Shown: positions 1-64,000 of the stretch, one piece after another | Numbering within the stretch: position 1 is the first letter of the stretch | How the letters are laid out: each line of letters opens with the position of its first letter | Program-made: the position numbers and the translations under genes | NCBI RefSeq assembly: GCF_019931145.1 | Contig: NZ_JAIOUV010000002.1 | Coordinates: forward strand, 434,001-498,000 | Reading direction: 5' to 3' | DNA: 64,000 bases | Origin: Marinicella meishanensis | Lineage (GTDB): Bacteria > Pseudomonadota > Gammaproteobacteria > Xanthomonadales > Marinicellaceae | The notes under the pieces: model-generated | Databases searched by the model: none | Told to the model about the DNA's origin: nothing | Seen by the model: only the letters and a program-made list of their open reading frames with translations

Positions 1-659
1 CAACTCTTGTTCAAAAACAAGCCAAAAGAGGCCTCAGCAGTGAGGTGTCGGTCACCGACATCCCCACCAAAGCCCAACAAGCCCAGCTCATTGGCTTCGG
101 TCGAACGCAGGGTCACGGTGGCAAAACCGTTGTAACCCCAAGGTTTTCCCAAAAACAATTTGGTGGCACTGAGGTAATAGTCGACACTGCTGTCATCAGT
201 GGCCCCGGCCACCGAAGGAATCAAGAAGGACTGGTTTTTCTTGTGTTGAATACCAAAAGAAATTTGTGGCATCTTGCTGTAAACCAAGTTACCGGCCAAG
301 CGCACTTTGGCGCCAATGATGTCTTGTTTCAAAGAGGCACCCGGTAAACCCAAGGCTGGCCCCAAGGTCACCAAATCCAATTCTTGCTTGGCAAAAGAAA
401 CTTCCACCCGGTTGTGCCAACCAATGGCGGCCCCCACCATATTGAACCGGTAATCATCGGTATCCAAATAGGTATAGGCTGCGGTGACATCGGTCTCATC
501 ATCTTCACCGTAACCGGCAATGGTGGCCCAGGTGACGATGCCGCTGCCCGACGACCCTTCCACTTGCATCACCGCTCCGGTGCCCAATTGGCGACTGCCC
601 GCATGGGCCATGAACGTCACCACCACGCCCAACAGGGCCCAACAGATTTTATTTTTCAT
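1..659 (-). CDS. DUF3034 family protein, 3' end cut by window edge
   Basis: Reading the minus strand from an ATG at 659 gives an open frame that runs off the window (219 codons seen). It starts with a signal peptide (MKNKICWALLGVVVTFMAHA) followed by GTGAVMQVEGSSGSGIVTWATIAGYG, glycine-rich segments alternating with beta-like stretches. This resembles the DUF3034 family, exported proteins probably forming an outer-membrane beta structure. No function is established. The C-terminus, where a beta-barrel terminal aromatic would sit, is outside the window. The frame is easy to miss because it has no stop codon inside the window; the plus-strand frames over it are shadows. Confidence 0.75.
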   Translation of the reverse strand, partial: MKNKICWALLGVVVTFMAHAGSRQLGTGAVMQVEGSSGSGIVTWATIAGYGEDDETDVTAAYTYLDTDDYRFNMVGAAIGWHNRVEVSFAKQELDLVTLGPALGLPGASLKQDIIGAKVRLAGNLVYSKMPQISFGIQHKKNQSFLIPSVAGATDDSSVDYYLSATKLFLGKPWGYNGFATVTLRSTEANELGLLGFGGDVGDRHLTAEASFGLFLNKS

Positions 660-857
660 ACACACATTTGCTTCTTAACCGAAAATTAACTTAACACAAA
701 GCCCAGTGAATAAAAAGTCAAACCGCTGACCTGAGTGCCAGTGAATCTCCTAAATGCCGGTGCTGCTGGTAATGGGTCTGGGTGGTTGCCGGTGTTGCCG
801 TTGCTTGGCGGCAGTTGTTACAATGGACCGCATTTCTGTGATGGACCTCACTGCCCC

Positions 858-3440
858 ATGATCAAATCAGCCCTGTTTTTGGCCTTATTGCTGCTGTTGG
901 CCTGGCTTGGCTCTTGGCTGGCACCACGTTGGCTCAGGCGCTCGGCCGCCGTGGTGGCGGCGTTGTTGGCCACCACCCAATTGGGCGCCTGGTACTTGAC
1001 CGGGCAGTGGTTGGATGACCGGGCTCTGAAACACCTGAATTGGACCGACATCAACCAATTTGCCTTCCAATTCAAACTCGAAATGGGCTTGTTCTTGTTG
1101 ACTTGGCTGGCATTGGCAGGGCTGCTGATGTTGGTGTCATCGTGGTTGCGCCAACGGCGGCCCAGCCGCGCTCAAGGGCTGGTCGCGGGGCTCTGCCTGT
1201 TGGCCGTGGCTTACCCGCCGGGCATGGTCCAACCTCTGTGGCAAAGCCTGCAAATTGCCGGCGCCAATGCGGCATCGATTGACGCCGGTTTGCAACAACT
1301 GGGCATCCCGCCAGACGCCTACCCCAAACCCCACCAAGTGACTGCCAGCCCAGGCAAAAACATCCTGGTGATCTCGCTGGAATCCATTGAACAAGGGTTT
1401 TTGCAAGCGCCATTGCATGAGCTGACCCCGCACCTCAGCCAATTGCGCCAAGACTGGACTTATTTTCAGCACATGCCACCTTTGAAAGGCAGCGACTGGA
1501 CCGCGGCTTCGATGTACACCTTGTTCACCGGCTTGCCCGCTTTGTTCAACCAAGATCATTTCAACAACAACGATTTGTTTCAAGGCAGCCAAGGTTTCGG
1601 CTTGACCACTTTGGCCGGGGTGTTGCAAGCCGCTGGTTACCAAACCACTTATTTATTGGGTAAGCCGGAATTTGCCGGCATGGATCAAATGCTCGAGACT
1701 TTCGGCCTGACGGTGGTGTCCGAACGCAACGCCCTGGGTCGCTACCCCAAAGCCGAACCTGGATTGCATGACCTTGATTTGTTTGCTGAAGCCAAACTGC
1801 AGTTGGCCCGGCTGCGCCAACAGGGCCAGCCATATGCGCTGTTTTTGTCCACCATCAACACCCACTTTCCCAACGGCATCCTGGACCCACGAATGGTGGG
1901 CCAAGTGGCGGCACAAGACCACCCTTTGGCCTTCAATGTCTCCGCCAGCGATCATTTGTTGGGCCAATTCATCCAACACCTGGAAGCCACCGGGGTGCTG
2001 CAAGACACGGTGGTGTTCATCGTGCCAGACCACCTCATGATGGGCAATGGCGGACCCATCATCAACACCTTACAACAGGCCACACGGGGCTTGTATGCCA
2101 TCAGCTCAGCAGCGGCTCACCGCTTCCAGCCAACACCCCAAGACACCATCCACCAGACCGATTTACCGCGCTTGATTTTGCAGGGCGCCGAAATCGACAC
2201 CAATGCCCGTTTCCTCAATGACTTTCTGCCCCCTGGCAGCAGCGACACATTCCTCAGTGACCACCAAGTCGCCGTGGCTGCCTTGAACAACACGGCCCTG
2301 CAACGCCTTGATTTCAGCGCTGGCTTCAAGGTGGCCTTGGCCAATCGCAACCTAACGGTGCAAGGCAGCGACCACCAATTGAACATGACCGAACGGGGTT
2401 TGCAGCCCACCGAGGTCTATCAAGTGATTTTCAATCAGCAATGGGTGGCCTTGGAGTCCGGTTTGATCACCCTCAATGAAGCCTATGTGAATGACCACAT
2501 TGACCATCAGTTGGGTCACCGCTATGCGCTGATCGAAGTGGACCGGGGGCGCCTCAAAAAGGTCACCCTCAGCGACCGCTTGGGCACAGCGGTAACCGCA
2601 GATGCCACCACCCATCAGTTCAGCGTGGCAGAACTGCAGGCATTCACGGCACAAGCCACTGAGCGCCATGCGCAATGGCTGGCAGAGCAACAACAACGGC
2701 GGGTCCCGTTGCATGCGTATGCCACCGATCAAGGGCGCTTCATTGCCCATGCCGGTGGCGCCATCGAAGGGCGCAAATACACCAATTCCTTGGAAGCCTT
2801 GAACCACAGTTATGCACAAGGGTTTCGCCGTTTTGAGCTGGACATCAGGCAAACCAGTGACGGCCACTTTGTGGCGGTGCATGATTGGCCACAATGGCAA
2901 CGCCAGACCGGATTTTCCGGCACCTTGCCACCGACCCACGAGGCCTTTTTGGACCACCTCATTTGGCAGCGCTTCACCCCCATGGACATGGCCGCCATCA
3001 ATGCCTGGTTTGGCCAACACGAAGACGCCATTTTGGTTACCGACAAAGTCAACGAACCAGCGGCTTTTGTGCCTCAATTCATCGACCCATCGCGTTTGAT
3101 GATGGAGTTGTTTTCTTGGTCGGCGGTGAGCGCCGCCCAACAACAAAACATGCTGGCGGTGATCCTCAATGGCGATCTGTTGTTCCGCATGCCGGGCGAC
3201 CCCACCGGTCAGTTGCAAGCGCGTGGCATCCAATTCGTTGCATCCTCACGAACATGGGTGCACAACGAACCCCGGCTGTTGCGCCAACTGAATGACGCCG
3301 GCATCCAAGTTTTTGCTTACCACATCGGTTTTGAACCCGGTAAAGATGAAACCCACCTGGTCTGCCATGAGCGCAACCAGTTTTATGGCCTGTATGCCGA
3401 CCAATGGGATTTCAAGCAACTGCCAGAGTGCACGCCCTGA
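858..3440 (+). CDS. LTA-synthase/MdoB-like sulfatase fused to a glycerophosphodiester phosphodiesterase domain
   Basis: An inner-membrane protein of about 860 residues. I take the ATG at 858 because it opens directly into a hydrophobic segment (IKSALFLALLLLLAWLGSW); the frame is open back to 735, but that extension looks non-coding. About four membrane segments occupy residues 1-165. A sulfatase-type alkaline phosphatase-fold domain follows: ILVISLESIE with the usual metal/nucleophile region, LKGSDWTAASMYTLFTG, STINTHFPNG and VPDHLMMGNG. This arrangement is that of phosphoglycerol transferases and LTA synthases. From about residue 625 a GDPD domain begins: HAGG in place of HRG, NSLEAL, FELDI and VAVHDW all match the metal and catalytic positions. 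The two halves could transfer and hydrolyse glycerophosphate groups on a periplasmic glycan; that pairing is inference. Confidence 0.85.
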   Translation: MIKSALFLALLLLLAWLGSWLAPRWLRRSAAVVAALLATTQLGAWYLTGQWLDDRALKHLNWTDINQFAFQFKLEMGLFLLTWLALAGLLMLVSSWLRQRRPSRAQGLVAGLCLLAVAYPPGMVQPLWQSLQIAGANAASIDAGLQQLGIPPDAYPKPHQVTASPGKNILVISLESIEQGFLQAPLHELTPHLSQLRQDWTYFQHMPPLKGSDWTAASMYTLFTGLPALFNQDHFNNNDLFQGSQGFGLTTLAGVLQAAGYQTTYLLGKPEFAGMDQMLETFGLTVVSERNALGRYPKAEPGLHDLDLFAEAKLQLARLRQQGQPYALFLSTINTHFPNGILDPRMVGQVAAQDHPLAFNVSASDHLLGQFIQHLEATGVLQDTVVFIVPDHLMMGNGGPIINTLQQATRGLYAISSAAAHRFQPTPQDTIHQTDLPRLILQGAEIDTNARFLNDFLPPGSSDTFLSDHQVAVAALNNTALQRLDFSAGFKVALANRNLTVQGSDHQLNMTERGLQPTEVYQVIFNQQWVALESGLITLNEAYVNDHIDHQLGHRYALIEVDRGRLKKVTLSDRLGTAVTADATTHQFSVAELQAFTAQATERHAQWLAEQQQRRVPLHAYATDQGRFIAHAGGAIEGRKYTNSLEALNHSYAQGFRRFELDIRQTSDGHFVAVHDWPQWQRQTGFSGTLPPTHEAFLDHLIWQRFTPMDMAAINAWFGQHEDAILVTDKVNEPAAFVPQFIDPSRLMMELFSWSAVSAAQQQNMLAVILNGDLLFRMPGDPTGQLQARGIQFVASSRTWVHNEPRLLRQLNDAGIQVFAYHIGFEPGKDETHLVCHERNQFYGLYADQWDFKQLPECTP

Positions 3441-3537
3441 CAGCCTGTCGACATTGTCTGACCTTCGCTTCAGAAATTGCCCACTGTCGCTGGGCCAACG
3501 CCAACCGTAAACTGACCAGCATTTGACAGGAAACAAC

Positions 3538-5046
3538 ATGACCCAATTGGCGGTGGTGCGATCACGGGCAGAATTTGGGGTGCAAGCCCCACCAGTCAGG
3601 GTGGAGGTGCACCTGTCTCGGGGCTTGCCCAAACTACACATGGTGGGTTTGCCAGAAACCGCGGTGAAAGAAGCCAAGGATCGGGTGCGGGCGGCGATCA
3701 TCAATTCTGGCTATGACTTTCCCCAGCGCCGCATCACCATCAACCTGTCACCGGCGGACATCCCCAAACAAGGCGGTCGCTATGATCTGCCCATCGCGGT
3801 GGGGGTGTTGGCCGCCTCCGGCCAAGTGCGACTGGATTTGCTTCGTGATGTCGAATTGATCGGCGAACTGGCCCTGGGTGGTGCACTCAGGCCTGTGCGT
3901 GGGGTGTTGCCGGTGGTCAGTGCGGTGGCTGCCACCGGTCGCCATTTGATTTGTCCGGTGGACAACGGCACCGAAGCCGCCTTGGTGCAATCCTGTGATT
4001 GTTTGTTGGCCAGTAACCTGCTGGAAGTGTGTGCTTGGTTGGATGCCATGGACGAGTTGCCCCGGGCAACGGTGTGCCAGCAGGTGAAAACCAAACCCTG
4101 CCCGGACTTGCGGGACGTCAAGGGACAAGTTCAAGCCAAACGCGCCCTGACCATTGCCGCTGCCGGCCAGCATAATCTGTTGTTTTATGGACCACCGGGT
4201 ACCGGCAAGACCATGTTGGCCTCACGCTTGCCAGGCATCCTGCCAGATTTGACCGAACAAGAAGCCTTGGAAACCGCCTCGGTGGCCTCGATCAGTGCCA
4301 TGGGTTTCGATCCAGCCTGTTGGAGCCAACCACCCTTTCGGGCGCCACACCACACCGCTTCGGCCCCGGCACTGGTCGGTGGCGGCACCAACCCCACCCC
4401 CGGCGAAATTTCCCTGGCCCAAAATGGGGTGTTGTTTTTGGATGAACTGCCGGAATTTTCCCGCCACGTGCTGGAAGTGTTGCGGGAACCGATGGAATCG
4501 GGCCGCATTGTGATTGCCCGGGCCGCCCGCACGGCCGAGTTTCCAGCCCGTTTTCAATTGCTGGCCAGCCTCAACCCCTGCCCCTGTGGTTATTTTGGCG
4601 ATCCAGACCGCAATTGCCAATGCTCCGTGGCGCAAATACAAAATTACCGCAACCGCATTTCAGGCCCACTGCTGGACCGCATCGATTTGCAGGTGGAAGT
4701 GCCGCGGATTCCGCACCAGGTGTTGCGCGCCAAAAACCACGACGGGGTCAACAGTGCACAAATCAAACAACAAGTGGTTCGCTGTCGTTTGCGACAAATG
4801 CAACGCAATGCCGGCAAGAGCAATGCCCAATTAACCGGTGAAGAGATCGAACGACACATCCCCTTGTCCGATGACTTGTTGGACTTCCTGTCGCAGGTGG
4901 TGGACCGGCTGCACCTGTCGGCGCGGGCTTACCACCGCATCATCAAGGTGGCCCGCACCATCGCTGATTTGGATGGCTGTGAGCAGGTGCGACAAAACCA
5001 CTTGGCCGAAGCCATCAGTTTTCGCGGTTTTGACCGCAACCGTTGA
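3538..5046 (+). CDS. comM: YifB/ComM family Mg-chelatase-like AAA+ ATPase
   Basis: A protein of 502 residues with the full ComM layout: an N-terminal Lon-protease-like domain (residues 1-170, with GLPKLHMVGLPETAVKEAKD and NLSPADIPKQGGRYDLPIA), an AAA+ core with Walker A GPPGTGKT near 218 and Walker B LFLDELPEF near 299, a CPCG...CQC cysteine cluster near 347, and the Mg-chelatase C-terminal helical domain. In other gammaproteobacteria ComM is a hexameric helicase promoting branch migration during integration of transformed DNA. The ATG at 3538 follows AGGA at a good distance, so it is preferred over the TTG at 3523. It stands alone between the sulfatase gene and a convergent barrel gene. Confidence 0.95.
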   Translation: MTQLAVVRSRAEFGVQAPPVRVEVHLSRGLPKLHMVGLPETAVKEAKDRVRAAIINSGYDFPQRRITINLSPADIPKQGGRYDLPIAVGVLAASGQVRLDLLRDVELIGELALGGALRPVRGVLPVVSAVAATGRHLICPVDNGTEAALVQSCDCLLASNLLEVCAWLDAMDELPRATVCQQVKTKPCPDLRDVKGQVQAKRALTIAAAGQHNLLFYGPPGTGKTMLASRLPGILPDLTEQEALETASVASISAMGFDPACWSQPPFRAPHHTASAPALVGGGTNPTPGEISLAQNGVLFLDELPEFSRHVLEVLREPMESGRIVIARAARTAEFPARFQLLASLNPCPCGYFGDPDRNCQCSVAQIQNYRNRISGPLLDRIDLQVEVPRIPHQVLRAKNHDGVNSAQIKQQVVRCRLRQMQRNAGKSNAQLTGEEIERHIPLSDDLLDFLSQVVDRLHLSARAYHRIIKVARTIADLDGCEQVRQNHLAEAISFRGFDRNR

Positions 5047-5058
5047 AGCTTTAGACCA

Positions 5059-5079
5059 GGGCCTGGTGGGTCCAGGCCC
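5059..5079. terminator. hairpin between convergent genes
   Basis: GGGCCTGG and CCAGGCCC form a perfect 8-bp stem with a 5-nt loop just after the comM stop and before the end of the convergent barrel gene. There is no T-run on either side, so intrinsic termination is uncertain. Confidence 0.35.
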
Positions 5080-5098
5080 CGTGGGTTTCGGGTGTGGC

Positions 5099-5782
5099 TT
5101 AAAAGCGCCAGTTCACACCCAGATTGAATTGGCCCAAATCTTGATCGATTTCTGCCCGGTAATCAAAGGTGCCGAAATTGACGGTGTCATCCAACAACAC
5201 CTCTTTTTCATCATAATCGGTGTGGTTGTATTCAGCGAAAATGCTGAAGTGTTCGGACAGCAGGAGTTCAACACCCAAGCCCACCAACAAGCCATTGCGG
5301 TCGCTGCGGCGTTGAAAATCGATCACCGGCGGTGACGGATCGTTGTCTCGATAGAAGTTGTCAGATTGCACATAACCGACGTTGCCATAGATCAGGCCAT
5401 TGTCCCAGGCTTTGTAGCCGACGCGGCCAACCAAAGCATAAATTTCATCGGTTTGGTAAGATACCACATTGTCCGGGCCGGTGCCATTGATGTACACATG
5501 ACTGGCCGACAAATCGTTGTCGTTGGCAGTCAATTTGGCCCCCAATACCCATTCATCCGTCTCATAAAAGTCACAGCCGATTTGGACCCCAAACGCGGTG
5601 TCATCAGCACTTTCGGAACCGGCCACTTCATCTCTGGCAGCCCCATCAATGAACACCGTTCTCCATTGGTAGTCACTGTCTGCCATACTGGCTGACACAC
5701 CCAAATAACAGCCTTTGAAATCATCGGCTGCTGCGACATTGGCAGCACCCAGACCCATGGCCAACAAGAGTATTTTTTTCAT
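5099..5782 (-). CDS. small outer-membrane beta-barrel protein
   Basis: A protein of 227 residues starting at the ATG at 5782, which begins a classical signal peptide (MKKILLLAMGLGAANVAAA). The mature part has alternating polar and hydrophobic strands (for example GVELLLSEHFSIFAEYNHTDY) and ends NLGVNWRF, the terminal phenylalanine expected of a BAM substrate. Length and pattern fit the OmpA/OmpW-like 8-strand barrels (OMP_b-brl family). Substrate or binding role is not evident. One Cys sits at each of two positions (GCYLG and IGCDFYE). A TTG in frame at 5797 is a poorer start. Confidence 0.75.
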   Translation of the reverse strand: MKKILLLAMGLGAANVAAADDFKGCYLGVSASMADSDYQWRTVFIDGAARDEVAGSESADDTAFGVQIGCDFYETDEWVLGAKLTANDNDLSASHVYINGTGPDNVVSYQTDEIYALVGRVGYKAWDNGLIYGNVGYVQSDNFYRDNDPSPPVIDFQRRSDRNGLLVGLGVELLLSEHFSIFAEYNHTDYDEKEVLLDDTVNFGTFDYRAEIDQDLGQFNLGVNWRF

Positions 5783-5933
5783 GTTTCTTAAATCCAATTT
5801 AAATGAGGATTTTCATTATAGGAATGCGAAAAATCGATGAAAAGTCGAAAACCCGGCTAATTTGGAAAAATTGTAACCAGATGTTTCAATCTTCTGAAAA
5901 ATAACGAAATTTTAACAATTGACCCATTCTGGG

Positions 5934-6041
5934 TCACAAAACCCATCGAATCAAGCCACTGATCGACAACAACACCAGCACGCCAGCGGCCCACAAAGTC
6001 ACAAACCACAACGCTTGTCGTTGTTTCTTGCTCAACTTCAT
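5934..6041 (-). CDS. DUF2474 family small membrane protein of the bd oxidase operon
   Basis: A 35-residue frame starting MKLSKKQRQALWFVTLWAAG and ending ISGLIRWVL. It has one membrane segment preceded by a basic stretch. It begins 10 bases after the cioB stop and is preceded by GGTGGA, a plausible ribosome binding site. Size, position and the LWFVTLWAAG pattern match DUF2474, the short protein commonly encoded after cyanide-insensitive bd oxidases and analogous to CydX. Such subunits stabilise the oxidase; this role is inferred here. It is too short for ordinary gene callers. Confidence 0.75.
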   Translation of the reverse strand: MKLSKKQRQALWFVTLWAAGVLVLLSISGLIRWVL

Positions 6042-6051
6042 CTCATCCACC

Positions 6052-7056
6052 TCAATGATAATTCTCATCGGGGTTCACTTTGCCGCGAAACACCCAATAA
6101 GAATAAGCGGTGTACGCCAGAATGATCGGAATCAAGATGGCCGCACCAACCAACAGGAATTGCAAACTGCCAACCGGTGAAGCGGCCTGCCACAAGTTAA
6201 TGTCCGGGGGCACAATCTGCGGGTAGAAACTGATGCACAAACCAAAATAGCTCAAGCCAAACCAAGCGATGGTCAACAAAAACGGCGACAATTCACCACC
6301 GTTGCGGATGGCTTTCAACAAGGCCAAGCCAACCACCACCGCCAACACCGGCACCGGTGACAAATACCAGAAATTGGGGTAAGTGAACCAGCGTTTCATG
6401 TAAGGGTCCTGAATGAACAACATCCACACGCTGACGGCCAGGATCATGGCCCCCAAAGCCCAAGCCAAACCAAAAGCCAGGCGGCGACAAAACCGCTGCA
6501 AATCATCTTCGGTCTTGTAAATCAACCAACAGGCACCCAGCAGCGCATAGCCAACGACCACCGCCACCCCGGTCAGCACACTGAAGGGGGTCAACCAGTC
6601 CCACCAACCGCCAGCATAAGCCCGATCAACCACATGCACCCCTTGCACCAGCGCGCCCAGGGCAATGCCTTGGGTGAATGCCGCCACCACGGAGCCAACA
6701 ATGAACCCCAAATCCCAACGCCGCCTGCCGGCCGCGGTAGCAGTTCGCCACCTGAATTCGAAAGCGACACCACGGAAAATCAGCGCCAGCAGCATCAAAA
6801 TCAAAGGGGCATACAAGGCCGGCATGATGATGGCAAAGGCCAACGGAAACGTGGCATATAAACCGCCACCACCGAGTACCAACCAGGTTTCATTGCCATC
6901 CCAAAAGGGCGCAATCGAATTCATGGCCGTGGCTTTATCAGACTCTGAGCGCAGGAATGGAAACAACAAACCGATGCCCAAATCAAAACCATCAAGCACC
7001 ACATAGGCAAACACCGCAAAGGCCATCAACCCGGCCCAAATCAACACATAATCCAT
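6052..7056 (-). CDS. cioB: cytochrome bd-type (CioB/CydB) ubiquinol oxidase subunit II
   Basis: A 334-residue polytopic membrane protein starting MDYVLIWAGLMAFAVFAYVV and LDGFDLGIGLLFPF, the conserved CydB N-terminus. WDGNETWLVLGGGGLYATFPLAFA is the diagnostic CydB motif. The ATG at 7056 is one base after the cioA stop and is preceded by GGAGGG within the end of cioA, so translation is probably coupled. The subunit partners CioA in the quinol-oxidising terminal oxidase, which reduces oxygen without pumping protons. The frame is open further upstream, but that part lies inside cioA and is not the start. Confidence 0.93.
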   Translation of the reverse strand: MDYVLIWAGLMAFAVFAYVVLDGFDLGIGLLFPFLRSESDKATAMNSIAPFWDGNETWLVLGGGGLYATFPLAFAIIMPALYAPLILMLLALIFRGVAFEFRWRTATAAGRRRWDLGFIVGSVVAAFTQGIALGALVQGVHVVDRAYAGGWWDWLTPFSVLTGVAVVVGYALLGACWLIYKTEDDLQRFCRRLAFGLAWALGAMILAVSVWMLFIQDPYMKRWFTYPNFWYLSPVPVLAVVVGLALLKAIRNGGELSPFLLTIAWFGLSYFGLCISFYPQIVPPDINLWQAASPVGSLQFLLVGAAILIPIILAYTAYSYWVFRGKVNPDENYH

Positions 7057-7057
7057 C

Positions 7058-8458
7058 TCAATGACCCTCCTGATGCAAACCCTGTATCGGGGTGATGCCA
7101 GCCGCTTTGCGCGGCTGTCCCAGTTTGATGTCGCGTTCATTCAGGCTGGGTGTGCGTTGGAACAGTTTGAACAGATAAAAGATGCCGGCGCCAAAGACCA
7201 CGAAATAAACCACCACGAAGGCCAGCAGCGAGGCGTTCACCGCGGGGGCATCCAGCGGTGAGGCCGAATCAATGGTCCGCAACAAGCCATACACCGTATA
7301 CGGCTGGCGGCCCACTTCGGTGGTGATCCAGCCCGCCAAGATGGCCAGGGTGCCACTGGGCGCCATCAATATGGCCACCCGGTGCAGCCAAGACGCCGTG
7401 AACAAGCGGCCACGGATGCGGGCCCAAGCCGACCACAAGCCCACCAGGGCCATGGCCAACCCGATCGCCACCATGATGCGGAACGACCAAAACACCAAGG
7501 GCACATTGGGCCAATCGGCCTTGGGAAAGTCATTCAGACCCGGCACATAGCCTTCGGGGTCATGGGTCAGGATCAAGCTGGCCAACTTGGGAACGGCCAC
7601 TTTGGCATGCACCGTTTCTCGTTCCACATCTGGCCAGCCAAACAAGATCAATGGCGCCCCCTGTTGCCCCTCGAAATGCCCTTCCATGGCGGCAATTTTC
7701 ATGGGCTGGTGTTCCAGGGTGTTCAAGCCATGCAAATCACCGGCCACGATTTGGATCGGTGACACGATCAGGGCCATCCACATGGCCATGGAGAACATCA
7801 GTTTGGCCGCCGAGTTGCTGCGGTCTTTGAGTAAATGCCAGGCCGCCACCCCACCAACCAAAAAGGCCGTGGTCAAAAAGGCCGCCAACATCATGTGCGC
7901 GAAACGGTAGGGGAATGAAGGGTTGAACACCACCTGCCACCAGTCCACCGCAATGAACTGCCCCACCTCATTGATGGCATAACCGGCCGGGGTTTGCATC
8001 CAGGAATTGACCGACAGGATCCAAAAACCCGAAATCATGGTACCCACCGCCACCATGATGGTGGCGAAGAAATGCAACTTGCGACCCACCCGATCGGCGC
8101 CAAACAGCATCACACCCAAGAAACCGGCTTCCAGGAAGAATGCCGTGAGCACCTCATAACCCATCAGTGGTCCCAGAATGGGGCCAGTCTTGTCAGAAAA
8201 TTCACTCCAGTTGGTGCCGATTTGATAACTCATGACGATGCCGGAAACCACCCCCATCCCAAACACCACGGCAAACACCTTGATCCAATAGCGCCACACC
8301 CGGCGGTAAATGTCCCGCCCGGTCTTCAGCCACAAACCCTGCAACACCATCAAATACCAGGCCAAGCCAATCGAAATGGCCGGAAAAATGATGTGAAAAG
8401 CAATGGTGAAGGCAAATTGCAAGCGCGCGGCCAGTACCGCATCAAACAGTTCAAACAT
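7058..8458 (-). CDS. cioA: cytochrome bd-type (CioA/CydA) ubiquinol oxidase subunit I
   Basis: A protein of 466 residues with about nine membrane segments. N-terminal [16 protein letters not shown] carries a heme-ligand histidine. [13 protein letters not shown] and the following [10 protein letters not shown] contain the conserved quinol-site Lys and Glu. The loop after it is short, as in the cyanide-insensitive (CioA) group rather than the long-Q-loop E. coli CydA. With cioB and the DUF2474 gene it forms a three-gene operon read leftward. It gives a low-oxygen or cyanide-tolerant branch of respiration, complementing the bc1 complex encoded at 47-49.5 kb. Confidence 0.94.
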
Positions 8459-8766
8459 GTGAACGCTCCAGGTGGGTCATGGTGGTCTTTAAAAGGGTGT
8501 CTTTAATATGGTGTCTGACTGACCAGATTCAAGTCAAATCGGACATTCTGGTGGCCCAATCAGTTGGCAGCGGACCAGCCAGCAGGACCAAGCTGTATTT
8601 TACCATTTGGGCCGAGATTTGGGGCAGAAATCGAGCCATTGGCCCAGCCCACACCGAGCTTGGACCCAATTCAGCCCTGGACCCTCAATTTCCGCTGCAA
8701 AACCGTGTACTTTGGCGCTCAGATCGTTATAATACGCGGCTTTTGAACACAAGCACAGGATATCCC
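8459..8766. other. intergenic region between divergent cioA and ppa
   Basis: About 300 bases without a gene. It must hold the promoters of both divergent units. A clear TATAAT at 8728-8733 serves ppa. I see no convincing regulator palindrome for the oxidase side. Confidence 0.6.
8706..8733 (+). promoter_or_regulatory. probable ppa promoter
   Basis: A perfect TATAAT lies at 8728-8733, 34 bases before the ppa start codon. The best -35 at 16 bp spacing (TGTACT at 8706) is poor, so only the -10 element is well supported. Confidence 0.5.
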
Positions 8767-9315
8767 ATGTCTCTCAAGCACATCCCAGTCGGTAATGACG
8801 TCCCCCATGACATCAATGTATTGATCGAAATTCCACGCAACGGCGAAGCCATCAAATACGAAGTGGACAAAGATTCAGGCATGATCCTGGTCGATCGTGT
8901 GCTGAACACCGCGTTCCGCTACCCATGCAATTACGGTTTTGTGCCCCACACCTTATGTGGTGATGGTGACCCGGTTGATGTGTGTGTGATCATGCCGGTA
9001 CCCCTGCTGCCTGGCTCGGTGATCAAATGCCGTCCAGTGGGCGTTTTGAAAATGACCGACGAAAGCGGTGAAGACGCCAAAATCATCGCCGTGCCCGTGT
9101 CCAAAGTCAGCGGCTTGTATCGCCACGTTGCCGACGTGCGTGATGTGAATGCCGAAACCTTGGACAAGATCGCCCATTTCTTCGAGCACTACAAAGACCT
9201 GGAACAAGGCAAGTGGGTCAAAATCGAAGGCTGGGGCGGGGTTGAAGAAGCCAAACAAGAAATCATTGATTCGGTGAAACGCTTCGAACAAACCGAAGAC
9301 AAGCCCAACTTCTGA
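8767..9315 (+). CDS. ppa: inorganic pyrophosphatase
   Basis: A soluble family I pyrophosphatase of 182 residues (E. coli Ppa has 176). It hydrolyses pyrophosphate to phosphate and so drives biosynthetic reactions. Family signatures: IPRNGEAIKYEVDKDSG, YPCNYGFVPHTLCGDGDPVDV (the D-x-D-P-x-D metal site), and KVSGLYRHVADVRDV. The ATG at 8767 follows AGGA at 8756-8760. The frame is open back to 8479 but that extension crosses the promoter region. A strong intrinsic terminator follows directly, so it is monocistronic. Confidence 0.97.
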   Translation: MSLKHIPVGNDVPHDINVLIEIPRNGEAIKYEVDKDSGMILVDRVLNTAFRYPCNYGFVPHTLCGDGDPVDVCVIMPVPLLPGSVIKCRPVGVLKMTDESGEDAKIIAVPVSKVSGLYRHVADVRDVNAETLDKIAHFFEHYKDLEQGKWVKIEGWGGVEEAKQEIIDSVKRFEQTEDKPNF

Positions 9316-9336
9316 TCGGCGCCCCGCAAGTCCGCA

Positions 9337-9364
9337 AAAGCCCGGCCCTGACCGGGCTTTTTTG
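9337..9364 (+). terminator. intrinsic terminator of ppa
   Basis: AAAGCCCGG and CCGGGCTTT form a 9-bp stem with a 6-nt loop, followed by a run of T. It lies 21 bases after the ppa stop. Confidence 0.9.
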
Positions 9365-9472
9365 TGGTCATCTTCGTGGCTTGTTCATTGACACACAAAT
9401 TTCATGGCAAAAGGATTGCCAGTCTGCCACCAGGGTGCTATCTTCATATCAACCGCACCATTGGGGATCATC

Positions 9473-11125
9473 ATGAGTTTGGACACCAACAAAGCCTATT
9501 TCATCAACCAACGCGACGTGGTGCTGCGCATGCAGCCGCTGGAAAAAACCAGCAAAAACGCCGCCAACCACCTGTTGCTGGGTGATTACCTGCGCTATTT
9601 GGGGACCACCGATGGTGACTGGGCCAAGGTCAAATGCCGCGGCGATGAGGGCTGGTTGAAAACCGACTGGTTCAGCGAACAGCGCCTCTTGGAAATCAAC
9701 TTCATTGACATTGGCCAGGGCGATGGCTGCCACATCGTGACCCCGGATGACGAGGTGATTTTGATTGATGCCGGCGAGGGTGAAGGCTTCACCGGCCAAG
9801 GGGGCGACAACATGTATCGCTTCATCACCTGGCGTTACAACCTGCGCTGTCGTGACGACGGCAAACCGCCTTTTGACATTGAGCATGCGGTGATGACCCA
9901 CCCCGACTTGGATCACTACTATGGCTTCATCAACCTGTTCAAACACCCCAAGTTGAACTTCAAGACCATCAGCCACAACGGCATCGTTGAGCGCCCGTTG
10001 GGGGGCGCCAGCCAGAGCAGCTTCCTCTATGATTTGGGTCGCAAGGTGCCACCCACCCCGCGGCAAAAGGTCTACCACCTGTGGGACACGGTGCGCACCC
10101 ACCAGGACATGATCGAGGTGTTGGACGCCCACCCCAACTCACAAAAATTTTACCTGTCGACCTTGCGGGCGGCACGCGACAACAACCCCCAGGTGCAATT
10201 CAAATTTGTCGATCAGTCGCAAAAATTTTTCGCCGCTTACAACCAAAACAACGATTTACAGATGGAGGTGCTGGGACCCATCACCGAAGACATCGAATTC
10301 AATGGCCAAACCAAAGACTGTCTGATCAAACTCGGCAATGAGGGGGAAACCAAGAACGGCCACTCGGTGATCTTCAAACTGCGCTACGGCAAACTCAAGG
10401 TGCTGCTCGGTGGCGACTTGAACGCCAAATCACAGGACTACATCGCTCAGTACTATTCAGGCATCCAGACCAAAATGAGTGATTTGGAAGATGAAATCCG
10501 CGACATCCGCGAAGACCTGATCAGCCAAAACCTGACCATCGATGAACGCAAAGCCATGGAACAGCGGCTGGATGAACACCGCAAACTGCTGGACCTGATC
10601 ATCAGCAAAACCCGCGGCGTGTTCCAAGCCGACATCGCCAAAGCCTGTCACCACGGCGCCAGCGATGTGTTGGACTCATTCTTGCAAGCCATCAACCCCA
10701 TTGCCACGGTGATTTCCAGCGGTGATGAAGAATCCCATTCACACCCCCGCCCCGATGCCTTGGGGGCCTTCGGCAAAGCCAGCCGCGGTCACCGCCCATT
10801 GATCTTCTCCACCGAATTGGCCCGCAGCTCGGTGGAATTCTCCTACCCAATCAAGTTCTATCAGAAACTCAAAGACATGGAAGCCAAAAAGGATGCCGCC
10901 ACCACCCAGGCCAAAAAAGATGAAATCCAACAAGACATGGAACAACTGCGCGACTCCAACGTCGCCAAATATGGCATGATCACCATCCGCACCGACGGCG
11001 AGCGGGTGATCATCGCGCAAAAACTCGAAGAAGAACGCTCACCCGGCCAAAAATGGGACATCTACGATTTGTTCTGGAACGACAAACTGCAAGAATACGA
11101 ATACCGCAAGGGCAAAGGTCATTGA
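9473..11125 (+). CDS. SH3b-like plus ComEC-type metallo-beta-lactamase-fold hydrolase
   Basis: A 550-residue protein without a signal peptide or membrane segment. Residues about 5-75 resemble a bacterial SH3 domain (YLRYLGTTDGDWAKVKCRGDEGWLKTDWF). The MBL fold follows: IDIGQGDGCHI near 80, ILIDAGEG, THPDLDHYYGF near 142 (HxDxDH metal motif), LLGGDLN near 312 and ACHHGASD near 392. These are the motifs of the ComEC/Rec2 C-terminal hydrolase. A charged, probably coiled-coil insertion (residues 333-380, rich in E, D, K and R) separates the last two motifs, and a second charged helix lies near 465-490. The ATG at 9473 follows GGGGA; the ATG at 9404 lacks such a site. A nuclease or phosphodiesterase role is possible but the substrate is unknown. 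Confidence 0.8.
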   Translation: MSLDTNKAYFINQRDVVLRMQPLEKTSKNAANHLLLGDYLRYLGTTDGDWAKVKCRGDEGWLKTDWFSEQRLLEINFIDIGQGDGCHIVTPDDEVILIDAGEGEGFTGQGGDNMYRFITWRYNLRCRDDGKPPFDIEHAVMTHPDLDHYYGFINLFKHPKLNFKTISHNGIVERPLGGASQSSFLYDLGRKVPPTPRQKVYHLWDTVRTHQDMIEVLDAHPNSQKFYLSTLRAARDNNPQVQFKFVDQSQKFFAAYNQNNDLQMEVLGPITEDIEFNGQTKDCLIKLGNEGETKNGHSVIFKLRYGKLKVLLGGDLNAKSQDYIAQYYSGIQTKMSDLEDEIRDIREDLISQNLTIDERKAMEQRLDEHRKLLDLIISKTRGVFQADIAKACHHGASDVLDSFLQAINPIATVISSGDEESHSHPRPDALGAFGKASRGHRPLIFSTELARSSVEFSYPIKFYQKLKDMEAKKDAATTQAKKDEIQQDMEQLRDSNVAKYGMITIRTDGERVIIAQKLEEERSPGQKWDIYDLFWNDKLQEYEYRKGKGH

Positions 11126-11163
11126 GCCATGCGGCACTTGCCAATGACCAAAATCAGGCATGG

Positions 11164-11236
11164 GTCTGGTTCTGTCGACTGCAGTCGACGCGACAACAAA
11201 CCAGACCGCACCCAGGAGCGTCGACTTCAGTCGACG
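11164..11236. repeat. paired palindromic repeat element (left pair)
   Basis: Two 16-bp palindromes, GTCGACTGCAGTCGAC at 11174-11189 and GTCGACTTCAGTCGAC at 11220-11235. The first sits inside a larger hairpin made by GTCTGGTT (11164-11171) and AACCAGAC (11199-11206). The second overlaps the stop codon of the gene at 11227-11919. A second pair lies at 12200-12261. Confidence 0.8.
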
Positions 11237-11919
11237 TTTGGTTGTTGGTTTTGGTCAGTGGCCAACCACCGTTCAATCATGGCACCCATGGCTTGGGCCG
11301 ACAGGCCAAAACGCTCTTTGAGGATCATGGCTTTGATTTGCTCGCCATCGTGGTACAAAATGCGCACCACCGGAATGTGGAAACTGCGTTTGGGAAACCA
11401 CTGGCGCACGGTGGTGATCTCGACTTTGTGGATGGCGACTTTGGGCAGCCAGCCAACGGTGTGGTCATCAAAATAATCACCGTGCCGAAACACCAAATGA
11501 TCGGCATTCAGCAACAAACCGTGGGCCCCTTGCTGCCCTGCGGTGCTGTGTTGGATGGCCTGCCAGGTGTGAAAGCGACACCAGGCCAACCAAGCCATGC
11601 GCAACATCCACGCCAAGCCCGCCACCATCACCGCCCCCAACAGCAAAGCCACCAACTGCTTGCCCCAACTGCCCGACAAATCATCGACCACGCGGCTCAA
11701 CCACGGGGCCCGGCTGTACCAGGCCAAAAGGCCCGACCACAACAGATAAACCACCGGTAAGAAATACATCAAGCCAAACAACACAGCCAGCAAACGGGCG
11801 TTGTTGGGGGCTTGGGCAGGCAAGAATTGACCGGAGAACTGGCTGTTGCCCCCAGCGGTGAATTGATCCAGATAAGGCGGTGGCAGCTCAGCAACTTGAC
11901 AGTATCCAGGTCGGCTCAT
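11227..11919 (-). CDS. hypothetical two-segment membrane protein
   Basis: A protein of 230 residues with no family I recognise. Residues 1-40 are soluble and proline-rich. Two hydrophobic segments follow (LLAVLFGLMYFLPVVYLLWSG and LVALLLGAVMVAGLAWMLRM), then a cytoplasmic-looking domain of about 110 residues (HGLLLNADHLVFRHGDYFDD, GWLPKVAIHKVEITTVRQWF), which has a PH-like feel. The stop codon (TGA read from 11229 to 11227) lies inside a GTCGAC palindrome, so insertion of the repeat could have fixed the present C-terminus (QNQQPNVD). It is flanked on both sides by copies of that repeat. Confidence 0.65.
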   Translation of the reverse strand: MSRPGYCQVAELPPPYLDQFTAGGNSQFSGQFLPAQAPNNARLLAVLFGLMYFLPVVYLLWSGLLAWYSRAPWLSRVVDDLSGSWGKQLVALLLGAVMVAGLAWMLRMAWLAWCRFHTWQAIQHSTAGQQGAHGLLLNADHLVFRHGDYFDDHTVGWLPKVAIHKVEITTVRQWFPKRSFHIPVVRILYHDGEQIKAMILKERFGLSAQAMGAMIERWLATDQNQQPNVD

Positions 11920-12445
11920 GCGGGCTCTTAACTCAACGATTGGCCCACAGGCATTTTGACTTGGACGGCACGCCCAAGCCCAGCAAACGAAATGGATTCA
12001 ATGCAATCATCAACACACCCCGGGCCCCTCAACCCTTGTGAAAAATCCCAATTATGTTAGCAGAAAATGACAGCCAGGTTCAAAATCACATTGCTTGATC
12101 TCAATCTGCTGACAGGGTCTTAGTCGATGATGTTGCAAACCCTTTCCCAGTTGCGCTCAATCTGAGTCGTCATGCCAGTCTGACAAGCCAACAAAAAACG
12201 TCGACTGAAGTCGACGCTCCAGGGGTGGGTTTTTACTTAAGGAGTGTCGACTTCAGTCGACATCTTGATGGCGGTTCAGTCATAGTTATTCCACCACTGA
12301 TGGGATTATGGTTGATTAAAGTCATCCTCATAACCACACAATCAGCAAACGTGGACGGCCTTCAATTTTTCCAGACGATAAACTCAAACAAAACCAAACG
12401 ACCTGTCATACCGGCGAAGGTTGAATGACTTGGAAGTTCCACACA
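11920..12445. other. intergenic region carrying the right palindrome pair
   Basis: More than 500 bases without a credible gene. Short plus-strand frames at 12225-12428 and 12421-12618 show no family, no ribosome site and unusual composition. The only structure I see is the palindrome pair at 12200-12261. Confidence 0.55.
12196..12261. repeat. paired palindromic repeat element (right pair)
   Basis: GTCGACTGAAGTCGAC at 12200-12215 and GTCGACTTCAGTCGAC at 12246-12261. Bases 12196-12220 are the exact reverse complement of 11215-11239 (25 of 25), so the two pairs are oriented as a long inverted repeat around about 1 kb. Confidence 0.8.
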
Positions 12446-12808
12446 TCACGCTTCAATCACGTAAATGTGTTTCGCTTGTGAGAACGAACTTTCTCCCAAA
12501 AACAACAACTGCCCATACTCATCCATGGTGTTTTCCCGCTGACTCAACTCAAGCCATTGTTGATAAAGTTGATCAAAGCTTGGTTGCTTGGAACTGGCCG
12601 CTTTTTGCAACTTCATGACTGTTTCGAATTCGACATTTCGCTGCGAGGTCGCAATCACTTGCAGTGAAAAAACCTGCTGTAACAATGCCCATTCACTCGG
12701 GGCATTGATTGCAATTGAATGCACAACAGGGTGATTGACCACATGATCCATATCCAATTGGTCAATTTCCAATGCATGATCTGTGGCGAAACATGTCAGC
12801 TGCATCAT
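12446..12808 (-). CDS. hypothetical protein downstream of mpl
   Basis: A 120-residue soluble frame that I do not recognise. Its ATG overlaps the mpl stop codon in an ATGA arrangement (12805-12808), which suggests translational coupling and is the main support for its being real. The C-terminal half is helix-like and rich in Gln, Ser and Glu (SSKQPSFDQLYQQWLELSQ). There is no signal peptide or membrane segment. Confidence 0.5.
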   Translation of the reverse strand: MMQLTCFATDHALEIDQLDMDHVVNHPVVHSIAINAPSEWALLQQVFSLQVIATSQRNVEFETVMKLQKAASSKQPSFDQLYQQWLELSQRENTMDEYGQLLFLGESSFSQAKHIYVIEA

Positions 12809-14160
12809 GAATTCAACAATGCCAACAACCTTCGCGGTGCGTCGGCAAAGCTGCCGTTGCTCATGAACACCACCTGGTCGCCGGCTTGCAGCTCTTGGGG
12901 CAGGCGCTGCAGCAAGTCATCGACCGAAGACAACACGGTGCACTGGGCCGACAATTCGGCCTTGATGGCGGCATCCCAATCCATTTCCGGATAGATCATC
13001 ACATAGGCCTGGTCACATCCAGACAAGGCCTCAGGCAAGGCTTGGGCGTGGACGCCTGCGCGCATCGAATTGCTGCGGGGTTCGAGCACGGCGATGGTGC
13101 GCCCTGAGCTGACCGCTTTGAGGCCCTCAAGGGTGGTTTCGATGGCCGTGGGGTGGTGGGCAAAATCATCGTAAAGGTGAATGCCCTGGGCTTCGCCAAT
13201 CAGCTCCATGCGGCGTTTGACGTTTTGAAAGCGTGACAGGGACTGGGCCGAATCGGTCAACGACACCCCGGCTTGTCGGGCCGCGAGCATGGCGGCCAGG
13301 CCATTGAGTTGGTTGTGGCGGCCGGTGATGGACCATTGGATTTGGGCCAGTTCACCACTGGCGTGATGCACCCTGAAAGTCCGCGGCTCTTGAGGATCGG
13401 ACTGAATCCAATAATCGGAACGCTGATCCAGGCCAAAACTGACCACCGGGGTCCAACATCCCATGGCCAAGACTTGTGCCAGGTTGTCATCATCGCCATT
13501 GACCACAATTTGGCCAGTGGCGGGGATGGTGCGCACCAGGTGATGGAATTGGGTTTGGATCGCCTCGAGGTCTTTGAAAATGTCGGCGTGGTCGTATTCC
13601 AGGTTGTTCAAGATCACCACATCGCTGTGGTAGTGCACGAACTTGGAGCGTTTGTCGAAAAAGGCCGAATCGTATTCATCCGCTTCGATCACAAAGGCTT
13701 CACTGGGGGTGACCCGCGCCGATTGTTTGAAATGGTGACACACGCCGCCGATCAGGAAACCCGGATCAACGCCCTGATCAGCCAGAATCCAAGCCAGCAT
13801 CGAAGCGGTGGTGGTCTTGCCGTGGGTACCGGCCACCGCAAACACCCGCTTGTTGCGCAACACCTGCTCGCCCAACCATTGTGGCCCGGAGACATACCTC
13901 GTGTCGTGCGCCAACAGGTGTTCGACGGCCGGCATGCCGCGGGTCATGACATTGCCCACAATCACCTCATCCAACTCAGGATCCTGCAAGGGTGCCGCAT
14001 CATAACCTGGGTGGATGTCGATGCCCAATTGGGCCAATTGCTCGCTCATCGGTGGGTACACGTTTTGATCCGAACCACCCACCGCATGGCCCAACTGCCG
14101 GGCAATGGCCGCGATGCCGCCCATGAAGGTGCCACAGATGCCTAAGATATGCATTTTCAT
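12805..14160 (-). CDS. mpl: UDP-N-acetylmuramate:L-alanyl-gamma-D-glutamyl-meso-diaminopimelate ligase
   Basis: A Mur ligase of 451 residues that joins recycled murein tripeptide to UDP-MurNAc in the cytoplasm. The start at 14160 gives MKMHILGICGTFMGGIAAIA, the Mpl N-terminus. The P-loop AGTHGKTTTASMLAWIL lies near residue 110, and IEADEYDSAFFDKRSKFVHY, NNLEYDHADIF and YDDFAHHPTAI are diagnostic for Mpl as opposed to MurC. It is divergent from the acyltransferase gene at 14299, with about 140 bases between them. A longer frame to 14202 adds 14 residues without family similarity. Confidence 0.96.
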   Translation of the reverse strand: MKMHILGICGTFMGGIAAIARQLGHAVGGSDQNVYPPMSEQLAQLGIDIHPGYDAAPLQDPELDEVIVGNVMTRGMPAVEHLLAHDTRYVSGPQWLGEQVLRNKRVFAVAGTHGKTTTASMLAWILADQGVDPGFLIGGVCHHFKQSARVTPSEAFVIEADEYDSAFFDKRSKFVHYHSDVVILNNLEYDHADIFKDLEAIQTQFHHLVRTIPATGQIVVNGDDDNLAQVLAMGCWTPVVSFGLDQRSDYWIQSDPQEPRTFRVHHASGELAQIQWSITGRHNQLNGLAAMLAARQAGVSLTDSAQSLSRFQNVKRRMELIGEAQGIHLYDDFAHHPTAIETTLEGLKAVSSGRTIAVLEPRSNSMRAGVHAQALPEALSGCDQAYVMIYPEMDWDAAIKAELSAQCTVLSSVDDLLQRLPQELQAGDQVVFMSNGSFADAPRRLLALLNS

Positions 14161-14298
14161 GCGCTGTAGTATAAAGGAATGACACCGGCTGTGCATGGAC
14201 AATCAGGGCCCAAATTCAACGCCCAAAGGCGGCTTGTGCATGCAAAAATTCATGATTTCTCTTATAATGTCCGGCTTATTGAATTCCCGTAACCTGAT

Positions 14299-15084
14299 TT
14301 GAACACCGTCATCCACATCCTGCGATTCACTGTGCGCATCCTGGCCTTTGTCTTGGCCCTGGTGTTTGTCTTGCCGTTTGTGATTTTTGGCATCTTGTTG
14401 GCCAAGCTGTTCCGCAACCACGACACCAATGAATTCATTCTGGTTTACTGGTCACGCTTGATGTGTTTCATCTGTGGTTTGAAAGTGTATGTGCATGGCC
14501 AAAAACCCGCCTCACCGGTGTTGTTGGTGGCCAATCACGTGTCCTGGCTGGACATTCCCATCATCCATTCTTTGATGTTGGCGGGTTTTGTGGCCAAAAG
14601 CGAAATCAAATACTGGCCCATCATTGGCTGGGTCACCATGGTGGGCGACACCTTGTTCCTCAAGCGAGGCAATGCCGAGTCCCGCCGTGGGGTGTTGAAC
14701 CAAATCAAACAGCGGCTGAATGCGGGTCGCTCGGTGGCCATCTTTCCAGAGGGCACGGTGACCGACGGCAGTTACCTGCGCACCTTCCACCGCCAGTTGA
14801 TCCACGCCGCAGTACAGACCGAAACCCCGATCTTGCCGGTGGCCATCAAGTTCCTCAATCAGGACGGCAGCCGCAATGATCAAGTGGCGTTTTTGAATGA
14901 TGAGTTCTTTTTGACCCATGTCTGGCGAATCTTGAGTTTGCCCAACTCAGTGGTCGAAATTCATTGTGGCGAATTGGTCACTGACTTTGAGGCCGGCGCC
15001 CGCGCGGTGACCTTACAATCCAGGACGTACATCGAACAGGAGTTGTTGAAAAATGGTTATATGTCAGCCCCCAATCAGGCCTAA
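14299..15084 (+). CDS. lysophospholipid / 1-acyl-glycerol-3-phosphate acyltransferase (PlsC family)
   Basis: A 261-residue membrane-bound acyltransferase. One or two N-terminal hydrophobic segments (FVLALVFVLPFVIFGILLA) precede the catalytic domain. The catalytic motif NHVSWLD (H-x4-D) lies near residue 79 and the glycerophosphate-binding FPEGT near 149. It transfers an acyl chain to a lysophospholipid or a related acceptor. The frame begins with TTG at 14299 and no earlier in-frame ATG; no clear ribosome site is visible, so the start is uncertain. Its 3' end overlaps the next gene by 32 bases, suggesting an operon that continues to 22945. Confidence 0.88.
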   Translation: MNTVIHILRFTVRILAFVLALVFVLPFVIFGILLAKLFRNHDTNEFILVYWSRLMCFICGLKVYVHGQKPASPVLLVANHVSWLDIPIIHSLMLAGFVAKSEIKYWPIIGWVTMVGDTLFLKRGNAESRRGVLNQIKQRLNAGRSVAIFPEGTVTDGSYLRTFHRQLIHAAVQTETPILPVAIKFLNQDGSRNDQVAFLNDEFFLTHVWRILSLPNSVVEIHCGELVTDFEAGARAVTLQSRTYIEQELLKNGYMSAPNQA

Positions 15085-16012
15085 GAACAAACACCTCCAA
15101 TCCATCCTGGCCAGTTCCAAAATCCGTTTGTGGCGGTTGCGTAAAAGCAATCCAGTGGTGGAACAACAAATCGAACAGGTGCTGCACAACCCCCATGCCA
15201 AGCTGTTGGGCTTCCACACCCCACAGCCACAATCGGCCGACACCATGGCCATCTTGTTGCACGGCTGGGAAGGCAGTTCGCAATCCACCTACATCCAGTT
15301 GTTGGCCGATTCTTTGTATCGGCAGGGGATGGACATCTACCGCCTCAACCTGCGTGACCACGGTGATTCGCACCACATGAATGAGGACCTGTTCCATTCT
15401 TGTCGCATCGAGGAAGTGGTGCATGCGATGCAAGACATCCAAACCCAATTCAAAGGCAAACAATTCATTTTGTGTGGGTTTTCCTTGGGTGGTAATTTCG
15501 CCTTGCGGGTGGCCGCTCGGGCGCAAGACGCGGGGCTGGATTTTCGGCATGTGTATGCGGTCTCGCCTCCGATCATCCCCAAACACAGCATGCAAGCCAT
15601 CCATGCCTCCAAGTTGTACAACAAATATTTTCTGCGCAAATGGAAGCGGTCCTTGCACATCAAGCACGATTTGTTCCCGCACATCTTTGACAACGATCAC
15701 TGGCAGGCCGAAAACAACCTGGAACGACTGACCCAAATGCTGATCGTCGCGCACACCGAATACACCAGCACCGACGATTATTTCAATGGCTATTCCATCA
15801 CCCCTGAGGTGATCGATGCCATCACCCATCCCACCCACGTCATCACCGCCTGGGATGATCCCGTGATTCCTTTCGAGGATTTTAGTACAATTGACCGCCT
15901 GCCACAGATCAAGCTGTTGACCACAGCCCACGGCGGGCATTGTGGTTTCATTCTGGGCCTGGGTATGCGGTCGTGGATTGAAGACCACATCATTGAAGAG
16001 ACACAATCATGA
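15053..16012 (+). CDS. YheT-like alpha/beta hydrolase
   Basis: A 319-residue cytosolic hydrolase. HLQSILASSK near the start matches the conserved N-terminal segment of the YheT/EMB8 family (UPF0017). The nucleophile elbow is GFSLGG near 142-147, the likely acid is in AWDDPVIP near 267, and the His is in HGGHCGF near 293. LLHGWEG near 70 supplies the oxyanion region. The substrate is unknown; members are thought to act on esters of lipids. It starts inside the end of the acyltransferase gene and overlaps the next gene by ATGA, so the three are probably co-translated. Confidence 0.85.
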   Translation: MVICQPPIRPKNKHLQSILASSKIRLWRLRKSNPVVEQQIEQVLHNPHAKLLGFHTPQPQSADTMAILLHGWEGSSQSTYIQLLADSLYRQGMDIYRLNLRDHGDSHHMNEDLFHSCRIEEVVHAMQDIQTQFKGKQFILCGFSLGGNFALRVAARAQDAGLDFRHVYAVSPPIIPKHSMQAIHASKLYNKYFLRKWKRSLHIKHDLFPHIFDNDHWQAENNLERLTQMLIVAHTEYTSTDDYFNGYSITPEVIDAITHPTHVITAWDDPVIPFEDFSTIDRLPQIKLLTTAHGGHCGFILGLGMRSWIEDHIIEETQS

Positions 16013-18012
16013 GCCAAATAGAAGAGATCAAAAAATTACATCAGGATGGCCAATACCAAGACGCCATCAACGGCTATCAGGATTTACTGAAACAAGAACC
16101 GAACAACGACGAAGCCCACTTTGGTTTGGCGCACGCCTTGAGCCGCACGCAAGACCTGGAACAGGCCTTGAACCACGTCAGTGAAGCGGTCAAGCTGGTG
16201 CCAAATTCAGACCGTTACCAACAGTTCAAAGGCCAAATGTTGATGGCCAATGGCCGCTTGGATGATGCCCTGAAGGCCTTCAAACGGTCGATCAAGGAAA
16301 ACCCCAATCTGTTTTTCTCCTACCTGGCAGTGGGTGACATCCACGCCATCAAAAATGAGCCGAAAAAAGCCAAAAGCCAATATGAATTGGCCTTGAAAGT
16401 GCATACCGATGGCATCCCAGCCATCACCAAAATGGCCCGTTTGCTGATGATTGAAGGCGACTTGGATGGCGCCGAAAGCCTGTTACAACAAGCCGAATTG
16501 CAGTACCCCGCAGAACCCAATGTGAAACTGCACATGGGCATGTTGCGCTTGGAACAAGGGGCTGACGGCTTTGCCGAATTGTATTTCAAGAAACTGCTGG
16601 AAGACGACCCCAACAACCACGTGGCCAAAGCCTGTCTCAGCATCAGCCTGTTGCGCAGCGATCCCGAACAAGCCGGCGAGCTGTTGGCCGAATTGATCAA
16701 CCAACAAGTCAGAATCCCGGAATTGATGGCCGCCATGGGCATGTGGTACACCCAGACCCAAAACTTTCAAGAAGCGATCCGCTACCTGACACCGGTGTGT
16801 CAATCCGGCTTGGCCTACCCGAACTGGCTGCTGACCTTGGCCCAGGCTCTGGTCGGTAACCGCCAACCCAATTCAGCCCAAGCGATCCTCGATGAGGTGC
16901 TCAAACGGGGCAACAACAGCAAAGCCTGGTTGATGCTGGGTCAAATTCACCAAGTCAATGGCAATTACCCCAGCGCCATCAAGACCTATCAAAAAGTGGC
17001 CGCAGACGACCAACACCACACCCAAGCCCAATTGCTGCAAGCCGAATGCCACTATGCAGCCGGTGACCACCCGGCTTGCATCCAACAGTTGGACACCATC
17101 CTGGCCCAGCGGGCCGATCACAACTCGGCACTCAAACTGAAACTGAATGCGCTGTCACAGTTGGGCCAAATGGACCAGGCATTGGCTTTGATTGACTCAG
17201 TCGATGCCGCACAACAAACCCCTTCATTCAATCAATTGATGCACCTGTACGCCGGCATGCTCTTGGATGAGCAAGGCGCTTATGAGGCCGCTTGGGATCA
17301 CTTTGCTGAGCTGGAGCACAACCCGGCCCCAACCATTCAAATGCTCAGTCCTGAAGAAGAAAAAGCCGTGCAGAACTGGCCCACGACCGAGGCCAATTCA
17401 GTATTTCGCTTCGTCTTCACCGACCCCGCCACCGGCCACCATGATTTCATGAATTGGCTGATGGACAATGACATCACCCCGCTGATAGACCGCTTCACCA
17501 GCCAAAGCAGGACCGATGTGTTTGCCCAAGCGTGGACGATTCCGATGTTGCAAGAATTGAACGAAGGACAACTGCATCTGTGGCGCAAAAAATACACCAA
17601 ACAACTGAACCTGGCATTGAAAGATGACCCCGAAATGGTGGTCGATTTCTTGCCTTTTTCACCCCTGAATGCCGCCATCATCAAACGCGTCTTCCCGCAA
17701 GCACATGTGTTGGTGTTGAGCCGCAACATTGCCGATTTGCGCTTACACAGTCAGGTGTTTGGCAGCCACCAGGTGCACTACACCGATTTTGCCAAAGTGG
17801 TCAATCAAATGATTGCCATGAACCCCAATGTGGCCTTGGTGGACATCGATGCCTGGCAAGCCAAAGACCCCACGGCCGTGGAGCACATGCAACGGATTTT
17901 TGGGCCTGGGGCCAAGCCATTCAAAACCGCTGATGTGACCCCATTGGATCGGTTGATGTTCCCACACATGCACTGGAAACACTACCAACAACAACTCAAT
18001 TCAAGCCACTGA
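16009..18012 (+). CDS. TPR-repeat protein with C-terminal sulfotransferase-like domain
   Basis: A soluble protein of 667 residues. Residues 1-440 are a long series of about 34-residue TPR units (for example AHFGLAHALSRTQDLEQALNHVSEAVKLVP begins one). From about 460 the sequence changes to FRFVFTDPATGHHDFMNWLMD, VVDFLPFSPLNAAIIKRVFP and VLVLSRNIADLRLHS, which follows the order of TPR-sulfotransferase proteins. The usual 5' PAPS-binding loop (PRSGTT-like) is not visible, so the domain may be catalytically inactive. The start overlaps the preceding stop by four bases, and uppP follows after three bases. Confidence 0.75.
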   Translation: MSQIEEIKKLHQDGQYQDAINGYQDLLKQEPNNDEAHFGLAHALSRTQDLEQALNHVSEAVKLVPNSDRYQQFKGQMLMANGRLDDALKAFKRSIKENPNLFFSYLAVGDIHAIKNEPKKAKSQYELALKVHTDGIPAITKMARLLMIEGDLDGAESLLQQAELQYPAEPNVKLHMGMLRLEQGADGFAELYFKKLLEDDPNNHVAKACLSISLLRSDPEQAGELLAELINQQVRIPELMAAMGMWYTQTQNFQEAIRYLTPVCQSGLAYPNWLLTLAQALVGNRQPNSAQAILDEVLKRGNNSKAWLMLGQIHQVNGNYPSAIKTYQKVAADDQHHTQAQLLQAECHYAAGDHPACIQQLDTILAQRADHNSALKLKLNALSQLGQMDQALALIDSVDAAQQTPSFNQLMHLYAGMLLDEQGAYEAAWDHFAELEHNPAPTIQMLSPEEEKAVQNWPTTEANSVFRFVFTDPATGHHDFMNWLMDNDITPLIDRFTSQSRTDVFAQAWTIPMLQELNEGQLHLWRKKYTKQLNLALKDDPEMVVDFLPFSPLNAAIIKRVFPQAHVLVLSRNIADLRLHSQVFGSHQVHYTDFAKVVNQMIAMNPNVALVDIDAWQAKDPTAVEHMQRIFGPGAKPFKTADVTPLDRLMFPHMHWKHYQQQLNSSH

Positions 18013-18015
18013 GCC

Positions 18016-18780
18016 ATGCTGCTGGATGTGTTGCAATGGGTGGTGCTGTCCCTGGTTCAGGGGCTCACCGAATTTTTACCCATTTCATCCTCCGCGCACC
18101 TGATTCTGGCGTCCCACTTTGCCAACTGGCAAGACCAAGGGCTGGTGATGGACATCGCCGCTCATTTTGGCACCTTGCTGGCAGTAATGTGGCATTACCG
18201 CCGGGAGCTGCAGAACCTGTTGTCCGGGCGTGATTGGCCGCTGTTCCAGCAGTTGGTGCTGGCCACCATCCCGCTGGCTTTGACCGGACTGCTGTTGGCC
18301 TCTTGGATCGAGGACAACATGCGCCAGGTGTGGATCATTGCCGCTGGATCAGCCGTGTTTGGGGTGTTGTTGTGGCTCAGCCAGCACCGCGCCCAGCAAC
18401 ACAGCCTGGACCTCAAAAAAGCCGCCGTGATCGGCCTGGCCCAATGCCTGTCTTTGATACCGGGTGCCTCCCGCTCGGGTGTCACCATGACCGCTGGCAT
18501 GTGGCTGGGATTGAGCAAAACCCAAGCAGCCCGTTTTTCCTTTTTGTTGGCCATTCCGGCGATATTGATGGTCAGTGCCTATGGCGCGCTGAAGATCTGG
18601 CAAGCCCCCCAGGCCTATGATTTACTCGGCGTGGTGACGGTGACTGGCTTGAGTTTTGCCTTGGCCTGGGCCTGCATCCACTGGTTCATGAAATACATCG
18701 AACGCATCGATTTCGTGTGGTTCATGGTGTATCGCTTGGTGTTGGCCTCATTGATTGTGTTGACCTTGATTGAATGGTGA
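18016..18780 (+). CDS. uppP: undecaprenyl-diphosphatase (BacA/UppP)
   Basis: An integral membrane enzyme of 254 residues that dephosphorylates undecaprenyl diphosphate to recycle the cell-wall lipid carrier. Signatures: QGLTEFLPISSSAHL at residues 15-29 and PGASRSGVTMTAGMWLGLSKTQAARFSFLLAIP near 149-180, containing the catalytic Glu, Ser and Arg positions. There are about seven hydrophobic segments. It is a little shorter than E. coli UppP (273). It lies in the plus-strand run 14299-22945, between the TPR protein and a hydrolase. Confidence 0.95.
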   Translation: MLLDVLQWVVLSLVQGLTEFLPISSSAHLILASHFANWQDQGLVMDIAAHFGTLLAVMWHYRRELQNLLSGRDWPLFQQLVLATIPLALTGLLLASWIEDNMRQVWIIAAGSAVFGVLLWLSQHRAQQHSLDLKKAAVIGLAQCLSLIPGASRSGVTMTAGMWLGLSKTQAARFSFLLAIPAILMVSAYGALKIWQAPQAYDLLGVVTVTGLSFALAWACIHWFMKYIERIDFVWFMVYRLVLASLIVLTLIEW

Positions 18781-18787
18781 TGATCCG

Positions 18788-19681
18788 ATGAGCCAAATCC
18801 TCACCCCCAAAGCCGTTGCATTCGAAAGCCGCTACGGCACCATCCGTGGCCTGCAATGGGGACACGGCAACCGCCATCCGGTGTTGGCCTTGCATGGCTG
18901 GCTGGACAATGCCGCCAGCTTTTGGCACCTGGCCCCGTTGTTGGCAGCCCATGATCTGGAGCTCACCGCGATTGATTTTCCTGGACACGGCCATTCCGAT
19001 CACCGGGCCCCGGGACACAATTATGGCTTCATTGATTATGTGATGGATGTGCAGGCGGTGCTGGACCAATTGCCCCGCCCCATCACCTTGCTGTGCCACT
19101 CCATGGGCGCAGCAATCGCGGTGATGTATGCCGCAGCCTTCCCGGAACACATCAAACAAATGGTGTTGCTGGAGAACTTGGGGCCAGTGCCCCCACACCA
19201 ACCCGGCAAAGCCGCTGAATCACTGCGTGAAGCCCTCAAATTATGGCGCCGCCACAGCTTGGAACACAAACGCCATTATACCGATGTCGAACAAGCCATC
19301 CAAGCCCGCCAGGAAGCCACCCCGATGGCCACCGAAATCATTCGACCGCTGGTGGAACGGGGCTTGCAATCTGGCCAACAAGGGCTGCATTGGCGCACCG
19401 ACAAGCGCTTGCGGTTGCGCAGCTTTTTCCGCATGAGTGAGGCCCAAATTCAAGAATTCCTGGGGGCCACAACGGTGCCCACCCAGTTGCTCATCGCCGA
19501 ACCCCGTTCATATGCCTTGCAATACCCCATGTTCGAAGCACGGCTCAAAGCCCTGAACCCCGAGCGCTTTGACCAGTTGCCAGGCGATCACCACCTGCAC
19601 ATGGGTCAAGCCAAGGCCGTGGCGGCGGCGATTCTGGACTTCCTCAACCTGGATACAGTGCCCGCCGATGATGCCCGCTGA
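18788..19681 (+). CDS. alpha/beta hydrolase (serine hydrolase-like)
   Basis: A 297-residue cytosolic alpha/beta hydrolase. LALHGWLDNAASFWHLAPLL, AIDFPGHGHSDH and the nucleophile motif CHSMGAAIA (Ser near residue 104) are typical; a His near the C-terminus in GDHHLHM would complete the triad. It resembles the SERHL-type subgroup. The ATG at 18788 is chosen; the upstream TTG lies in uppP. Its stop overlaps the start of the next gene by 11 bases, so both are probably translated from one message. Substrate unknown. Confidence 0.85.
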   Translation: MSQILTPKAVAFESRYGTIRGLQWGHGNRHPVLALHGWLDNAASFWHLAPLLAAHDLELTAIDFPGHGHSDHRAPGHNYGFIDYVMDVQAVLDQLPRPITLLCHSMGAAIAVMYAAAFPEHIKQMVLLENLGPVPPHQPGKAAESLREALKLWRRHSLEHKRHYTDVEQAIQARQEATPMATEIIRPLVERGLQSGQQGLHWRTDKRLRLRSFFRMSEAQIQEFLGATTVPTQLLIAEPRSYALQYPMFEARLKALNPERFDQLPGDHHLHMGQAKAVAAAILDFLNLDTVPADDAR

Positions 19682-20825
19682 TTTTCCCGAGCTGCTGGAT
19701 CAACACATGCGGCGCATTCGCGCCAGCGCTTCGGCCGTGGCCACGGAAATTGGCATGAGTCGCGAAGCGGTCAACAACTGGCGCCGGGGTCATTCCAAAC
19801 CCAGCAAGAAGCACCGCGATAAGGTGGTGGCCTGTTCGCATTATCTGCGCTTGAGTGAAGCCGAATGCAATCAGTTGTTGGCAGCCGTGGGCTTTGACCA
19901 TGAATTCGCCTGGCATGGCCAGGTGGCTCCGGTGGAACATGAACACCTGTTTCAACTGTTGGAACAAGCCAGGCCGTATGCCATCTTGATGCTGTTGTCG
20001 CAAGCCCATATGGACCAGCCACCCCAACAACAATTGGTGATCAACGCCACCCGGCAACGACACCCGGACCGCCACCTGTTGGCGGTGCAATTGCCCTACT
20101 CCAAACGCATATCGGTCACCGACTTTTTCACCTTCTTGGGCAAACAAATGAACCTGCCTGGGGTGCAGGACGAACTCAGTTTCGAGTTTGCCATGAATGA
20201 TTTGTTACAAGCCCAAGCGGTCACCCTGGTCATCACCCGCTTTGAACAAAGCAACGACAGCTGCCGCGACCTGTTGGCTGGCATCCTGCGCAACTTGACG
20301 GAAATGCACCCAGATCGGATGCAAGTGATTTTGTGTGGTGGGGCGCAGTTGTCCGCATTGAAGTATGCCCAAGGTGAGTTGTCATTATTGAACATCGCCA
20401 CCGCCCATTTGTTGGAGTTCAAGTTGGACGCCTGGCTGCAGTCGCAGACTGAGGACCCATCATCTACCAGCCAGTCAGCATCCCGGCTGCAACGCATCCA
20501 CCAGTTGGTGGGCAACCACCCGGCCCTGGCTTCCACCTTGTTGCAAGCAAACAACGATGAGGTCGCCATGGAAGCCAGGGTGATCCACAGCGACTTGCTG
20601 TACTGTGATTTCAATCAAGTGATGCAACAGGCCCATTTGAGCCGCTTGCAAGAACACCTGAACCAGACCCAACTGGGGCCTTACCGCCCACACATCCAGG
20701 ACCCGGTGTTGCGCCAGCTGTTCTGGCTGAACCTGATCAGAAAAGACGCCGATTTACAATTGGTTTGGCAATCCGAAACGATCCGCCAATTGGGCCTCAA
20801 ACTGTTGGCTGAGCACGGCCTTTGA
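19671..20825 (+). CDS. XRE-type HTH protein with a degenerate STAND-like ATPase domain
   Basis: A 384-residue cytosolic protein. The start at 19671 (MPADFPELLDQHM) overlaps the preceding gene. Residues about 15-45 are an XRE-like HTH (ASAVATEIGMSREAVNNWRRG), followed by LRLSEAECNQLLAAVGF, a linker common in HTH-ATPase regulators. The rest has the layout of an AAA/STAND fold: a Walker B-like strand AVTLVITRFEQS, a sensor-like strand QVILCGGAQLS, and a later NHPALASTLLQ segment. No Walker A (GxxxxGK[ST]) is present where it should be, just before RHPDRHLLAVQLPY, so nucleotide hydrolysis is unlikely. The next gene starts inside its stop (TTGA overlap). A DNA-binding adaptor for the partner ATPase is an inference. 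Confidence 0.7.
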   Translation: MPADFPELLDQHMRRIRASASAVATEIGMSREAVNNWRRGHSKPSKKHRDKVVACSHYLRLSEAECNQLLAAVGFDHEFAWHGQVAPVEHEHLFQLLEQARPYAILMLLSQAHMDQPPQQQLVINATRQRHPDRHLLAVQLPYSKRISVTDFFTFLGKQMNLPGVQDELSFEFAMNDLLQAQAVTLVITRFEQSNDSCRDLLAGILRNLTEMHPDRMQVILCGGAQLSALKYAQGELSLLNIATAHLLEFKLDAWLQSQTEDPSSTSQSASRLQRIHQLVGNHPALASTLLQANNDEVAMEARVIHSDLLYCDFNQVMQQAHLSRLQEHLNQTQLGPYRPHIQDPVLRQLFWLNLIRKDADLQLVWQSETIRQLGLKLLAEHGL

Positions 20826-22945
20826 ATCCGGACACGTCCATCAAACGCATCGTGTTGTTCGTGGTACTCAGTGTGCTGACGCTGCCCTACATCATGCACT
20901 TTTTTGCGTCCAGTGGCCGCTTGTATTACAACCAAAGCGACATGGAAATTGAGGCCATCATGTTTGAAGTCAAGGGCTTTGCCAAACTGATCAACCAATG
21001 GCAAAACTCGAATAACCGCTGGCCCACATCATTTGCAGACATGTCAGACATGTTCAAAACTTCAGGCCATTTGTCCCTTGATCTGTCGGTTGAAAACCAA
21101 ATCACAGCCACCATCAGCGATCAGGTATTGACCGAAGCTTTGCGGGGCCACCAAGTGGTGTTCAAAAGGCACTTGGGCTGGCATTGTGATCCACTTGAAA
21201 CCACACTGCCCGAAGACTTCAAGCCGATTGAGTGTGGCGGTCAATATAATGCCTACATCACCCAAAACAACCCACCGAATGAGTCCACCTTTCAGGCGGT
21301 GGCATTCATTGCGGTGGTTGGCATCCTCATTGCTTGGGTGTTTTATCACCCATCTATCCGCCGGTTGCGAGGACGGGAGTTTTCCTTGGCCGGCCAACAC
21401 CTCAAAGACTTGCGCCATCTTGGCCTCCTGACCCAATTATCGGGATTGAAACAACAGGTGCTTCAGGCCAACGACATGCATGCCAAGACTTGGCAAACCC
21501 TGGTGCGCTTCAAGGGCCTGACAGACCGGCCCAAAGTGCTGTACTTGTGTCGTGCTTGGGGCGCCCGCCTGCAAGCCAAAGCCAGCCCTTCAACCTGGCT
21601 CTTGAAGCTGGACCCGGACACCCCACTGAACGTCGACGCCCTGTATTGGTATGTGCCACCAAAAGGCACTGCCATCACCCGCATCAATCGCCAACTGCAA
21701 CAGTTGAAAGAAACCCAGCTGCCGGTGATGATCTGGGCCGAAGATGCCGCATACAACAACCATTTACAAGTGAACAGGTCGCGCATCAAAGCGCTGAAAG
21801 TGATTCCCTCTGGTCAGCAAATGACCCAACTGCTGGTCCCCAAACTCGCCGCAACCTGCCTGTTGGATGTGTTGGTCGAAAACCTGCCCATCAACCGATT
21901 GTCCCCTTTTCAAGGCCGCGGCGGGGTGCTCAAAAACAGTCATTTCTATGGCCGCAAAACCATCCTTTCGCAGCTGCAAAACAACCCCCGGTCCTGCTTT
22001 TTGTTGGCCGGTGGACGGCAACTGGGGAAAACCAGCATCCTCAAAGCCTATGCCCGGCAGTTGGCCCAATCTGACCACCACCGATGCTGCTACATTTCCT
22101 TATCGGATGACCGTTTGGTGCCTCGCCTGGTCCACCACCTGGGCATCAATGAGCATCAGGGATTGACCGATTTGTTGACCCAGTTCAAGCAGCTCCACCC
22201 TCAGCAGCAACTGGTGGTGCTGTTGGATGAAGCCGATCGCTTCATCGCGACGCAAGCCGAACAGGGTGACGCCTTGTTGGCCGAAATCCGCACCTGTGCC
22301 GAACAAGGCCTGGGCCAGTTTGTCTTGGCCGGGTTTTGGGACTTGTATGCCAGTGCGGTGTTGGATTACCAATCTCCCATCAAAAACTTTGCCCAGCTGG
22401 TGACCGTGGGGCCTTTGGATCCGAATTCTGCCCGGGCCCTGCTGCGCCAGCCGCTGCATTTATTGAAGCAGCGCTTCGCCCATCAGGGCCTGCTGGATGA
22501 GGTGTCCATGCAGACCGGCAACCGAGCCAATTTGATCAATTTGGTGGGCGAATGCCTGGTCGACCAACTGAGCAACCACCCCCAGGTCATTGATCACCAG
22601 CTGATCCAACAAGCACTGCACAGTCAACCGGTGTATGACGCCTTACAAGGTTGGTCCAATTTGTCTCGTGATCCGCAAGCCTGTGCCATCGACCGTTGCG
22701 TGGTTTACCTGACCTTCATCCATGGCCAGATTGATTTGGCCCGGGTGTTGCAGCACCTTGAATCAGCCCAATGCACCGTGGGTCCAGAATCCCTGAAGGC
22801 GGCTTTACACCGCTTGCGACTGGCCCACATCCTCATCAAACACGATGATCATTACCGCTTTGCCGTACCCCTGTTTGCCGCCCAACACAGTGTCAGCGAA
22901 GCCGAGACTTTGTTACACCAAGAGTTGCTGCAGTTGGCCTCTTGA
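20822..22945 (+). CDS. membrane STAND-type ATPase with a type IV pilin-like periplasmic domain
   Basis: A 707-residue inner-membrane protein starting at TTG (20822), overlapping the previous stop by four bases. Membrane segment 1 (IVLFVVLSVLTLPYIMHFF) is followed by about 125 residues outside, then membrane segment 2 (FQAVAFIAVVGILIAWVFY, near 160-178). The outer part contains KGFAKLINQWQNSNNRWPTS and GWHC...LPEDFKPIEC (Cys 122 and Cys 138), which recall the helix-to-head region and disulfide loop of type IV pilin heads. The cytoplasmic part has Walker A GGRQLGKTS near 396-404 and Walker B LVVLLDEADRF near 463-473, then a helical winged-helix-like tail. It looks like a transmembrane signalling ATPase; I know of no described system with this architecture. 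Family assignment of the pilin-like part rests on pattern only. Confidence 0.75.
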   Translation: MNPDTSIKRIVLFVVLSVLTLPYIMHFFASSGRLYYNQSDMEIEAIMFEVKGFAKLINQWQNSNNRWPTSFADMSDMFKTSGHLSLDLSVENQITATISDQVLTEALRGHQVVFKRHLGWHCDPLETTLPEDFKPIECGGQYNAYITQNNPPNESTFQAVAFIAVVGILIAWVFYHPSIRRLRGREFSLAGQHLKDLRHLGLLTQLSGLKQQVLQANDMHAKTWQTLVRFKGLTDRPKVLYLCRAWGARLQAKASPSTWLLKLDPDTPLNVDALYWYVPPKGTAITRINRQLQQLKETQLPVMIWAEDAAYNNHLQVNRSRIKALKVIPSGQQMTQLLVPKLAATCLLDVLVENLPINRLSPFQGRGGVLKNSHFYGRKTILSQLQNNPRSCFLLAGGRQLGKTSILKAYARQLAQSDHHRCCYISLSDDRLVPRLVHHLGINEHQGLTDLLTQFKQLHPQQQLVVLLDEADRFIATQAEQGDALLAEIRTCAEQGLGQFVLAGFWDLYASAVLDYQSPIKNFAQLVTVGPLDPNSARALLRQPLHLLKQRFAHQGLLDEVSMQTGNRANLINLVGECLVDQLSNHPQVIDHQLIQQALHSQPVYDALQGWSNLSRDPQACAIDRCVVYLTFIHGQIDLARVLQHLESAQCTVGPESLKAALHRLRLAHILIKHDDHYRFAVPLFAAQHSVSEAETLLHQELLQLAS

Positions 22946-22957
22946 CATCTTGTCAAG
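22941..22957. promoter_or_regulatory. short perfect inverted repeat at the end of the ATPase gene
   Basis: CTTGACA, TCT, TGTCAAG: a 7-bp perfect inverted repeat with a 3-nt centre that includes the stop codon. There is no T-run, so it may be an operator for the next gene or simply chance. Confidence 0.3.
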
Positions 22958-22988
22958 TGCGGTCCTGATCCCACTGGACAACCCCGGC

Positions 22989-23017
22989 ACGACAAGCCAC
23001 CACCGCCACCCTATAAT
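22989..23017 (+). promoter_or_regulatory. probable sigma70 promoter for 23086
   Basis: ACGACA (22989-22994, 4 of 6 matches to consensus), a 17-bp spacer and a perfect TATAAT (23012-23017), about 70 bases before the start codon. Confidence 0.55.
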
Positions 23018-23085
23018 TCCCGCCTAAGAACAGCCCAGGGGGTCTGTTTGATTGATCTGATTTATGACAACCCATAGGAACACCC

Positions 23086-23574
23086 ATGAAAAAACAATAC
23101 CCAGTGATTGGCTTGGTTTTTGGCTTGATGATTTCTCACGTCAATGCCAGTCAGGCCACCCAAATCACCAAACAACAAGTCATCGCCATCAATGACTCTT
23201 TTGTTACCGGCATGCGCGAAAAAGATTTTTCGGTTTATGAAAAATACCTGCATGAAAGCACCCTCATCTACCTCGATTTTGAACCCGGTGTAGACAATAA
23301 GCCGGTGCAGGTCAAATTGTCCGAATTCAAAATGCTGGCCCAAATGTCGATGCGAATGACCGACGACATCCAAGTCGACGACGAGGTGTTGTCGGTGACT
23401 GTGGACCGACAAAACAACCAAGTCACCCTGGTTTCCAAAAGCACAGTGACTATGGACATGATGGGCACCCGAGTGACTGACGTTTCAGAGGGCACCACGG
23501 TGTTCGGCCTGATCAATGGTCAAATCAAAATATTGTCGGTGCACAGCACCCTGCTTTCTTCAACCACCCATTAA
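23086..23574 (+). CDS. secreted SnoaL/NTF2-like protein
   Basis: A 162-residue protein with a signal peptide (MKKQYPVIGLVFGLMISHVNA). The mature domain starts with a helix and ends with several long beta strands (QVTLVSKSTVTMDMMGTRVTDVSEGTTVFG), the order of NTF2-like folds such as SnoaL/DUF4440. Such domains bind small ligands or are enzymes, but no catalytic residues can be assigned here. AGGA precedes the ATG. A membrane-protein gene follows after about 20 bases with its own strong ribosome site. Confidence 0.65.
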   Translation: MKKQYPVIGLVFGLMISHVNASQATQITKQQVIAINDSFVTGMREKDFSVYEKYLHESTLIYLDFEPGVDNKPVQVKLSEFKMLAQMSMRMTDDIQVDDEVLSVTVDRQNNQVTLVSKSTVTMDMMGTRVTDVSEGTTVFGLINGQIKILSVHSTLLSSTTH

Positions 23575-23594
23575 GCCAACATAGGAGGCGCAAC

Positions 23595-24119
23595 ATGTTA
23601 AAAATCAAAGTGCAAGACCGCACCCATCAATTCATCTCAGTGATCAGCAAATACCTGTGCTTGATCGGGTTTTTGGGCACCGTGGGCTTTTTTGCCTACA
23701 CCATGGTGAACAACTACCGAGAAGCCACCACCATCATGAATGATGCAGCGATCGTTGATGCCGACTTGATGTTGACTGATTTCAACATCGAAGAAGGTCG
23801 CAAAGGGCGGGTCAAGGCCGAGTATGAATTCACTTATTCTTACGAAGCCAATGGTCAAACGTTCGAAAAATCATTCACCGCCAGTGAAAAGAGTGCCGAA
23901 AAATATGTCGACCAAGCAACCATCCCCGTGGCTTATGCCAAATCCAATCCGGCCTTGTCTGGCAAGCTGAGTCAATTGGAAAAGAACAGCTCATTGAGCA
24001 GCTTGACCTGGCGTGGCTTGGGCTCTTTGCTGGGATTGATGTTTTTGGCGGCGGTGATTCATGCCTTGATCACCGGTGTCCTGTTCATCAATAAGGACGA
24101 CCCCGAACAAACCACTTGA
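23595..24119 (+). CDS. DUF3592-like membrane protein
   Basis: A 174-residue protein with a membrane segment near residues 20-38 (YLCLIGFLGTVGFFAYTMV) and another near 145-165 (LLGLMFLAAVIHALITGVLF). The roughly 90-residue domain between them (VKAEYEFTYSYEANGQTFEKSF, then IPVAYAKSNPALS) matches the DUF3592 pattern. Function unknown. GGAGG precedes the ATG at 23595 at optimal distance. It ends at a terminator shared with the convergent PstS-like gene. Confidence 0.7.
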   Translation: MLKIKVQDRTHQFISVISKYLCLIGFLGTVGFFAYTMVNNYREATTIMNDAAIVDADLMLTDFNIEEGRKGRVKAEYEFTYSYEANGQTFEKSFTASEKSAEKYVDQATIPVAYAKSNPALSGKLSQLEKNSSLSSLTWRGLGSLLGLMFLAAVIHALITGVLFINKDDPEQTT

Positions 24120-24125
24120 ACCTCT

Positions 24126-24173
24126 AAGGATTGATCCAGGTGCGGCCCACGGGGTCCACCTGGATTCCTTTTT
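24126..24173. terminator. intrinsic terminator between convergent genes
   Basis: ATCCAGGTG (24134-24142) pairs with CACCTGGAT (24156-24164); the flanking AAGGA and TCCTT extend the stem across a small bulge. A T-run follows on the plus strand. Confidence 0.75.
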
Positions 24174-25668
24174 AAGAGTTGCTTTGGCTTTTGGTGACCC
24201 AAATTTCGGTGCGGTTGTTGCGATAACGGCCCCATTCGCTGTCATTGCTGTCGATCGGCAAAGCATTACCCAAGGCAATGATTTCAACATTTTTGATGCC
24301 GCGTTGTTTGAGTTCAAATGCCAACAACTTGCTGCGGATAAAAGCCCGATTCTTATCGGCATCCTCGTCTTGTGATTCACCGGCCGAGAAGCCGATGAGG
24401 GTGACTTTTTGGTGCGGTGTTTGCTGCAAATAGTTGACCAAGTGCTCAATGTCCTGGGCCGACTTGTTGTCAATTTCGGCGCGATCTGAGCGCATTCGAA
24501 AAGTCACCGACAGGCGTTCGCCATGCAAGGCCACCCGCTGGTAAGGCACCGGAAAATCTGCGTTTACCACGGGCAAGGAAGCGGTCACTTTTTGTGGGAT
24601 GAAACTGACCTGTTCCACCAAATGCTGACCATTGATCGATAAGGCAAAGTCAATCAAACCAGACACATGCGGGTTGCTGGATCGTTCGGTGTTGGCATAC
24701 AAAAACAGGCGACGACTCAAGGCATAGTCTTCCGAACTGATGGAAAATTGTTTCGGCTCAATGGCGGCGATGCCATCATCGGCTGAGATTTTCAGGATCA
24801 TGTCGGTACGGGCATAAGCCAAGCCAGTGAAACCAATGCCCCAGGCATCCGCTGCCACCGAGCGGGCCAACTGTTCATTGGACTCAAACCGCTTGGCTGG
24901 GGCCAGCTGTTTGCCCGATTTTTTCAGTACCAAGGAATTGAAGGTGTCATATGTCCCTGATTGATCATCTCGGGCATACAACTTGATCGCGCGGTCTGCA
25001 CCACCCAACTGTGACCAGTGGGTGATTTCACCGGCAAATATTTGGGCCAGTTGCGCCACGGTGAGGTGGCGCAAGGGGTTGTCAGGATGGACGATGATGG
25101 CCAAGCCATCCAAAGCAATGACGTGCTCACTTTCGGGACGGGTCATGTCCCCATGGGGGATCAATAATTGCAAGTTTTCGGACTCTTTGATCGGCCGAGA
25201 TGACATCGCAATGTCGGTCTCTTGCTGCAGCATTGAGCGAAACCCTGTGCTTGATCCGTGGGCCTTGATGGCAATGGCCACCACCTGGTTGGTGGCTGGC
25301 AGAAAACCGATCACCTGCACTTCGTTGGCAGTCGGCAACGGCTTGTTGATGGTGACATCGGCCCCCAACTGCTTCAAATAGGCCGCCGCCACGGCAGGCG
25401 CCAACTTGTCACCAATGGTGTTGGATCCATCCATGCGCAAAATCACCTCAGCGGGCGCTGACAACAAATCAGGGGGTGGTGAAAAAGCACCAGTGGCAGG
25501 CTGCATTGACGCCGATGCCGGGGCCTCAACGGCTGCCGCAACGGCCGTCTCAGATTCAACCGGGCTGTGTTCAGCGCCGAATTTTTGATAGAAAATCACC
25601 GCCCCGGCCAAGCTGGACAAAACGATCAGTATTTCAAAGAGGTACCGCTTGATTGAATACATGGGCAT
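24172..25668 (-). CDS. PstS-like phosphate-binding domain fused to an OmpA domain
   Basis: A 498-residue protein anchored by one N-terminal membrane segment (IKRYLFEILIVLSSLAGAVIFY) after a short basic start. A low-complexity Ala/Pro linker leads to a periplasmic-binding domain of the PstS type (MDGSNTIGDKLAPAVAAAYL, SSRPIKESE, LAIIVHPDNPLRHLTVAQLAQIFAGEITHWSQLGG, DDQSGTYDTFNSLVL). From about residue 370 an OmpA-like domain (LVNYLQQTPHQKVTLIGFSAGES and NRAFIRSKLLAFELKQRGI) should bind peptidoglycan. No Pst ABC transporter genes are adjacent, so a sensory or wall-associated role may be more likely than transport. The start could be 25668 or 25662. Confidence 0.85.
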   Translation of the reverse strand: MPMYSIKRYLFEILIVLSSLAGAVIFYQKFGAEHSPVESETAVAAAVEAPASASMQPATGAFSPPPDLLSAPAEVILRMDGSNTIGDKLAPAVAAAYLKQLGADVTINKPLPTANEVQVIGFLPATNQVVAIAIKAHGSSTGFRSMLQQETDIAMSSRPIKESENLQLLIPHGDMTRPESEHVIALDGLAIIVHPDNPLRHLTVAQLAQIFAGEITHWSQLGGADRAIKLYARDDQSGTYDTFNSLVLKKSGKQLAPAKRFESNEQLARSVAADAWGIGFTGLAYARTDMILKISADDGIAAIEPKQFSISSEDYALSRRLFLYANTERSSNPHVSGLIDFALSINGQHLVEQVSFIPQKVTASLPVVNADFPVPYQRVALHGERLSVTFRMRSDRAEIDNKSAQDIEHLVNYLQQTPHQKVTLIGFSAGESQDEDADKNRAFIRSKLLAFELKQRGIKNVEIIALGNALPIDSNDSEWGRYRNNRTEIWVTKSQSNS

Positions 25669-25803
25669 GTCGGAAATTGAAATGCCTCATTGTCGACCCA
25701 ATCGGTTGCAGTTTTGTGACAAATGGAATTAATAATTATCCATTTTTACACACAATAACTTGACTCAATTTTGGCTGTGTGGTTAATTTGCTGTCGTCAG
25801 CAA

Positions 25804-26328
25804 TCAGAAATCAAAGCCACTGAAAAAGATTTGGTCAAAGTACACATAAATGCCAGAATTGGATTGGGTACTGGAGGAGGATGTGCAGGTGCCGCTTGGA
25901 CCTGAATTATCGATACAGGAACCATCTTTGAAACCAAAATATTGGGCAAACAACCCATCGTTGTATACATCCATGCCCTCAACCAAACCACCATTGACGT
26001 TGGTGACTGGGGTTTTCCACACGGTGATGGCGCTGAGCACCACATCGTTGTTGCTGTTGACCCCCAAACTCATGGCCAACACCACTGAGTTGGTTTCATC
26101 CAATTGTTGCACGCCATCGGAAAAACTGTACGACTCCAAGTCTCCAGAAACGTCAACCAGCCCTGCATTTTGTGGGATGGCGATGTTGGTCACCACCACT
26201 CCATTGACATTGTCTAAAGTGGTGTATTCACCATACACTTCGGTGAACTGGCCCGATTCGATCGCATAAACTGCGGCATGACTTGGCCATGCCAGCACCC
26301 ACATCAGACAAAAAACACCCCTTTTCAT
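25804..26328 (-). CDS. secreted protein with C-terminal FFSGFDF tail
   Basis: A 174-residue protein with a signal peptide (MKRGVFCLMWVLAWPSHA). The mature part is beta-rich and acidic with no family I recognise; it is low in Lys and rich in Asn, Ser, Val and Gly. A Cys pair (GSCIDNSGPSGTC) precedes a Ser-rich linker. It ends YVYFDQIFFSGFDF, a tail shared in pattern with the proteins ending at 31091 and 53762. The tail may be a sorting or secretion signal (inference). Confidence 0.6.
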   Translation of the reverse strand: MKRGVFCLMWVLAWPSHAAVYAIESGQFTEVYGEYTTLDNVNGVVVTNIAIPQNAGLVDVSGDLESYSFSDGVQQLDETNSVVLAMSLGVNSNNDVVLSAITVWKTPVTNVNGGLVEGMDVYNDGLFAQYFGFKDGSCIDNSGPSGTCTSSSSTQSNSGIYVYFDQIFFSGFDF

Positions 26329-26389
26329 CGTGCCACCCCAACAATCAAGAACAAAGAATCATTCTAAAGTGCACCCTGCTGTAAGTCAA

Positions 26390-27220
26390 TCAAGGCACCG
26401 CCAAAGCTTCGGCATTGCGGAAGTTCAACAACCAATCGTATATGTCATGACCGGCCGACAAATCATAGGTGCGACGCCATGAATTGTGCCCCACACCCGG
26501 GTAGATCACCATGCTGACATCGGCTGGAGGCGGTTGCGTGCAGGACAGGATGTTGTTGATGGGCACGGTGGTACCAGCCACCCCCACGGTGCCATCGGCA
26601 TCACCATGGAAGGCCCAGATCGGCACCAAGCCCAAGTCACAGCCGGTGTTGTTCCAGGCACCACGGCCGTCGCCTGCGATGGGCACCATGGCGGCAATTT
26701 GGGTGTTGGTGTGGTTGCGCAAGTAATTCCAACTGCCAATCGCACCGCAACTCAAGCCGGTCAGGTAGACCCGTTCTGGGTTGATGTGGTAATTCAACAA
26801 GGCAAAATCAATGAAGTCACGAATTTGTGTGCTGCTGGTACAACCGCCACCACCTCGCTGTGGTGACAACACCACAAACGGCCGGCTTTCATCCCAGCTG
26901 TTGTTGTTGATCAAGCGCGGCGGCCCATTGGCCAACACCCGCGACAACTCCGAGTCGCCATTGCCGTTTTCGCCCAAACCATGAATGAACAACAACAAAG
27001 GGTATTCAGCCGCTGCGGTGGTGTATCCAGGCGGTAAATATTCGTAATATCCTTGGGCGGCTGTGGTGGAGCCCAAAGGTCTGGGGGTGTGTCGGTCAGC
27101 CGGCTGGCCGCTGCCGGCGGTTATTTCCGGCAAATCCGATGGTTCAAAGCCATCGACATGAATGGCCCAAGCCGAAGGTACCAACCAACACCACGCCATG
27201 ATCACTGCGAATTTTTTCAT
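26390..27220 (-). CDS. secreted alpha/beta hydrolase (PHB-depolymerase/feruloyl-esterase-like)
   Basis: A protein of about 276 residues starting MKKFAVIMAWCWLVPSAWA, a signal peptide; starts at 27229 (ATG) or 27232 (TTG) are also possible. The mature chain opens IHVDGFEPSD. The fold is that of secreted esterases: LLLFIHGLGENG (oxyanion region), nucleophile GLSCGAIGSWN, acid in AFHGDADGTV and His in PGVGHNSW. Several Cys probably form disulfides. It is likely an extracellular or periplasmic esterase acting on polymer-linked esters; the substrate is not identifiable. Confidence 0.8.
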   Translation of the reverse strand: MKKFAVIMAWCWLVPSAWAIHVDGFEPSDLPEITAGSGQPADRHTPRPLGSTTAAQGYYEYLPPGYTTAAAEYPLLLFIHGLGENGNGDSELSRVLANGPPRLINNNSWDESRPFVVLSPQRGGGGCTSSTQIRDFIDFALLNYHINPERVYLTGLSCGAIGSWNYLRNHTNTQIAAMVPIAGDGRGAWNNTGCDLGLVPIWAFHGDADGTVGVAGTTVPINNILSCTQPPPADVSMVIYPGVGHNSWRRTYDLSAGHDIYDWLLNFRNAEALAVP

Positions 27221-27295
27221 GTGGGTCATCAATCATTGAGAAAACTTCAATGTAACACGACAAGACTGCCTGGATTGTGACCGATTTGGGTAAAT

Positions 27296-28096
27296 TCAAG
27301 CCAGCCGCCGTTTGATCAAGGAAACCAACACAAAACTCAACAACATCAGCAAATACCAAGCGATCAACTTCGACCACGGCACCAAAGCCCAACCCTGGGA
27401 TTGGTGGGGGTAGACCCAAACCTGGGTGAAGGTGCCGATGTTCTCGGCCAGCCAAATGAACAACGCCACCAAAAACCAGCCCAACAACAGCGGCATGTGG
27501 CGGTGGGTGTGCAACACCTTGAAGTGGATGCTGGTGCGGCGGAACAACCACAGTGTCAGGCCCAACAACAGCCACCGAAAGTCCCAGATATAATGGTGGG
27601 TGAAAAAATTCAAGTAGATGGCCACCACCAACACCACCGTCTTCCAGATGGGTGGATAATGGCTGAATCTGAAATCAAAAATGCGCCAGGCACGGGCCAT
27701 GTAACTGCCCACCGCGCTGTACATGAAACCGGTGAATAAGGGCACATTGCCCAAGCCAAAAACATAGGCTTCCGGGTAAGACCAGGAACCGATGGCATCC
27801 GACGTTTTGAACAACTCCATCACCGTTGCCACCACATGAAACACCACAATCACCAGGGCTTCCCGTGGGGTTTCCAGGCGGCTGATCAACAACAGCAACT
27901 GAAAAGCGATGGCGGCCAAAAAAATGAAATCATAGCGGTGCAGGGACGCCAAGGGATACCACCAACTGGTGAGGATCATCACCCCCAACAAGAACCCACC
28001 GAACAAACAAGCATATGCCTGTTTCAGACCGAACCACCAAAATTCATGCAAGCCTGCTTTGATACCCAAGGTCTTACCCCTCCGCGTTTGAATCAA
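27296..28096 (-). CDS. DUF817 family integral membrane protein
   Basis: A 266-residue protein with about eight hydrophobic segments. [20 protein letters not shown], the [14 protein letters not shown] loop, [21 protein letters not shown] and [17 protein letters not shown] are the conserved segments of DUF817. Function unknown; homologues are widespread in proteobacteria. The frame opens with TTG at 28096; another in-frame TTG lies nine codons later, so the start is not firm. Confidence 0.85.
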
Positions 28097-28206
28097 TGGC
28101 CCCCATGATGCCGCACAAATCCGGTCCAGTCATGGCAATCCTGTGATCAATTATGGCATGTGGTCAGCCAATTGATCCGACCAAAGGGTCTGCGCCAGAA
28201 GCCCAC

Positions 28207-28236
28207 AAAAAAGCCCCTTTTTCAGGGGCTTTTTTG
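28207..28236. terminator. bidirectional intrinsic terminator
   Basis: AAAAAAGCCCC and GGGGCTTTTTT flank a short T-rich loop. The A-run and T-run make it functional on both strands; it ends the AbgT gene (minus strand). Confidence 0.85.
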
Positions 28237-28266
28237 GACTTAAGAACAACCAGCTGATGTTGGGTG

Positions 28267-29805
28267 TTATCCAGCCGGATACACGTAGCTGGCTTGCAAG
28301 CCCAAGGGGAAACCCAGGCCCCAATAGGCCAACAGGAACAAAGTCCAGCCGATCAAAAAGGCAATGGAGAATGGGATCATCAAGGCAATCAAAGTGCCCA
28401 CCCCAGTGTCCTTCACATACTTCTGGCAGTAGACCACCACCAAGGGGAAGTAAGGCATCAGCGGGGTGATGATGTTGGAACTGGAATCACCGACCCGATA
28501 AGCCGCTTGGGTCAAATCCGGGGAAATACCCAATTGCATCAACATCGGGACAAAGATTGGCGCCAACAAGGCCCACTTGCCCGAGGCCGAACCGACAAAC
28601 AAATTCACAAAGGCGGTGAGCATGACAATGCCAACGATGGTCACACCAGCCGGTAAGGCCAGGGCTTTGAGCAGTTCCGCCCCTTCAATGGCCATCAGTG
28701 CACCCAAATTGGATTGGCCAAATGCCGCCACAAACAAGGCACAGAAAAACACCATCACCAAATAATAGGACATGCCTTCCATCGCCTTGGTCATGGCGTC
28801 AATCATGTCTTTGGTGGTTTTGAAGGTGCCGGAAACAAAACCATACACCGCACCCGGTATCCAGAATAACAAGAAAATCAGCGGCACAATGGACTGCATC
28901 AACGGTGCCTGGAACACCGCCAATTTACCCTCATAGCGCAGCGGCGAATCTTCAGACCAAGCGGCCCAAATCAACAGCGCAATGCCGATCAACATGACGA
29001 TCGAAGCGATGTAGAAAGATTTTCTTTCGGTGCTTGAAATTTCATCCAACTTGGGCAAGTCTTCGGTGTCGCCATCGAGTTTTGTGCTTTTTAACCGCGG
29101 CTCAATGATTTTGTCGGTGATGTACCAACCCACCAGGATGATGAACAAACTGGACACCGAGGTGAAGAACCAATTGTTCAATGGATTCACCGCCATGTCA
29201 GGCTGGATGATTTGCGCCGCACTTTGGGTGAAACTTTGCAACAATGGGTCGATGCCTGAGGGCACAAAATTGGCACTGAAACCACCACTGACCCCAGCGA
29301 ATGCCGCCGCGATGCCGGCCAAAGGATGGCGGCCCATGGCGTAGTAAATCACCCCGGCCAAAGGAATCACCAACACATAACCGGCGTCGGTGGCGGTGTG
29401 ACTGACGATGGCCACCAAGATGATGGTCGGGGTCAACAAAGCTTTGGGTGTGCGGCGCAGCATCAGCTTGATGGCGGTGTTGATGTAGCCGGAATGCTCG
29501 GCCACCCCGACCCCCATCATGGCCACCAGCACCACACCCAAGGGGGCAAATCCCGTGAAGGTGGTGACCATGGTTGAGAGGAAATTGGCCAGGGCATCAC
29601 CGGTCAACAGGTTGTTGATGATGATGGGTGCCGAAGTTCGTGGATCAACGGCACTGAAATCAACCCCCGACAGGGCCCAAGACAGCACCCAAATCAGCAA
29701 CAAGGCGAATAAAAAGATGATGGCCGGATCAGGCAGTTTATTGCCCACCCGCTCAACGGCATTCAAAAAGCGGGCCACCGCCCCCGGTTTGGTGGTTTCT
29801 GTCAT
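28267..29805 (-). CDS. AbgT family transporter
   Basis: A 512-residue polytopic membrane protein. The start PGAVARFLNAVERVGNKLPDP, then SHTATDAGYVLVIPL, AAFAGVSGGFSANFVPSGIDPL, FVNLFVGSASGKWALLAPIFVP and GDSSSNIITPLMPYFPLV are hallmarks of the AbgT family (p-aminobenzoyl-glutamate importers in E. coli; antimetabolite exporters such as MtrF in Neisseria). The direction of transport here is not determined. It is a single gene with its own terminator and about 165 bases upstream before the divergent beta-helix gene. Confidence 0.92.
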   Translation of the reverse strand: MTETTKPGAVARFLNAVERVGNKLPDPAIIFLFALLLIWVLSWALSGVDFSAVDPRTSAPIIINNLLTGDALANFLSTMVTTFTGFAPLGVVLVAMMGVGVAEHSGYINTAIKLMLRRTPKALLTPTIILVAIVSHTATDAGYVLVIPLAGVIYYAMGRHPLAGIAAAFAGVSGGFSANFVPSGIDPLLQSFTQSAAQIIQPDMAVNPLNNWFFTSVSSLFIILVGWYITDKIIEPRLKSTKLDGDTEDLPKLDEISSTERKSFYIASIVMLIGIALLIWAAWSEDSPLRYEGKLAVFQAPLMQSIVPLIFLLFWIPGAVYGFVSGTFKTTKDMIDAMTKAMEGMSYYLVMVFFCALFVAAFGQSNLGALMAIEGAELLKALALPAGVTIVGIVMLTAFVNLFVGSASGKWALLAPIFVPMLMQLGISPDLTQAAYRVGDSSSNIITPLMPYFPLVVVYCQKYVKDTGVGTLIALMIPFSIAFLIGWTLFLLAYWGLGFPLGLQASYVYPAG

Positions 29806-29972
29806 GGTCTTCCTCTATTAAAAATGATGCCAAGGTTATACCCAATAGCGACGCCCAATTCAAGCGGTTTCATGGACAAGCCCGTGACTGCCAGAAAACT
29901 TTTGCAGGTTTTTTGTGTGGTTTTTGGCCCCATTGGCATTGACAGCAACAAGACTACCCAATTGGAGGGCCC

Positions 29973-31091
29973 ATGAGAAATTCATTGATTTTGGTGGCAC
30001 TGCTGTGGCCACCCTTGATGCAGGCAGCCAGCTTTTGTGTCAATGACTCGGCAGAGTTGGTTGATGCCCTGAGCGAAGCCAACAACAACGGACAAGACGA
30101 CGTCATCCGCATCCGCAACGGGGATTATTTGATTGTCAACAACGAGCCCTTCCGATGGCTCAATTTGGAGCCCCACGACTTGGTCATTTCCGGCGGCTGG
30201 GAACCGTTCAATCAATTCGATTGCATGATCCAAAGTGGCACCCCTTATGACACCACTTTGGACGGCGATGACAGCGCTGCGGTGCTGTACTTACAAATCA
30301 CCGGTGGCGATGAGGCCAATTTGGTGGTGGAAAACCTGACCATCAGCAATGGCCGCACCACCGCCGTGAATGAATCGGCCGGCTTGCGGATTTTGAACCA
30401 AGGCAACCCCAATGCCAGCGAAGTACTGATCGATCAGGTGCTGTTTTTGGGCAATGACGGGGTCAATGGCGCGGGCTTGTATTACCTCGGCACCGGTCAG
30501 CTGACTGTGCGCAACAGCGTCTTCATGTTCAACAACACCGACAGCGGCGATGGGGTGGCCAATATTGCCATGTCCGCCAATGCGCCAGGGGTTTATTTCA
30601 TCAACAACACCCTGATCAACAACAGTTCCGACGACCCCAGCACCGCTGCCACCAACGTCAGTGGCTTGCTGTTGAACCTCAACTGGGACAATGGCGATAC
30701 CCCGGAGGCGCTGCTGGCCAATAATTTGTTTTGGTATCAGAGTTCGAATGACTTTTATGTCACCTTTTCGGGCGGCTTGACCCATTTGTTCCACAACAAC
30801 TATGAAAATGGCGGTGGCTTGATCGAGGCCAGTGGCCGTAACCGCTCTGTGCCACCGGCGCTGTCACCCTTTTTGTTGAACTTCACCCCGGAACCCGGCT
30901 CACCACTGATTGATGCCGGCCTGTCGATGGGTGATCCCATTCCCAATGCGTCGGCTTTCATCAACAATTGGGACCATGGTTCGGAGGATTTTGACCGCGG
31001 CATCATCACCCGCATTCACAACAACCAAGTGGACATCGGGGCGGTGGAATCCGATTGGGATGAATTGATCTTTAAAAGTGATTTCGATTGA
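29973..31091 (+). CDS. secreted beta-helix protein with C-terminal LIFKSDFD tail
   Basis: A 372-residue protein with a signal peptide (MRNSLILVALLWPPLMQAAS) and GGAGG before the ATG. The mature part has repeated short strands with Asn ladders (LVVENLTISNGRTT, LTVRNSVFMFNNT, VYFINNTLINNSS), as in right-handed beta-helix or pectate-lyase-like proteins, and ends with the typical GSPLIDAG and HNNQVDIGAVES closing segment. It then stops at WDELIFKSDFD. No catalytic residues of a lyase are evident. It is probably a cell-surface or secreted structural or polysaccharide-binding protein. Its stop abuts that of the convergent kinase gene directly. Confidence 0.75.
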   Translation: MRNSLILVALLWPPLMQAASFCVNDSAELVDALSEANNNGQDDVIRIRNGDYLIVNNEPFRWLNLEPHDLVISGGWEPFNQFDCMIQSGTPYDTTLDGDDSAAVLYLQITGGDEANLVVENLTISNGRTTAVNESAGLRILNQGNPNASEVLIDQVLFLGNDGVNGAGLYYLGTGQLTVRNSVFMFNNTDSGDGVANIAMSANAPGVYFINNTLINNSSDDPSTAATNVSGLLLNLNWDNGDTPEALLANNLFWYQSSNDFYVTFSGGLTHLFHNNYENGGGLIEASGRNRSVPPALSPFLLNFTPEPGSPLIDAGLSMGDPIPNASAFINNWDHGSEDFDRGIITRIHNNQVDIGAVESDWDELIFKSDFD

Positions 31092-33662
31092 TTACTGCGA
31101 CTGCAGCTGATTGAGCCAAGCCTGGTTGGCCGCCAGATCAGGGTGGCCCTCAGGCAAGTTTTGCTGTTGCACGGTGATCATGGCTTGTAAGCGGTTGGCG
31201 GCTTGTGTCACTTGTTCCGCCGCCAGCAAAGACTCCACTTCATGCCGCATCACCAACCACGTATAAGGATGGGCCTCACCGATGGCAGCGGACAAACCCC
31301 TGACCACTTGGCGGTGTTTGGGCAAGGCCGCCTCAAATTGCCCCAGGCCAGCCAGGCCAATGGCCCAGTTGTCCATACTCAGCCAAGTGTATGGATGCGT
31401 CGCACCCAACACCTCGGCTTTTTTCGCATGGGTGGCAGCGGCCATCGGGGCGGCGGTGGCATGTTGGCCTTGGTTGTTCAACAACTCGGCCAAGTTGTAT
31501 TCCAATTTCAATGTTTCAACATGCGCCCGGGTGTATTGGCTGGTGGACATTTGTAATGCCTCTCGCATGTATTGTTCTCCTCTGGACACATCGCCTTGCT
31601 CCACCAACATGTTGGCCAAATTACCGGTGATGGCAATGCGTGTCAGGTTGACTTCCTCACCATAAATTTGCTGCGCCAATTGATAAGCTTGTTGATTGGT
31701 GGCCAAGGCATCATCCAGTTTTTTTTGGGCTTTTTGACCCGCTGACAGGTTAATCAAGGTTTCCAGGTATTCTTGGTTGTCGGTGCCATACACCCGTTCG
31801 GTGATCGCCAACACCTGTTGCAATTCCTTGACACCGGCATCGGCATCGCCCATTTCGATCAACACCAGGGCCAGCACCGTGCGACCACTGGCTTCATTCA
31901 TCGGGCCACTTTTGGGATACTCTGCCAGCCATTGCAGACCACGTTCTGCCGCGGCTTTGGCCGCCTCAAACTGGCCCAACACATACAAGGCATTGGCTTT
32001 GAGCTGCAAAATTTCATAGCCGAAGTTATTCACCGCGGTTTTGGGATCGGGTACCGTGGCAAAATGGGTGTTGATCAAGTCATTCGCCTGTTGGTACTTG
32101 GACAGAGAAAACAGGTTATTGATCTGATGTTTTCTGGCCAGCTGCACATAACGATGCGCATCACCCAAGGCCGGCTCCGCCGCTGCCAAAAACTTGTCAA
32201 TCAAAGCCAAGCTGGCTTCATGTCGACCGGCCAACTGATGGCTTTGGATGATTTCCAATAGGGTTCTGAATATTTCTGGGTCATCCGCTGGCAAGTAACT
32301 TTGCTTGTGCACCAGGGCGCTGTTGGCATGATCCAGGCTTTGCTCGGTGTCACGCAGTGCATTGTAAGAATTGGCCAGGGCATCAAACAAGGCCGCTGCC
32401 ACTGGCGGTTGATCGGCAAATTTTTCGGCCACCTCTGGGCCTGCGATGTCCAGCATGTCAGCCACAGTGACATCCCGCCCCAAACCCAATTCAGCACTGG
32501 CGTGCAACATGTCTTGCAAGAAGCCACTGATCGCCTCGGCCTGATTTTTGGCGGTGATGGCGGCTTGTTTTTGTTGTTCGGCGCGGTAAAAGCCCCAGCC
32601 TGAAAGCAACAAACCCAGCACCAACACCCCGATGATGGCCAGCACGGCGCGCCGGTTTTTGCGCTGCTGAGGCAGCTGCTCAATGTGCCGCAGACTGCGT
32701 TGAATTTGCTGCGCGGTGGGTCGCAGGGACGCTTCTGGCTGCAGCATGGCTTCGATCAATTGCACCCAGGCTGGTTCCAGATCGGGTCGCAACGGACGCA
32801 GTTGTTGTCGCTGTTGTTGCTGGTGGGCTTGTTGGATGGCCGCCAGGGTTTCGCCCACCACCGGGTATTGACCGGTGGCCATTTTGAATAAAGTGGCCCC
32901 CAAAGCATACACATCAGCAGCCGGTCCAGATTGTTGTTGTAAGATCAATTCAGGAGCCATCAACAATGGCGTGCCTTGCCAAGCCGGTCCGGTCTGGCCG
33001 GCTGCGTCCATGCGACCTCCGGCCCCAAAATCCATGATCAGGTAGCCACCCCGGTCGTCTTTGATGATGTTGGCCGGTTTGATGTCACCGTGCACGATCC
33101 CAGCGCGGTGAATGGCCGCCAAGCCAGCCGATAAATCATCACTTATGGCCAACAATTCAGCGGCAGAGAGCGCCTCGTCTGTTGGCTGATCCAGGGTTTG
33201 CCCTTCGATCAAGTCGGCCCAAAATCCGGCCCGACCGTCATTCACATCGGCGCCATGGATGGCCAACACATGGGGATGACGCACCCGCGCCATGCGCCTG
33301 GCCTCGTCAATAAAGCGCATGGACTCCACCGCCGATTTGACTTCGGTTTTGAGCAGCTTCAACGCCACTTGCCGTTCCAACACCTCATCATGGGCTCGGA
33401 ACACCTCACCATAAACCCCATCACCCAATCGGTCTTGTACCTTGAGGTGGCCCCAGCGAAAGGCATCGGGATCGGCGCTGGGCTCGGTTTGGGTGAATTG
33501 AGTGGCCTGACCTTGTAACTGCGCAATTTGACCCAGCACCCCCAAGTTGCGGATGGTTTTTTCGTCTTCTTCAGCCAAGGAATCGGCCAAGGCCCAGTCA
33601 ATGACGAGATCATCGGCCAGCGAGTCTGCCAGCTGTTGCAGCACTTCAGTTTGATCACTCAT
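31092..33662 (-). CDS. Ser/Thr protein kinase with TPR sensor region
   Basis: An 856-residue Hanks-type kinase. Kinase domain about 68-330: GDGVYGEVFRAHD (Gly loop), VALKLLK (Lys), HGDIKPANI (catalytic loop with HGD in place of HRD), DFGAG, and APELI with DVYALGATLFKMATG. A single membrane segment follows (VLAIIGVLVLGLLLSGWGFY near 350), then about 480 residues of TPR-like helices, which would be periplasmic. The start overlaps the sigma-factor stop by ATGA, so the pair is co-translated. This sigma-kinase pairing is known for the ECF43 type group, where kinase phosphorylation is thought to control the sigma factor. Confidence 0.88.
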   Translation of the reverse strand: MSDQTEVLQQLADSLADDLVIDWALADSLAEEDEKTIRNLGVLGQIAQLQGQATQFTQTEPSADPDAFRWGHLKVQDRLGDGVYGEVFRAHDEVLERQVALKLLKTEVKSAVESMRFIDEARRMARVRHPHVLAIHGADVNDGRAGFWADLIEGQTLDQPTDEALSAAELLAISDDLSAGLAAIHRAGIVHGDIKPANIIKDDRGGYLIMDFGAGGRMDAAGQTGPAWQGTPLLMAPELILQQQSGPAADVYALGATLFKMATGQYPVVGETLAAIQQAHQQQQRQQLRPLRPDLEPAWVQLIEAMLQPEASLRPTAQQIQRSLRHIEQLPQQRKNRRAVLAIIGVLVLGLLLSGWGFYRAEQQKQAAITAKNQAEAISGFLQDMLHASAELGLGRDVTVADMLDIAGPEVAEKFADQPPVAAALFDALANSYNALRDTEQSLDHANSALVHKQSYLPADDPEIFRTLLEIIQSHQLAGRHEASLALIDKFLAAAEPALGDAHRYVQLARKHQINNLFSLSKYQQANDLINTHFATVPDPKTAVNNFGYEILQLKANALYVLGQFEAAKAAAERGLQWLAEYPKSGPMNEASGRTVLALVLIEMGDADAGVKELQQVLAITERVYGTDNQEYLETLINLSAGQKAQKKLDDALATNQQAYQLAQQIYGEEVNLTRIAITGNLANMLVEQGDVSRGEQYMREALQMSTSQYTRAHVETLKLEYNLAELLNNQGQHATAAPMAAATHAKKAEVLGATHPYTWLSMDNWAIGLAGLGQFEAALPKHRQVVRGLSAAIGEAHPYTWLVMRHEVESLLAAEQVTQAANRLQAMITVQQQNLPEGHPDLAANQAWLNQLQSQ

Positions 33663-34219
33663 GGCATGTGCCTCGCCACTTGCGCCAGTGAACGCGACAC
33701 CATCATGCGCGCTGCATTGGCTGAATTCATGTCCACCGCACTGGCAATTTCGGCAAATGAATAGCCAAACTCCAAGCGCAAAATCACCGCCTCTCGGGCT
33801 TGTGGTTTCAGCTCCATCAAGCCTTTTTCATAGCTTTGTAAAGCTTCATCACCGATTACTTGCTGCATCACTGACGCCTCCATATCCACCACTTCGGCCT
33901 CGGGATCGGCGTGCCCGTGTTTTTGTCGCCGGCTGACCCGCCTGATTTCCATGCGGATGTGATTCAACAGGATTTGTCTGAGGTAGGCCAAAAAGGCCCC
34001 CTCCCTGACCGCCTCAAAATCGTCCACATGTTCCAGCGCTTTGAGTAATGAGGCTTGCACCATGTCGGCCGTTTCTGACAAGTCCCGGGCATAAGCCGGT
34101 AAGCGGCCATGGGCCCAACGGCTGATGATGGGTAGATAGGTGTTGAACAATCGCTCCCGGGCAGCTTCATCACCGGATTTGATTTTGAGCAACAAAGTGG
34201 AGGTGGATTCGGTGTTCAC
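33659..34219 (-). CDS. ECF-type RNA polymerase sigma factor
   Basis: A protein of 186 residues that starts with GTG at 34219. Region 2 (LFNTYLPIISRWAHGRL, DLSETADMVQASLLKALEHVDDF) and region 4 (LKPQAREAVILRLEFGYSFAEIASAVDMNSANAARMMVSRSL) are clear. No anti-sigma factor is adjacent; instead a membrane Ser/Thr kinase overlaps its end. Regulation through phosphorylation of this sigma factor by that kinase is inference from the known sigma-kinase group. Confidence 0.88.
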   Translation of the reverse strand: MNTESTSTLLLKIKSGDEAARERLFNTYLPIISRWAHGRLPAYARDLSETADMVQASLLKALEHVDDFEAVREGAFLAYLRQILLNHIRMEIRRVSRRQKHGHADPEAEVVDMEASVMQQVIGDEALQSYEKGLMELKPQAREAVILRLEFGYSFAEIASAVDMNSANAARMMVSRSLAQVARHMP

Positions 34220-34270
34220 GATCAGCGGTCAAACAGTCACAGGTTCATTGATTTTAGCACAGCCTTGGAC

Positions 34271-35191
34271 TCAATCATCGAGACGGATGAGGTCCTGAGT
34301 TGGCGGCGATTCTTTGGCCTGATGCAACACCCGTTGTGGGAATGGAATCTCAATGCCATGGTCTCTGAAGGCGGTGTCCAATTCCCACAAGAACGCCGCT
34401 TTGATCCGATTGGGGCGCCGCACGCCATATTTGGAAACCCACACCAACAAGATGAAATCCAGCGAATTGTCACCAAAACCGGTCATCCACACTTCGGGTT
34501 CTTTGCCTTTCATGTTGGTCAGGGTATACGGCACTTTTTCGGCCGCTTCAATGGCCGCTTGTTTGACCAGGTCTTTGTCGGTGCCGTAGGCCACACCGAA
34601 GGGGATTTTCACCCGCTTGATGGAATCGCGCAAAGTCCAGTTGATGATTTGGTTGGTCACCAAGTCTGAATTGGGGATCACCACATCGATGTTGTCATTG
34701 GTGTTGATGCGGGTGCTGCGGGCGTTGATTTCTCGCACCGTGCCGGTGATGCCGTCTTCGATTTCTATGTAATCACCCACTTTTAAGGTGCGCTCAAACA
34801 TGATGGTCAAACCAGACACGAAATTGGCCACGATGTTTTGTAAACCAAAGCCAATGCCCACCGACAAAGCACCGGCAATCAAAGTCAGGTTGGTGAAATC
34901 GATACCCAAAGTGGTGAAACCCGCCAGGGTGGCAACAAAAATGATCACATAGTGAATCAATTTGTCGAGCATGAAAAACACCGGCGATTTGTCCTGGTCA
35001 CGGCGCGACTCCATGCGTTTGATGATCACCCTGACCAATTTGGACACCAGGTAACCCACCAACACAATGATGATCAAACGCAACAAGGGCAACAAAGTCA
35101 CCGGGGTCTCGTTGATGCGGAACAGCGGTTTGTTGACCACCGCATCAAAGCCACTGGAAACACTGGAAAAACCCCTTTCACACCATGCCAA
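34271..35191 (-). CDS. MscS-type channel domain, 3' part of a frameshifted gene
   Basis: The C-terminal 300 residues of a large MscS-family channel. Membrane segments LLPLLRLIIIVLVGYLVS and IIFVATLAGFTTLGI precede the pore helix region GALSVGIGFGLQNIVANFVSG, then the MscS beta domain (VGDYIEIEDGITGTVREINARSTRI). The apparent start is an artefact: residues before FSSVSSGFDAVV belong in another frame. Adding one base in the GGGGTTTTT run (minus strand, near 35170) joins it to the frame at 35098-35388, and one more base near 35405 joins that to 35352-36455, giving one 728-codon protein. Confidence 0.85.
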   Translation of the reverse strand: MAWCERGFSSVSSGFDAVVNKPLFRINETPVTLLPLLRLIIIVLVGYLVSKLVRVIIKRMESRRDQDKSPVFFMLDKLIHYVIIFVATLAGFTTLGIDFTNLTLIAGALSVGIGFGLQNIVANFVSGLTIMFERTLKVGDYIEIEDGITGTVREINARSTRINTNDNIDVVIPNSDLVTNQIINWTLRDSIKRVKIPFGVAYGTDKDLVKQAAIEAAEKVPYTLTNMKGKEPEVWMTGFGDNSLDFILLVWVSKYGVRRPNRIKAAFLWELDTAFRDHGIEIPFPQRVLHQAKESPPTQDLIRLDD

Positions 35192-35388
35192 AAACGCTCA
35201 AAACCGCCTTCGGTGGCAACCAATTGATCACTGATCAGACCATTGATGAAGGCCACTTTTTCCACCTGCCAATCCAGTGCGTCCAGCTTCAGCAACACCT
35301 GTTGGGCCAACTCGGTGCGTTTGACCTGGTTGTCGGCGGTGTCGGCACTTTTCACCGCCACCGAATCCAGCAAGGCATCCTGGGCCAA
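35098..35388 (-). pseudogene. middle fragment of the frameshifted MscS-type gene
   Basis: This frame reads LAQDALLDSVAVKSADTADN through DWQVEKVAFINGLISDQLVA to ERFWHGVKG, and is the missing link between the N-terminal coiled-coil part and the channel part. It lies one base out of frame with each neighbour, in both cases as if a base were missing. Either the gene is decaying or the sequence has two undercalled bases. Sequence after HGVKG in this frame is not coding. Confidence 0.7.
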
Positions 35389-36455
35389 GTTGCGCCATGA
35401 CCAAGGCGTCGGCCGGTTTCTGCCAACAACAACTCATTGGCAGCGATTTGTTCAGCCATGGGGCGGTCCAAAGACACCGAATCGGTGCTGCTGTTGGCCA
35501 TCCATTGGATGTGTGATTGGTCCCGGGCAATGGCCAACTCCAAACGTTTTTCGGCCATCAAACTCTCGGTCAATACCAACTTGTTGTAGTCAATCAGTGT
35601 GCTGTTCAGGGTGTCCGGGGTTTTGGCCACTTCCAGGCCCGATTGCAAAGCGTCTTGTTGGGCTTGTTTGAGGGCTTGTTGGTTGATCTCGATTTGGCGC
35701 CGCAAACCTTCCAGGTCGGCCACCTCAGGCTGCAATTTCTCTTGCATCACCAGCACATGCGAGCTCAAGGCATCAATCTGTTCTTGGGTGTGCTTGAGCT
35801 GCTCTTCAAATTGTTTGATTTGGGCTTCATAAATGGCCATCCAGGAGCGGGCTTCGAGCCATTGGTAACCGAGATTCATGCGCTCGGGCTGATCCGGTTC
35901 CAGGGCTTGATAGGCAATGATCAACTGATCAATGAATTGACGTTGTTGGCTGATGTCGTTGTTGATCTGGCTGATGGCCGACCGTTCTTCCTCCAAGGTC
36001 TGACGTTTCAACCGCAGCCTTTGCTGCTGGTCCAGCACCGCATTCAGGCCATAAGAGGTGTTGACTGCAAAAGTCAGCGGGGCATGGGTTTGGTTGATTT
36101 CATTTTGTTGACCCAGCTCGCGGATGTTGGTGGCGAATTGGCGGATGGCTTGTTTGGCTTCCGTCCCCAGGCCAGCAGCCTCATCGGCCGCCAAAGCCAG
36201 CAACTCATCGCTCCACCGTTGTAGCTCGGCATGGGGTTGCTCGGCTGGCGCTGCAGCCAGGGCATTTTGCCACCAATTGGTTGGCAGCCGGTTGATGGCC
36301 GGTGCCTGGTAGGGATTTTGCTCGGCTTCGTTGTTCAGGAAATTGAGGTTGGTTTGCGCCTGGGCCGTTGCCAAACCCAAGCCAAGCAACAGCCACAACA
36401 GCCATCGGACGGCAGTCAGGCCGCTTCGGGGTCTGATTTGATTTGAATTTATCAC
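35352..36455 (-). CDS. N-terminal periplasmic coiled-coil part of a large MscS-type protein
   Basis: A signal peptide (AVRWLLWLLLGLGLATAQA) is followed by about 320 residues of long helices rich in Gln, Glu and Leu (QQRLRLKRQTLEEERSAISQ, LKHTQEQIDALSSHVLVMQE), as in the periplasmic domain of MscK/MscM-type channels. It runs in frame to about 35405 and then reads 15-20 unrelated residues to a chance stop. I prefer the GTG at 36455; an ATG at 36515 would add a 20-residue non-typical leader. See the downstream fragments for the frameshift. Confidence 0.75.
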   Translation of the reverse strand: MINSNQIRPRSGLTAVRWLLWLLLGLGLATAQAQTNLNFLNNEAEQNPYQAPAINRLPTNWWQNALAAAPAEQPHAELQRWSDELLALAADEAAGLGTEAKQAIRQFATNIRELGQQNEINQTHAPLTFAVNTSYGLNAVLDQQQRLRLKRQTLEEERSAISQINNDISQQRQFIDQLIIAYQALEPDQPERMNLGYQWLEARSWMAIYEAQIKQFEEQLKHTQEQIDALSSHVLVMQEKLQPEVADLEGLRRQIEINQQALKQAQQDALQSGLEVAKTPDTLNSTLIDYNKLVLTESLMAEKRLELAIARDQSHIQWMANSSTDSVSLDRPMAEQIAANELLLAETGRRLGHGATWPRMPCWIRWR

Positions 36456-36629
36456 CCCATCAGTGTAGCAGAAATCGTGTGAAATCAACATCTTATCGAT
36501 CTCACAATTGCACATGGCCTGTCTTTGGCATGATCCATCCTGTTTTCAACACTTTGCCACGGGCCAAGCACCTAACATGGCCAGCGTTTCAAGCAAGAAC
36601 CGAATATAAACTTAAACAGGAGAATACAA

Positions 36630-36844
36630 ATGAAAAAATATGGTTTACATTGATCATGGCTTGCAGTCTGTCAACCCCACAACTGGCAGATGCCGCCAAT
36701 TGCGGCGGTGCCCAGGCACGGGTTCAAGCGGCAGAGTATCGGTTGAACGTGACCAACGGACAAGGCAACCAAACAGCCATCGCCAATGCCATCCAAGAGC
36801 TGCAAGCAGCCATCAGGGATTTGCAACTGTGTCGGCTTAAATAA
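36630..36844 (+). pseudogene. small secreted protein with an apparent one-base deletion
   Basis: AGGAG lies seven bases before an ATG at 36630 that is followed by six A. In that frame a stop comes after seven codons (MKKYGLH). With a seventh A the frame becomes MKKIWFTLIMACSLSTPQLA and continues as a signal peptide, then NCGGAQARVQAAEYRLNVTN and IQELQAAIRDLQLCRLK, 71 residues in all with two Cys. The intact signal peptide in the shifted frame argues that this is a real small secreted protein. Either sequencing, transcript slippage on the A-run, or mutation explains it. Confidence 0.55.
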
Positions 36845-36853
36845 GCTGTGAAC

Positions 36854-36883
36854 ACCACCAGGTGGCACCAGCCGCCTGGTGGT
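36854..36883. terminator. strong hairpin after the small secreted protein
   Basis: ACCACCAGG and CCTGGTGGT form a 9-bp stem extended by GGC/GCC around an ACCA loop, between two convergent genes. No T-run follows, so it may act as a transcript-stabilising hairpin rather than an intrinsic terminator. Confidence 0.5.
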
Positions 36884-36895
36884 TGAGGGGTCTAT

Positions 36896-37372
36896 TCATC
36901 GATACTGCGCCGCGGTGATGAACTCGTTAAAAGACTCACACCAAATGATCACCGTGTTGTGTTGATCAATGTCCACTGAGCCATCGAGCGGCACCACAAA
37001 ATTATCAAAAGTCCGCACCGGACCCACCCGCACCATGGTGTTTTTCAGGCGTTTGAACTCGGCTTCGGTTTCGACAAATTGCGGCGACAAATACAATTGG
37101 TAATCCGGACCAGGTGAAATGTGTCCCATGAAGGTAATCGCTGTATCACCGACTGTGACCGTCCCTTCACCCTGGTGCAAAAAATCACTGTCGGCCAGGT
37201 CTTGGCGGAATTCAGCGGTGTATTGTGCCCCGGCTGCCATGGATTCAACTTGGCTGGCACTTGGCGCCTCCGGTGCAATCAGGATGGGCAGCACATAAAT
37301 GCCAGCGGCAAAGCCGACAGCCCCCACCACTGCGTGGGTGATGAACAGGATGATCAAAGTTTTGGTTTTCAT
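36896..37372 (-). CDS. DM13 domain protein, membrane anchored
   Basis: A 158-residue protein with one N-terminal membrane segment (LIILFITHAVVGAVGFAAGIYV) and a DM13 domain outside: FLHQGEGTVTV, FMGHISPGPDYQLYLSP, VGPVRTFDNFVVPL and IIWCESFNEFITAAQY. The Cys in the IIWCE motif is the conserved DM13 residue. DM13 domains are proposed to act in electron transfer at the cell surface, but the role here is not shown. Confidence 0.85.
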   Translation of the reverse strand: MKTKTLIILFITHAVVGAVGFAAGIYVLPILIAPEAPSASQVESMAAGAQYTAEFRQDLADSDFLHQGEGTVTVGDTAITFMGHISPGPDYQLYLSPQFVETEAEFKRLKNTMVRVGPVRTFDNFVVPLDGSVDIDQHNTVIIWCESFNEFITAAQYR

Positions 37373-37419
37373 GGCGTGGTCAGCTGAATCCTCGAAATGT
37401 CAAACAGGGTGTGAGTATA

Positions 37420-37845
37420 TCACTGCGCTGGAATCACCGCTTCAACCTCCACTTCCAAAATCAGTTCCGGCAAAAACAAGCCCTTGACCTCGATCCAACT
37501 GGACGCGGGGTACTGCCCCTCTGGGTAGAATTGGCGTCGGGTTTCGATTTGCGCTTTCATCGCGGCCATGTCGGTGGTGAACAGCAATTCTTTCACCACA
37601 TGACCCATGTCAGAGCCATGGTCTTGCAAAATTTTTTGGATGTGGCTGTAGGCCCGGTCCACCGCTTGTGCCATGTCGGGACCCGGCACCGCCACCCCAG
37701 ACAGATACAAGCGATCACCATATTGCACCACCTGGGTGTAACCAATGGGTGCCTCATGCGGTGCCACATGGGTGCGTTTGATGACGGGTGCTTGGTGACA
37801 GGCCACCAGGGCCATCCCCATGATCCATACAGCTGTGATCTTCAT
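37420..37845 (-). CDS. RidA-family lipoprotein
   Basis: A 141-residue protein. The start MKITAVWIMGMALVACHQAP carries a lipobox (LVAC), so it is probably an exported lipoprotein. The rest is a RidA/YjgF domain: VQYGDRLYLSGVAVPG, AVDRAYSHIQKILQDHG, VKELLFTTDMAAM and PASSWIEVKGLFLPELILEVEVEAV. The Arg that stabilises 2-aminoacrylate hydrolysis in classical RidA (RxCxQV region) is not clear here, and the usual location is cytoplasmic, so enzymatic RidA activity is doubtful. Confidence 0.8.
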   Translation of the reverse strand: MKITAVWIMGMALVACHQAPVIKRTHVAPHEAPIGYTQVVQYGDRLYLSGVAVPGPDMAQAVDRAYSHIQKILQDHGSDMGHVVKELLFTTDMAAMKAQIETRRQFYPEGQYPASSWIEVKGLFLPELILEVEVEAVIPAQ

Positions 37846-37927
37846 GTCGTTATCTTAATTGGGTTCAGACAACATGATACCCAGTCTGGTCATCATCGGC
37901 ATGGCCCATAGGTCAGTCTGTCATGAA

Positions 37928-38422
37928 TCAGTCCAGCGCTTCAGTGGCTGCTGCTTTGCGTTGAAACCCCGACACATGCGAGGCGATGGCTTGCCAACGG
38001 CCGTCTTGTTTGATCAGCACATTGCTGGAATGGTATTGGTAGGTGTCGGTTTCGCCGCGACCACTGACCACGGCGGTGTGGCCAGCGAACACCTCCAAAC
38101 GTTCAATGTGGTACTGAAAATTTACCGCCGTCCAGGGGTTGTCCTTAACGTATTGCAGTTCTTGTTGCCGGGTGGTGGTTTGGCCGCCTGCGTCAATCAT
38201 TTGAAATTGGGGGTGCAATATTTGCGCCAACAACTCGGCATCCTGGCTGCGGTAGGCTTGTGGCCACAAGGTCAGTTTGAGGTGTTTCAGTTGGGCTGCA
38301 TCGTCGGCCTGATTGGGCTTGGGTGGCTGCGCCCACAACGGCTGGGCCAATGACATGGCCAACAACAAGGTGATCAACAAGGTCAGTGCAAAGGTGGATG
38401 AAACAATGAACGGTTTGTGCAT
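37928..38422 (-). CDS. exported SnoaL/DUF4440-like protein
   Basis: A 164-residue protein. The ATG at 38422 (MHKPFIVSSTFALTLLITLLLAM) follows GGAG and begins a signal peptide ending near SLAQPLWA. The mature domain is NTF2-like: YRSQDAELLAQILHPQFQMIDAGG, then FQYHIERLEVFAGHTAVVSGRGE and DGRWQAIASHVSGF, close to the DUF4440 pattern. Upstream frame to 38878 overlaps the divergent LytTR gene and is not coding. It is divergent from that regulator and may be its target. Confidence 0.78.
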   Translation of the reverse strand: MHKPFIVSSTFALTLLITLLLAMSLAQPLWAQPPKPNQADDAAQLKHLKLTLWPQAYRSQDAELLAQILHPQFQMIDAGGQTTTRQQELQYVKDNPWTAVNFQYHIERLEVFAGHTAVVSGRGETDTYQYHSSNVLIKQDGRWQAIASHVSGFQRKAAATEALD

Positions 38423-38481
38423 GTAATGACTCCATAAAAAACCACCAGCATACGGGGATTCACCCCTGTTGATCGCCCCTT

Positions 38482-38527
38482 GTGACCAACGACACCGCAT
38501 CCGTGACCAATGACATGACCGATGCCA
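38482..38527. promoter_or_regulatory. direct-repeat operator, probably for the LytTR regulator
   Basis: GTGACCAACGACA at 38482-38494 and GTGACCAATGACA at 38503-38515 are direct repeats spaced exactly 21 bp, two helical turns. A weaker copy (TGACCGATGCCA, 38516-38527) follows. LytTR proteins bind pairs of direct repeats about 21 bp apart. The site lies between the divergent SnoaL-like and LytTR genes. Confidence 0.6.
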
Positions 38528-38551
38528 GATGTCGGACCACCACGCAGGCGA

Positions 38552-38557
38552 TATAAT
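38552..38557 (+). promoter_or_regulatory. -10 element of the LytTR gene promoter
   Basis: TATAAT 28 bases before the start codon. No good -35 lies at 16-18 bp, which would fit an activator-dependent promoter using the direct repeats just upstream. Confidence 0.45.
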
Positions 38558-38584
38558 GACCGGCATGCACACTGAGCCATCACC

Positions 38585-39295
38585 ATGACCCGAGCCCATA
38601 TTGACCGCCCTTCGAACCAAGCCCTGTTGTGGATGGGTTTGGTGCTGTTCACCACGCTGTATTATTTTGCTTACGACCGCCTCTATCTGAGTCGTGACGT
38701 GCTGCTGTTGGAGACCCTGATCGGCAGCCTCAAAGCCTGGGCCATTTGGTTGTTGTTGATGCCATTGATTTTGCACCACACACCGCCATGGCACAGCGGA
38801 CAACGGGTCACTTCCCACTTGGTGCAGAACTTGTTGCTGTGGATGTTCTTGGGCTTGGCAGTGAGCACCACATACCAAGCTTGGGTGTTCAACGATGTGC
38901 CCAACTTGGGTTCCACTTTGTTGTTTTGCTACTTCCCAGCCAATTTAAAAATCTTGGCCGTGGTTATGGCCCTGAAAATGCTGGGCGCCAAACAATCCAT
39001 GACCCTGAGCTGTCAGGACCACCGCAACCAAACCTCCGAACTGAGCATCCGCGACATCAGCCATTGCAGCAGCGATGGCAATTACCTGCAGCTGCACAGC
39101 GCTGATCGGACATACACCACCCGCAGTACCCTGTCAGCCATGGCCCAGCGATTGCAGTCACACGGCTTCATTCAAATCCACCGCCGACACCTGATCAACA
39201 TGACTTTTGTCCGCGAACGCAACAGTCAATATCTGACCTTGAAGACCGGGGTGCAATTGCCCATTGGACGCTCATTCAAATCGGCCATTCCGTAG
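38585..39295 (+). CDS. membrane-anchored LytTR transcription regulator
   Basis: A 236-residue protein. Residues 1-130 hold about four hydrophobic segments (LLWMGLVLFTTLYYFAYDRL, LKAWAIWLLLMPLILH, LLLWMFLGLAVSTTYQAWVF, LLFCYFPANLKILAVVMAL). The C-terminus is a LytTR DNA-binding domain: IRDISHCSSDGNYLQLHS, YTTRSTLSAMAQRLQSHGFIQIHRRHLIN and LPIGRSFKSA. A membrane-bound one-component regulator of this type senses through its membrane part and binds DNA from the membrane. The 21-bp direct repeats upstream suggest autoregulation and control of the divergent gene. Confidence 0.87.
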   Translation: MTRAHIDRPSNQALLWMGLVLFTTLYYFAYDRLYLSRDVLLLETLIGSLKAWAIWLLLMPLILHHTPPWHSGQRVTSHLVQNLLLWMFLGLAVSTTYQAWVFNDVPNLGSTLLFCYFPANLKILAVVMALKMLGAKQSMTLSCQDHRNQTSELSIRDISHCSSDGNYLQLHSADRTYTTRSTLSAMAQRLQSHGFIQIHRRHLINMTFVRERNSQYLTLKTGVQLPIGRSFKSAIP

Positions 39296-39400
39296 ACCAG
39301 CGAAGGACTTGCTTACGGGTTGGCAGCCAGTTTGACCCGACCCAATTGCGGGCACCGCACGGCTCCGTTAGAATGGGCCCTTTCTTTGCTGGGCTTAATC

Positions 39401-40618
39401 ATGGACATGGCATGGGTCAGACAACAATTTCCGGTGTTTCAAACAACACCCAACATGGTGTTCATGGACAACGCCGGTGGCTCGCAAACGGTGCGCCATG
39501 CGCTGGATGCCATCAGCGATTTTTTGATCCACAGTGATGTGCAATTGGGGGCCAGTTACGCCACTTCGGTGCGTGCCGCCGACAAGGTCCAAAGCGCCAC
39601 CGCCGCCATCCAAACCTACCTCAATGCCGCCCATGCCGATGAGGTGGTGTTGGGACCCAGCAGCACCGCATTGGTGCGGATATTGAGCCAATGCCTGAGC
39701 CAAACCTGGCAGCCTGGCGACGAGGTGGTCATCACTGATGTCGATCATGAAACCAACCGCTCGGCCTGGTTGGCCCTGCAACAACAAGGCATCGTCATCA
39801 AAACCTGGCAGATCCGCCCAGATGACATGACTTTGCACAGCGAAGATTTGTTGCCCTTGCTCACTGAGCGCACCCGTTTGGTGTGTTTCACCCACGTGTC
39901 CAACATTTTGGGCAGCATTCACCCAGTGGCCGAATGGACCCAACTGGTGCATGAACACGGCGCCCAAGTCTGTGTCGATGGCGTGGCCCATGCCCCCCAT
40001 CGCTTGCTTGATGTGGCGGCCTGGGATGTGGACTATTATTATTTCAGCACCTACAAGACCTTTGGGCCTCACCAGGCGGTGCTGTACGGCAAGCGACACC
40101 TGCTGCAAGCCTTGCCTGGCCACAACCACGATTTCATCCAATCGCTGCCGTATAAATTCCAGCCCGGCAACGTCAATTACGAACTGTGCTGCGCCATGGG
40201 TGGGGTGGTGCAATACTTGTGTGACTTGGGTGCAGGACCAGCGGCTGCCGAGATCAACCGCGCCAACTTGATCCAGGCCCACCAATGGATTGCTGAACAC
40301 GAAGCCCAGTTGCTGCAACGCTTGCTGGATTATCTCAACACGGTGCCCGCCATTCGCATCATTGGCCTGCCCACCGCCGATCCCAAGCGGCGGGTGGCCA
40401 CCTTGTCGTTGGTCCATGACACGCTGTCATCCGCAGCGATTGTGCAACAAGTCGACCGCCACCACATCGGCATCCGCTTCGGCGATTTTTATGCCGTCGA
40501 ATTGATCAACAATTTGGGGTTGAGACCCAAACAAGGCGTGGTCCGCATCAGTCTGGCGCATTACAACACCATGCAGGATGTAAACCAATTGATGGCGGCG
40601 TTGAAAACAGTTTTTTGA
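39401..40618 (+). CDS. class V aminotransferase (cysteine desulfurase-like)
   Basis: A PLP enzyme of 405 residues. I start at the ATG at 39401 (MDMAWVRQQFPVFQTT), where similarity to the family begins. FMDNAGGSQTVRHALDAI, GPSSTALVRILSQ, TDVDHETNRSAWLAL, CFTHVSNILGSIHPV, VDGVAHAPHRLLDV and the lysine motif YYYFSTYKTFGPHQ follow the order of the SufS/NifS-like class V group. The Cys loop of active desulfurases near the C-terminus is not apparent, so the reaction may differ (desulfurase, isopenicillin-epimerase-like or other). No Fe-S genes are adjacent. Confidence 0.85.
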   Translation: MDMAWVRQQFPVFQTTPNMVFMDNAGGSQTVRHALDAISDFLIHSDVQLGASYATSVRAADKVQSATAAIQTYLNAAHADEVVLGPSSTALVRILSQCLSQTWQPGDEVVITDVDHETNRSAWLALQQQGIVIKTWQIRPDDMTLHSEDLLPLLTERTRLVCFTHVSNILGSIHPVAEWTQLVHEHGAQVCVDGVAHAPHRLLDVAAWDVDYYYFSTYKTFGPHQAVLYGKRHLLQALPGHNHDFIQSLPYKFQPGNVNYELCCAMGGVVQYLCDLGAGPAAAEINRANLIQAHQWIAEHEAQLLQRLLDYLNTVPAIRIIGLPTADPKRRVATLSLVHDTLSSAAIVQQVDRHHIGIRFGDFYAVELINNLGLRPKQGVVRISLAHYNTMQDVNQLMAALKTVF

Positions 40619-40696
40619 GTTCTTTGGCATGCGATACCCAATCGATGTGCGAAGCAAGCAAACCAATCTTTTACCAACCCAGGGTTCAACACCAAA

Positions 40697-40721
40697 GGTG
40701 GCTGAGCCTGTCGAAGCCCAC
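40697..40721. repeat. CTGAGCCTGTCGAAG intergenic repeat
   Basis: GGTGGCTGAGCCTGTCGAAG lies in the gap between the aminotransferase and hrpA, with partial dyad symmetry between GTGG-CT and AG-CCCAC. The core CTGAGCCTGTCGAAG is a common intergenic repeat in several bacterial groups. I see one copy in this window. Confidence 0.45.
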
Positions 40722-40759
40722 AGCCTGGTCTGAAAATTCCAATACCACTTATTTTGCGA

Positions 40760-43700
40760 TCACAAAGCCTTGAAGGCTTGCTTGAGTCGTTTGACTGAGA
40801 CTTTTTGTTGGGTGCCGAGGCTCTGGGCAAACAAGGAGACGCGCAATTCTTCCAACAACATCAGAAAGTCTTGGTGGGCCTCGGTGAATTCATCAATTTG
40901 GTCACAATAGTCATAGAAGGGTTTGCTCACCTGGCTCAGCTCTTTGAGTTTTTCGGCTTCTTTCGGGGGTGAATGCATGGCCGCGTCCAAGCGCATGGAC
41001 AGGGCTTTGAAATAACGTGGGTAGTTTTCCAGGTCGCTCATGCGCACATGGTGCACGAAGTCGGCATAGACCAAATAATCCAATTGATACTGCATGTCGT
41101 GGTAACTGGCTTCGGTCAAGCGGTCGCTGTGGTCTTCCACCGCCTGCCAGGTGGCATGCCATTGTTGCATCACCGGTGACAACAACTCGGCCCAGGCATG
41201 GGTGTCTTGATACAAATGTCGGTTGAGGTGGTCAGCCAGTTGATCGAATTGGGCCTGATTGCCAATCCAGTCAGCGGCCGTGATGTGTTTTTCCAACAAG
41301 GCGTCAAGCAACTCATCGATCAAACGTTGGCCGCTGTCCAAGGCATTCCAGGCCATTTCGGCTTTCAGGTTCAGTTGCACCCGCAGGGCGTTTTTGATGA
41401 TTTTGGGGTATTTGATCGCCAGCAGCCGCTTGATGCCTTGGCGGTGTTTCAACGCCGCCTGGTGGGCATTTTCAAACAAGCGCAACCCCACCTGATCGCC
41501 TTGATCGACAATGGCCTGGTAAGCCAAAATGCCGTTGTCCAACTGGATCTCTTGGGCCAAATCACCAAACACCCAATCTTTGGCACCATCGACTTTTTTC
41601 TGCTTCGATGCAGTTTGTTGAAAACTGCGGTTGGCTTGGCGGCTCAATGCCTCGATTAAGGCATTGAAATCCCGACCGCTTTGGAGGACTTTCCTGTTGT
41701 TATCATAGACCACGAAGCGAAACTTCAAATGGTCATCCAGTTCGGTGGTTTGCCAATCTTCAACTTGGGTTTGCAGGCCATTTTTGCGGAACACCCATTG
41801 CACCACCTGGGAATAAAATGGCAATGCATGATCCAGTGAATCACTGAGGATTTCGGCGTATTCTTTGATCGGGAACAAGCCGCGACGGATGCTTTTGGAC
41901 AGGCCTTTGATCAACATTTCCAGCTTTTCCGGCAACAAGCCCGGGACCAAATACTCGAAGTCATTGGCATTCAGGGCATTGAGCCATGGCAACTCAATGT
42001 GTGCGGTGACCCCGTCGGTCTCACTGCCTGGTTGGAATTCATAGGTCAACGGCAAGGTCAAATTGCGGATGGTCAACGTTTCAGGAAACTGCTCGGCGCG
42101 GTCTTTGGGCACCGCCCGCAGGTACAGGTCTTGATCGCTGAATTTAAGCCCCTGATCACCATTTTTGGCCACCCATTTGCGCAGCTGCACTTCCGAATAA
42201 ATGCCGGCCGGAATCACCGCATCATACAGGTCATACAAGGTGCCCGGATCGATCAACAAATCCTTCTTGCGGGAGCGGTCCTCTTCGGCCTGGATGGCGG
42301 CCATCAACTTGGCGTTGTGGTGGAAAAAGGCCATGCGCGTGTGCATGTGCTGTTCCACCAAGGCTTGTGAAATGAACAGGTGTCGGGCGGTCTTGGCATC
42401 ATGTGGGCCATAGTGGATTTGTTGTTTTTCCCTTAACACCAAACCCAACATCACGCTGCGTTGATAACCCATCACCGTGCCGTGTTTCTTCGACCAAAAA
42501 GGGTCGTAATAAGACTTCTTGATCAGGTGTCGGCCAACGTCATGGATCCACGCCACCTCCAAGGAAGCCACCATGCGGGCAAAGACCTGCGAGGTGTGAA
42601 CAATTTGCCCGGCCAACAGCCATTTGGGGCTGGCCCCATACAGCCCGGAGCCGGGAAAGATCATGAACTTTTTGTTGCGCGTGCCCAAATAATCCCGGTC
42701 AGACTGGTGCATGCCAACGTGCGAGATGAAACCGGCCAACAGGGCTTTGTGGATCTGTTCGTAATTCGCGGGTTGCTCGCTGACCACCATTTTTTGGCGT
42801 TTGACCAAAGCCGTCAACTGGCGGTTGACGTCTTTCCATTCCATGTAACGTTTGATTGAGATGAAATGATCCCGACACCATTGTTTGAACCCTTTGTTTT
42901 TCAGTTTTTTGCGTTGTTGATCCAAGTGTTTCCACAGTTTCAACAAGGCCATGAAATCCGATTTCTCGTGGTTGTAGCGTTGGTGTTTTTGATCGGCGGC
43001 CTGGGCCCATTCCAAGGGCCGTTCCCGGGGGTCTTGAATGGACAAACCCGAAACGATGATCAACAGGTCTTTCAAACAACCCAAACCATTGGCTTTGATC
43101 AATATGCGACCCAACTGCACATCAATCGGCAAGTGGGCCATCAGCCGGCCGGTGGGGGTCAGTTGCTGTCCCTCGTCCAGGGCTTCCAATTCGATCAACA
43201 GTTGGTAGCCATCACTGATCATCTTGTAATCCGGTGGATCAATGAATGGGAAAGCGGTCAAATGGCCCAAGCGCAATACATGGGTTTGCAAGATCACCGA
43301 GGCCAAGGACGTGCGCAGGATTTCGGCATCGGTGTGCTCCGGTCGGGCTTCGAAATCCTGCTCTGCATACAGCCGATAACAATGGCCATCGGCGATGCGA
43401 CCACAGCGACCCATGCGTTGGTTGGCACTGTCCTGCGCGATCGGTTCAATCTGTAAGCCTTGGATTTTGCTGCGCGCAGAATAGCGGCTGATGCGGGCCA
43501 GACCTGAGTCAATCACATAATGAATGCGCGGCACCGTTAACGAGGTTTCGGCCACATTGGTGGAAACGATGATGCGGCGTTTGTCACCCGGTTTGAATAT
43601 GCGCATCTGATCCGCAGCCGTGAGCCGAGCATACAGTTTCAACACCTCGGTGTTCGGCAGGTGTTTCTTCTGCAGCACTTCGGCCGCTTCATTGATTTCA

Positions 43701-44566
43701 CGCTCACCGGGCAAAAACACCAACACATCACCCTCTGGACCTTGGGCATAGATTTCATCGATGGCCCGGATGATGCCTTGGTTCAACTCCAGGTTGTGCT
43801 CTTCCAGTGGCCGGTAGTGGGTGGTGACTGGATAGGTGCGACCGCTGACGTTGATGATCGGTGCGTCATCGAAGTGGGCGGCGAACTTTTCGGTGTCAAT
43901 GGTGGCCGAGGTGATGACCACTTTCAGCTCAGGGCGCTGTGGCAGCAACTGTTTGAGGATGCCCAACAAAAAGTCGATGTTCAGGCTGCGCTCATGGGCC
44001 TCATCAATGATGATGGTGTCGAATTCATTGAGGAATTTATCGCGCAAGGTGTGTTGCAACAAAATGCCATCGGTCATGAACCGAATGAAACCATCCTGGC
44101 TGAATTGTTCGTCGAACCGGACTTGGTAACCGACCGCGGTGCCCAACGGCACCGACAACTCATCGGCCACCCGCTGTGCCACCGACTTGGCGGCAATCCG
44201 TCGCGGTTGGGTGCAAGCGATTTGGCCGGTGACGCCCAAGCCGGCTTGCAAACAAATTTTGGGTATTTGCGTGGTTTTGCCCGAGCCGGTCTCACCGGCG
44301 ATGATGGTGACCTGGTGTTCACTGATGGTGCTTTGGATTTTTTGTGCCTGTTGACTGATGGGCAATTCGGCCACCAATTCGACTGTCGGCAGCTGCGCTT
44401 TGCGTGCGGCACAACGCTGTTGAGAGTCACTGATGTCGGCCAACACCTGGGCCAGCTGTTTGGGCTGGTTTTGACAGCGTTGCAGGCGGGTTTGCAGGCG
44501 ATGCAGGTCTTGGGTCATGACGTGACCCGGCAGTTGCTCCTTCAGTTGATCAATGTCTGTGGGCAC
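40760..44566 (-). CDS. hrpA: ATP-dependent RNA helicase HrpA
   Basis: A 1268-residue DEAH-box helicase (E. coli HrpA is about 1300). Walker A AGETGSGKTTQ near 90, TQPRRIAAKSVAQRVADEL, DEAHERSLNIDFLLG, ITSATIDTEKFAAHF and QRMGRCGRIADGHCYRLY give the helicase core; helical-bundle, OB and the long DUF3418-type C-terminal region follow. HrpA acts on RNA and has been linked to rescue of stalled ribosomes. The start is GTG at 44566; an ATG 16 codons later (44518) is an alternative. The mscS gene upstream ends 11 bases before it, so the two may be co-transcribed. Confidence 0.96.
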   Translation of the reverse strand: MPTDIDQLKEQLPGHVMTQDLHRLQTRLQRCQNQPKQLAQVLADISDSQQRCAARKAQLPTVELVAELPISQQAQKIQSTISEHQVTIIAGETGSGKTTQIPKICLQAGLGVTGQIACTQPRRIAAKSVAQRVADELSVPLGTAVGYQVRFDEQFSQDGFIRFMTDGILLQHTLRDKFLNEFDTIIIDEAHERSLNIDFLLGILKQLLPQRPELKVVITSATIDTEKFAAHFDDAPIINVSGRTYPVTTHYRPLEEHNLELNQGIIRAIDEIYAQGPEGDVLVFLPGEREINEAAEVLQKKHLPNTEVLKLYARLTAADQMRIFKPGDKRRIIVSTNVAETSLTVPRIHYVIDSGLARISRYSARSKIQGLQIEPIAQDSANQRMGRCGRIADGHCYRLYAEQDFEARPEHTDAEILRTSLASVILQTHVLRLGHLTAFPFIDPPDYKMISDGYQLLIELEALDEGQQLTPTGRLMAHLPIDVQLGRILIKANGLGCLKDLLIIVSGLSIQDPRERPLEWAQAADQKHQRYNHEKSDFMALLKLWKHLDQQRKKLKNKGFKQWCRDHFISIKRYMEWKDVNRQLTALVKRQKMVVSEQPANYEQIHKALLAGFISHVGMHQSDRDYLGTRNKKFMIFPGSGLYGASPKWLLAGQIVHTSQVFARMVASLEVAWIHDVGRHLIKKSYYDPFWSKKHGTVMGYQRSVMLGLVLREKQQIHYGPHDAKTARHLFISQALVEQHMHTRMAFFHHNAKLMAAIQAEEDRSRKKDLLIDPGTLYDLYDAVIPAGIYSEVQLRKWVAKNGDQGLKFSDQDLYLRAVPKDRAEQFPETLTIRNLTLPLTYEFQPGSETDGVTAHIELPWLNALNANDFEYLVPGLLPEKLEMLIKGLSKSIRRGLFPIKEYAEILSDSLDHALPFYSQVVQWVFRKNGLQTQVEDWQTTELDDHLKFRFVVYDNNRKVLQSGRDFNALIEALSRQANRSFQQTASKQKKVDGAKDWVFGDLAQEIQLDNGILAYQAIVDQGDQVGLRLFENAHQAALKHRQGIKRLLAIKYPKIIKNALRVQLNLKAEMAWNALDSGQRLIDELLDALLEKHITAADWIGNQAQFDQLADHLNRHLYQDTHAWAELLSPVMQQWHATWQAVEDHSDRLTEASYHDMQYQLDYLVYADFVHHVRMSDLENYPRYFKALSMRLDAAMHSPPKEAEKLKELSQVSKPFYDYCDQIDEFTEAHQDFLMLLEELRVSLFAQSLGTQQKVSVKRLKQAFKAL

Positions 44567-44576
44567 TGCTCAGCAA

Positions 44577-45782
44577 TCATTCGGAGGCCGCTTGGCCAGC
44601 GTCTGCCAGACCTGAAGATGCTTTGCCAGGAAACTCCTTAATGTACAGGTCTTGTTTGGTGTAGGGAATCTCAATGCCGGCTTGGTTGAATGCTTCATAC
44701 ACTTGCATGTGCAATTCATGTTTGATGCGACCACGCAACACCGGTGTGGGGATCCAGGCCAACAATTCGAAATCCAAAGAGGACGCCCCAAAAGCCCGCA
44801 TGCGCACCCGTGCAGCCGGGTTTTTCACCACATCGGGATGTGCTTTGGCCACTTTCTCAAGCACTTCACACACCTGTTTCACATCCGAACCATAAGCCGC
44901 ACCGACTTGGATGCGGATCCGGCTTTTTTCCCAGCGACCCGAACTTTCATTGATGATCTTGGCGTTGCCGATGACGTTGTTAGGGATGGTGATTTCAATG
45001 TCATCGCGGGTCAACAAACGGGTGGAACGCATGCCGACATGGGTCACCATGCCGCGCTCGCCGGAATCCAGATTGACGAAGTCGCCCACCTTATATGGGG
45101 TGTCAGCGATGATGAAGAAACCGGAAAATAAATTGGCCAAAGTGTCTTTGGCGGCAAAACCAACCGCGATGCCGATGACCCCTGCCGAGGCCAACCAAGC
45201 GGTGGGGTTGATGCCCCAAATCACCAACAAGATGTACGAACCCAAACCAATCAACAGAATCTTGCCGATCAGCTCGAACAAGGGAATGGTTTTCGGTTGA
45301 ATGAGTTCAAATTTGTCTTTCAAACTGGACAAAGACTTCAACAACAGGTGCAGGACTTTGAAGCCACGCATCATCCAGCTGAACACCAGGATGCTGGCCA
45401 GCACCCGAATCAGGTTGCTTTCCAAAGCGGGCGACAAACCCACGGTTTTCACCGCCATGCCCAAGAAGAAAAAGAATATGGTGAGGAAAAACGGCCGCCG
45501 CAGGGTTTCGATCAACTGGTCATCAACGTCGCTTTTGGTGCGTTTGGTGATTTGGGTGAGGCTTTTGCTGAAAATCGCCACCCCAATCTTGGCCACCACA
45601 TAGCCCAACACCACGACCACGACGAAGGCCAACAAGGGAATCGACTGGATTTGTTCCCAATAAGGTTGCCACGAGTCGGGTAAATAGGCCGACAAGTTGT
45701 TGATGATTTGGGTCACATCACTGACCGGTGCCGCTGCTGGGGCGGCTTCGGTGGCGGTTTGTGTGGCTTCGTTGGCTTGCAT
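44577..45782 (-). CDS. mscS: small-conductance mechanosensitive channel, MscS family
   Basis: A 401-residue inner-membrane channel. An Ala/Thr-rich N-terminus precedes hydrophobic segments (LLAFVVVVVLGYVVAKIGVA, FFLTIFFFFLGMAVKTVGL, ILVFSWMMRGF, LLIGLGSYILLVIWGI). The pore helix ASAGVIGIAVGFAAKDTLANLFSGFF and the cytoplasmic beta domain (VGDFVNLDSGERGMVTHVGMRSTRL, ITIPNNVIGNAKIIN) are classic. Such channels release solutes on hypoosmotic shock. It is a second MscS-family gene, unlike the longer broken one at 34.3-36.5 kb, and is intact. Confidence 0.93.
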   Translation of the reverse strand: MQANEATQTATEAAPAAAPVSDVTQIINNLSAYLPDSWQPYWEQIQSIPLLAFVVVVVLGYVVAKIGVAIFSKSLTQITKRTKSDVDDQLIETLRRPFFLTIFFFFLGMAVKTVGLSPALESNLIRVLASILVFSWMMRGFKVLHLLLKSLSSLKDKFELIQPKTIPLFELIGKILLIGLGSYILLVIWGINPTAWLASAGVIGIAVGFAAKDTLANLFSGFFIIADTPYKVGDFVNLDSGERGMVTHVGMRSTRLLTRDDIEITIPNNVIGNAKIINESSGRWEKSRIRIQVGAAYGSDVKQVCEVLEKVAKAHPDVVKNPAARVRMRAFGASSLDFELLAWIPTPVLRGRIKHELHMQVYEAFNQAGIEIPYTKQDLYIKEFPGKASSGLADAGQAASE

Positions 45783-45784
45783 GG

Positions 45785-46174
45785 TTAATCGACCAGTTTC
45801 AAATTGGGACGACCGCTTTTGGGCTTTTCGGCCTCATCAGTATTCGCACCTTCTTCAACCGCGTCACTTTCGACATCAAACATCATGCCTTTGCCATTTT
45901 CGCGGGCGTATACCGCTGACACCGCTTCCATTGGAATGATGATGGCATGAGACACCCCGGAAAAACGGGCATTGAAAGTGAGCAATTCTTCATCCATTTG
46001 CAAATGGCTAGTGGCGTCATGGGAGACGTTCAACACGATTTTGCCGTCTTCCACCACCCCATCTGGCACCCGAATGCCTGGATATGACGCATCCACCACG
46101 GCCAGTGGGGTCAAGCCATTGTCGCTGATCCACTGATGCAAGGCCTGGATGAAATAGGGTTTGACCGAGGTCAT
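45785..46174 (-). CDS. sspB: ClpXP protease specificity-enhancing factor SspB
   Basis: A 129-residue protein. The ATG at 46174 gives MTSVKPYFIQALHQWISDNG, the SspB fold start, with LAVVDASYPGIRVP, IVLNVSHDATSHLQMDEELL, FNARFSGVSHAIIIPMEAV and YARENGKGMMF. A flexible acidic tail ends in GRPNLKLVD, the conserved ClpX-binding peptide. SspB delivers ssrA-tagged proteins to ClpXP. sspA lies just upstream, as in other gammaproteobacteria. Confidence 0.95.
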   Translation of the reverse strand: MTSVKPYFIQALHQWISDNGLTPLAVVDASYPGIRVPDGVVEDGKIVLNVSHDATSHLQMDEELLTFNARFSGVSHAIIIPMEAVSAVYARENGKGMMFDVESDAVEEGANTDEAEKPKSGRPNLKLVD

Positions 46175-46181
46175 GTCAGGA

Positions 46182-46814
46182 TCAAAAATCAAAGCGGTAC
46201 TCGCGTTCTGACTCGGTGATGGATTTCTTGAAGGCTTTGCTTTGGAACATGCGGTGGGCATAGTTACGCAAGGCTTTGGGCAGGGCTTCCCAATCCAAAC
46301 CATAGTGCTCCAAACGCCACAAGAAGGGCACCAAATTGGTGTCCACCAAGGTCATGTCGGCATTCATGAAATAAGGATTTTGGCTGAACAACGATTCCGC
46401 CGCCACCAACTCGGCTGTTAAATCAGCCACCGCCGCTTCTTTGGCTTTGCCCACGGCCGATTCAATTTTGTTGACGTATTGGAACCAACCATTTTCCAGG
46501 CGATAAACCGTGAAACGCAAACGCGCACGGGTCATCGGATCAGGTGGCATCAACGGCGGATGTGGGTAGCGTTCATCCAAATATTCGGTGATCACATTGA
46601 CCCCATACAGGTGCATGTCACGATCCACCAAAGTCGGTACTTCCAGCGTGGGGTTGTTGGCCAACAAGTCCTCAGGCGGGTCGCTGCGGTCCACAGAAAT
46701 GATTTTGCAGTTGATGCTTTTGGTGGCCAACAGGAACCGAATCCGGTGGGAGTCAAAAGCTTCAGTTTCTGAATAAATGGTTATAACTGATCGTCCACGT
46801 TCAATAATTGACAC
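46182..46814 (-). CDS. sspA: stringent starvation protein A (GST-fold)
   Basis: A 210-residue GST-like protein starting at GTG 46814 after AAGGAG. Thioredoxin-like domain: ITIYSETEAFDSHRIRFLLA, NPTLEVPTLVDRDMHLYGVNVITEYLDERYPHPPLMPPDP. Helical domain: ADMTLVDTNLVPFLWRLEHYGLD. SspA binds RNA polymerase in E. coli and aids stationary-phase and acid responses. It forms an operon with sspB seven bases downstream. Confidence 0.95.
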   Translation of the reverse strand: MSIIERGRSVITIYSETEAFDSHRIRFLLATKSINCKIISVDRSDPPEDLLANNPTLEVPTLVDRDMHLYGVNVITEYLDERYPHPPLMPPDPMTRARLRFTVYRLENGWFQYVNKIESAVGKAKEAAVADLTAELVAAESLFSQNPYFMNADMTLVDTNLVPFLWRLEHYGLDWEALPKALRNYAHRMFQSKAFKKSITESEREYRFDF

Positions 46815-46927
46815 CTGGCATTCTCCTTATTTATCATGTTAAAAAGGGTTTTTGCAGAACCCATCCGCAAAAACCCTTCATGTTATCAAATTTTGACCTT
46901 TTTGTTAAGGCGTTCAATCGAGTCCCT

Positions 46928-47671
46928 TCAGTGTATGTCCCTGAAATAGTTCACTTTTAACAAATACGCCAGGAAGGTGAAGACCACCACAAACAACAGC
47001 ACCCATGGCGCCAATGACATGCGAATCAATTGTGCTGGCTCCGAAGAGTAGTCCAGGAAATTGACCAAGTCAGTGACCATCGCTTTGTATTCCTGCTCGG
47101 TCATGGTGCCAGGCTCAAGCTGCTCAAAACTGTTGAAGGTTTTGGTTTCATTGCCTTCGGCATCGGTGTGGACATCAAAGTTGGCTTGGCGAATGCCTTG
47201 GAATTCCCACAAGATGTGTGGCATGGAGGCATTTTCAAAAGTCAGGTTGTTCCAACCGGTGGGTCGACTGGGATCCACGTAATAGTTGATCAAGAAGTTG
47301 TACAACCAGTCCAAACCGCGGGCCTTGGCAATCACCGTCAAATCCGGTGGCGCCTTACCAAACCAGGTTTCGGCATCTTCGGCAGCCATGGCAATGGTCA
47401 TTTTGTCGGTGAATTTGGCATCGGTCAGCACCAAGCCATTCATCATTTCATCTTCGGTCAAACCCAAATCCTCGGCCACGCGGTTGTAGCGTTGCCATTC
47501 CATGGAGTGACACCCCATGCAGTAGTTCATGTAGGTTTTGGCCCCTTTGCGCAGAGAGTCGGTGGAGCGGATGTTGGTTTGCACGTGCTCACCAATGTAG
47601 GCATCACCGGCCGCTGATGCGAAACCAGAAAACAGCAACAAACCCAAGGTCATTACAATCATATTTTTCAT
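46928..47671 (-). CDS. petC: ubiquinol-cytochrome c reductase, cytochrome c1
   Basis: A 247-residue protein with a signal peptide (MIVMTLGLLLFSGFASA), the heme motif CMGCH in KTYMNYCMGCHSMEWQRYNR, and a C-terminal membrane anchor (WVLLFVVVFTFLAYLLK). Methionine ligand candidates lie in NASMPHILWEFQG. It accepts electrons from the Rieske protein and passes them to cytochrome c. Its ATG overlaps the petB stop (TGATG). Confidence 0.96.
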   Translation of the reverse strand: MKNMIVMTLGLLLFSGFASAAGDAYIGEHVQTNIRSTDSLRKGAKTYMNYCMGCHSMEWQRYNRVAEDLGLTEDEMMNGLVLTDAKFTDKMTIAMAAEDAETWFGKAPPDLTVIAKARGLDWLYNFLINYYVDPSRPTGWNNLTFENASMPHILWEFQGIRQANFDVHTDAEGNETKTFNSFEQLEPGTMTEQEYKAMVTDLVNFLDYSSEPAQLIRMSLAPWVLLFVVVFTFLAYLLKVNYFRDIH

Positions 47672-48918
47672 CAGTGATCCCCTATTCTCTCTGGAACTTC
47701 GTGGTATTTTTCATTGCGACTGTAGAAATACAGCCAAATGAAATAGAAGAAATAAAAGCCCGTCAGCACTTGGGCAATGCGCGTCAAGGTGACACTACCG
47801 GCTTGCATTCCCAGCCAACCCAAGACCACAAATGTGATGGTGAACAGGCCCAACATCAATTTGAACGGCCAGCGGCGGTAACGAATGGATTTGACTGGTG
47901 ACCGATCCAACCAAGGCAGGAAGAACAAGACCACGATGGCCAACAACATGATCAAGGCCCCCATTTGCATGTCAGGCACGGCCCGCAACATGGCATAAAA
48001 CGGGGTGAAATACCACACCGGCTTGATGTGCAGTGGGGTCACTGCTGGATCAGCGGGTACGTAGTTGTCGTGTTCCAGGAACAGACCACCCATGTCCGGT
48101 TTAACGAACACGATGAACAGGAACACCAATAAGAACATGCCCACACCAAAGATGTCTTTGACGGTGTAGTAAGGGTGGAACGGAATGCCGTCCAACGGCT
48201 TGCCGTTTTCGTCTTTGTGTTTTTTGATGTCGATGCCTTCAGGGTTGTTAGAACCGACGGTGTGCAAGGCCGCGATGTGCAACACCACCAAGGCCACAAT
48301 GGCCAATGGCAAGGCCACCACATGCAGCGCAAAGAAACGGTTCAAAGTGGCGTCTGAAATCAAGTAGTCACCGCGCACCCATTCAACCAGCGCGTCACCG
48401 ACAAACGGCACCGCACCAAACAATTGGGTGATCACTTTGGCACCCCAGTAAGACATGTTACCCCAAGGCAACACATAGCCCAGAAAGGCTTCGGCCATCA
48501 AGGCCAGGTAAATCACCATGCCGAAGACCCAGACCAACTCACGCGGTTTTTTGTATGAGCCATACAACAAGCCACGGAACATGTGGAAGTAAACCACAAT
48601 GAAGAAAGCCGAAGCACCGGTGGTGTGCAGGTAACGGATCAACCAGCCCCAGGGCACATCGCGCATGATGTATTCAACCATGCCAAAGGCTTTTTCGGCA
48701 TCGGGTTTGTAATGCATGGTAAGCCAAATCCCGGTGAGGATTTGGTTGACCAACACCAACAAGGCCAAAGATCCAAAGAAATACCAAAAGTTAAAATTTT
48801 TCGGTGCGTAGTATTCTGACAAATGGTCTTTGTAGAATTGCGTGACCGGTAAACGGTCATTCAACCAGCCCATGAAGCCGGATGCAGATTTACTGCTTGA
48901 ACTTGCTATTTTTCCCAT
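47671..48918 (-). CDS. petB: ubiquinol-cytochrome c reductase, cytochrome b
   Basis: A 415-residue membrane protein with eight or more hydrophobic segments. Heme-ligand histidines lie in RYLHTTGASAFFIVVYFHMFRG and FALHVVALPLAIVALVVLHI. The Qo-site PEWY-like motif is replaced by the related PVWYFTPFYAMLRA, and GYVLPWGNMSYWGA is typical. The start overlaps the petA stop (TAATG). It is the quinol-oxidising core of complex III. Confidence 0.96.
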   Translation of the reverse strand: MGKIASSSSKSASGFMGWLNDRLPVTQFYKDHLSEYYAPKNFNFWYFFGSLALLVLVNQILTGIWLTMHYKPDAEKAFGMVEYIMRDVPWGWLIRYLHTTGASAFFIVVYFHMFRGLLYGSYKKPRELVWVFGMVIYLALMAEAFLGYVLPWGNMSYWGAKVITQLFGAVPFVGDALVEWVRGDYLISDATLNRFFALHVVALPLAIVALVVLHIAALHTVGSNNPEGIDIKKHKDENGKPLDGIPFHPYYTVKDIFGVGMFLLVFLFIVFVKPDMGGLFLEHDNYVPADPAVTPLHIKPVWYFTPFYAMLRAVPDMQMGALIMLLAIVVLFFLPWLDRSPVKSIRYRRWPFKLMLGLFTITFVVLGWLGMQAGSVTLTRIAQVLTGFYFFYFIWLYFYSRNEKYHEVPERIGDH

Positions 48919-49505
48919 TATGCTTGCTCCCCATCGGTGCCGATCTCGATGGTGTTTTCATCTAAGAAAGTGTATGGCGGAATGTCGAGGTTGCGACTGG
49001 CTGGTGAGCCAGCGAAAACCCGACCTGAAATGTCAAAACGAGAATTGTGACAGGGGCAGAAGAAACCGCCTTTCCAATTCTCATCGAATGATTGCGGCAC
49101 CAAATCTGGATAGTATTTTGGCGAACAACCCAAGTGCGTACAAATACCCACCACCACCAAAAAGTTTTTCTTTCTGGCGCGGTAGATGTCCTCAATGTAG
49201 TCGGGTTGCATGCTGGATTCTGAATTGGGATCTTTCAATTGGTCATTCAATGATTCCAACACAGCGGTTTGTCGCTCGGTGCGGTTGACCAAAAACACCG
49301 GCTGTCCACGCCACAAAACATTCAACATTTGACCGGGTTCCACTTTGGAAATGTCGGTCTTAACCGGGCCACCGGCGGCTTTGGCACGCTCTGATGGCAG
49401 CCAAGATTTGAGGAAAGGAACGGCCGCGAACCCAGCACCAACGACGCCCACAGCGCCCGTACTGAGCAACAAAGTGCGACGACTTTTGTTGACATCTTCA
49501 GTCAT
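48918..49505 (-). CDS. petA: ubiquinol-cytochrome c reductase, Rieske iron-sulfur subunit
   Basis: A 195-residue protein. The ATG at 49505 follows AGGGG. The N-terminus has a Tat-like SRRTLLLSTGAVGVVGAGF that also serves as membrane anchor. The cluster motifs are CTHLGC and CPCHNS, and the Pro loop is AGSPASRNLDIPPY. It is first gene of petABC. It moves electrons from quinol to cytochrome c1. Confidence 0.96.
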   Translation of the reverse strand: MTEDVNKSRRTLLLSTGAVGVVGAGFAAVPFLKSWLPSERAKAAGGPVKTDISKVEPGQMLNVLWRGQPVFLVNRTERQTAVLESLNDQLKDPNSESSMQPDYIEDIYRARKKNFLVVVGICTHLGCSPKYYPDLVPQSFDENWKGGFFCPCHNSRFDISGRVFAGSPASRNLDIPPYTFLDENTIEIGTDGEQA

Positions 49506-49853
49506 TGAATTAACCCCTAATGAATCAAATCTTGTGGGCAAAAATCGCACACAAGGTGTATCAAATTATAAATCCGCGCAATTTTACAAGATTTTAATGT
49601 TTTTTCATAGCCAAGCAGTCATTTAATCGGAATTTTCAGCCGCCCTTTGGGTCCAAACTCAACGGTCACACAAGCCGTGATCGTGGCTGCCTGGATGCGC
49701 CAACTTGGGCCACTGATTGTGACCATTGACCACTGCAAGCCAGGTCACGATTGGTTACAATGGCACACAGGCAACGCGGTTGGGTCATGGGCCGCGCCAG
49801 CCGCTGTAAAGACATGCCACAAGCCCTTAACACGAACCAAGCCAAGCCAATTC
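49506..49853. other. intergenic region between petA and the DegS-like gene
   Basis: About 350 bases without a credible gene. A TATAAT on the minus strand at 49565-49570 may serve the pet operon. The upstream extension of the protease frame (from 49647) shows no protein-like sequence. Confidence 0.5.
49565..49570 (-). promoter_or_regulatory. possible -10 element for petABC
   Basis: A perfect TATAAT on the minus strand, 60 bases before the petA start. No convincing -35 lies at 16-18 bp, so this is tentative. Confidence 0.35.
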
Positions 49854-50951
49854 ATGAAGTCATACCTGCTATTCATCCTCAAATACGTCACCATAGGCCT
49901 GGCGGCCGGCTTTCTGTACCTGATGATCAGTGACAAGTTTTTCGCTGAGGATCCACCGGTCGAACAACCCCAACTGCTGTTCTCATATGCTCCGGCGGTG
50001 AATAAAATTTCCCCCTCGGTGGTCAGCATCTACACCCAAAGCAACCAACGGGTGCCCGCCAACTCGCCGGGCATATCACCCCGCGCACCCTATTTGACCC
50101 GCAGTTATTTGGGTTCTGGCGTGATCGTCACCGACCAAGGACACATCGTCACCAACAAACACGTGATTGATGACGCCACCCGGGTGGTGGTTTACCTGTG
50201 GGACAACCAAACTTTTGATGCCAGTTTCGTGGGCCAGGATCCTTTGACCGACTTGGCGGTGATCAAGATCAACGCCGCCAATGTCACCGCGGCTGAATTT
50301 GCCGACAGCGATCGGGTCAACACCGGCGATGTGGTACTGGCTGTGGGCAACCCCTTCGGCTTGAATCAAAGTGCTTCATTGGGCATCGTCAGTGCCACCG
50401 GCCGCCAAGGCTTGACCGAAAACCCCTTGAGCACCGAAAAACAGTTGGAAAATTTCATCCAAACCGATGCCGCCATCAACCAAGGTAATTCCGGCGGCCC
50501 CCTGATCAATCCCCTGGGTCAAGTGGTCGGCATCAGCACCGCCAGCTATGGCCAATATGGGGCAGAGGGCATTAACTTTGCCACCCCTTCCAACACCGCC
50601 GTGCAAGTCATCAACCAATTGATCCAGCATGGCCAAGTGCTGCGCGGCTGGCTGGGGATCCAATTCATCAATCCTTATGGCCACGCGGTCTACGGCATCC
50701 CCAAACCAGCCATTGGCATCATGGTTTCCAATGTGTTGCCCAACAGCGCGGCCGAACAAGCCGGCATCAAGTCCAAGGATGTGGTCACCCACTTGGGAAA
50801 CCGGGTGATCAACTCTTTCGACCAATACCGCCAAGCCCTGTTCTCTTACACCGTGGGCGAACTGGTCACGGTCAAAGGTTACAACGACGAAGGTTCCTTC
50901 GAAAAAACCATGACCATTGAGCCCAGACCCAACCAGGAAGACAACCCTTGA
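49854..50951 (+). CDS. degS: DegS-like HtrA serine protease, membrane anchored
   Basis: A 365-residue protease. The ATG at 49854 begins MKSYLLFILKYVTIGLAAGF, a single membrane anchor. Trypsin-fold catalytic residues: His in VTNKHVID near 103, Asp in PLTDLAVIK near 132, Ser in GNSGGPL near 213. One PDZ domain follows (GIMVSNVLPNSAAEQAGIKSKDVV). Anchor plus single PDZ is the DegS layout, whose E. coli member senses misfolded porins and cleaves RseA. No rseA is nearby. The symbol is by architecture. Confidence 0.88.
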   Translation: MKSYLLFILKYVTIGLAAGFLYLMISDKFFAEDPPVEQPQLLFSYAPAVNKISPSVVSIYTQSNQRVPANSPGISPRAPYLTRSYLGSGVIVTDQGHIVTNKHVIDDATRVVVYLWDNQTFDASFVGQDPLTDLAVIKINAANVTAAEFADSDRVNTGDVVLAVGNPFGLNQSASLGIVSATGRQGLTENPLSTEKQLENFIQTDAAINQGNSGGPLINPLGQVVGISTASYGQYGAEGINFATPSNTAVQVINQLIQHGQVLRGWLGIQFINPYGHAVYGIPKPAIGIMVSNVLPNSAAEQAGIKSKDVVTHLGNRVINSFDQYRQALFSYTVGELVTVKGYNDEGSFEKTMTIEPRPNQEDNP

Positions 50952-51110
50952 TTGGGTTGTCAACCGATTCATGGCACCGCTGACTGGCAACAATCAAATT
51001 AAAGAAATGGTTCACATTTCAATGAGATCGGGATGGTTTTGTGGCTCGAGTTTGGTTAAAATTCAAATGGGAATTCTTGTACAGATCGGTCAGATCGATC
51101 CAATCGAATC

Positions 51111-53279
51111 ATGTTTAAGTCAATGAACATTCGCACCATCGGCTGGTGCCTGATGCTGCTGTCAGCGGCCTGGGCAGAGGCCAGAGAACGGCCCAAGGTT
51201 GGTTTGGCCTTGTCCGGTGGCGGTGCCCGTGGCATGGCCCATGTCGGGGTGCTCAAAGCGCTGGAAGAAAAAAACATCCCCATTGATTACATTGCCGGTA
51301 CCTCGATGGGCAGCATTGTGGGTGGTTTGTATGCCACCGGCATGAGCCCGGAAGATTTGGAATGGGCCATCCGCTCAGTCGACTGGGATGACGCCTTGAA
51401 CCCCTCGGCCAAACGACAACTGAAAGACTACCGCCAAAAACAAGAAGAGAAAGACTATTTTGCCGATTTGGAAATTGGCATCTCCCGCGAAGGGGCAAAA
51501 TCAGGCACTGGCTTGGTCGGCGACCACAAAGTGATGCTTGAATTACAACGCCTGGTGGGTTCCTTCAATGAACAGGACTTTGATCAATTCCCGATCCCTT
51601 TTCGGGCCGTAACCACCGATCTCAATGAAGGCGAGCCCTATGTCATCGACCACGGCGATTTGGCCATGGCCATGCGCGCATCCATGGCGGTGCCACTGGT
51701 GTTCGGCCCGGTCAAACACCACGACCGCATGTTGGTTGATGGGGGCATGCTGAACAATTTGCCAGTGGACGTGGTCAAAGCCATGGGGGCCGACATCGTC
51801 ATCGCGGTGAACATCTCCTCACCATTGGCCCGGGTCGATGAACAATCATCGGTGTTGGCTGTCACATACCAAAGCATTGATGTGGCCTTGGTGCAAAACA
51901 CCAAAGCGTCCTTAAAACTGGCCGACATCGTGATCCAGCCGCCACTGGAGGGCATCGATGCCTCGATGTTTGATCGGGCGGCCGACATGATCAATGACGG
52001 CTATTTGACCACCTACCAAAAATCGGTGGAATTGGCGCCTTTGAGCCTGAGTCCCAAAGCGTATGTGACCCACCTGGAAAGCCGCAATTTCCTGCCACGC
52101 GAAATCCCCAGCCGCATTCGCTTTGTTGAATTCACCGGCAACAAGCGCACCTCAACCGAACGCCTGATGTCGCATGCTGCCAGGTTGATCGGCCAGGAAT
52201 TCAAAGCCCAGTTGGTGCAAGAATTCGTCGACCAGACGGTGGCTGAAGAAGAAGACATCCAGGTGATGACCTACCACGTCGATGAAAATGCCGAAAGCGG
52301 TCGTGGCATCGTCTTCAAAGTGCAGGAAAAACGCTGGGGGCCTGATTACTTGAAATTCGGCTTGAAGGTACAGGATGATTTCGATTCCAACACCCGCATC
52401 TCATTGTTGGTGCGCCACCACCGGTACAACATCAACCGCAAAGGCGGGCGTTGGGTCAATGACTTGAGCATCGGTTCGGTGCTGGCTTGGCAATCCGAAC
52501 TGTACCAACCACTGGATTTTGACAACCGCTTTTTTGCTACCGCTAACATCGACACCATCAAAGACACCCGGCGTTTTTATCAGGGCATCGACGCCACCGG
52601 TGAATACGACATCAAAAAGTTTGGTTTTGGTCTGAACCTTGGCTACAACCCCAACATCAACAGCGAACTGCGCGCCGGCATTTGGTACAAAGACGAAAGC
52701 GTGGTGCCGGTGATCAATGACGTTGATTTTGACACCGCCATCAACCGCACCGTGGGCCTGAAAGTGAATTACGGTTACGACACCCTGGAAAAGGCCGTTG
52801 GCGCCAGACATGGCTATGACATCAAAACCGAATTGGGGCTGTTTGATCGGGTGCAATACCTCAGCTTTGACGGCTACCGCCGCTTCCCCATGTTTGACAA
52901 ATCGGCCGCCCATGTGCGGGTCAAATTCGACTTCACCGACCTGGTCGACGAAGAAGAGTTTTTCAAAGCCTATGGTGGCATCGATGATTTTGCCGGCTAC
53001 CCGACCCATTCTTTGTTGGGTTTGAATGCCTTTCTGCTGGAATTGGGCTGGTACACGCCCTTGAGCTCCATAGACCTGCCCATCATCGGGGTGCCCGACC
53101 TGGCCTTCAAAACCCACTGGGGCAATGTCTGGCAGCGCAACATCAAAATCGACGAGATGATCTATGGCATGTCTGCCGGGATTTCATTCGACGTGCAAGA
53201 CACCGTGATGTTTTTGGGCACCGGCTACAGCCATGACGGCGAAGCCCGCTTCTACCTGCGCTTGGGCACCGGGTTCTGA
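51111..53279 (+). CDS. patatin-like phospholipase autotransporter (PlpD-like, type Vd)
   Basis: A 722-residue protein. Signal peptide (MNIRTIGWCLMLLSAAWA) is followed by a patatin domain: VGLALSGGGARGMAHVGVLKAL (oxyanion), nucleophile GTSMGS near 63, and DGGMLNNLPVD near 211 with the catalytic Asp. A POTRA-like segment (RIRFVEFTGNKRTSTERLM, near 340-415) leads to a 16-strand-type beta barrel ending LRLGTGF. This is the type Vd layout, an outer-membrane enzyme that exposes or releases a lipase. The start may be 51111 or 51123. Confidence 0.9.
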   Translation: MFKSMNIRTIGWCLMLLSAAWAEARERPKVGLALSGGGARGMAHVGVLKALEEKNIPIDYIAGTSMGSIVGGLYATGMSPEDLEWAIRSVDWDDALNPSAKRQLKDYRQKQEEKDYFADLEIGISREGAKSGTGLVGDHKVMLELQRLVGSFNEQDFDQFPIPFRAVTTDLNEGEPYVIDHGDLAMAMRASMAVPLVFGPVKHHDRMLVDGGMLNNLPVDVVKAMGADIVIAVNISSPLARVDEQSSVLAVTYQSIDVALVQNTKASLKLADIVIQPPLEGIDASMFDRAADMINDGYLTTYQKSVELAPLSLSPKAYVTHLESRNFLPREIPSRIRFVEFTGNKRTSTERLMSHAARLIGQEFKAQLVQEFVDQTVAEEEDIQVMTYHVDENAESGRGIVFKVQEKRWGPDYLKFGLKVQDDFDSNTRISLLVRHHRYNINRKGGRWVNDLSIGSVLAWQSELYQPLDFDNRFFATANIDTIKDTRRFYQGIDATGEYDIKKFGFGLNLGYNPNINSELRAGIWYKDESVVPVINDVDFDTAINRTVGLKVNYGYDTLEKAVGARHGYDIKTELGLFDRVQYLSFDGYRRFPMFDKSAAHVRVKFDFTDLVDEEEFFKAYGGIDDFAGYPTHSLLGLNAFLLELGWYTPLSSIDLPIIGVPDLAFKTHWGNVWQRNIKIDEMIYGMSAGISFDVQDTVMFLGTGYSHDGEARFYLRLGTGF

Positions 53280-53369
53280 AGCCCCAACAAGACCCTAACG
53301 TTTTCTTGCTGATTTCTGAATGTTTGGCTTGTTACCATGAGCCGGAACAACCTGAAATGAGAACCCAAC

Positions 53370-53762
53370 ATGAAAACATGCCAGCCCCTGACCCAGGGTG
53401 CCACATGGGCTTGCGGCCTGCTGTGGGCAGCCTTGGCCAACGCCCAGGAAGCGCCACAGACCATGAACTTGACGCCCGTTTTGGATGGTCACGCCTATCA
53501 ACTCAATGGTGATGTGATGATCGACTTTGCCAACCAAATCATCCACTTCAACAGCGACATGACCGAATGCCTGCAAGCCAATGGTCAGCCACCTTTGGAC
53601 ACTTTGGATTGGGCGGCGGCCACCAATTTGCAATTCATCGGTTTACAGCGCTTCAGCTTCAACACCAGCCACAACAACCTCTATTTGAGCAGCGAGACGG
53701 CGGACGTTTTGTGTGACAACGCGGTGTACGTGGATACCTTGTTTGCCAATGGCTTTGACTGA
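53370..53762 (+). CDS. small secreted protein with C-terminal LFANGFD tail
   Basis: A 130-residue protein, probably exported; hydrophobic ATWACGLLWAALANA follows a polar start. The mature part (NLTPVLDGHAYQLNGDVMID, FIGLQRFSFNTSHNNLYLSS) is beta-like with no family I know; a Cys pair could form a disulfide. It ends AVYVDTLFANGFD. The tail resembles those at 26 kb and 31 kb. The codons of the last two residues and the stop are the first bases of a 15-bp tandem repeat. Confidence 0.6.
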   Translation: MKTCQPLTQGATWACGLLWAALANAQEAPQTMNLTPVLDGHAYQLNGDVMIDFANQIIHFNSDMTECLQANGQPPLDTLDWAAATNLQFIGLQRFSFNTSHNNLYLSSETADVLCDNAVYVDTLFANGFD

Positions 53763-53798
53763 CTGCGCTTTGACTGACTGGGATATGACTGAATGCGC
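53754..53798. repeat. 15-bp tandem repeat, three units
   Basis: TTTGACTGACTGCGC (53754), TTTGACTGACTGGGA (53769) and TATGACTGAATGCGC (53784). The first unit carries the final Phe-Asp-stop of the preceding gene, so each unit re-encodes F/Y-D-stop in the same frame. Confidence 0.75.
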
Positions 53799-53821
53799 AA
53801 CGGGCCATGCAGCCCACTGAC

Positions 53822-56439
<2,618 letters not shown>

Positions 56440-56563
56440 GGGTTTGGGTGACGTTCCAAAGATTGAAGACTGAATGATACAAAAACCATCGACTAACTGC
56501 AAGGCAAAGCCCTGACCGAATTACCGGGTGGATGACGCCAGCCAAGCCCGTTTGGCCCGACAA

Positions 56564-56572
56564 TGGTATACT
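56564..56572 (+). promoter_or_regulatory. extended -10 promoter for the candidate sRNA
   Basis: TGGTATACT: a TG one base before TATACT. No good -35 at 17 bp, which is usual for extended -10 promoters. Confidence 0.45.
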
Positions 56573-56578
56573 CAAGCG

Positions 56579-56752
56579 AAAAACTCAGCCAAAAATGGCC
56601 CAGCAATGTGCTCAAATGATAAGTGCTTCACAGATTTTCCAGCGCGAATAGGGGATAAAAGTTATAAGATAGAAACTCAAAGAAGCTGAATAGGATTGTA
56701 ATAGGATTGAGCGACTTAGTGTATTAAGCCCTGACCCTCAGGGCTTTTTTTT
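56579..56752 (+). ncRNA. candidate small RNA of about 170 nt with GGA motifs
   Basis: Between the extended -10 element and an intrinsic terminator lies about 170 nt with no reading frame longer than a dozen codons. It contains three similar A/T-rich motifs with GGA: AATAGGGGAT near 56647, and a perfect tandem pair AATAGGATTG at 56689 and 56700. Repeated GGA motifs are the hallmark of CsrA/RsmA-binding sRNAs, but the stems that would present them were not established. It matches no 6S, SRP or tmRNA pattern that I recognise. It could also be an untranslated remnant. Confidence 0.45.
56726..56752 (+). terminator. intrinsic terminator after the candidate sRNA
   Basis: AAGCCCTGA and TCAGGGCTT form a perfect 9-bp stem with a CCC loop, followed by a run of eight T. 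It points on the plus strand, away from any protein gene that needs it, which supports a separate transcript. Confidence 0.85.
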
Positions 56753-56780
56753 GCGCGGATGAAAAATCAGTCGCGACGGT

Positions 56781-57488
56781 TTAAGACACGGCATCCACTG
56801 GCGCCAACGCATCCACATATAAATCGGCCACATCCAAAGGTTTGGCCAAACGGTCTGGATTTTCCGCCGGCCAGGCTTTGGCCCGCAGCGGTGTGTGCAT
56901 CGGTGGTGGGGTGATGGTCAACACATTGACCCCTTGGTTTTCACATTCCTGGGCCAGGATGTTGGCGAACTGTTCGATCGCCGCTTTGCCCACCCCATAT
57001 TGACCCCAATAGGCTTTGCCCAAGGTTTCCAGGTTGTCTGAGGTGAAAATCACCGAGCCCTTGCTTTTCAATATCAATGGCAACAGGGCTTGGGTCAAAA
57101 AGATCGGTGAATTGACATTGACCTGCATTTCCTTCAACCAACGCGACGCTTCATACAGCAGGAACGGCGTGAGACTGCCAAATTCTGCCGCGGTGTGGAC
57201 CAAGCCATCCAACACCACGAAGTTGTCTTTGATGACTTTGCTCAATTGCATGTAGTCATTGGGGGTGGCACCTATCAGGTTCATTGGATAAATCACCGGC
57301 TCCTTGAGGTCCCGTTTGACCAGCTCATCACACAAGCGGTCCAAAGCCCGGGGATTTTTGTCGCTGATGATCAAATTGGCCCCCTGTTGCGTCAAGCGCA
57401 GCGCCAGGGCCGAACCCAACGCACCGCATGCGCCGGTCAAGAAGATGGTTTTATTGGCCAGTCGTTTTTGATTTTCTGTGGTAGACAT
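56781..57488 (-). CDS. YciK-like short-chain dehydrogenase/reductase
   Basis: A 235-residue SDR. The ATG at 57488 is preceded by AGGGG. Rossmann motif TGACGALGSALALRL, cofactor region SDKNPRALD, HTAAEFGSLTPF (in place of NNAG), and Ser in FTSDNLETLG with catalytic YGVGK. DKNPRALD and the overall pattern match YciK-type SDRs, found near genes of murein and cobalamin metabolism in other species. Substrate unknown. Confidence 0.85.
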   Translation of the reverse strand: MSTTENQKRLANKTIFLTGACGALGSALALRLTQQGANLIISDKNPRALDRLCDELVKRDLKEPVIYPMNLIGATPNDYMQLSKVIKDNFVVLDGLVHTAAEFGSLTPFLLYEASRWLKEMQVNVNSPIFLTQALLPLILKSKGSVIFTSDNLETLGKAYWGQYGVGKAAIEQFANILAQECENQGVNVLTITPPPMHTPLRAKAWPAENPDRLAKPLDVADLYVDALAPVDAVS

Positions 57489-57806
57489 CAACACCCCTGA
57501 TAATGGATGCCAAAATTCTAGCAGCTTTAACCCAAAATAAACAACGTAAAAATACCCACCTGGGTCTCATGAACCATTTGACACCCACCATTCAAGCAGC
57601 CGACGGCTTGTTAAATTCCCATTAAACCAGTCAGTCCCGATTCAGATTTTTTGTGTTATCATCTACTGCTTTGGTCGTAGGGAGCGTGTGCAAGTTGCCA
57701 AAATTACCGTTGGCAAACAACACCCTTGAACCAAAAACCATCTGTGCCCGGTTCACGTTTTACCACTCAACGAAGAACTGACTGATCATCAATAAGAGGA
57801 AGATTT
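57489..57806. other. intergenic region upstream of the peptide transporter
   Basis: About 318 bases between divergent genes. I see no gene, and no clear promoter or operator beyond AT-rich stretches near 57530-57660. It must contain the promoters of both neighbours. Confidence 0.4.
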
Positions 57807-59354
57807 ATGAATACTGAAGTGTTTACTCAGGAAGCCAGAAATGAGATGTGGGGTCATCCCAAAGGTCTCTATGTGTGCTTCTTTACCGAACTGTGGGAAC
57901 GGTTCTCATTTTATGGCATGAAGTTTTTGTTGGTGTTGTACTTAACCAAATACCATCTATTCACTGATGCCGAAGGCCTGGACGTGCTGGGCGCTTATGC
58001 CGGTATGGTTTATGCCATTCCGGTGATTGGTGGCATGCTCGCCGATCGCTACTTGGGACCCAGAAAAGCCGTGTTGTTTGGCGGCATCTTGCTGGTCATA
58101 GGACACTTGTTGATGGCCGTTGAAGGTGAACAAGCGGCCATTGTGGATGGCGTGGTCACCCAAGACTTGGCGGCCCTGAATGTATTCTATTTGGCTTTGG
58201 CCTTCATCATTTTGGGGGTGGGTTTTCTGAAGCCCAACATCTCCACCATAGTGGGCAAACTGTATTCAGCCGAAGACCCACGGCGTGACTCTGGATTCAC
58301 CATCTTTTATATGGGCATCAACATCGGTTCCTTCACCGCCACCTTGTTGTGTGGTTGGTTGGGAGAAACCTACGGTTGGGGTTATGGTTTTGGTGCCGCT
58401 GGTATTGGCATGTTGTTTGGTTTGATTTTCTTCCTCAAAGGCCAAAAGTTTTTGTATGGTCATGCCGACCCCGATGACCCAGAGAAGCTCAAGAAAAAAG
58501 TGCTGGGACCCTTGAATGTGGAATGGACCATTTACTTGGTGTCCTTGATGTCTCTGGCCCTGATCTGGTTTGTGGTACAAAGAGAAGCTTGGGTCCACTC
58601 AGGCCAATGGGTGTTGTTGGCTTTGGCTGCTGGCTTCATGATGTTTTATGCTTTCATGAAATCCACCCCAGTCGAGCGCAGCCGGATATTGGTGTTGATC
58701 GTTTTGATTGCGTCCACCATTGTGTTCTGGGCCTTGTTTGAACAAGCCGGTGCCAGCATGACCTTATTTGCTGATCGGGTGATGGAAAGAACCGCCTTTG
58801 GCATTGAATTCAAAGCCTCACAATTCGGCTCATTGAATGCCGGCTTCATCATCTTGTTGGCTCCGGTTTTTGCTTGGCTCTGGGTGTGGTTATCCAAACG
58901 CAACCTGGAACCATCGACACCAGCCAAGTTTGGTTTGGGTTTGATCCAGGCCGGCTTGGGTTTTGGCGCCTTGGTATTGGGTGCCAGCATGCCTGAAGCC
59001 TCTGGCAAAGTGGCCATGATTTGGTTGGTGTTGGCGTATTTGCTGCACACCACAGGTGAGTTGGCTTTGTCTCCGGTTGGCTTATCGGCAGTGACCAAGC
59101 TGGCTCCGAGCAAAATCGTCGGTTTCTCCATGGGTACCTGGTTCCTTGCCACCGCCTTGTCGGAGACCCTGGCCACCCGGTTGTCGAAATTTGCCGCTTT
59201 TGATGGTGATGCCGAGGAAACCTTAACCATGACCGAACAAGTGGCCAAATACACCGAACTGTTCGATTTCCTGATGTGGCTCGGTATCGGTGCCGGTGTG
59301 TTCATGCTGATCATTACCCCCATCCTGAAGAAAGGCATGAAAGGAATTCACTGA
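57807..59354 (+). CDS. POT family proton-dependent oligopeptide transporter
   Basis: A 515-residue MFS-type transporter with about 14 hydrophobic segments. Near residue 28, ELWERFSFYGMKFLLVLYL contains the ExxER[F/Y] proton-coupling motif; MLADRYLGPRKAVLFGG and GVGFLKPNISTIVGKLY are the POT signatures. It takes up di- and tripeptides with protons. AGAGGAAG precedes the ATG. A terminator follows. Confidence 0.94.
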   Translation: MNTEVFTQEARNEMWGHPKGLYVCFFTELWERFSFYGMKFLLVLYLTKYHLFTDAEGLDVLGAYAGMVYAIPVIGGMLADRYLGPRKAVLFGGILLVIGHLLMAVEGEQAAIVDGVVTQDLAALNVFYLALAFIILGVGFLKPNISTIVGKLYSAEDPRRDSGFTIFYMGINIGSFTATLLCGWLGETYGWGYGFGAAGIGMLFGLIFFLKGQKFLYGHADPDDPEKLKKKVLGPLNVEWTIYLVSLMSLALIWFVVQREAWVHSGQWVLLALAAGFMMFYAFMKSTPVERSRILVLIVLIASTIVFWALFEQAGASMTLFADRVMERTAFGIEFKASQFGSLNAGFIILLAPVFAWLWVWLSKRNLEPSTPAKFGLGLIQAGLGFGALVLGASMPEASGKVAMIWLVLAYLLHTTGELALSPVGLSAVTKLAPSKIVGFSMGTWFLATALSETLATRLSKFAAFDGDAEETLTMTEQVAKYTELFDFLMWLGIGAGVFMLIITPILKKGMKGIH

Positions 59355-59378
59355 TTGCACTTGCATTCAGCGCAAATC

Positions 59379-59414
59379 ACACCCATTTATGGCGACATGA
59401 ATGGGTGTTTTTTT
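59379..59414 (+). terminator. intrinsic terminator of the peptide transporter
   Basis: ACACCCATT (59379-59387) pairs with AATGGGTGT (59400-59408), followed by a T-run. Confidence 0.85.
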
Positions 59415-59432
59415 GCCCACAATGATTGAGCC

Positions 59433-59738
59433 ATGCCCGTTTACACCTACGAAAACCAACACCCTGACCGCCATTGCACCTATTGCTTGGGTGGTTTTGA
59501 TGTGTTGCAGAAACTGGCCGATCCAAAGTTGACCCATTGTCCGCACTGTGGTCATGCCATCAAAAAAGTCATCAAAGCAGTGAATTTACAAGCAGAACTC
59601 ACCGCTTCATCAAACACCACATTGTCTGAGAAGAACATCGCCAAGCAGGGCTTCACCCAATACCGCAAGACCGGCCCTGGTCAATACGAAAAAACCGCCG
59701 GTGAAGGGCCCGATACGCTGGACGCCAACCAGGACTGA
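59433..59738 (+). CDS. FmdB-type zinc ribbon protein
   Basis: A 101-residue cytosolic protein. MPVYTYENQHPDRHCTYCLGGF and LTHCPHCGHAIKKVIKAVN hold two CxxC pairs of a zinc ribbon, and the spacing and VYTY start match the FmdB family (regulatory protein/putative zinc ribbon). The rest is low complexity, Lys-, Gly- and Thr-rich. Function poorly known; some members bind RNA or regulate. Confidence 0.8.
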   Translation: MPVYTYENQHPDRHCTYCLGGFDVLQKLADPKLTHCPHCGHAIKKVIKAVNLQAELTASSNTTLSEKNIAKQGFTQYRKTGPGQYEKTAGEGPDTLDANQD

Positions 59739-59826
59739 AAAACTCCGAACAAGTCCGCACACTTTCACAGAGATTCCACACTGGGCTGTTATGATCCAGG
59801 GTTAACTTTTGAATTAGGGAGACACC

Positions 59827-60588
59827 ATGAAAAAACTATTTACCGCCGCTTTGATCGTGGGTTTGGCATTCACTGCCCAAGCCGATGACCATGAAAAATC
59901 CACCGCCGATCTGATCAAAATGGCGATGGAATCTGACCTCAGAACCGACGCCGAAAAAGACCGCGATCGCAACCGCAAACCGGTTGAGACCTTGGAGTTT
60001 TTGGGTTTTTCTCATGACATGAAAGTGGTTGAGTTGTTGCCTGGTGGCGGCTGGTACACCAAAATTCTGGCACCGGTGTTGCAAGAAAAAGGTGAATTGA
60101 CCGTGGCCTTGGGCACCGGTCGAGTCGGTTCCATGATCGGTGACAACGATGCCTTGTCAGCGGTCAAAATTGGCGCCGAAGCCTCCAATATTTACCGCAA
60201 AGACGGGGCCCGTTTTTACTCCCTGGAAAACGCCGATTTGGGGGTCAAAAAAGCCGACATGGTATTGACCTTCAGAAACTACCACAACTTTGCTGAAGAC
60301 GGTCGCCAAGCGATGAACGAAGCGGCCTGGGATGCCCTGAAAATGGGCGGCATTTATGGCGTGGTGGACCACACCCGCCGCCACATGGAAGGCGATAATG
60401 ACGAAAACCGCCGCCGCTTTGATCCGGTCAAAGCCATCTTGGAAATCCAGGCCGCCGGTTTTGAACTGGTGGACTACTCCACTTTGCACTACCGCGCCGA
60501 TGATGAATTGCGCTATGAAGTGGGTCGCAAAACCGTCTCCGGTAACACCGACCGTTGGACGTTGAAGTTCAAGAAAGTGAAAAAATAA
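59827..60588 (+). CDS. exported class I SAM-dependent methyltransferase-like protein
   Basis: A 253-residue protein with a signal peptide (MKKLFTAALIVGLAFTAQA). The mature chain is a Rossmann-like methyltransferase: MKVVELLPGGGWYTKILAPVL (motif I, with LLPGGG), a later acidic strand DMVLTFRNYHNF, and GGIYGVVDHTR. Similar exported methyltransferase-like proteins occur in many proteobacteria. How SAM would reach the periplasm is unclear, so the fold may have another role. A terminator follows. Confidence 0.82.
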   Translation: MKKLFTAALIVGLAFTAQADDHEKSTADLIKMAMESDLRTDAEKDRDRNRKPVETLEFLGFSHDMKVVELLPGGGWYTKILAPVLQEKGELTVALGTGRVGSMIGDNDALSAVKIGAEASNIYRKDGARFYSLENADLGVKKADMVLTFRNYHNFAEDGRQAMNEAAWDALKMGGIYGVVDHTRRHMEGDNDENRRRFDPVKAILEIQAAGFELVDYSTLHYRADDELRYEVGRKTVSGNTDRWTLKFKKVKK

Positions 60589-60609
60589 TCGCGGCCATCA
60601 GCCACGAAA

Positions 60610-60638
60610 AAGGCCACCATTGCGGTGGCCTTTTTTTT
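60610..60638 (+). terminator. intrinsic terminator
   Basis: AAGGCCACC, loop ATTGC, GGTGGCCTT and a T-run. It ends the methyltransferase gene and, with the A-run on the other side, may also serve the convergent metallopeptidase gene. Confidence 0.88.
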
Positions 60639-60654
60639 GCGTCATCGGTCGGGG

Positions 60655-61521
60655 TTAAACCCCTTCTGAGAAAGTGTCACAGGAATCGGCCTGGCCCGTT
60701 TGTAAACCGCGGGTCAACCACTTGACCCGTTGTTCTGAGGAACCGTGGGTGAACGACTCGACATCCACTTGTCGGCCGGCCCGCGATTGGATGGTGTCAT
60801 CACCGATGGAAGCGGCGGCCCTCAGGCCTTCTTCGATGTCACCGGGTTCCAGCATGTTTTGTTTTTTGTTGGCGTGGTGGGCCCAGACCCCGGCCAAACA
60901 ATCGGCCTGCAGCTCCATCATCACCGACAATTGATTCACTTCGGTTTTTGATTTGGCTTGGCTTTGCCATTGCCGCACTTGGCGGGCGGTGCCGGTGATG
61001 TTCTGAATGTGATGACCCACTTCATGACCAATCACGTAAGCGCGGGCGAAATCTCCCGGCGCCCCCATCCGCTCCAGCTGCCGAAAGAACCCCAGTGACA
61101 AATAGACCTTGTTGTCAGCCGGACAATAAAACGGCCCGACCGCTTCGGAGTTGATGCCACAACGCGATTGCACCTGGCCATCAAACAGCACCATTTCAGG
61201 GGCTTGGTATTGTTGGCCAGCGGCACGAAACAGTTGGGTCCACATGTCCTCGGTGGAGGCCAAAATGACCGAGGCAAATTCGGCGTTTTCTTGTTCAGCG
61301 GCTGACGGCTGTTTGGGGATCTGCACCTGTTGCTGGCTGCTGCCACCCCCTTGTTGCATCAAATTCCCCAACATGGCCAAGGGGTTTTGGCCGGTGATGA
61401 AAGCGAAAATCAAGGCAATGACGATCATGCCCCCGGACAATTTGGCGCCACCACGAACCACCCCGCCTTTACCTCGGCGGTCGTCTATTCGACTGCTCTT
61501 TCTTTGGCCTTTCCAACGCAT
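60655..61521 (-). CDS. ypfJ: neutral zinc metallopeptidase (YpfJ/KPN_02809 family)
   Basis: A 288-residue membrane-anchored protein. After a basic start, GGMIVIALIFAFITG is a single membrane segment. The catalytic motif HEVGHHIQN (HExxH) lies near residue 165; MELQADCLAGVWAHH gives the third ligand. MRWKGQRKSSRIDDRRG is the conserved start of the family. Physiological substrate unknown. Not in an evident operon. Confidence 0.93.
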   Translation of the reverse strand: MRWKGQRKSSRIDDRRGKGGVVRGGAKLSGGMIVIALIFAFITGQNPLAMLGNLMQQGGGSSQQQVQIPKQPSAAEQENAEFASVILASTEDMWTQLFRAAGQQYQAPEMVLFDGQVQSRCGINSEAVGPFYCPADNKVYLSLGFFRQLERMGAPGDFARAYVIGHEVGHHIQNITGTARQVRQWQSQAKSKTEVNQLSVMMELQADCLAGVWAHHANKKQNMLEPGDIEEGLRAAASIGDDTIQSRAGRQVDVESFTHGSSEQRVKWLTRGLQTGQADSCDTFSEGV

Positions 61522-61576
61522 CTGAGACTCACCTGAATGTTAAAACCACCCAAGTATACCGCAAATCACAAACGGT

Positions 61577-62746
61577 TCATTTCACTTCATGGTTAAATTT
61601 TGTGAACGCCAACACCAGGCCCAGGATGGCCAAACCATACAAGGCAAACTGATGGAACATGACATCGGCCAGGGTGCCGCCAAAATACATCAACTCATGC
61701 AAGGCGTCCATCACCCAACCGGTGGGCAGGAACAGGGCCAGTTGTTGCATCCAGGCTGGGGCCACTTCGATGGGCCACCAGCATCCGCCCAAAGCAGCCA
61801 ACAACATGGACACGATCACCGGGATGCCATTGATCTGGCCTTCGTTCTTGGCCACCGAGCCCATAAAAATGGCAAACCCGGCACAGGCCGCAGCCCAAGC
61901 CATGAGCATGATGAAAATCATCAGCCAATGCTCGCCCCAATGGATGCTGAACAACAAGGCACCCATGATCATGCCGTAAACCAATTGACAAGCGGCCAAG
62001 ATCCATTTGCCCAACCATTTACCCAAAATCAATTGCCGCGGGGTGATCGGTGCCGCTGACAGGCGTTTGAGTACCCCGGTTTTGCGTTCCAGGTATAAGG
62101 CCATGGCGCCACTGGTCAAAGCGATCATCATGATGAACATGACCAGGATGCCGGGCACCGCTTGCTTGAAGCCGGTGGGGATGTTTTGTTGTTCACCGGC
62201 ACTGTCGATCAACAGCTTGATGTGCCGGGGCTGTTCATTGGCCTGGGTGAAGTCCAGTTGTTGCCAGTCTTGCGGCGCGGTTTTTTTCAGGATCAACAAA
62301 TCGCCCAAGGTTTGGTACACCGCTTTGTTGACTTTGAACACGTGGTAATCACCGCCCATGCCATCATTGTCAATGCGGTAATTAATCTCAATGGGCTCAC
62401 CGGCGGCCATCGGTTCTTGTAGCTCAGCCGGTACCCACAACTGCCGAGAGTAGTCTTCAAAGGTCCATTTTTCGTTGTACAGGGGTTGCTCTGGACTGAA
62501 CACCCGCAGCAGGTAATCTTCCGCTTCCAGGCGATGCTGCAGCTGGGCAAACACCGGATCATCGGCCGGGCCTTCGTACCACACCCCCAAGGTGCTCTGG
62601 TTGCCGGAGCCGCCACTGAAGCCTTGGGTGGTGGTGCCGATGAAGGCGAAAAACACCAAAGGCATGATGAACAGCCACACCAACACGGTTTTGTCTTTGA
62701 TGGTGTAAAGAAAATCTTTGTGGGCGATCAACCAAATCTGTTTCAT
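61577..62746 (-). CDS. ABC-2 type transporter permease
   Basis: A 389-residue membrane protein. One N-terminal segment (VLVWLFIMPLVFFAFIG) is followed by a large outside domain of about 140 residues, then five segments (PGILVMFIMMIALTSGAMAL, ILAACQLVYGMIMGALLF, HWLMIFIMLMAWAAACAGF and others), with FLPTGWVMDALHELMYFG before the last. This is the YhfP/NatB or DrrB layout. AGGAGG precedes the start at 62746. The permease upstream ends ten bases before, so they act as a pair. Confidence 0.88.
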   Translation of the reverse strand: MKQIWLIAHKDFLYTIKDKTVLVWLFIMPLVFFAFIGTTTQGFSGGSGNQSTLGVWYEGPADDPVFAQLQHRLEAEDYLLRVFSPEQPLYNEKWTFEDYSRQLWVPAELQEPMAAGEPIEINYRIDNDGMGGDYHVFKVNKAVYQTLGDLLILKKTAPQDWQQLDFTQANEQPRHIKLLIDSAGEQQNIPTGFKQAVPGILVMFIMMIALTSGAMALYLERKTGVLKRLSAAPITPRQLILGKWLGKWILAACQLVYGMIMGALLFSIHWGEHWLMIFIMLMAWAAACAGFAIFMGSVAKNEGQINGIPVIVSMLLAALGGCWWPIEVAPAWMQQLALFLPTGWVMDALHELMYFGGTLADVMFHQFALYGLAILGLVLAFTKFNHEVK

Positions 62747-62756
62747 CTCTGCCTCC

Positions 62757-63992
62757 TTATACTTTGTGAATCAGTTGGCGAACCAGCACCCGACTCAACA
62801 ACCAAAATGCGGCCAACATGACCAGGCCCAACACGGCCGGTAACCACAAGGCCTCCATCATCGGTTCCTGGCGCAACAGCCAATCTTTCAAACCCTTAAG
62901 CAAAAAGCCATTGGGTAAAAACTGCCCGATGCCGGCCAACCAAGGAGGCATGCTCTCCATCGGGAAGAAGCTGCCGCCCAACATCAACAAGGGAAAGGTG
63001 GTGGCGCTGATGGTGATGTTGGCCACTTTGCCGGTGGGCATCAACAAGGCGATGAACACAAACATCGCATACAGCACCAAACCGGCAAACACCAACCACA
63101 CGATGATGGCCGGGATTTGCCACCACGGCAGGGCAAAATACAACCCGCCCAGGGTTGCCAACACCGTGGTCAAAAAAGTGAACACGGCAGCGGCGCCGAG
63201 AAATTGGCCGGTGCTGTAAGCTTGTAAGGCTTTGGGCGTGGCCGCCAGCCGCGGTATCACGCCATTGCCGGCGTCATCCCAAATCAACACGGCCAGTGAA
63301 TTGGCCGAAAAAATCAGGGCCATGATGATCGCACCGGGAAACATCAACAAACCAAAAGTGATGTTGGTCGATGTCTCCTCCACTTCGGCCACTTGCTTTT
63401 CGATCAGCTTCAACTGCGGTGGAAACAAGGTCGATTCCAGCCGCTCCAGCTGTTGTTTGATGCCCAAAGTCAGGGCCACCAGATTGGCGTCATCAAATTT
63501 TTGGGTTTCTAACATCGGCTTGAGCACCGCCAACTCTTCGGCAAACAGGATTTGGATGTAAGTCGCCGCATCAACCAGCAATTGCATCGACGTTTCGACC
63601 ATTTGCGGCAAGATCGACTGCGCTGGATTTTTGACCAAGCGCAATTGGCCGGGTTGGTTGTTCATGAAAGCTTCACCAAAGCCCGCATCGATGGTGATCC
63701 AGGCACTGGCCTCTCCAGCATCCATCAACTGCCGTCCTTCGTCTTCGGTGACCTGCTTGGCGGTGAAAATCTCAGCCAAGGGTCCTTGGTTGAAACTGCC
63801 CGCCAGCAATTGAGAAACGGCCGATTCATCGTGGTCGGTGATCAACAGCTTACCAGTCAGTTTGCCACTGCCAGTGCCGGCGATCAAACTCATCAAAAAC
63901 ACGATGATGGTGGGGATGGCCAACCAGGAGATCAGCCCCCATTTTTCACGCACCAGGCGTTTGAGGCGGAGGCCGGCGACGGTGATGGGCAT
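62757..63992 (-). CDS. ABC-2 type transporter permease (first of pair)
   Basis: A 411-residue membrane protein with the same plan: an N-terminal segment (LISWLAIPTIIVFLMSLIAG), a 150-residue outside domain, then five segments (LLMFPGAIIMALIFSANSLAV, IPAIIVWLVFAGLVLYAMFVFIALL). The start ATG is at 63992, eight bases from the window end, so the ATP-binding subunit probably lies beyond it. The pair would form a heterodimeric exporter. Substrate unknown. Confidence 0.87.
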   Translation of the reverse strand: MPITVAGLRLKRLVREKWGLISWLAIPTIIVFLMSLIAGTGSGKLTGKLLITDHDESAVSQLLAGSFNQGPLAEIFTAKQVTEDEGRQLMDAGEASAWITIDAGFGEAFMNNQPGQLRLVKNPAQSILPQMVETSMQLLVDAATYIQILFAEELAVLKPMLETQKFDDANLVALTLGIKQQLERLESTLFPPQLKLIEKQVAEVEETSTNITFGLLMFPGAIIMALIFSANSLAVLIWDDAGNGVIPRLAATPKALQAYSTGQFLGAAAVFTFLTTVLATLGGLYFALPWWQIPAIIVWLVFAGLVLYAMFVFIALLMPTGKVANITISATTFPLLMLGGSFFPMESMPPWLAGIGQFLPNGFLLKGLKDWLLRQEPMMEALWLPAVLGLVMLAAFWLLSRVLVRQLIHKV

Positions 63993-64000
63993 GCGCTGAG

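Follow-up and report, generated by a model that had tools for sequence, protein, structure and literature searches.

What does a membrane-bound STAND-type ATPase read when the domain it exposes to the periplasm resembles a type IV pilin, and to what output is that reading coupled? In our judgement, and to our knowledge, how bacteria sense the state of their own pili, and whether they detect phages borne on them, are open questions in most species. We examined a gene pair, A-B, that bears on it, located in a 64,000-nucleotide stretch of Marinicella meishanensis (contig NZ_JAIOUV010000002.1; hereafter the window). All features described below lie on the forward strand.

Organization of the gene pair

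Gene A (19671..20825; 384 amino acids), which begins with an ATG at 19671, encodes a predicted helix-turn-helix N-terminus and an ATPase-like domain without a Walker A motif. Gene B (20822..22945; 707 amino acids) encodes the pilin-head/STAND-type ATPase membrane protein, and its TTG start overlaps the gene A stop by 4 bp, the overlap reading TTGA. This 4-bp overlap recurs in 20 of 24 A/B pairs, and gene A is the sole additional frame cluster common to all 16 neighbourhoods compared. Inspection of the neighbourhoods by eye revealed no pilus operon adjoining the pair. Seven of the 16 neighbourhoods, the window not among them, encode upstream of gene A a further membrane protein, about 240 residues long.

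The predicted helix-turn-helix core (residues 19-47 of gene A; 19725..19811) matched HTH_3 at 17.6 bits (E 0.0039), under the Pfam cut-off of 23, while related gene A copies matched HTH_31 at 23.0 (L173) and 17.6 bits against a cut-off of 27. The motif was found in all 26 pilin-type loci examined. Similarity between genes A and B is weak (HH probability 3.8; score 26.8 versus 23.4 for the best of 200 permutations), so that an ATPase/pseudo-ATPase complex of the two is a guess; on the same grounds, the idea that they are paralogues was dropped.

Gene B carries a pilin head between two predicted membrane helices

Hydropathy analysis with 19-residue windows revealed two peaks in gene B, in windows starting at residues 6-13 and 154-162, indicating two membrane segments. 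The first helix (residues 10-29; 20849..20908) contains P22, which is nearly invariant among 23 homologues and lies close to the conserved proline in the N-terminal helix of pilins when the full profiles are aligned. The second (residues 157-175; 21290..21346) would return the chain to the cytoplasm and is followed, as judged by eye, by HP and a basic stretch.

Between these segments lies the putative periplasmic head (residues 41-141; 20942..21244), in which a helix runs to a W67-P68 turn, within KGFAKLINQWQNSNNRWPTS (residues 51-70), followed by four predicted strands and a Cys122-Cys138 loop, GWHC...LPEDFKPIEC (residues 119-138). The two halves of the loop signature, W120-x-C122 (21179..21187) and C138 (21233..21235), are invariant in 8/8 and 9/9 aligned homologues, which had been picked by whole protein without use of the motif. 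Conservation of this cysteine pair was one of two checks, the other being the predicted fold, that had been named beforehand as able to refute the pilin assignment, and its result clearly upholds that assignment. The Cys-bounded W-x-C...C pattern was found in all 23 homologue N-termini, and the limits of the head domain were set from this motif after that scan.

Profile comparison yielded a colinear match of 105 columns between the head and pilins (score 60.5, whereas none of 100 permuted controls exceeded 15.0). The pilin reference set was drawn from 32 loci, of which 11 that yielded no leader-bearing frame were excluded. Because loci overlap, its 36 pilin rows represent 27 distinct sequences, and the comparison was therefore repeated with these 27 genuine pilins and a head-only profile, giving a score of 59.9 against at most 14.5 in permuted controls (n = 100). 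A local pilin-head profile scored 18.4 bits on the window copy and 4.0 on the lowest native head, the best of 460 shuffled domains reaching 3.1.

The Pfam Pilin family (PF00114) gave no match to the window copy at E<=1, and the pilin relationship is therefore visible here only through relatives and the related-pilin profile. Among the 23 members, eight match Pilin at E<=1 (best 3.6e-6); L081, at 23.5 bits, and the copy in G004, at 27.8 bits, both exceed the cut-off of 22. L081 combines this Pilin match with nSTAND1 (31.9 bits; cut-off 27.1) in a single open frame.

Structural comparison was made with a low-confidence model of the head. The top 10 Foldseek rows (best E 0.046) and the top 21 VIA rows (best Z 6.1, in a range that the tool calls common) were all pilins, which favours a pilin fold as far as such a model can indicate one. 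At the level of sequence, the profile comparisons place a type IV pilin head in gene B, flanked by two predicted membrane helices. They bear out the original prediction of a pilin-like periplasmic domain enclosed by membrane segments, and the structural matches point the same way at low confidence.

Prepilin leaders are characterized by cleavage at G/A before F-T-L-x-E. Such leaders are present in the genuine pilins of the reference set, and a leader-like pattern occurs in 0/23 gene B N-termini, the window copy included, confirming the absence of the usual leader noted earlier. Given this predicted escape from the prepilin peptidase and the second membrane helix, we infer that gene B stays in the inner membrane and out of filaments; the second helix by itself argues against polymerization.

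The cytoplasmic part is a STAND-type ATPase

A predicted cytoplasmic linker domain of helices and strands (residues 176-370; 21347..21931) follows the second membrane helix; its model has pLDDT values, per ten residues, of 64-91 up to model residue 180 and 45-54 at model residues 181-200. The remainder (residues 371-707; 21932..22942) comprises the ATPase and a C-terminal helical region, matched by Pfam AAA_22 at 36.4 bits (cut-off 27). Walker A, GGRQLGKTS (residues 397-405; 22010..22036), and Walker B, VVLLDEADRF (residues 465-474; 22214..22243), are both intact, as originally described. Walker A is present in 24/24 pairs examined and Walker B in 23/24 by pattern, the exception being VMIDEADPF in L082.

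The nSTAND1 family was not listed for the window copy in the Pfam search (E<=1); L081 and L016 exceed its cut-off and L089 falls slightly under it (26.4). In Foldseek searches with residues 175-707, the archaeal ATPases 2qen and 2fna were the best matches (E 2e-7), but with TM-scores of only 0.34-0.37 over the query. Overall, gene B looks like an outward-facing sensor on an ATP-driven switch, with gene control probably exerted through gene A, and the membrane-sensor architecture that had been proposed for it is supported.

Distribution and modular relatives

In the order, 23 of the 398 genomes sampled carry a homologue of gene B, as do 5 of 18 in the genus, with an empty A-B site in G007. The class search returned 3 of 369 genomes (the organism's own, G043 and the WD40-type G678) and the phylum search 8 of 398; G1125 gave a partial match of 82 bits in these wider searches. 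The pilin-type gene B proteins form a single clade (support 98/97), consistent with a single swap of the sensor. Head sequences share a mean identity of 34% versus 62% for the ATPase, the head being the faster-diverging part in 176/176 non-independent pairs. This is as expected of a receptor domain, and plain loss of constraint would fit it too.

The pattern of pilin genes among carriers proved uninformative, since such genes are nearly universal (23/23 carriers versus 47/52 non-carriers). The original prediction had also suggested that the protein mimics pilins or interacts with them. Of the 23 carriers, 14 were tried, of which G017 and G290 yielded no leader-bearing pilin. In the 12 resulting genomes the head was no closer to the host's own pilin (mean rank fraction 0.61), in a rough test that is weak at such similarity, and own-pilin mimicry was dropped.

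Other relatives of the ATPase have WD40 repeats as their outer part, and in three scanned loci their gene A carries TIR_2 in place of the helix-turn-helix. These WD40-STAND and TIR pairs (L015, L016 and L018; Chromatiaceae, Lamprocystis and Planctomycetaceae) are homologous to the pilin type in the gene B ATPase, the linker and the gene A core, and differ in having WD40 repeats for the pilin and TIR for the helix-turn-helix. Two overlapping frames in L018 encode the WD40 array and the ATPase separately; at three further WD40-type loci no gene A was detectable. The C-terminal domain of gene A is common to both partner types (HH probability 100, E 1.5e-54; 16 helix-turn-helix-type and 3 TIR-type rows). 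Input and output domains thus appear to be swapped around a shared A/B core, and the coupled helix-turn-helix partner together with the WD40/TIR relatives marks A-B as a putative two-gene signalling module. The original prediction, sound on the pilin head, leader loss, ATPase and cysteine pair, had missed both this partner and these relatives.

Comparison with known systems

The head shares with type IV major pilins (PF00114; Neisseria PilE 2hi2, Pseudomonas PAK 1dzo and PAO1 8tum) the C-terminal part of helix 1, the W-P turn, the four predicted strands and the W-x-C...P..C loop. Gene B differs from them in lacking the prepilin leader, in having about 10 additional residues between the membrane proline and the head, and in adding a second membrane helix and a cytoplasmic ATPase. 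With STAND NTPases (nSTAND1, AAA_22; 2qen, 2fna) it shares the Walker motifs and the ATPase profile; unlike them, it spans the membrane with an outer sensor, its output residing on a separate coupled protein.

The inner-membrane sensor kinase PilS of P. aeruginosa was reportedly proposed by Kilmury and Burrows in 2016 to monitor PilA. PilS is a histidine kinase without a pilin domain, whereas in gene B the putative receptor is itself a pilin and the output an ATPase with a helix-turn-helix protein. In CpaL of Caulobacter, according to the portion of PMC12607857 consulted, a pilin module is fused to a vWA domain, with a proposed role in pilus-linked surface sensing. The joining of a pilin module to another domain recalls gene B; CpaL, however, is described there as a minor pilin that has a site for prepilin peptidase and is predicted to sit at the tip of the pilus, and neither an ATPase nor a second membrane helix is mentioned in that portion. 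In the characterized antiviral STANDs covered by excerpts of PMC10907252, the effector is N-terminal and the sensor C-terminal. No description of a pilin head-STAND ATPase fusion appeared in titles or abstract openings among the literature matches listed, and the word "pilin" occurs zero times in the main texts of PMC7159879, PMC8195603 and PMC10907252.

Proposed mechanism and alternative explanations

Our preferred reading, to which we give slightly less than an even chance, is that A-B forms a two-protein transmembrane switch that senses the state of pili or pilins, or an agent that binds pilins, and responds at the level of transcription. Gene B would be kept in the inner membrane, never becoming part of the filament, and its periplasmic head, near the pilin pool and the pilus base, would bind pilins, pilus machinery or a pilin-binding agent. 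A change at the head would be relayed across the membrane to the ATPase, whose exchange or hydrolysis of ATP would alter its assembly with gene A, which would then alter transcription through its helix-turn-helix. Among possible signals, we favour the condition of the type IV pilus or of the pilin pool.

The head might alternatively be a convenient small periplasmic ligand domain, with a signal unrelated to pili (an ion, envelope stress or a small molecule), which we think rather unlikely. The order does contain pilin modules on other, unrelated proteins: one form joins an N-terminal cytoplasmic-type domain to a helix and pilin, proteins of 700-820 residues have the pilin at their C-terminus, and lipoprotein-like head and coiled-coil forms also occur. 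The WD40 relatives illustrate that the outer domain is exchangeable. Those pilin-bearing proteins, however, could be pilus-linked just as well, and the pilin signature, W-P turn and Cys loop included, is retained despite heavy divergence in the rest of the head.

Less probable still is that the head serves as a defence-like, pilin-shaped lure, touched by filamentous or other pilus-binding phages, upon which B and A would trigger a protective response. Bacterial immunity commonly employs STAND ATPases and TIR effectors (see also excerpts of PMC10907252), TIR-type relatives exist, the distribution is patchy down to the empty site in G007, and the head diverges fast. In three viral contigs, A-B (B alone in L089) adjoins inovirus-like genes, and in one species group about 70-85 bp separate the pair from a dif-like site occupied by inovirus-like prophages, phage and site both having been identified by eye. 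The site was spotted by eye, and pattern scans for dif gave no match. Its core, however, lies between gene B and the phage, and in G940 the same site follows gene B with the phage absent; A-B therefore represents the chromosomal flank in this one species group, and its status as phage cargo, also as evidence for defence, was rejected.

Further observations weigh against a lure. The presumed output is a helix-turn-helix and no toxic enzyme, and inspection of the flanks by eye revealed no defence-gene neighbourhood around A-B. PADLOC gave no match to gene A of the window and weak partial matches to gene B (best E 7.5e-4), the pair fitting none of its listed anti-phage systems, and no match to the pilin-type gene B of L036. 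Among the WD40/TIR relatives, gene A of L018 and L016 matched through the TIR part and gene B of L017 through the WD40 part (HEAT-ARM_XIII, 1.1e-20, plus a weak PDC-S01 match), with no match to the ATPase frames of L016 and L018. Window gene B had no match in 50,697 phage records; in 72,556 plasmid records it gave two weak matches, both confined to the ATPase.

A role for gene B as an accessory of pilus assembly or retraction, its ATPase acting on pilins rather than in signalling, is suggested by the fact that a single inner-membrane protein unites the pilin head with the ATPase. We consider it highly improbable: the ATPase is of the STAND/AAA_22 type, the seven Pfam families listed for gene B at E<=1 include no secretion or pilus ATPase family, and the gene is patchy among pilin-bearing genomes and constantly coupled with a helix-turn-helix protein. 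Chance or convergence as the source of the pilin resemblance, to which the modest Foldseek and VIA scores of a low-confidence model and the silence of Pfam on the window copy might point, is scarcely credible against the 105-column colinear match (60.5 versus at most 15.0, and 59.9 versus 14.5 without duplicate pilins), the Pilin matches of eight members and the exclusively pilin top rows of both structural searches.

Implications

More tentatively than the two-protein switch itself, we suggest that a membrane STAND ATPase acquired a pilin in a single capture event, the pilin becoming a non-polymerizing inner-membrane sensor of pilins, pilus retraction or pilus-riding phages, with output through the helix-turn-helix partner, as one form of a wider platform in which pilin and WD40, helix-turn-helix and TIR, are exchanged around the A/B core. 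To judge from the WD40/TIR relatives, STAND signalling from outside to inside may form a general platform: exchange of the outer domain would change the input, and exchange of the partner end the output. If true, the pilin type would add a new class of input to a switch family already known. The A-B pair supplies a concrete candidate receptor, simple in genetic terms, in which a pilin would itself do the sensing.

Gene B and its coupled partner

As first described, gene B is a 707-residue open frame (window 20822-22945, +), and sequence comparison establishes its domain order, the conserved Cys pair of the pilin head, the missing pilin leader and the intact ATPase motifs. Going by profile and motifs, B is a STAND-type ATPase: it matches AAA_22 (Pfam) at 36.4 bits, and pattern scans recovered Walker A in 24/24 A/B pairs and Walker B in 23/24, the exception reading VMIDEADPF (L082). 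For the predicted structure of residues 175-707 (mean pLDDT 77, pTM 0.60), the top Foldseek matches were the archaeal ATPases 2qen and 2fna (E 2e-7), with TM-scores, measured over the query, of 0.34-0.37.

Gene A (window 19671-20825, +) starts at ATG 19671, and its product has a helix-turn-helix motif ahead of a second domain that lacks Walker A. Read by eye, gene A shares 11 bp with the end of an alpha/beta-hydrolase-like gene. The TTG start codon of B is shared with the stop of A as TTGA, and this 4-bp overlap is kept in 20/24 pairs. Such translational coupling suggests that the two products are stoichiometric partners. The helix-turn-helix motif is present in all 26 loci where B carries a pilin head: 23 come from genomes within the order, two from G940 and G891, which fall outside it, and one from a viral contig. 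A Walker A-like pattern occurs in 1/25 A frames, scanned with untrimmed upstream letters. A and B were the sole frame clusters common to all 16 neighbourhoods compared. A conserved membrane protein of ~240 residues lies immediately 5' of A in 7/16 (e.g., L079 4642-5385).

Relatives with other outer and output domains

Beyond the pilin group, the same ATPase is encoded on five genome contigs (L015-L019). A scan of the outer part in four of the five (L015-L018) revealed WD40 arrays in L015, L017 and L018 and a single repeat in the frame supplied for L016; two overlapping frames hold the array and the ATPase of L018. TIR_2 was detected in the A of L015, L016 and L018 (E 8e-23 to 5e-29), the three loci with A scanned, and the rest of this A is the same domain as in helix-turn-helix-type A (E 1.5e-54). 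Partner A is conserved and coupled in the pilin type, with outer and output domains differing in relatives. These TIR modules come from purple sulphur bacteria and one planctomycete; the L016 and L018 ATPase frames gave no PADLOC match at E<=0.001. No A was detected beside three more WD40-type B genes (L176-L178), and L175 is cut off.

A tree of 34 ATPase domains, its root drawn for display only, separated 26 pilin-type rows (counting L009 and L039, whose head lies on another contig) from the WD40 types with branch support 98/97. This one-sided placement is consistent with a single sensor swap.

Distribution and genomic site

B occurs in 5/18 genomes of the genus and in 0/15 of the family's other genera, and the hydrolase-like gene in 18/18 of the genus. 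A lies directly 3' of that gene in G000, G004, G009 and G017; A-B of G016 is located elsewhere, and in G007 the hydrolase gene adjoins the counterpart of the window's 24172 gene with no A-B between. Across these six of the 18 genomes, such presence and absence suggests gain and loss at one fixed site. The protein encoded at window 24172-25668 has, by eye, a phosphate-binding-like domain and ends in an OmpA-like region. Window B had zero matches among phage records and two weak ones among plasmid records.

A dif-like site lies ~70-85 bp beyond the end of B (L088, L089, L090; L173 9326). It is occupied in L088, L089 and L090 by inovirus-like prophages, phage and dif site alike being identified by eye; B is interrupted in L090, and the G940 site carries no phage.

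Head divergence and the relation to pili

The head diverges faster than linker and ATPase in 176/176 non-independent pairs chosen at ATPase identity of at least 55% (e.g., head 44% versus ATPase 82%), a pattern that fits a receptor role and also plain loss of constraint. Pilin presence did not distinguish carriers of B from non-carriers (23/23 versus 47/52 genomes), the head had no detectable resemblance to the host's own pilins (12 genomes), and no pilus operon was seen adjoining A-B in neighbourhoods read by eye. Together, these results count against a specific tie to pili; pilin-domain genes within a few kb of A-B in G017, G009 and G036 are suggestive at most.

Other pilin-domain proteins were also observed. 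L073 3640-4446 and L074 5274-6032 combine membrane helix, coiled coil and pilin head, the coiled-coil/pilin gene lying ~3 kb from A-B in G017 and ~1.5 kb in G009. Frames of 251-276 residues (L057, L058, L061, L062, L071, L052) join an N-terminal domain, GYF-like by eye, to a pilin-type membrane helix and a C-terminal pilin head, and miss the standard leader; they are another pilin reuse within the order. Proteins of ~700-820 residues end in a pilin domain (L055, L059 and, in the own genome, L003/L004, contig C14 70452-71331, beside which a free lipoprotein-like pilin head is encoded). A pilin search of the own genome gave no match inside the window. Secreted-looking proteins at window 29973-31091 and L076 14120-15679 end, by eye, in IFKSDFD and IFVDGFE, possibly a sorting tail.

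Proposed mechanism

B carries a pilin domain but lacks the leader of functional type IV pilins, and for that reason is not a pilin functionally. A/B matched no listed anti-phage system (PADLOC), and among the papers listed in our literature searches none describes a pilin head/STAND ATPase fusion in its title or the opening of its abstract. The nearest parallels in possible working are PilS, which reportedly reads PilA, and CpaL. The latter is described as a pilin-vWA protein in PMC12607857. We propose that B, probably N-in, would stay permanently in the inner membrane, where its head, putatively closed by a disulphide bond between the two Cys, would bind a pilin-related ligand; ATP would drive assembly of B with A, and the outcome would be changed transcription.
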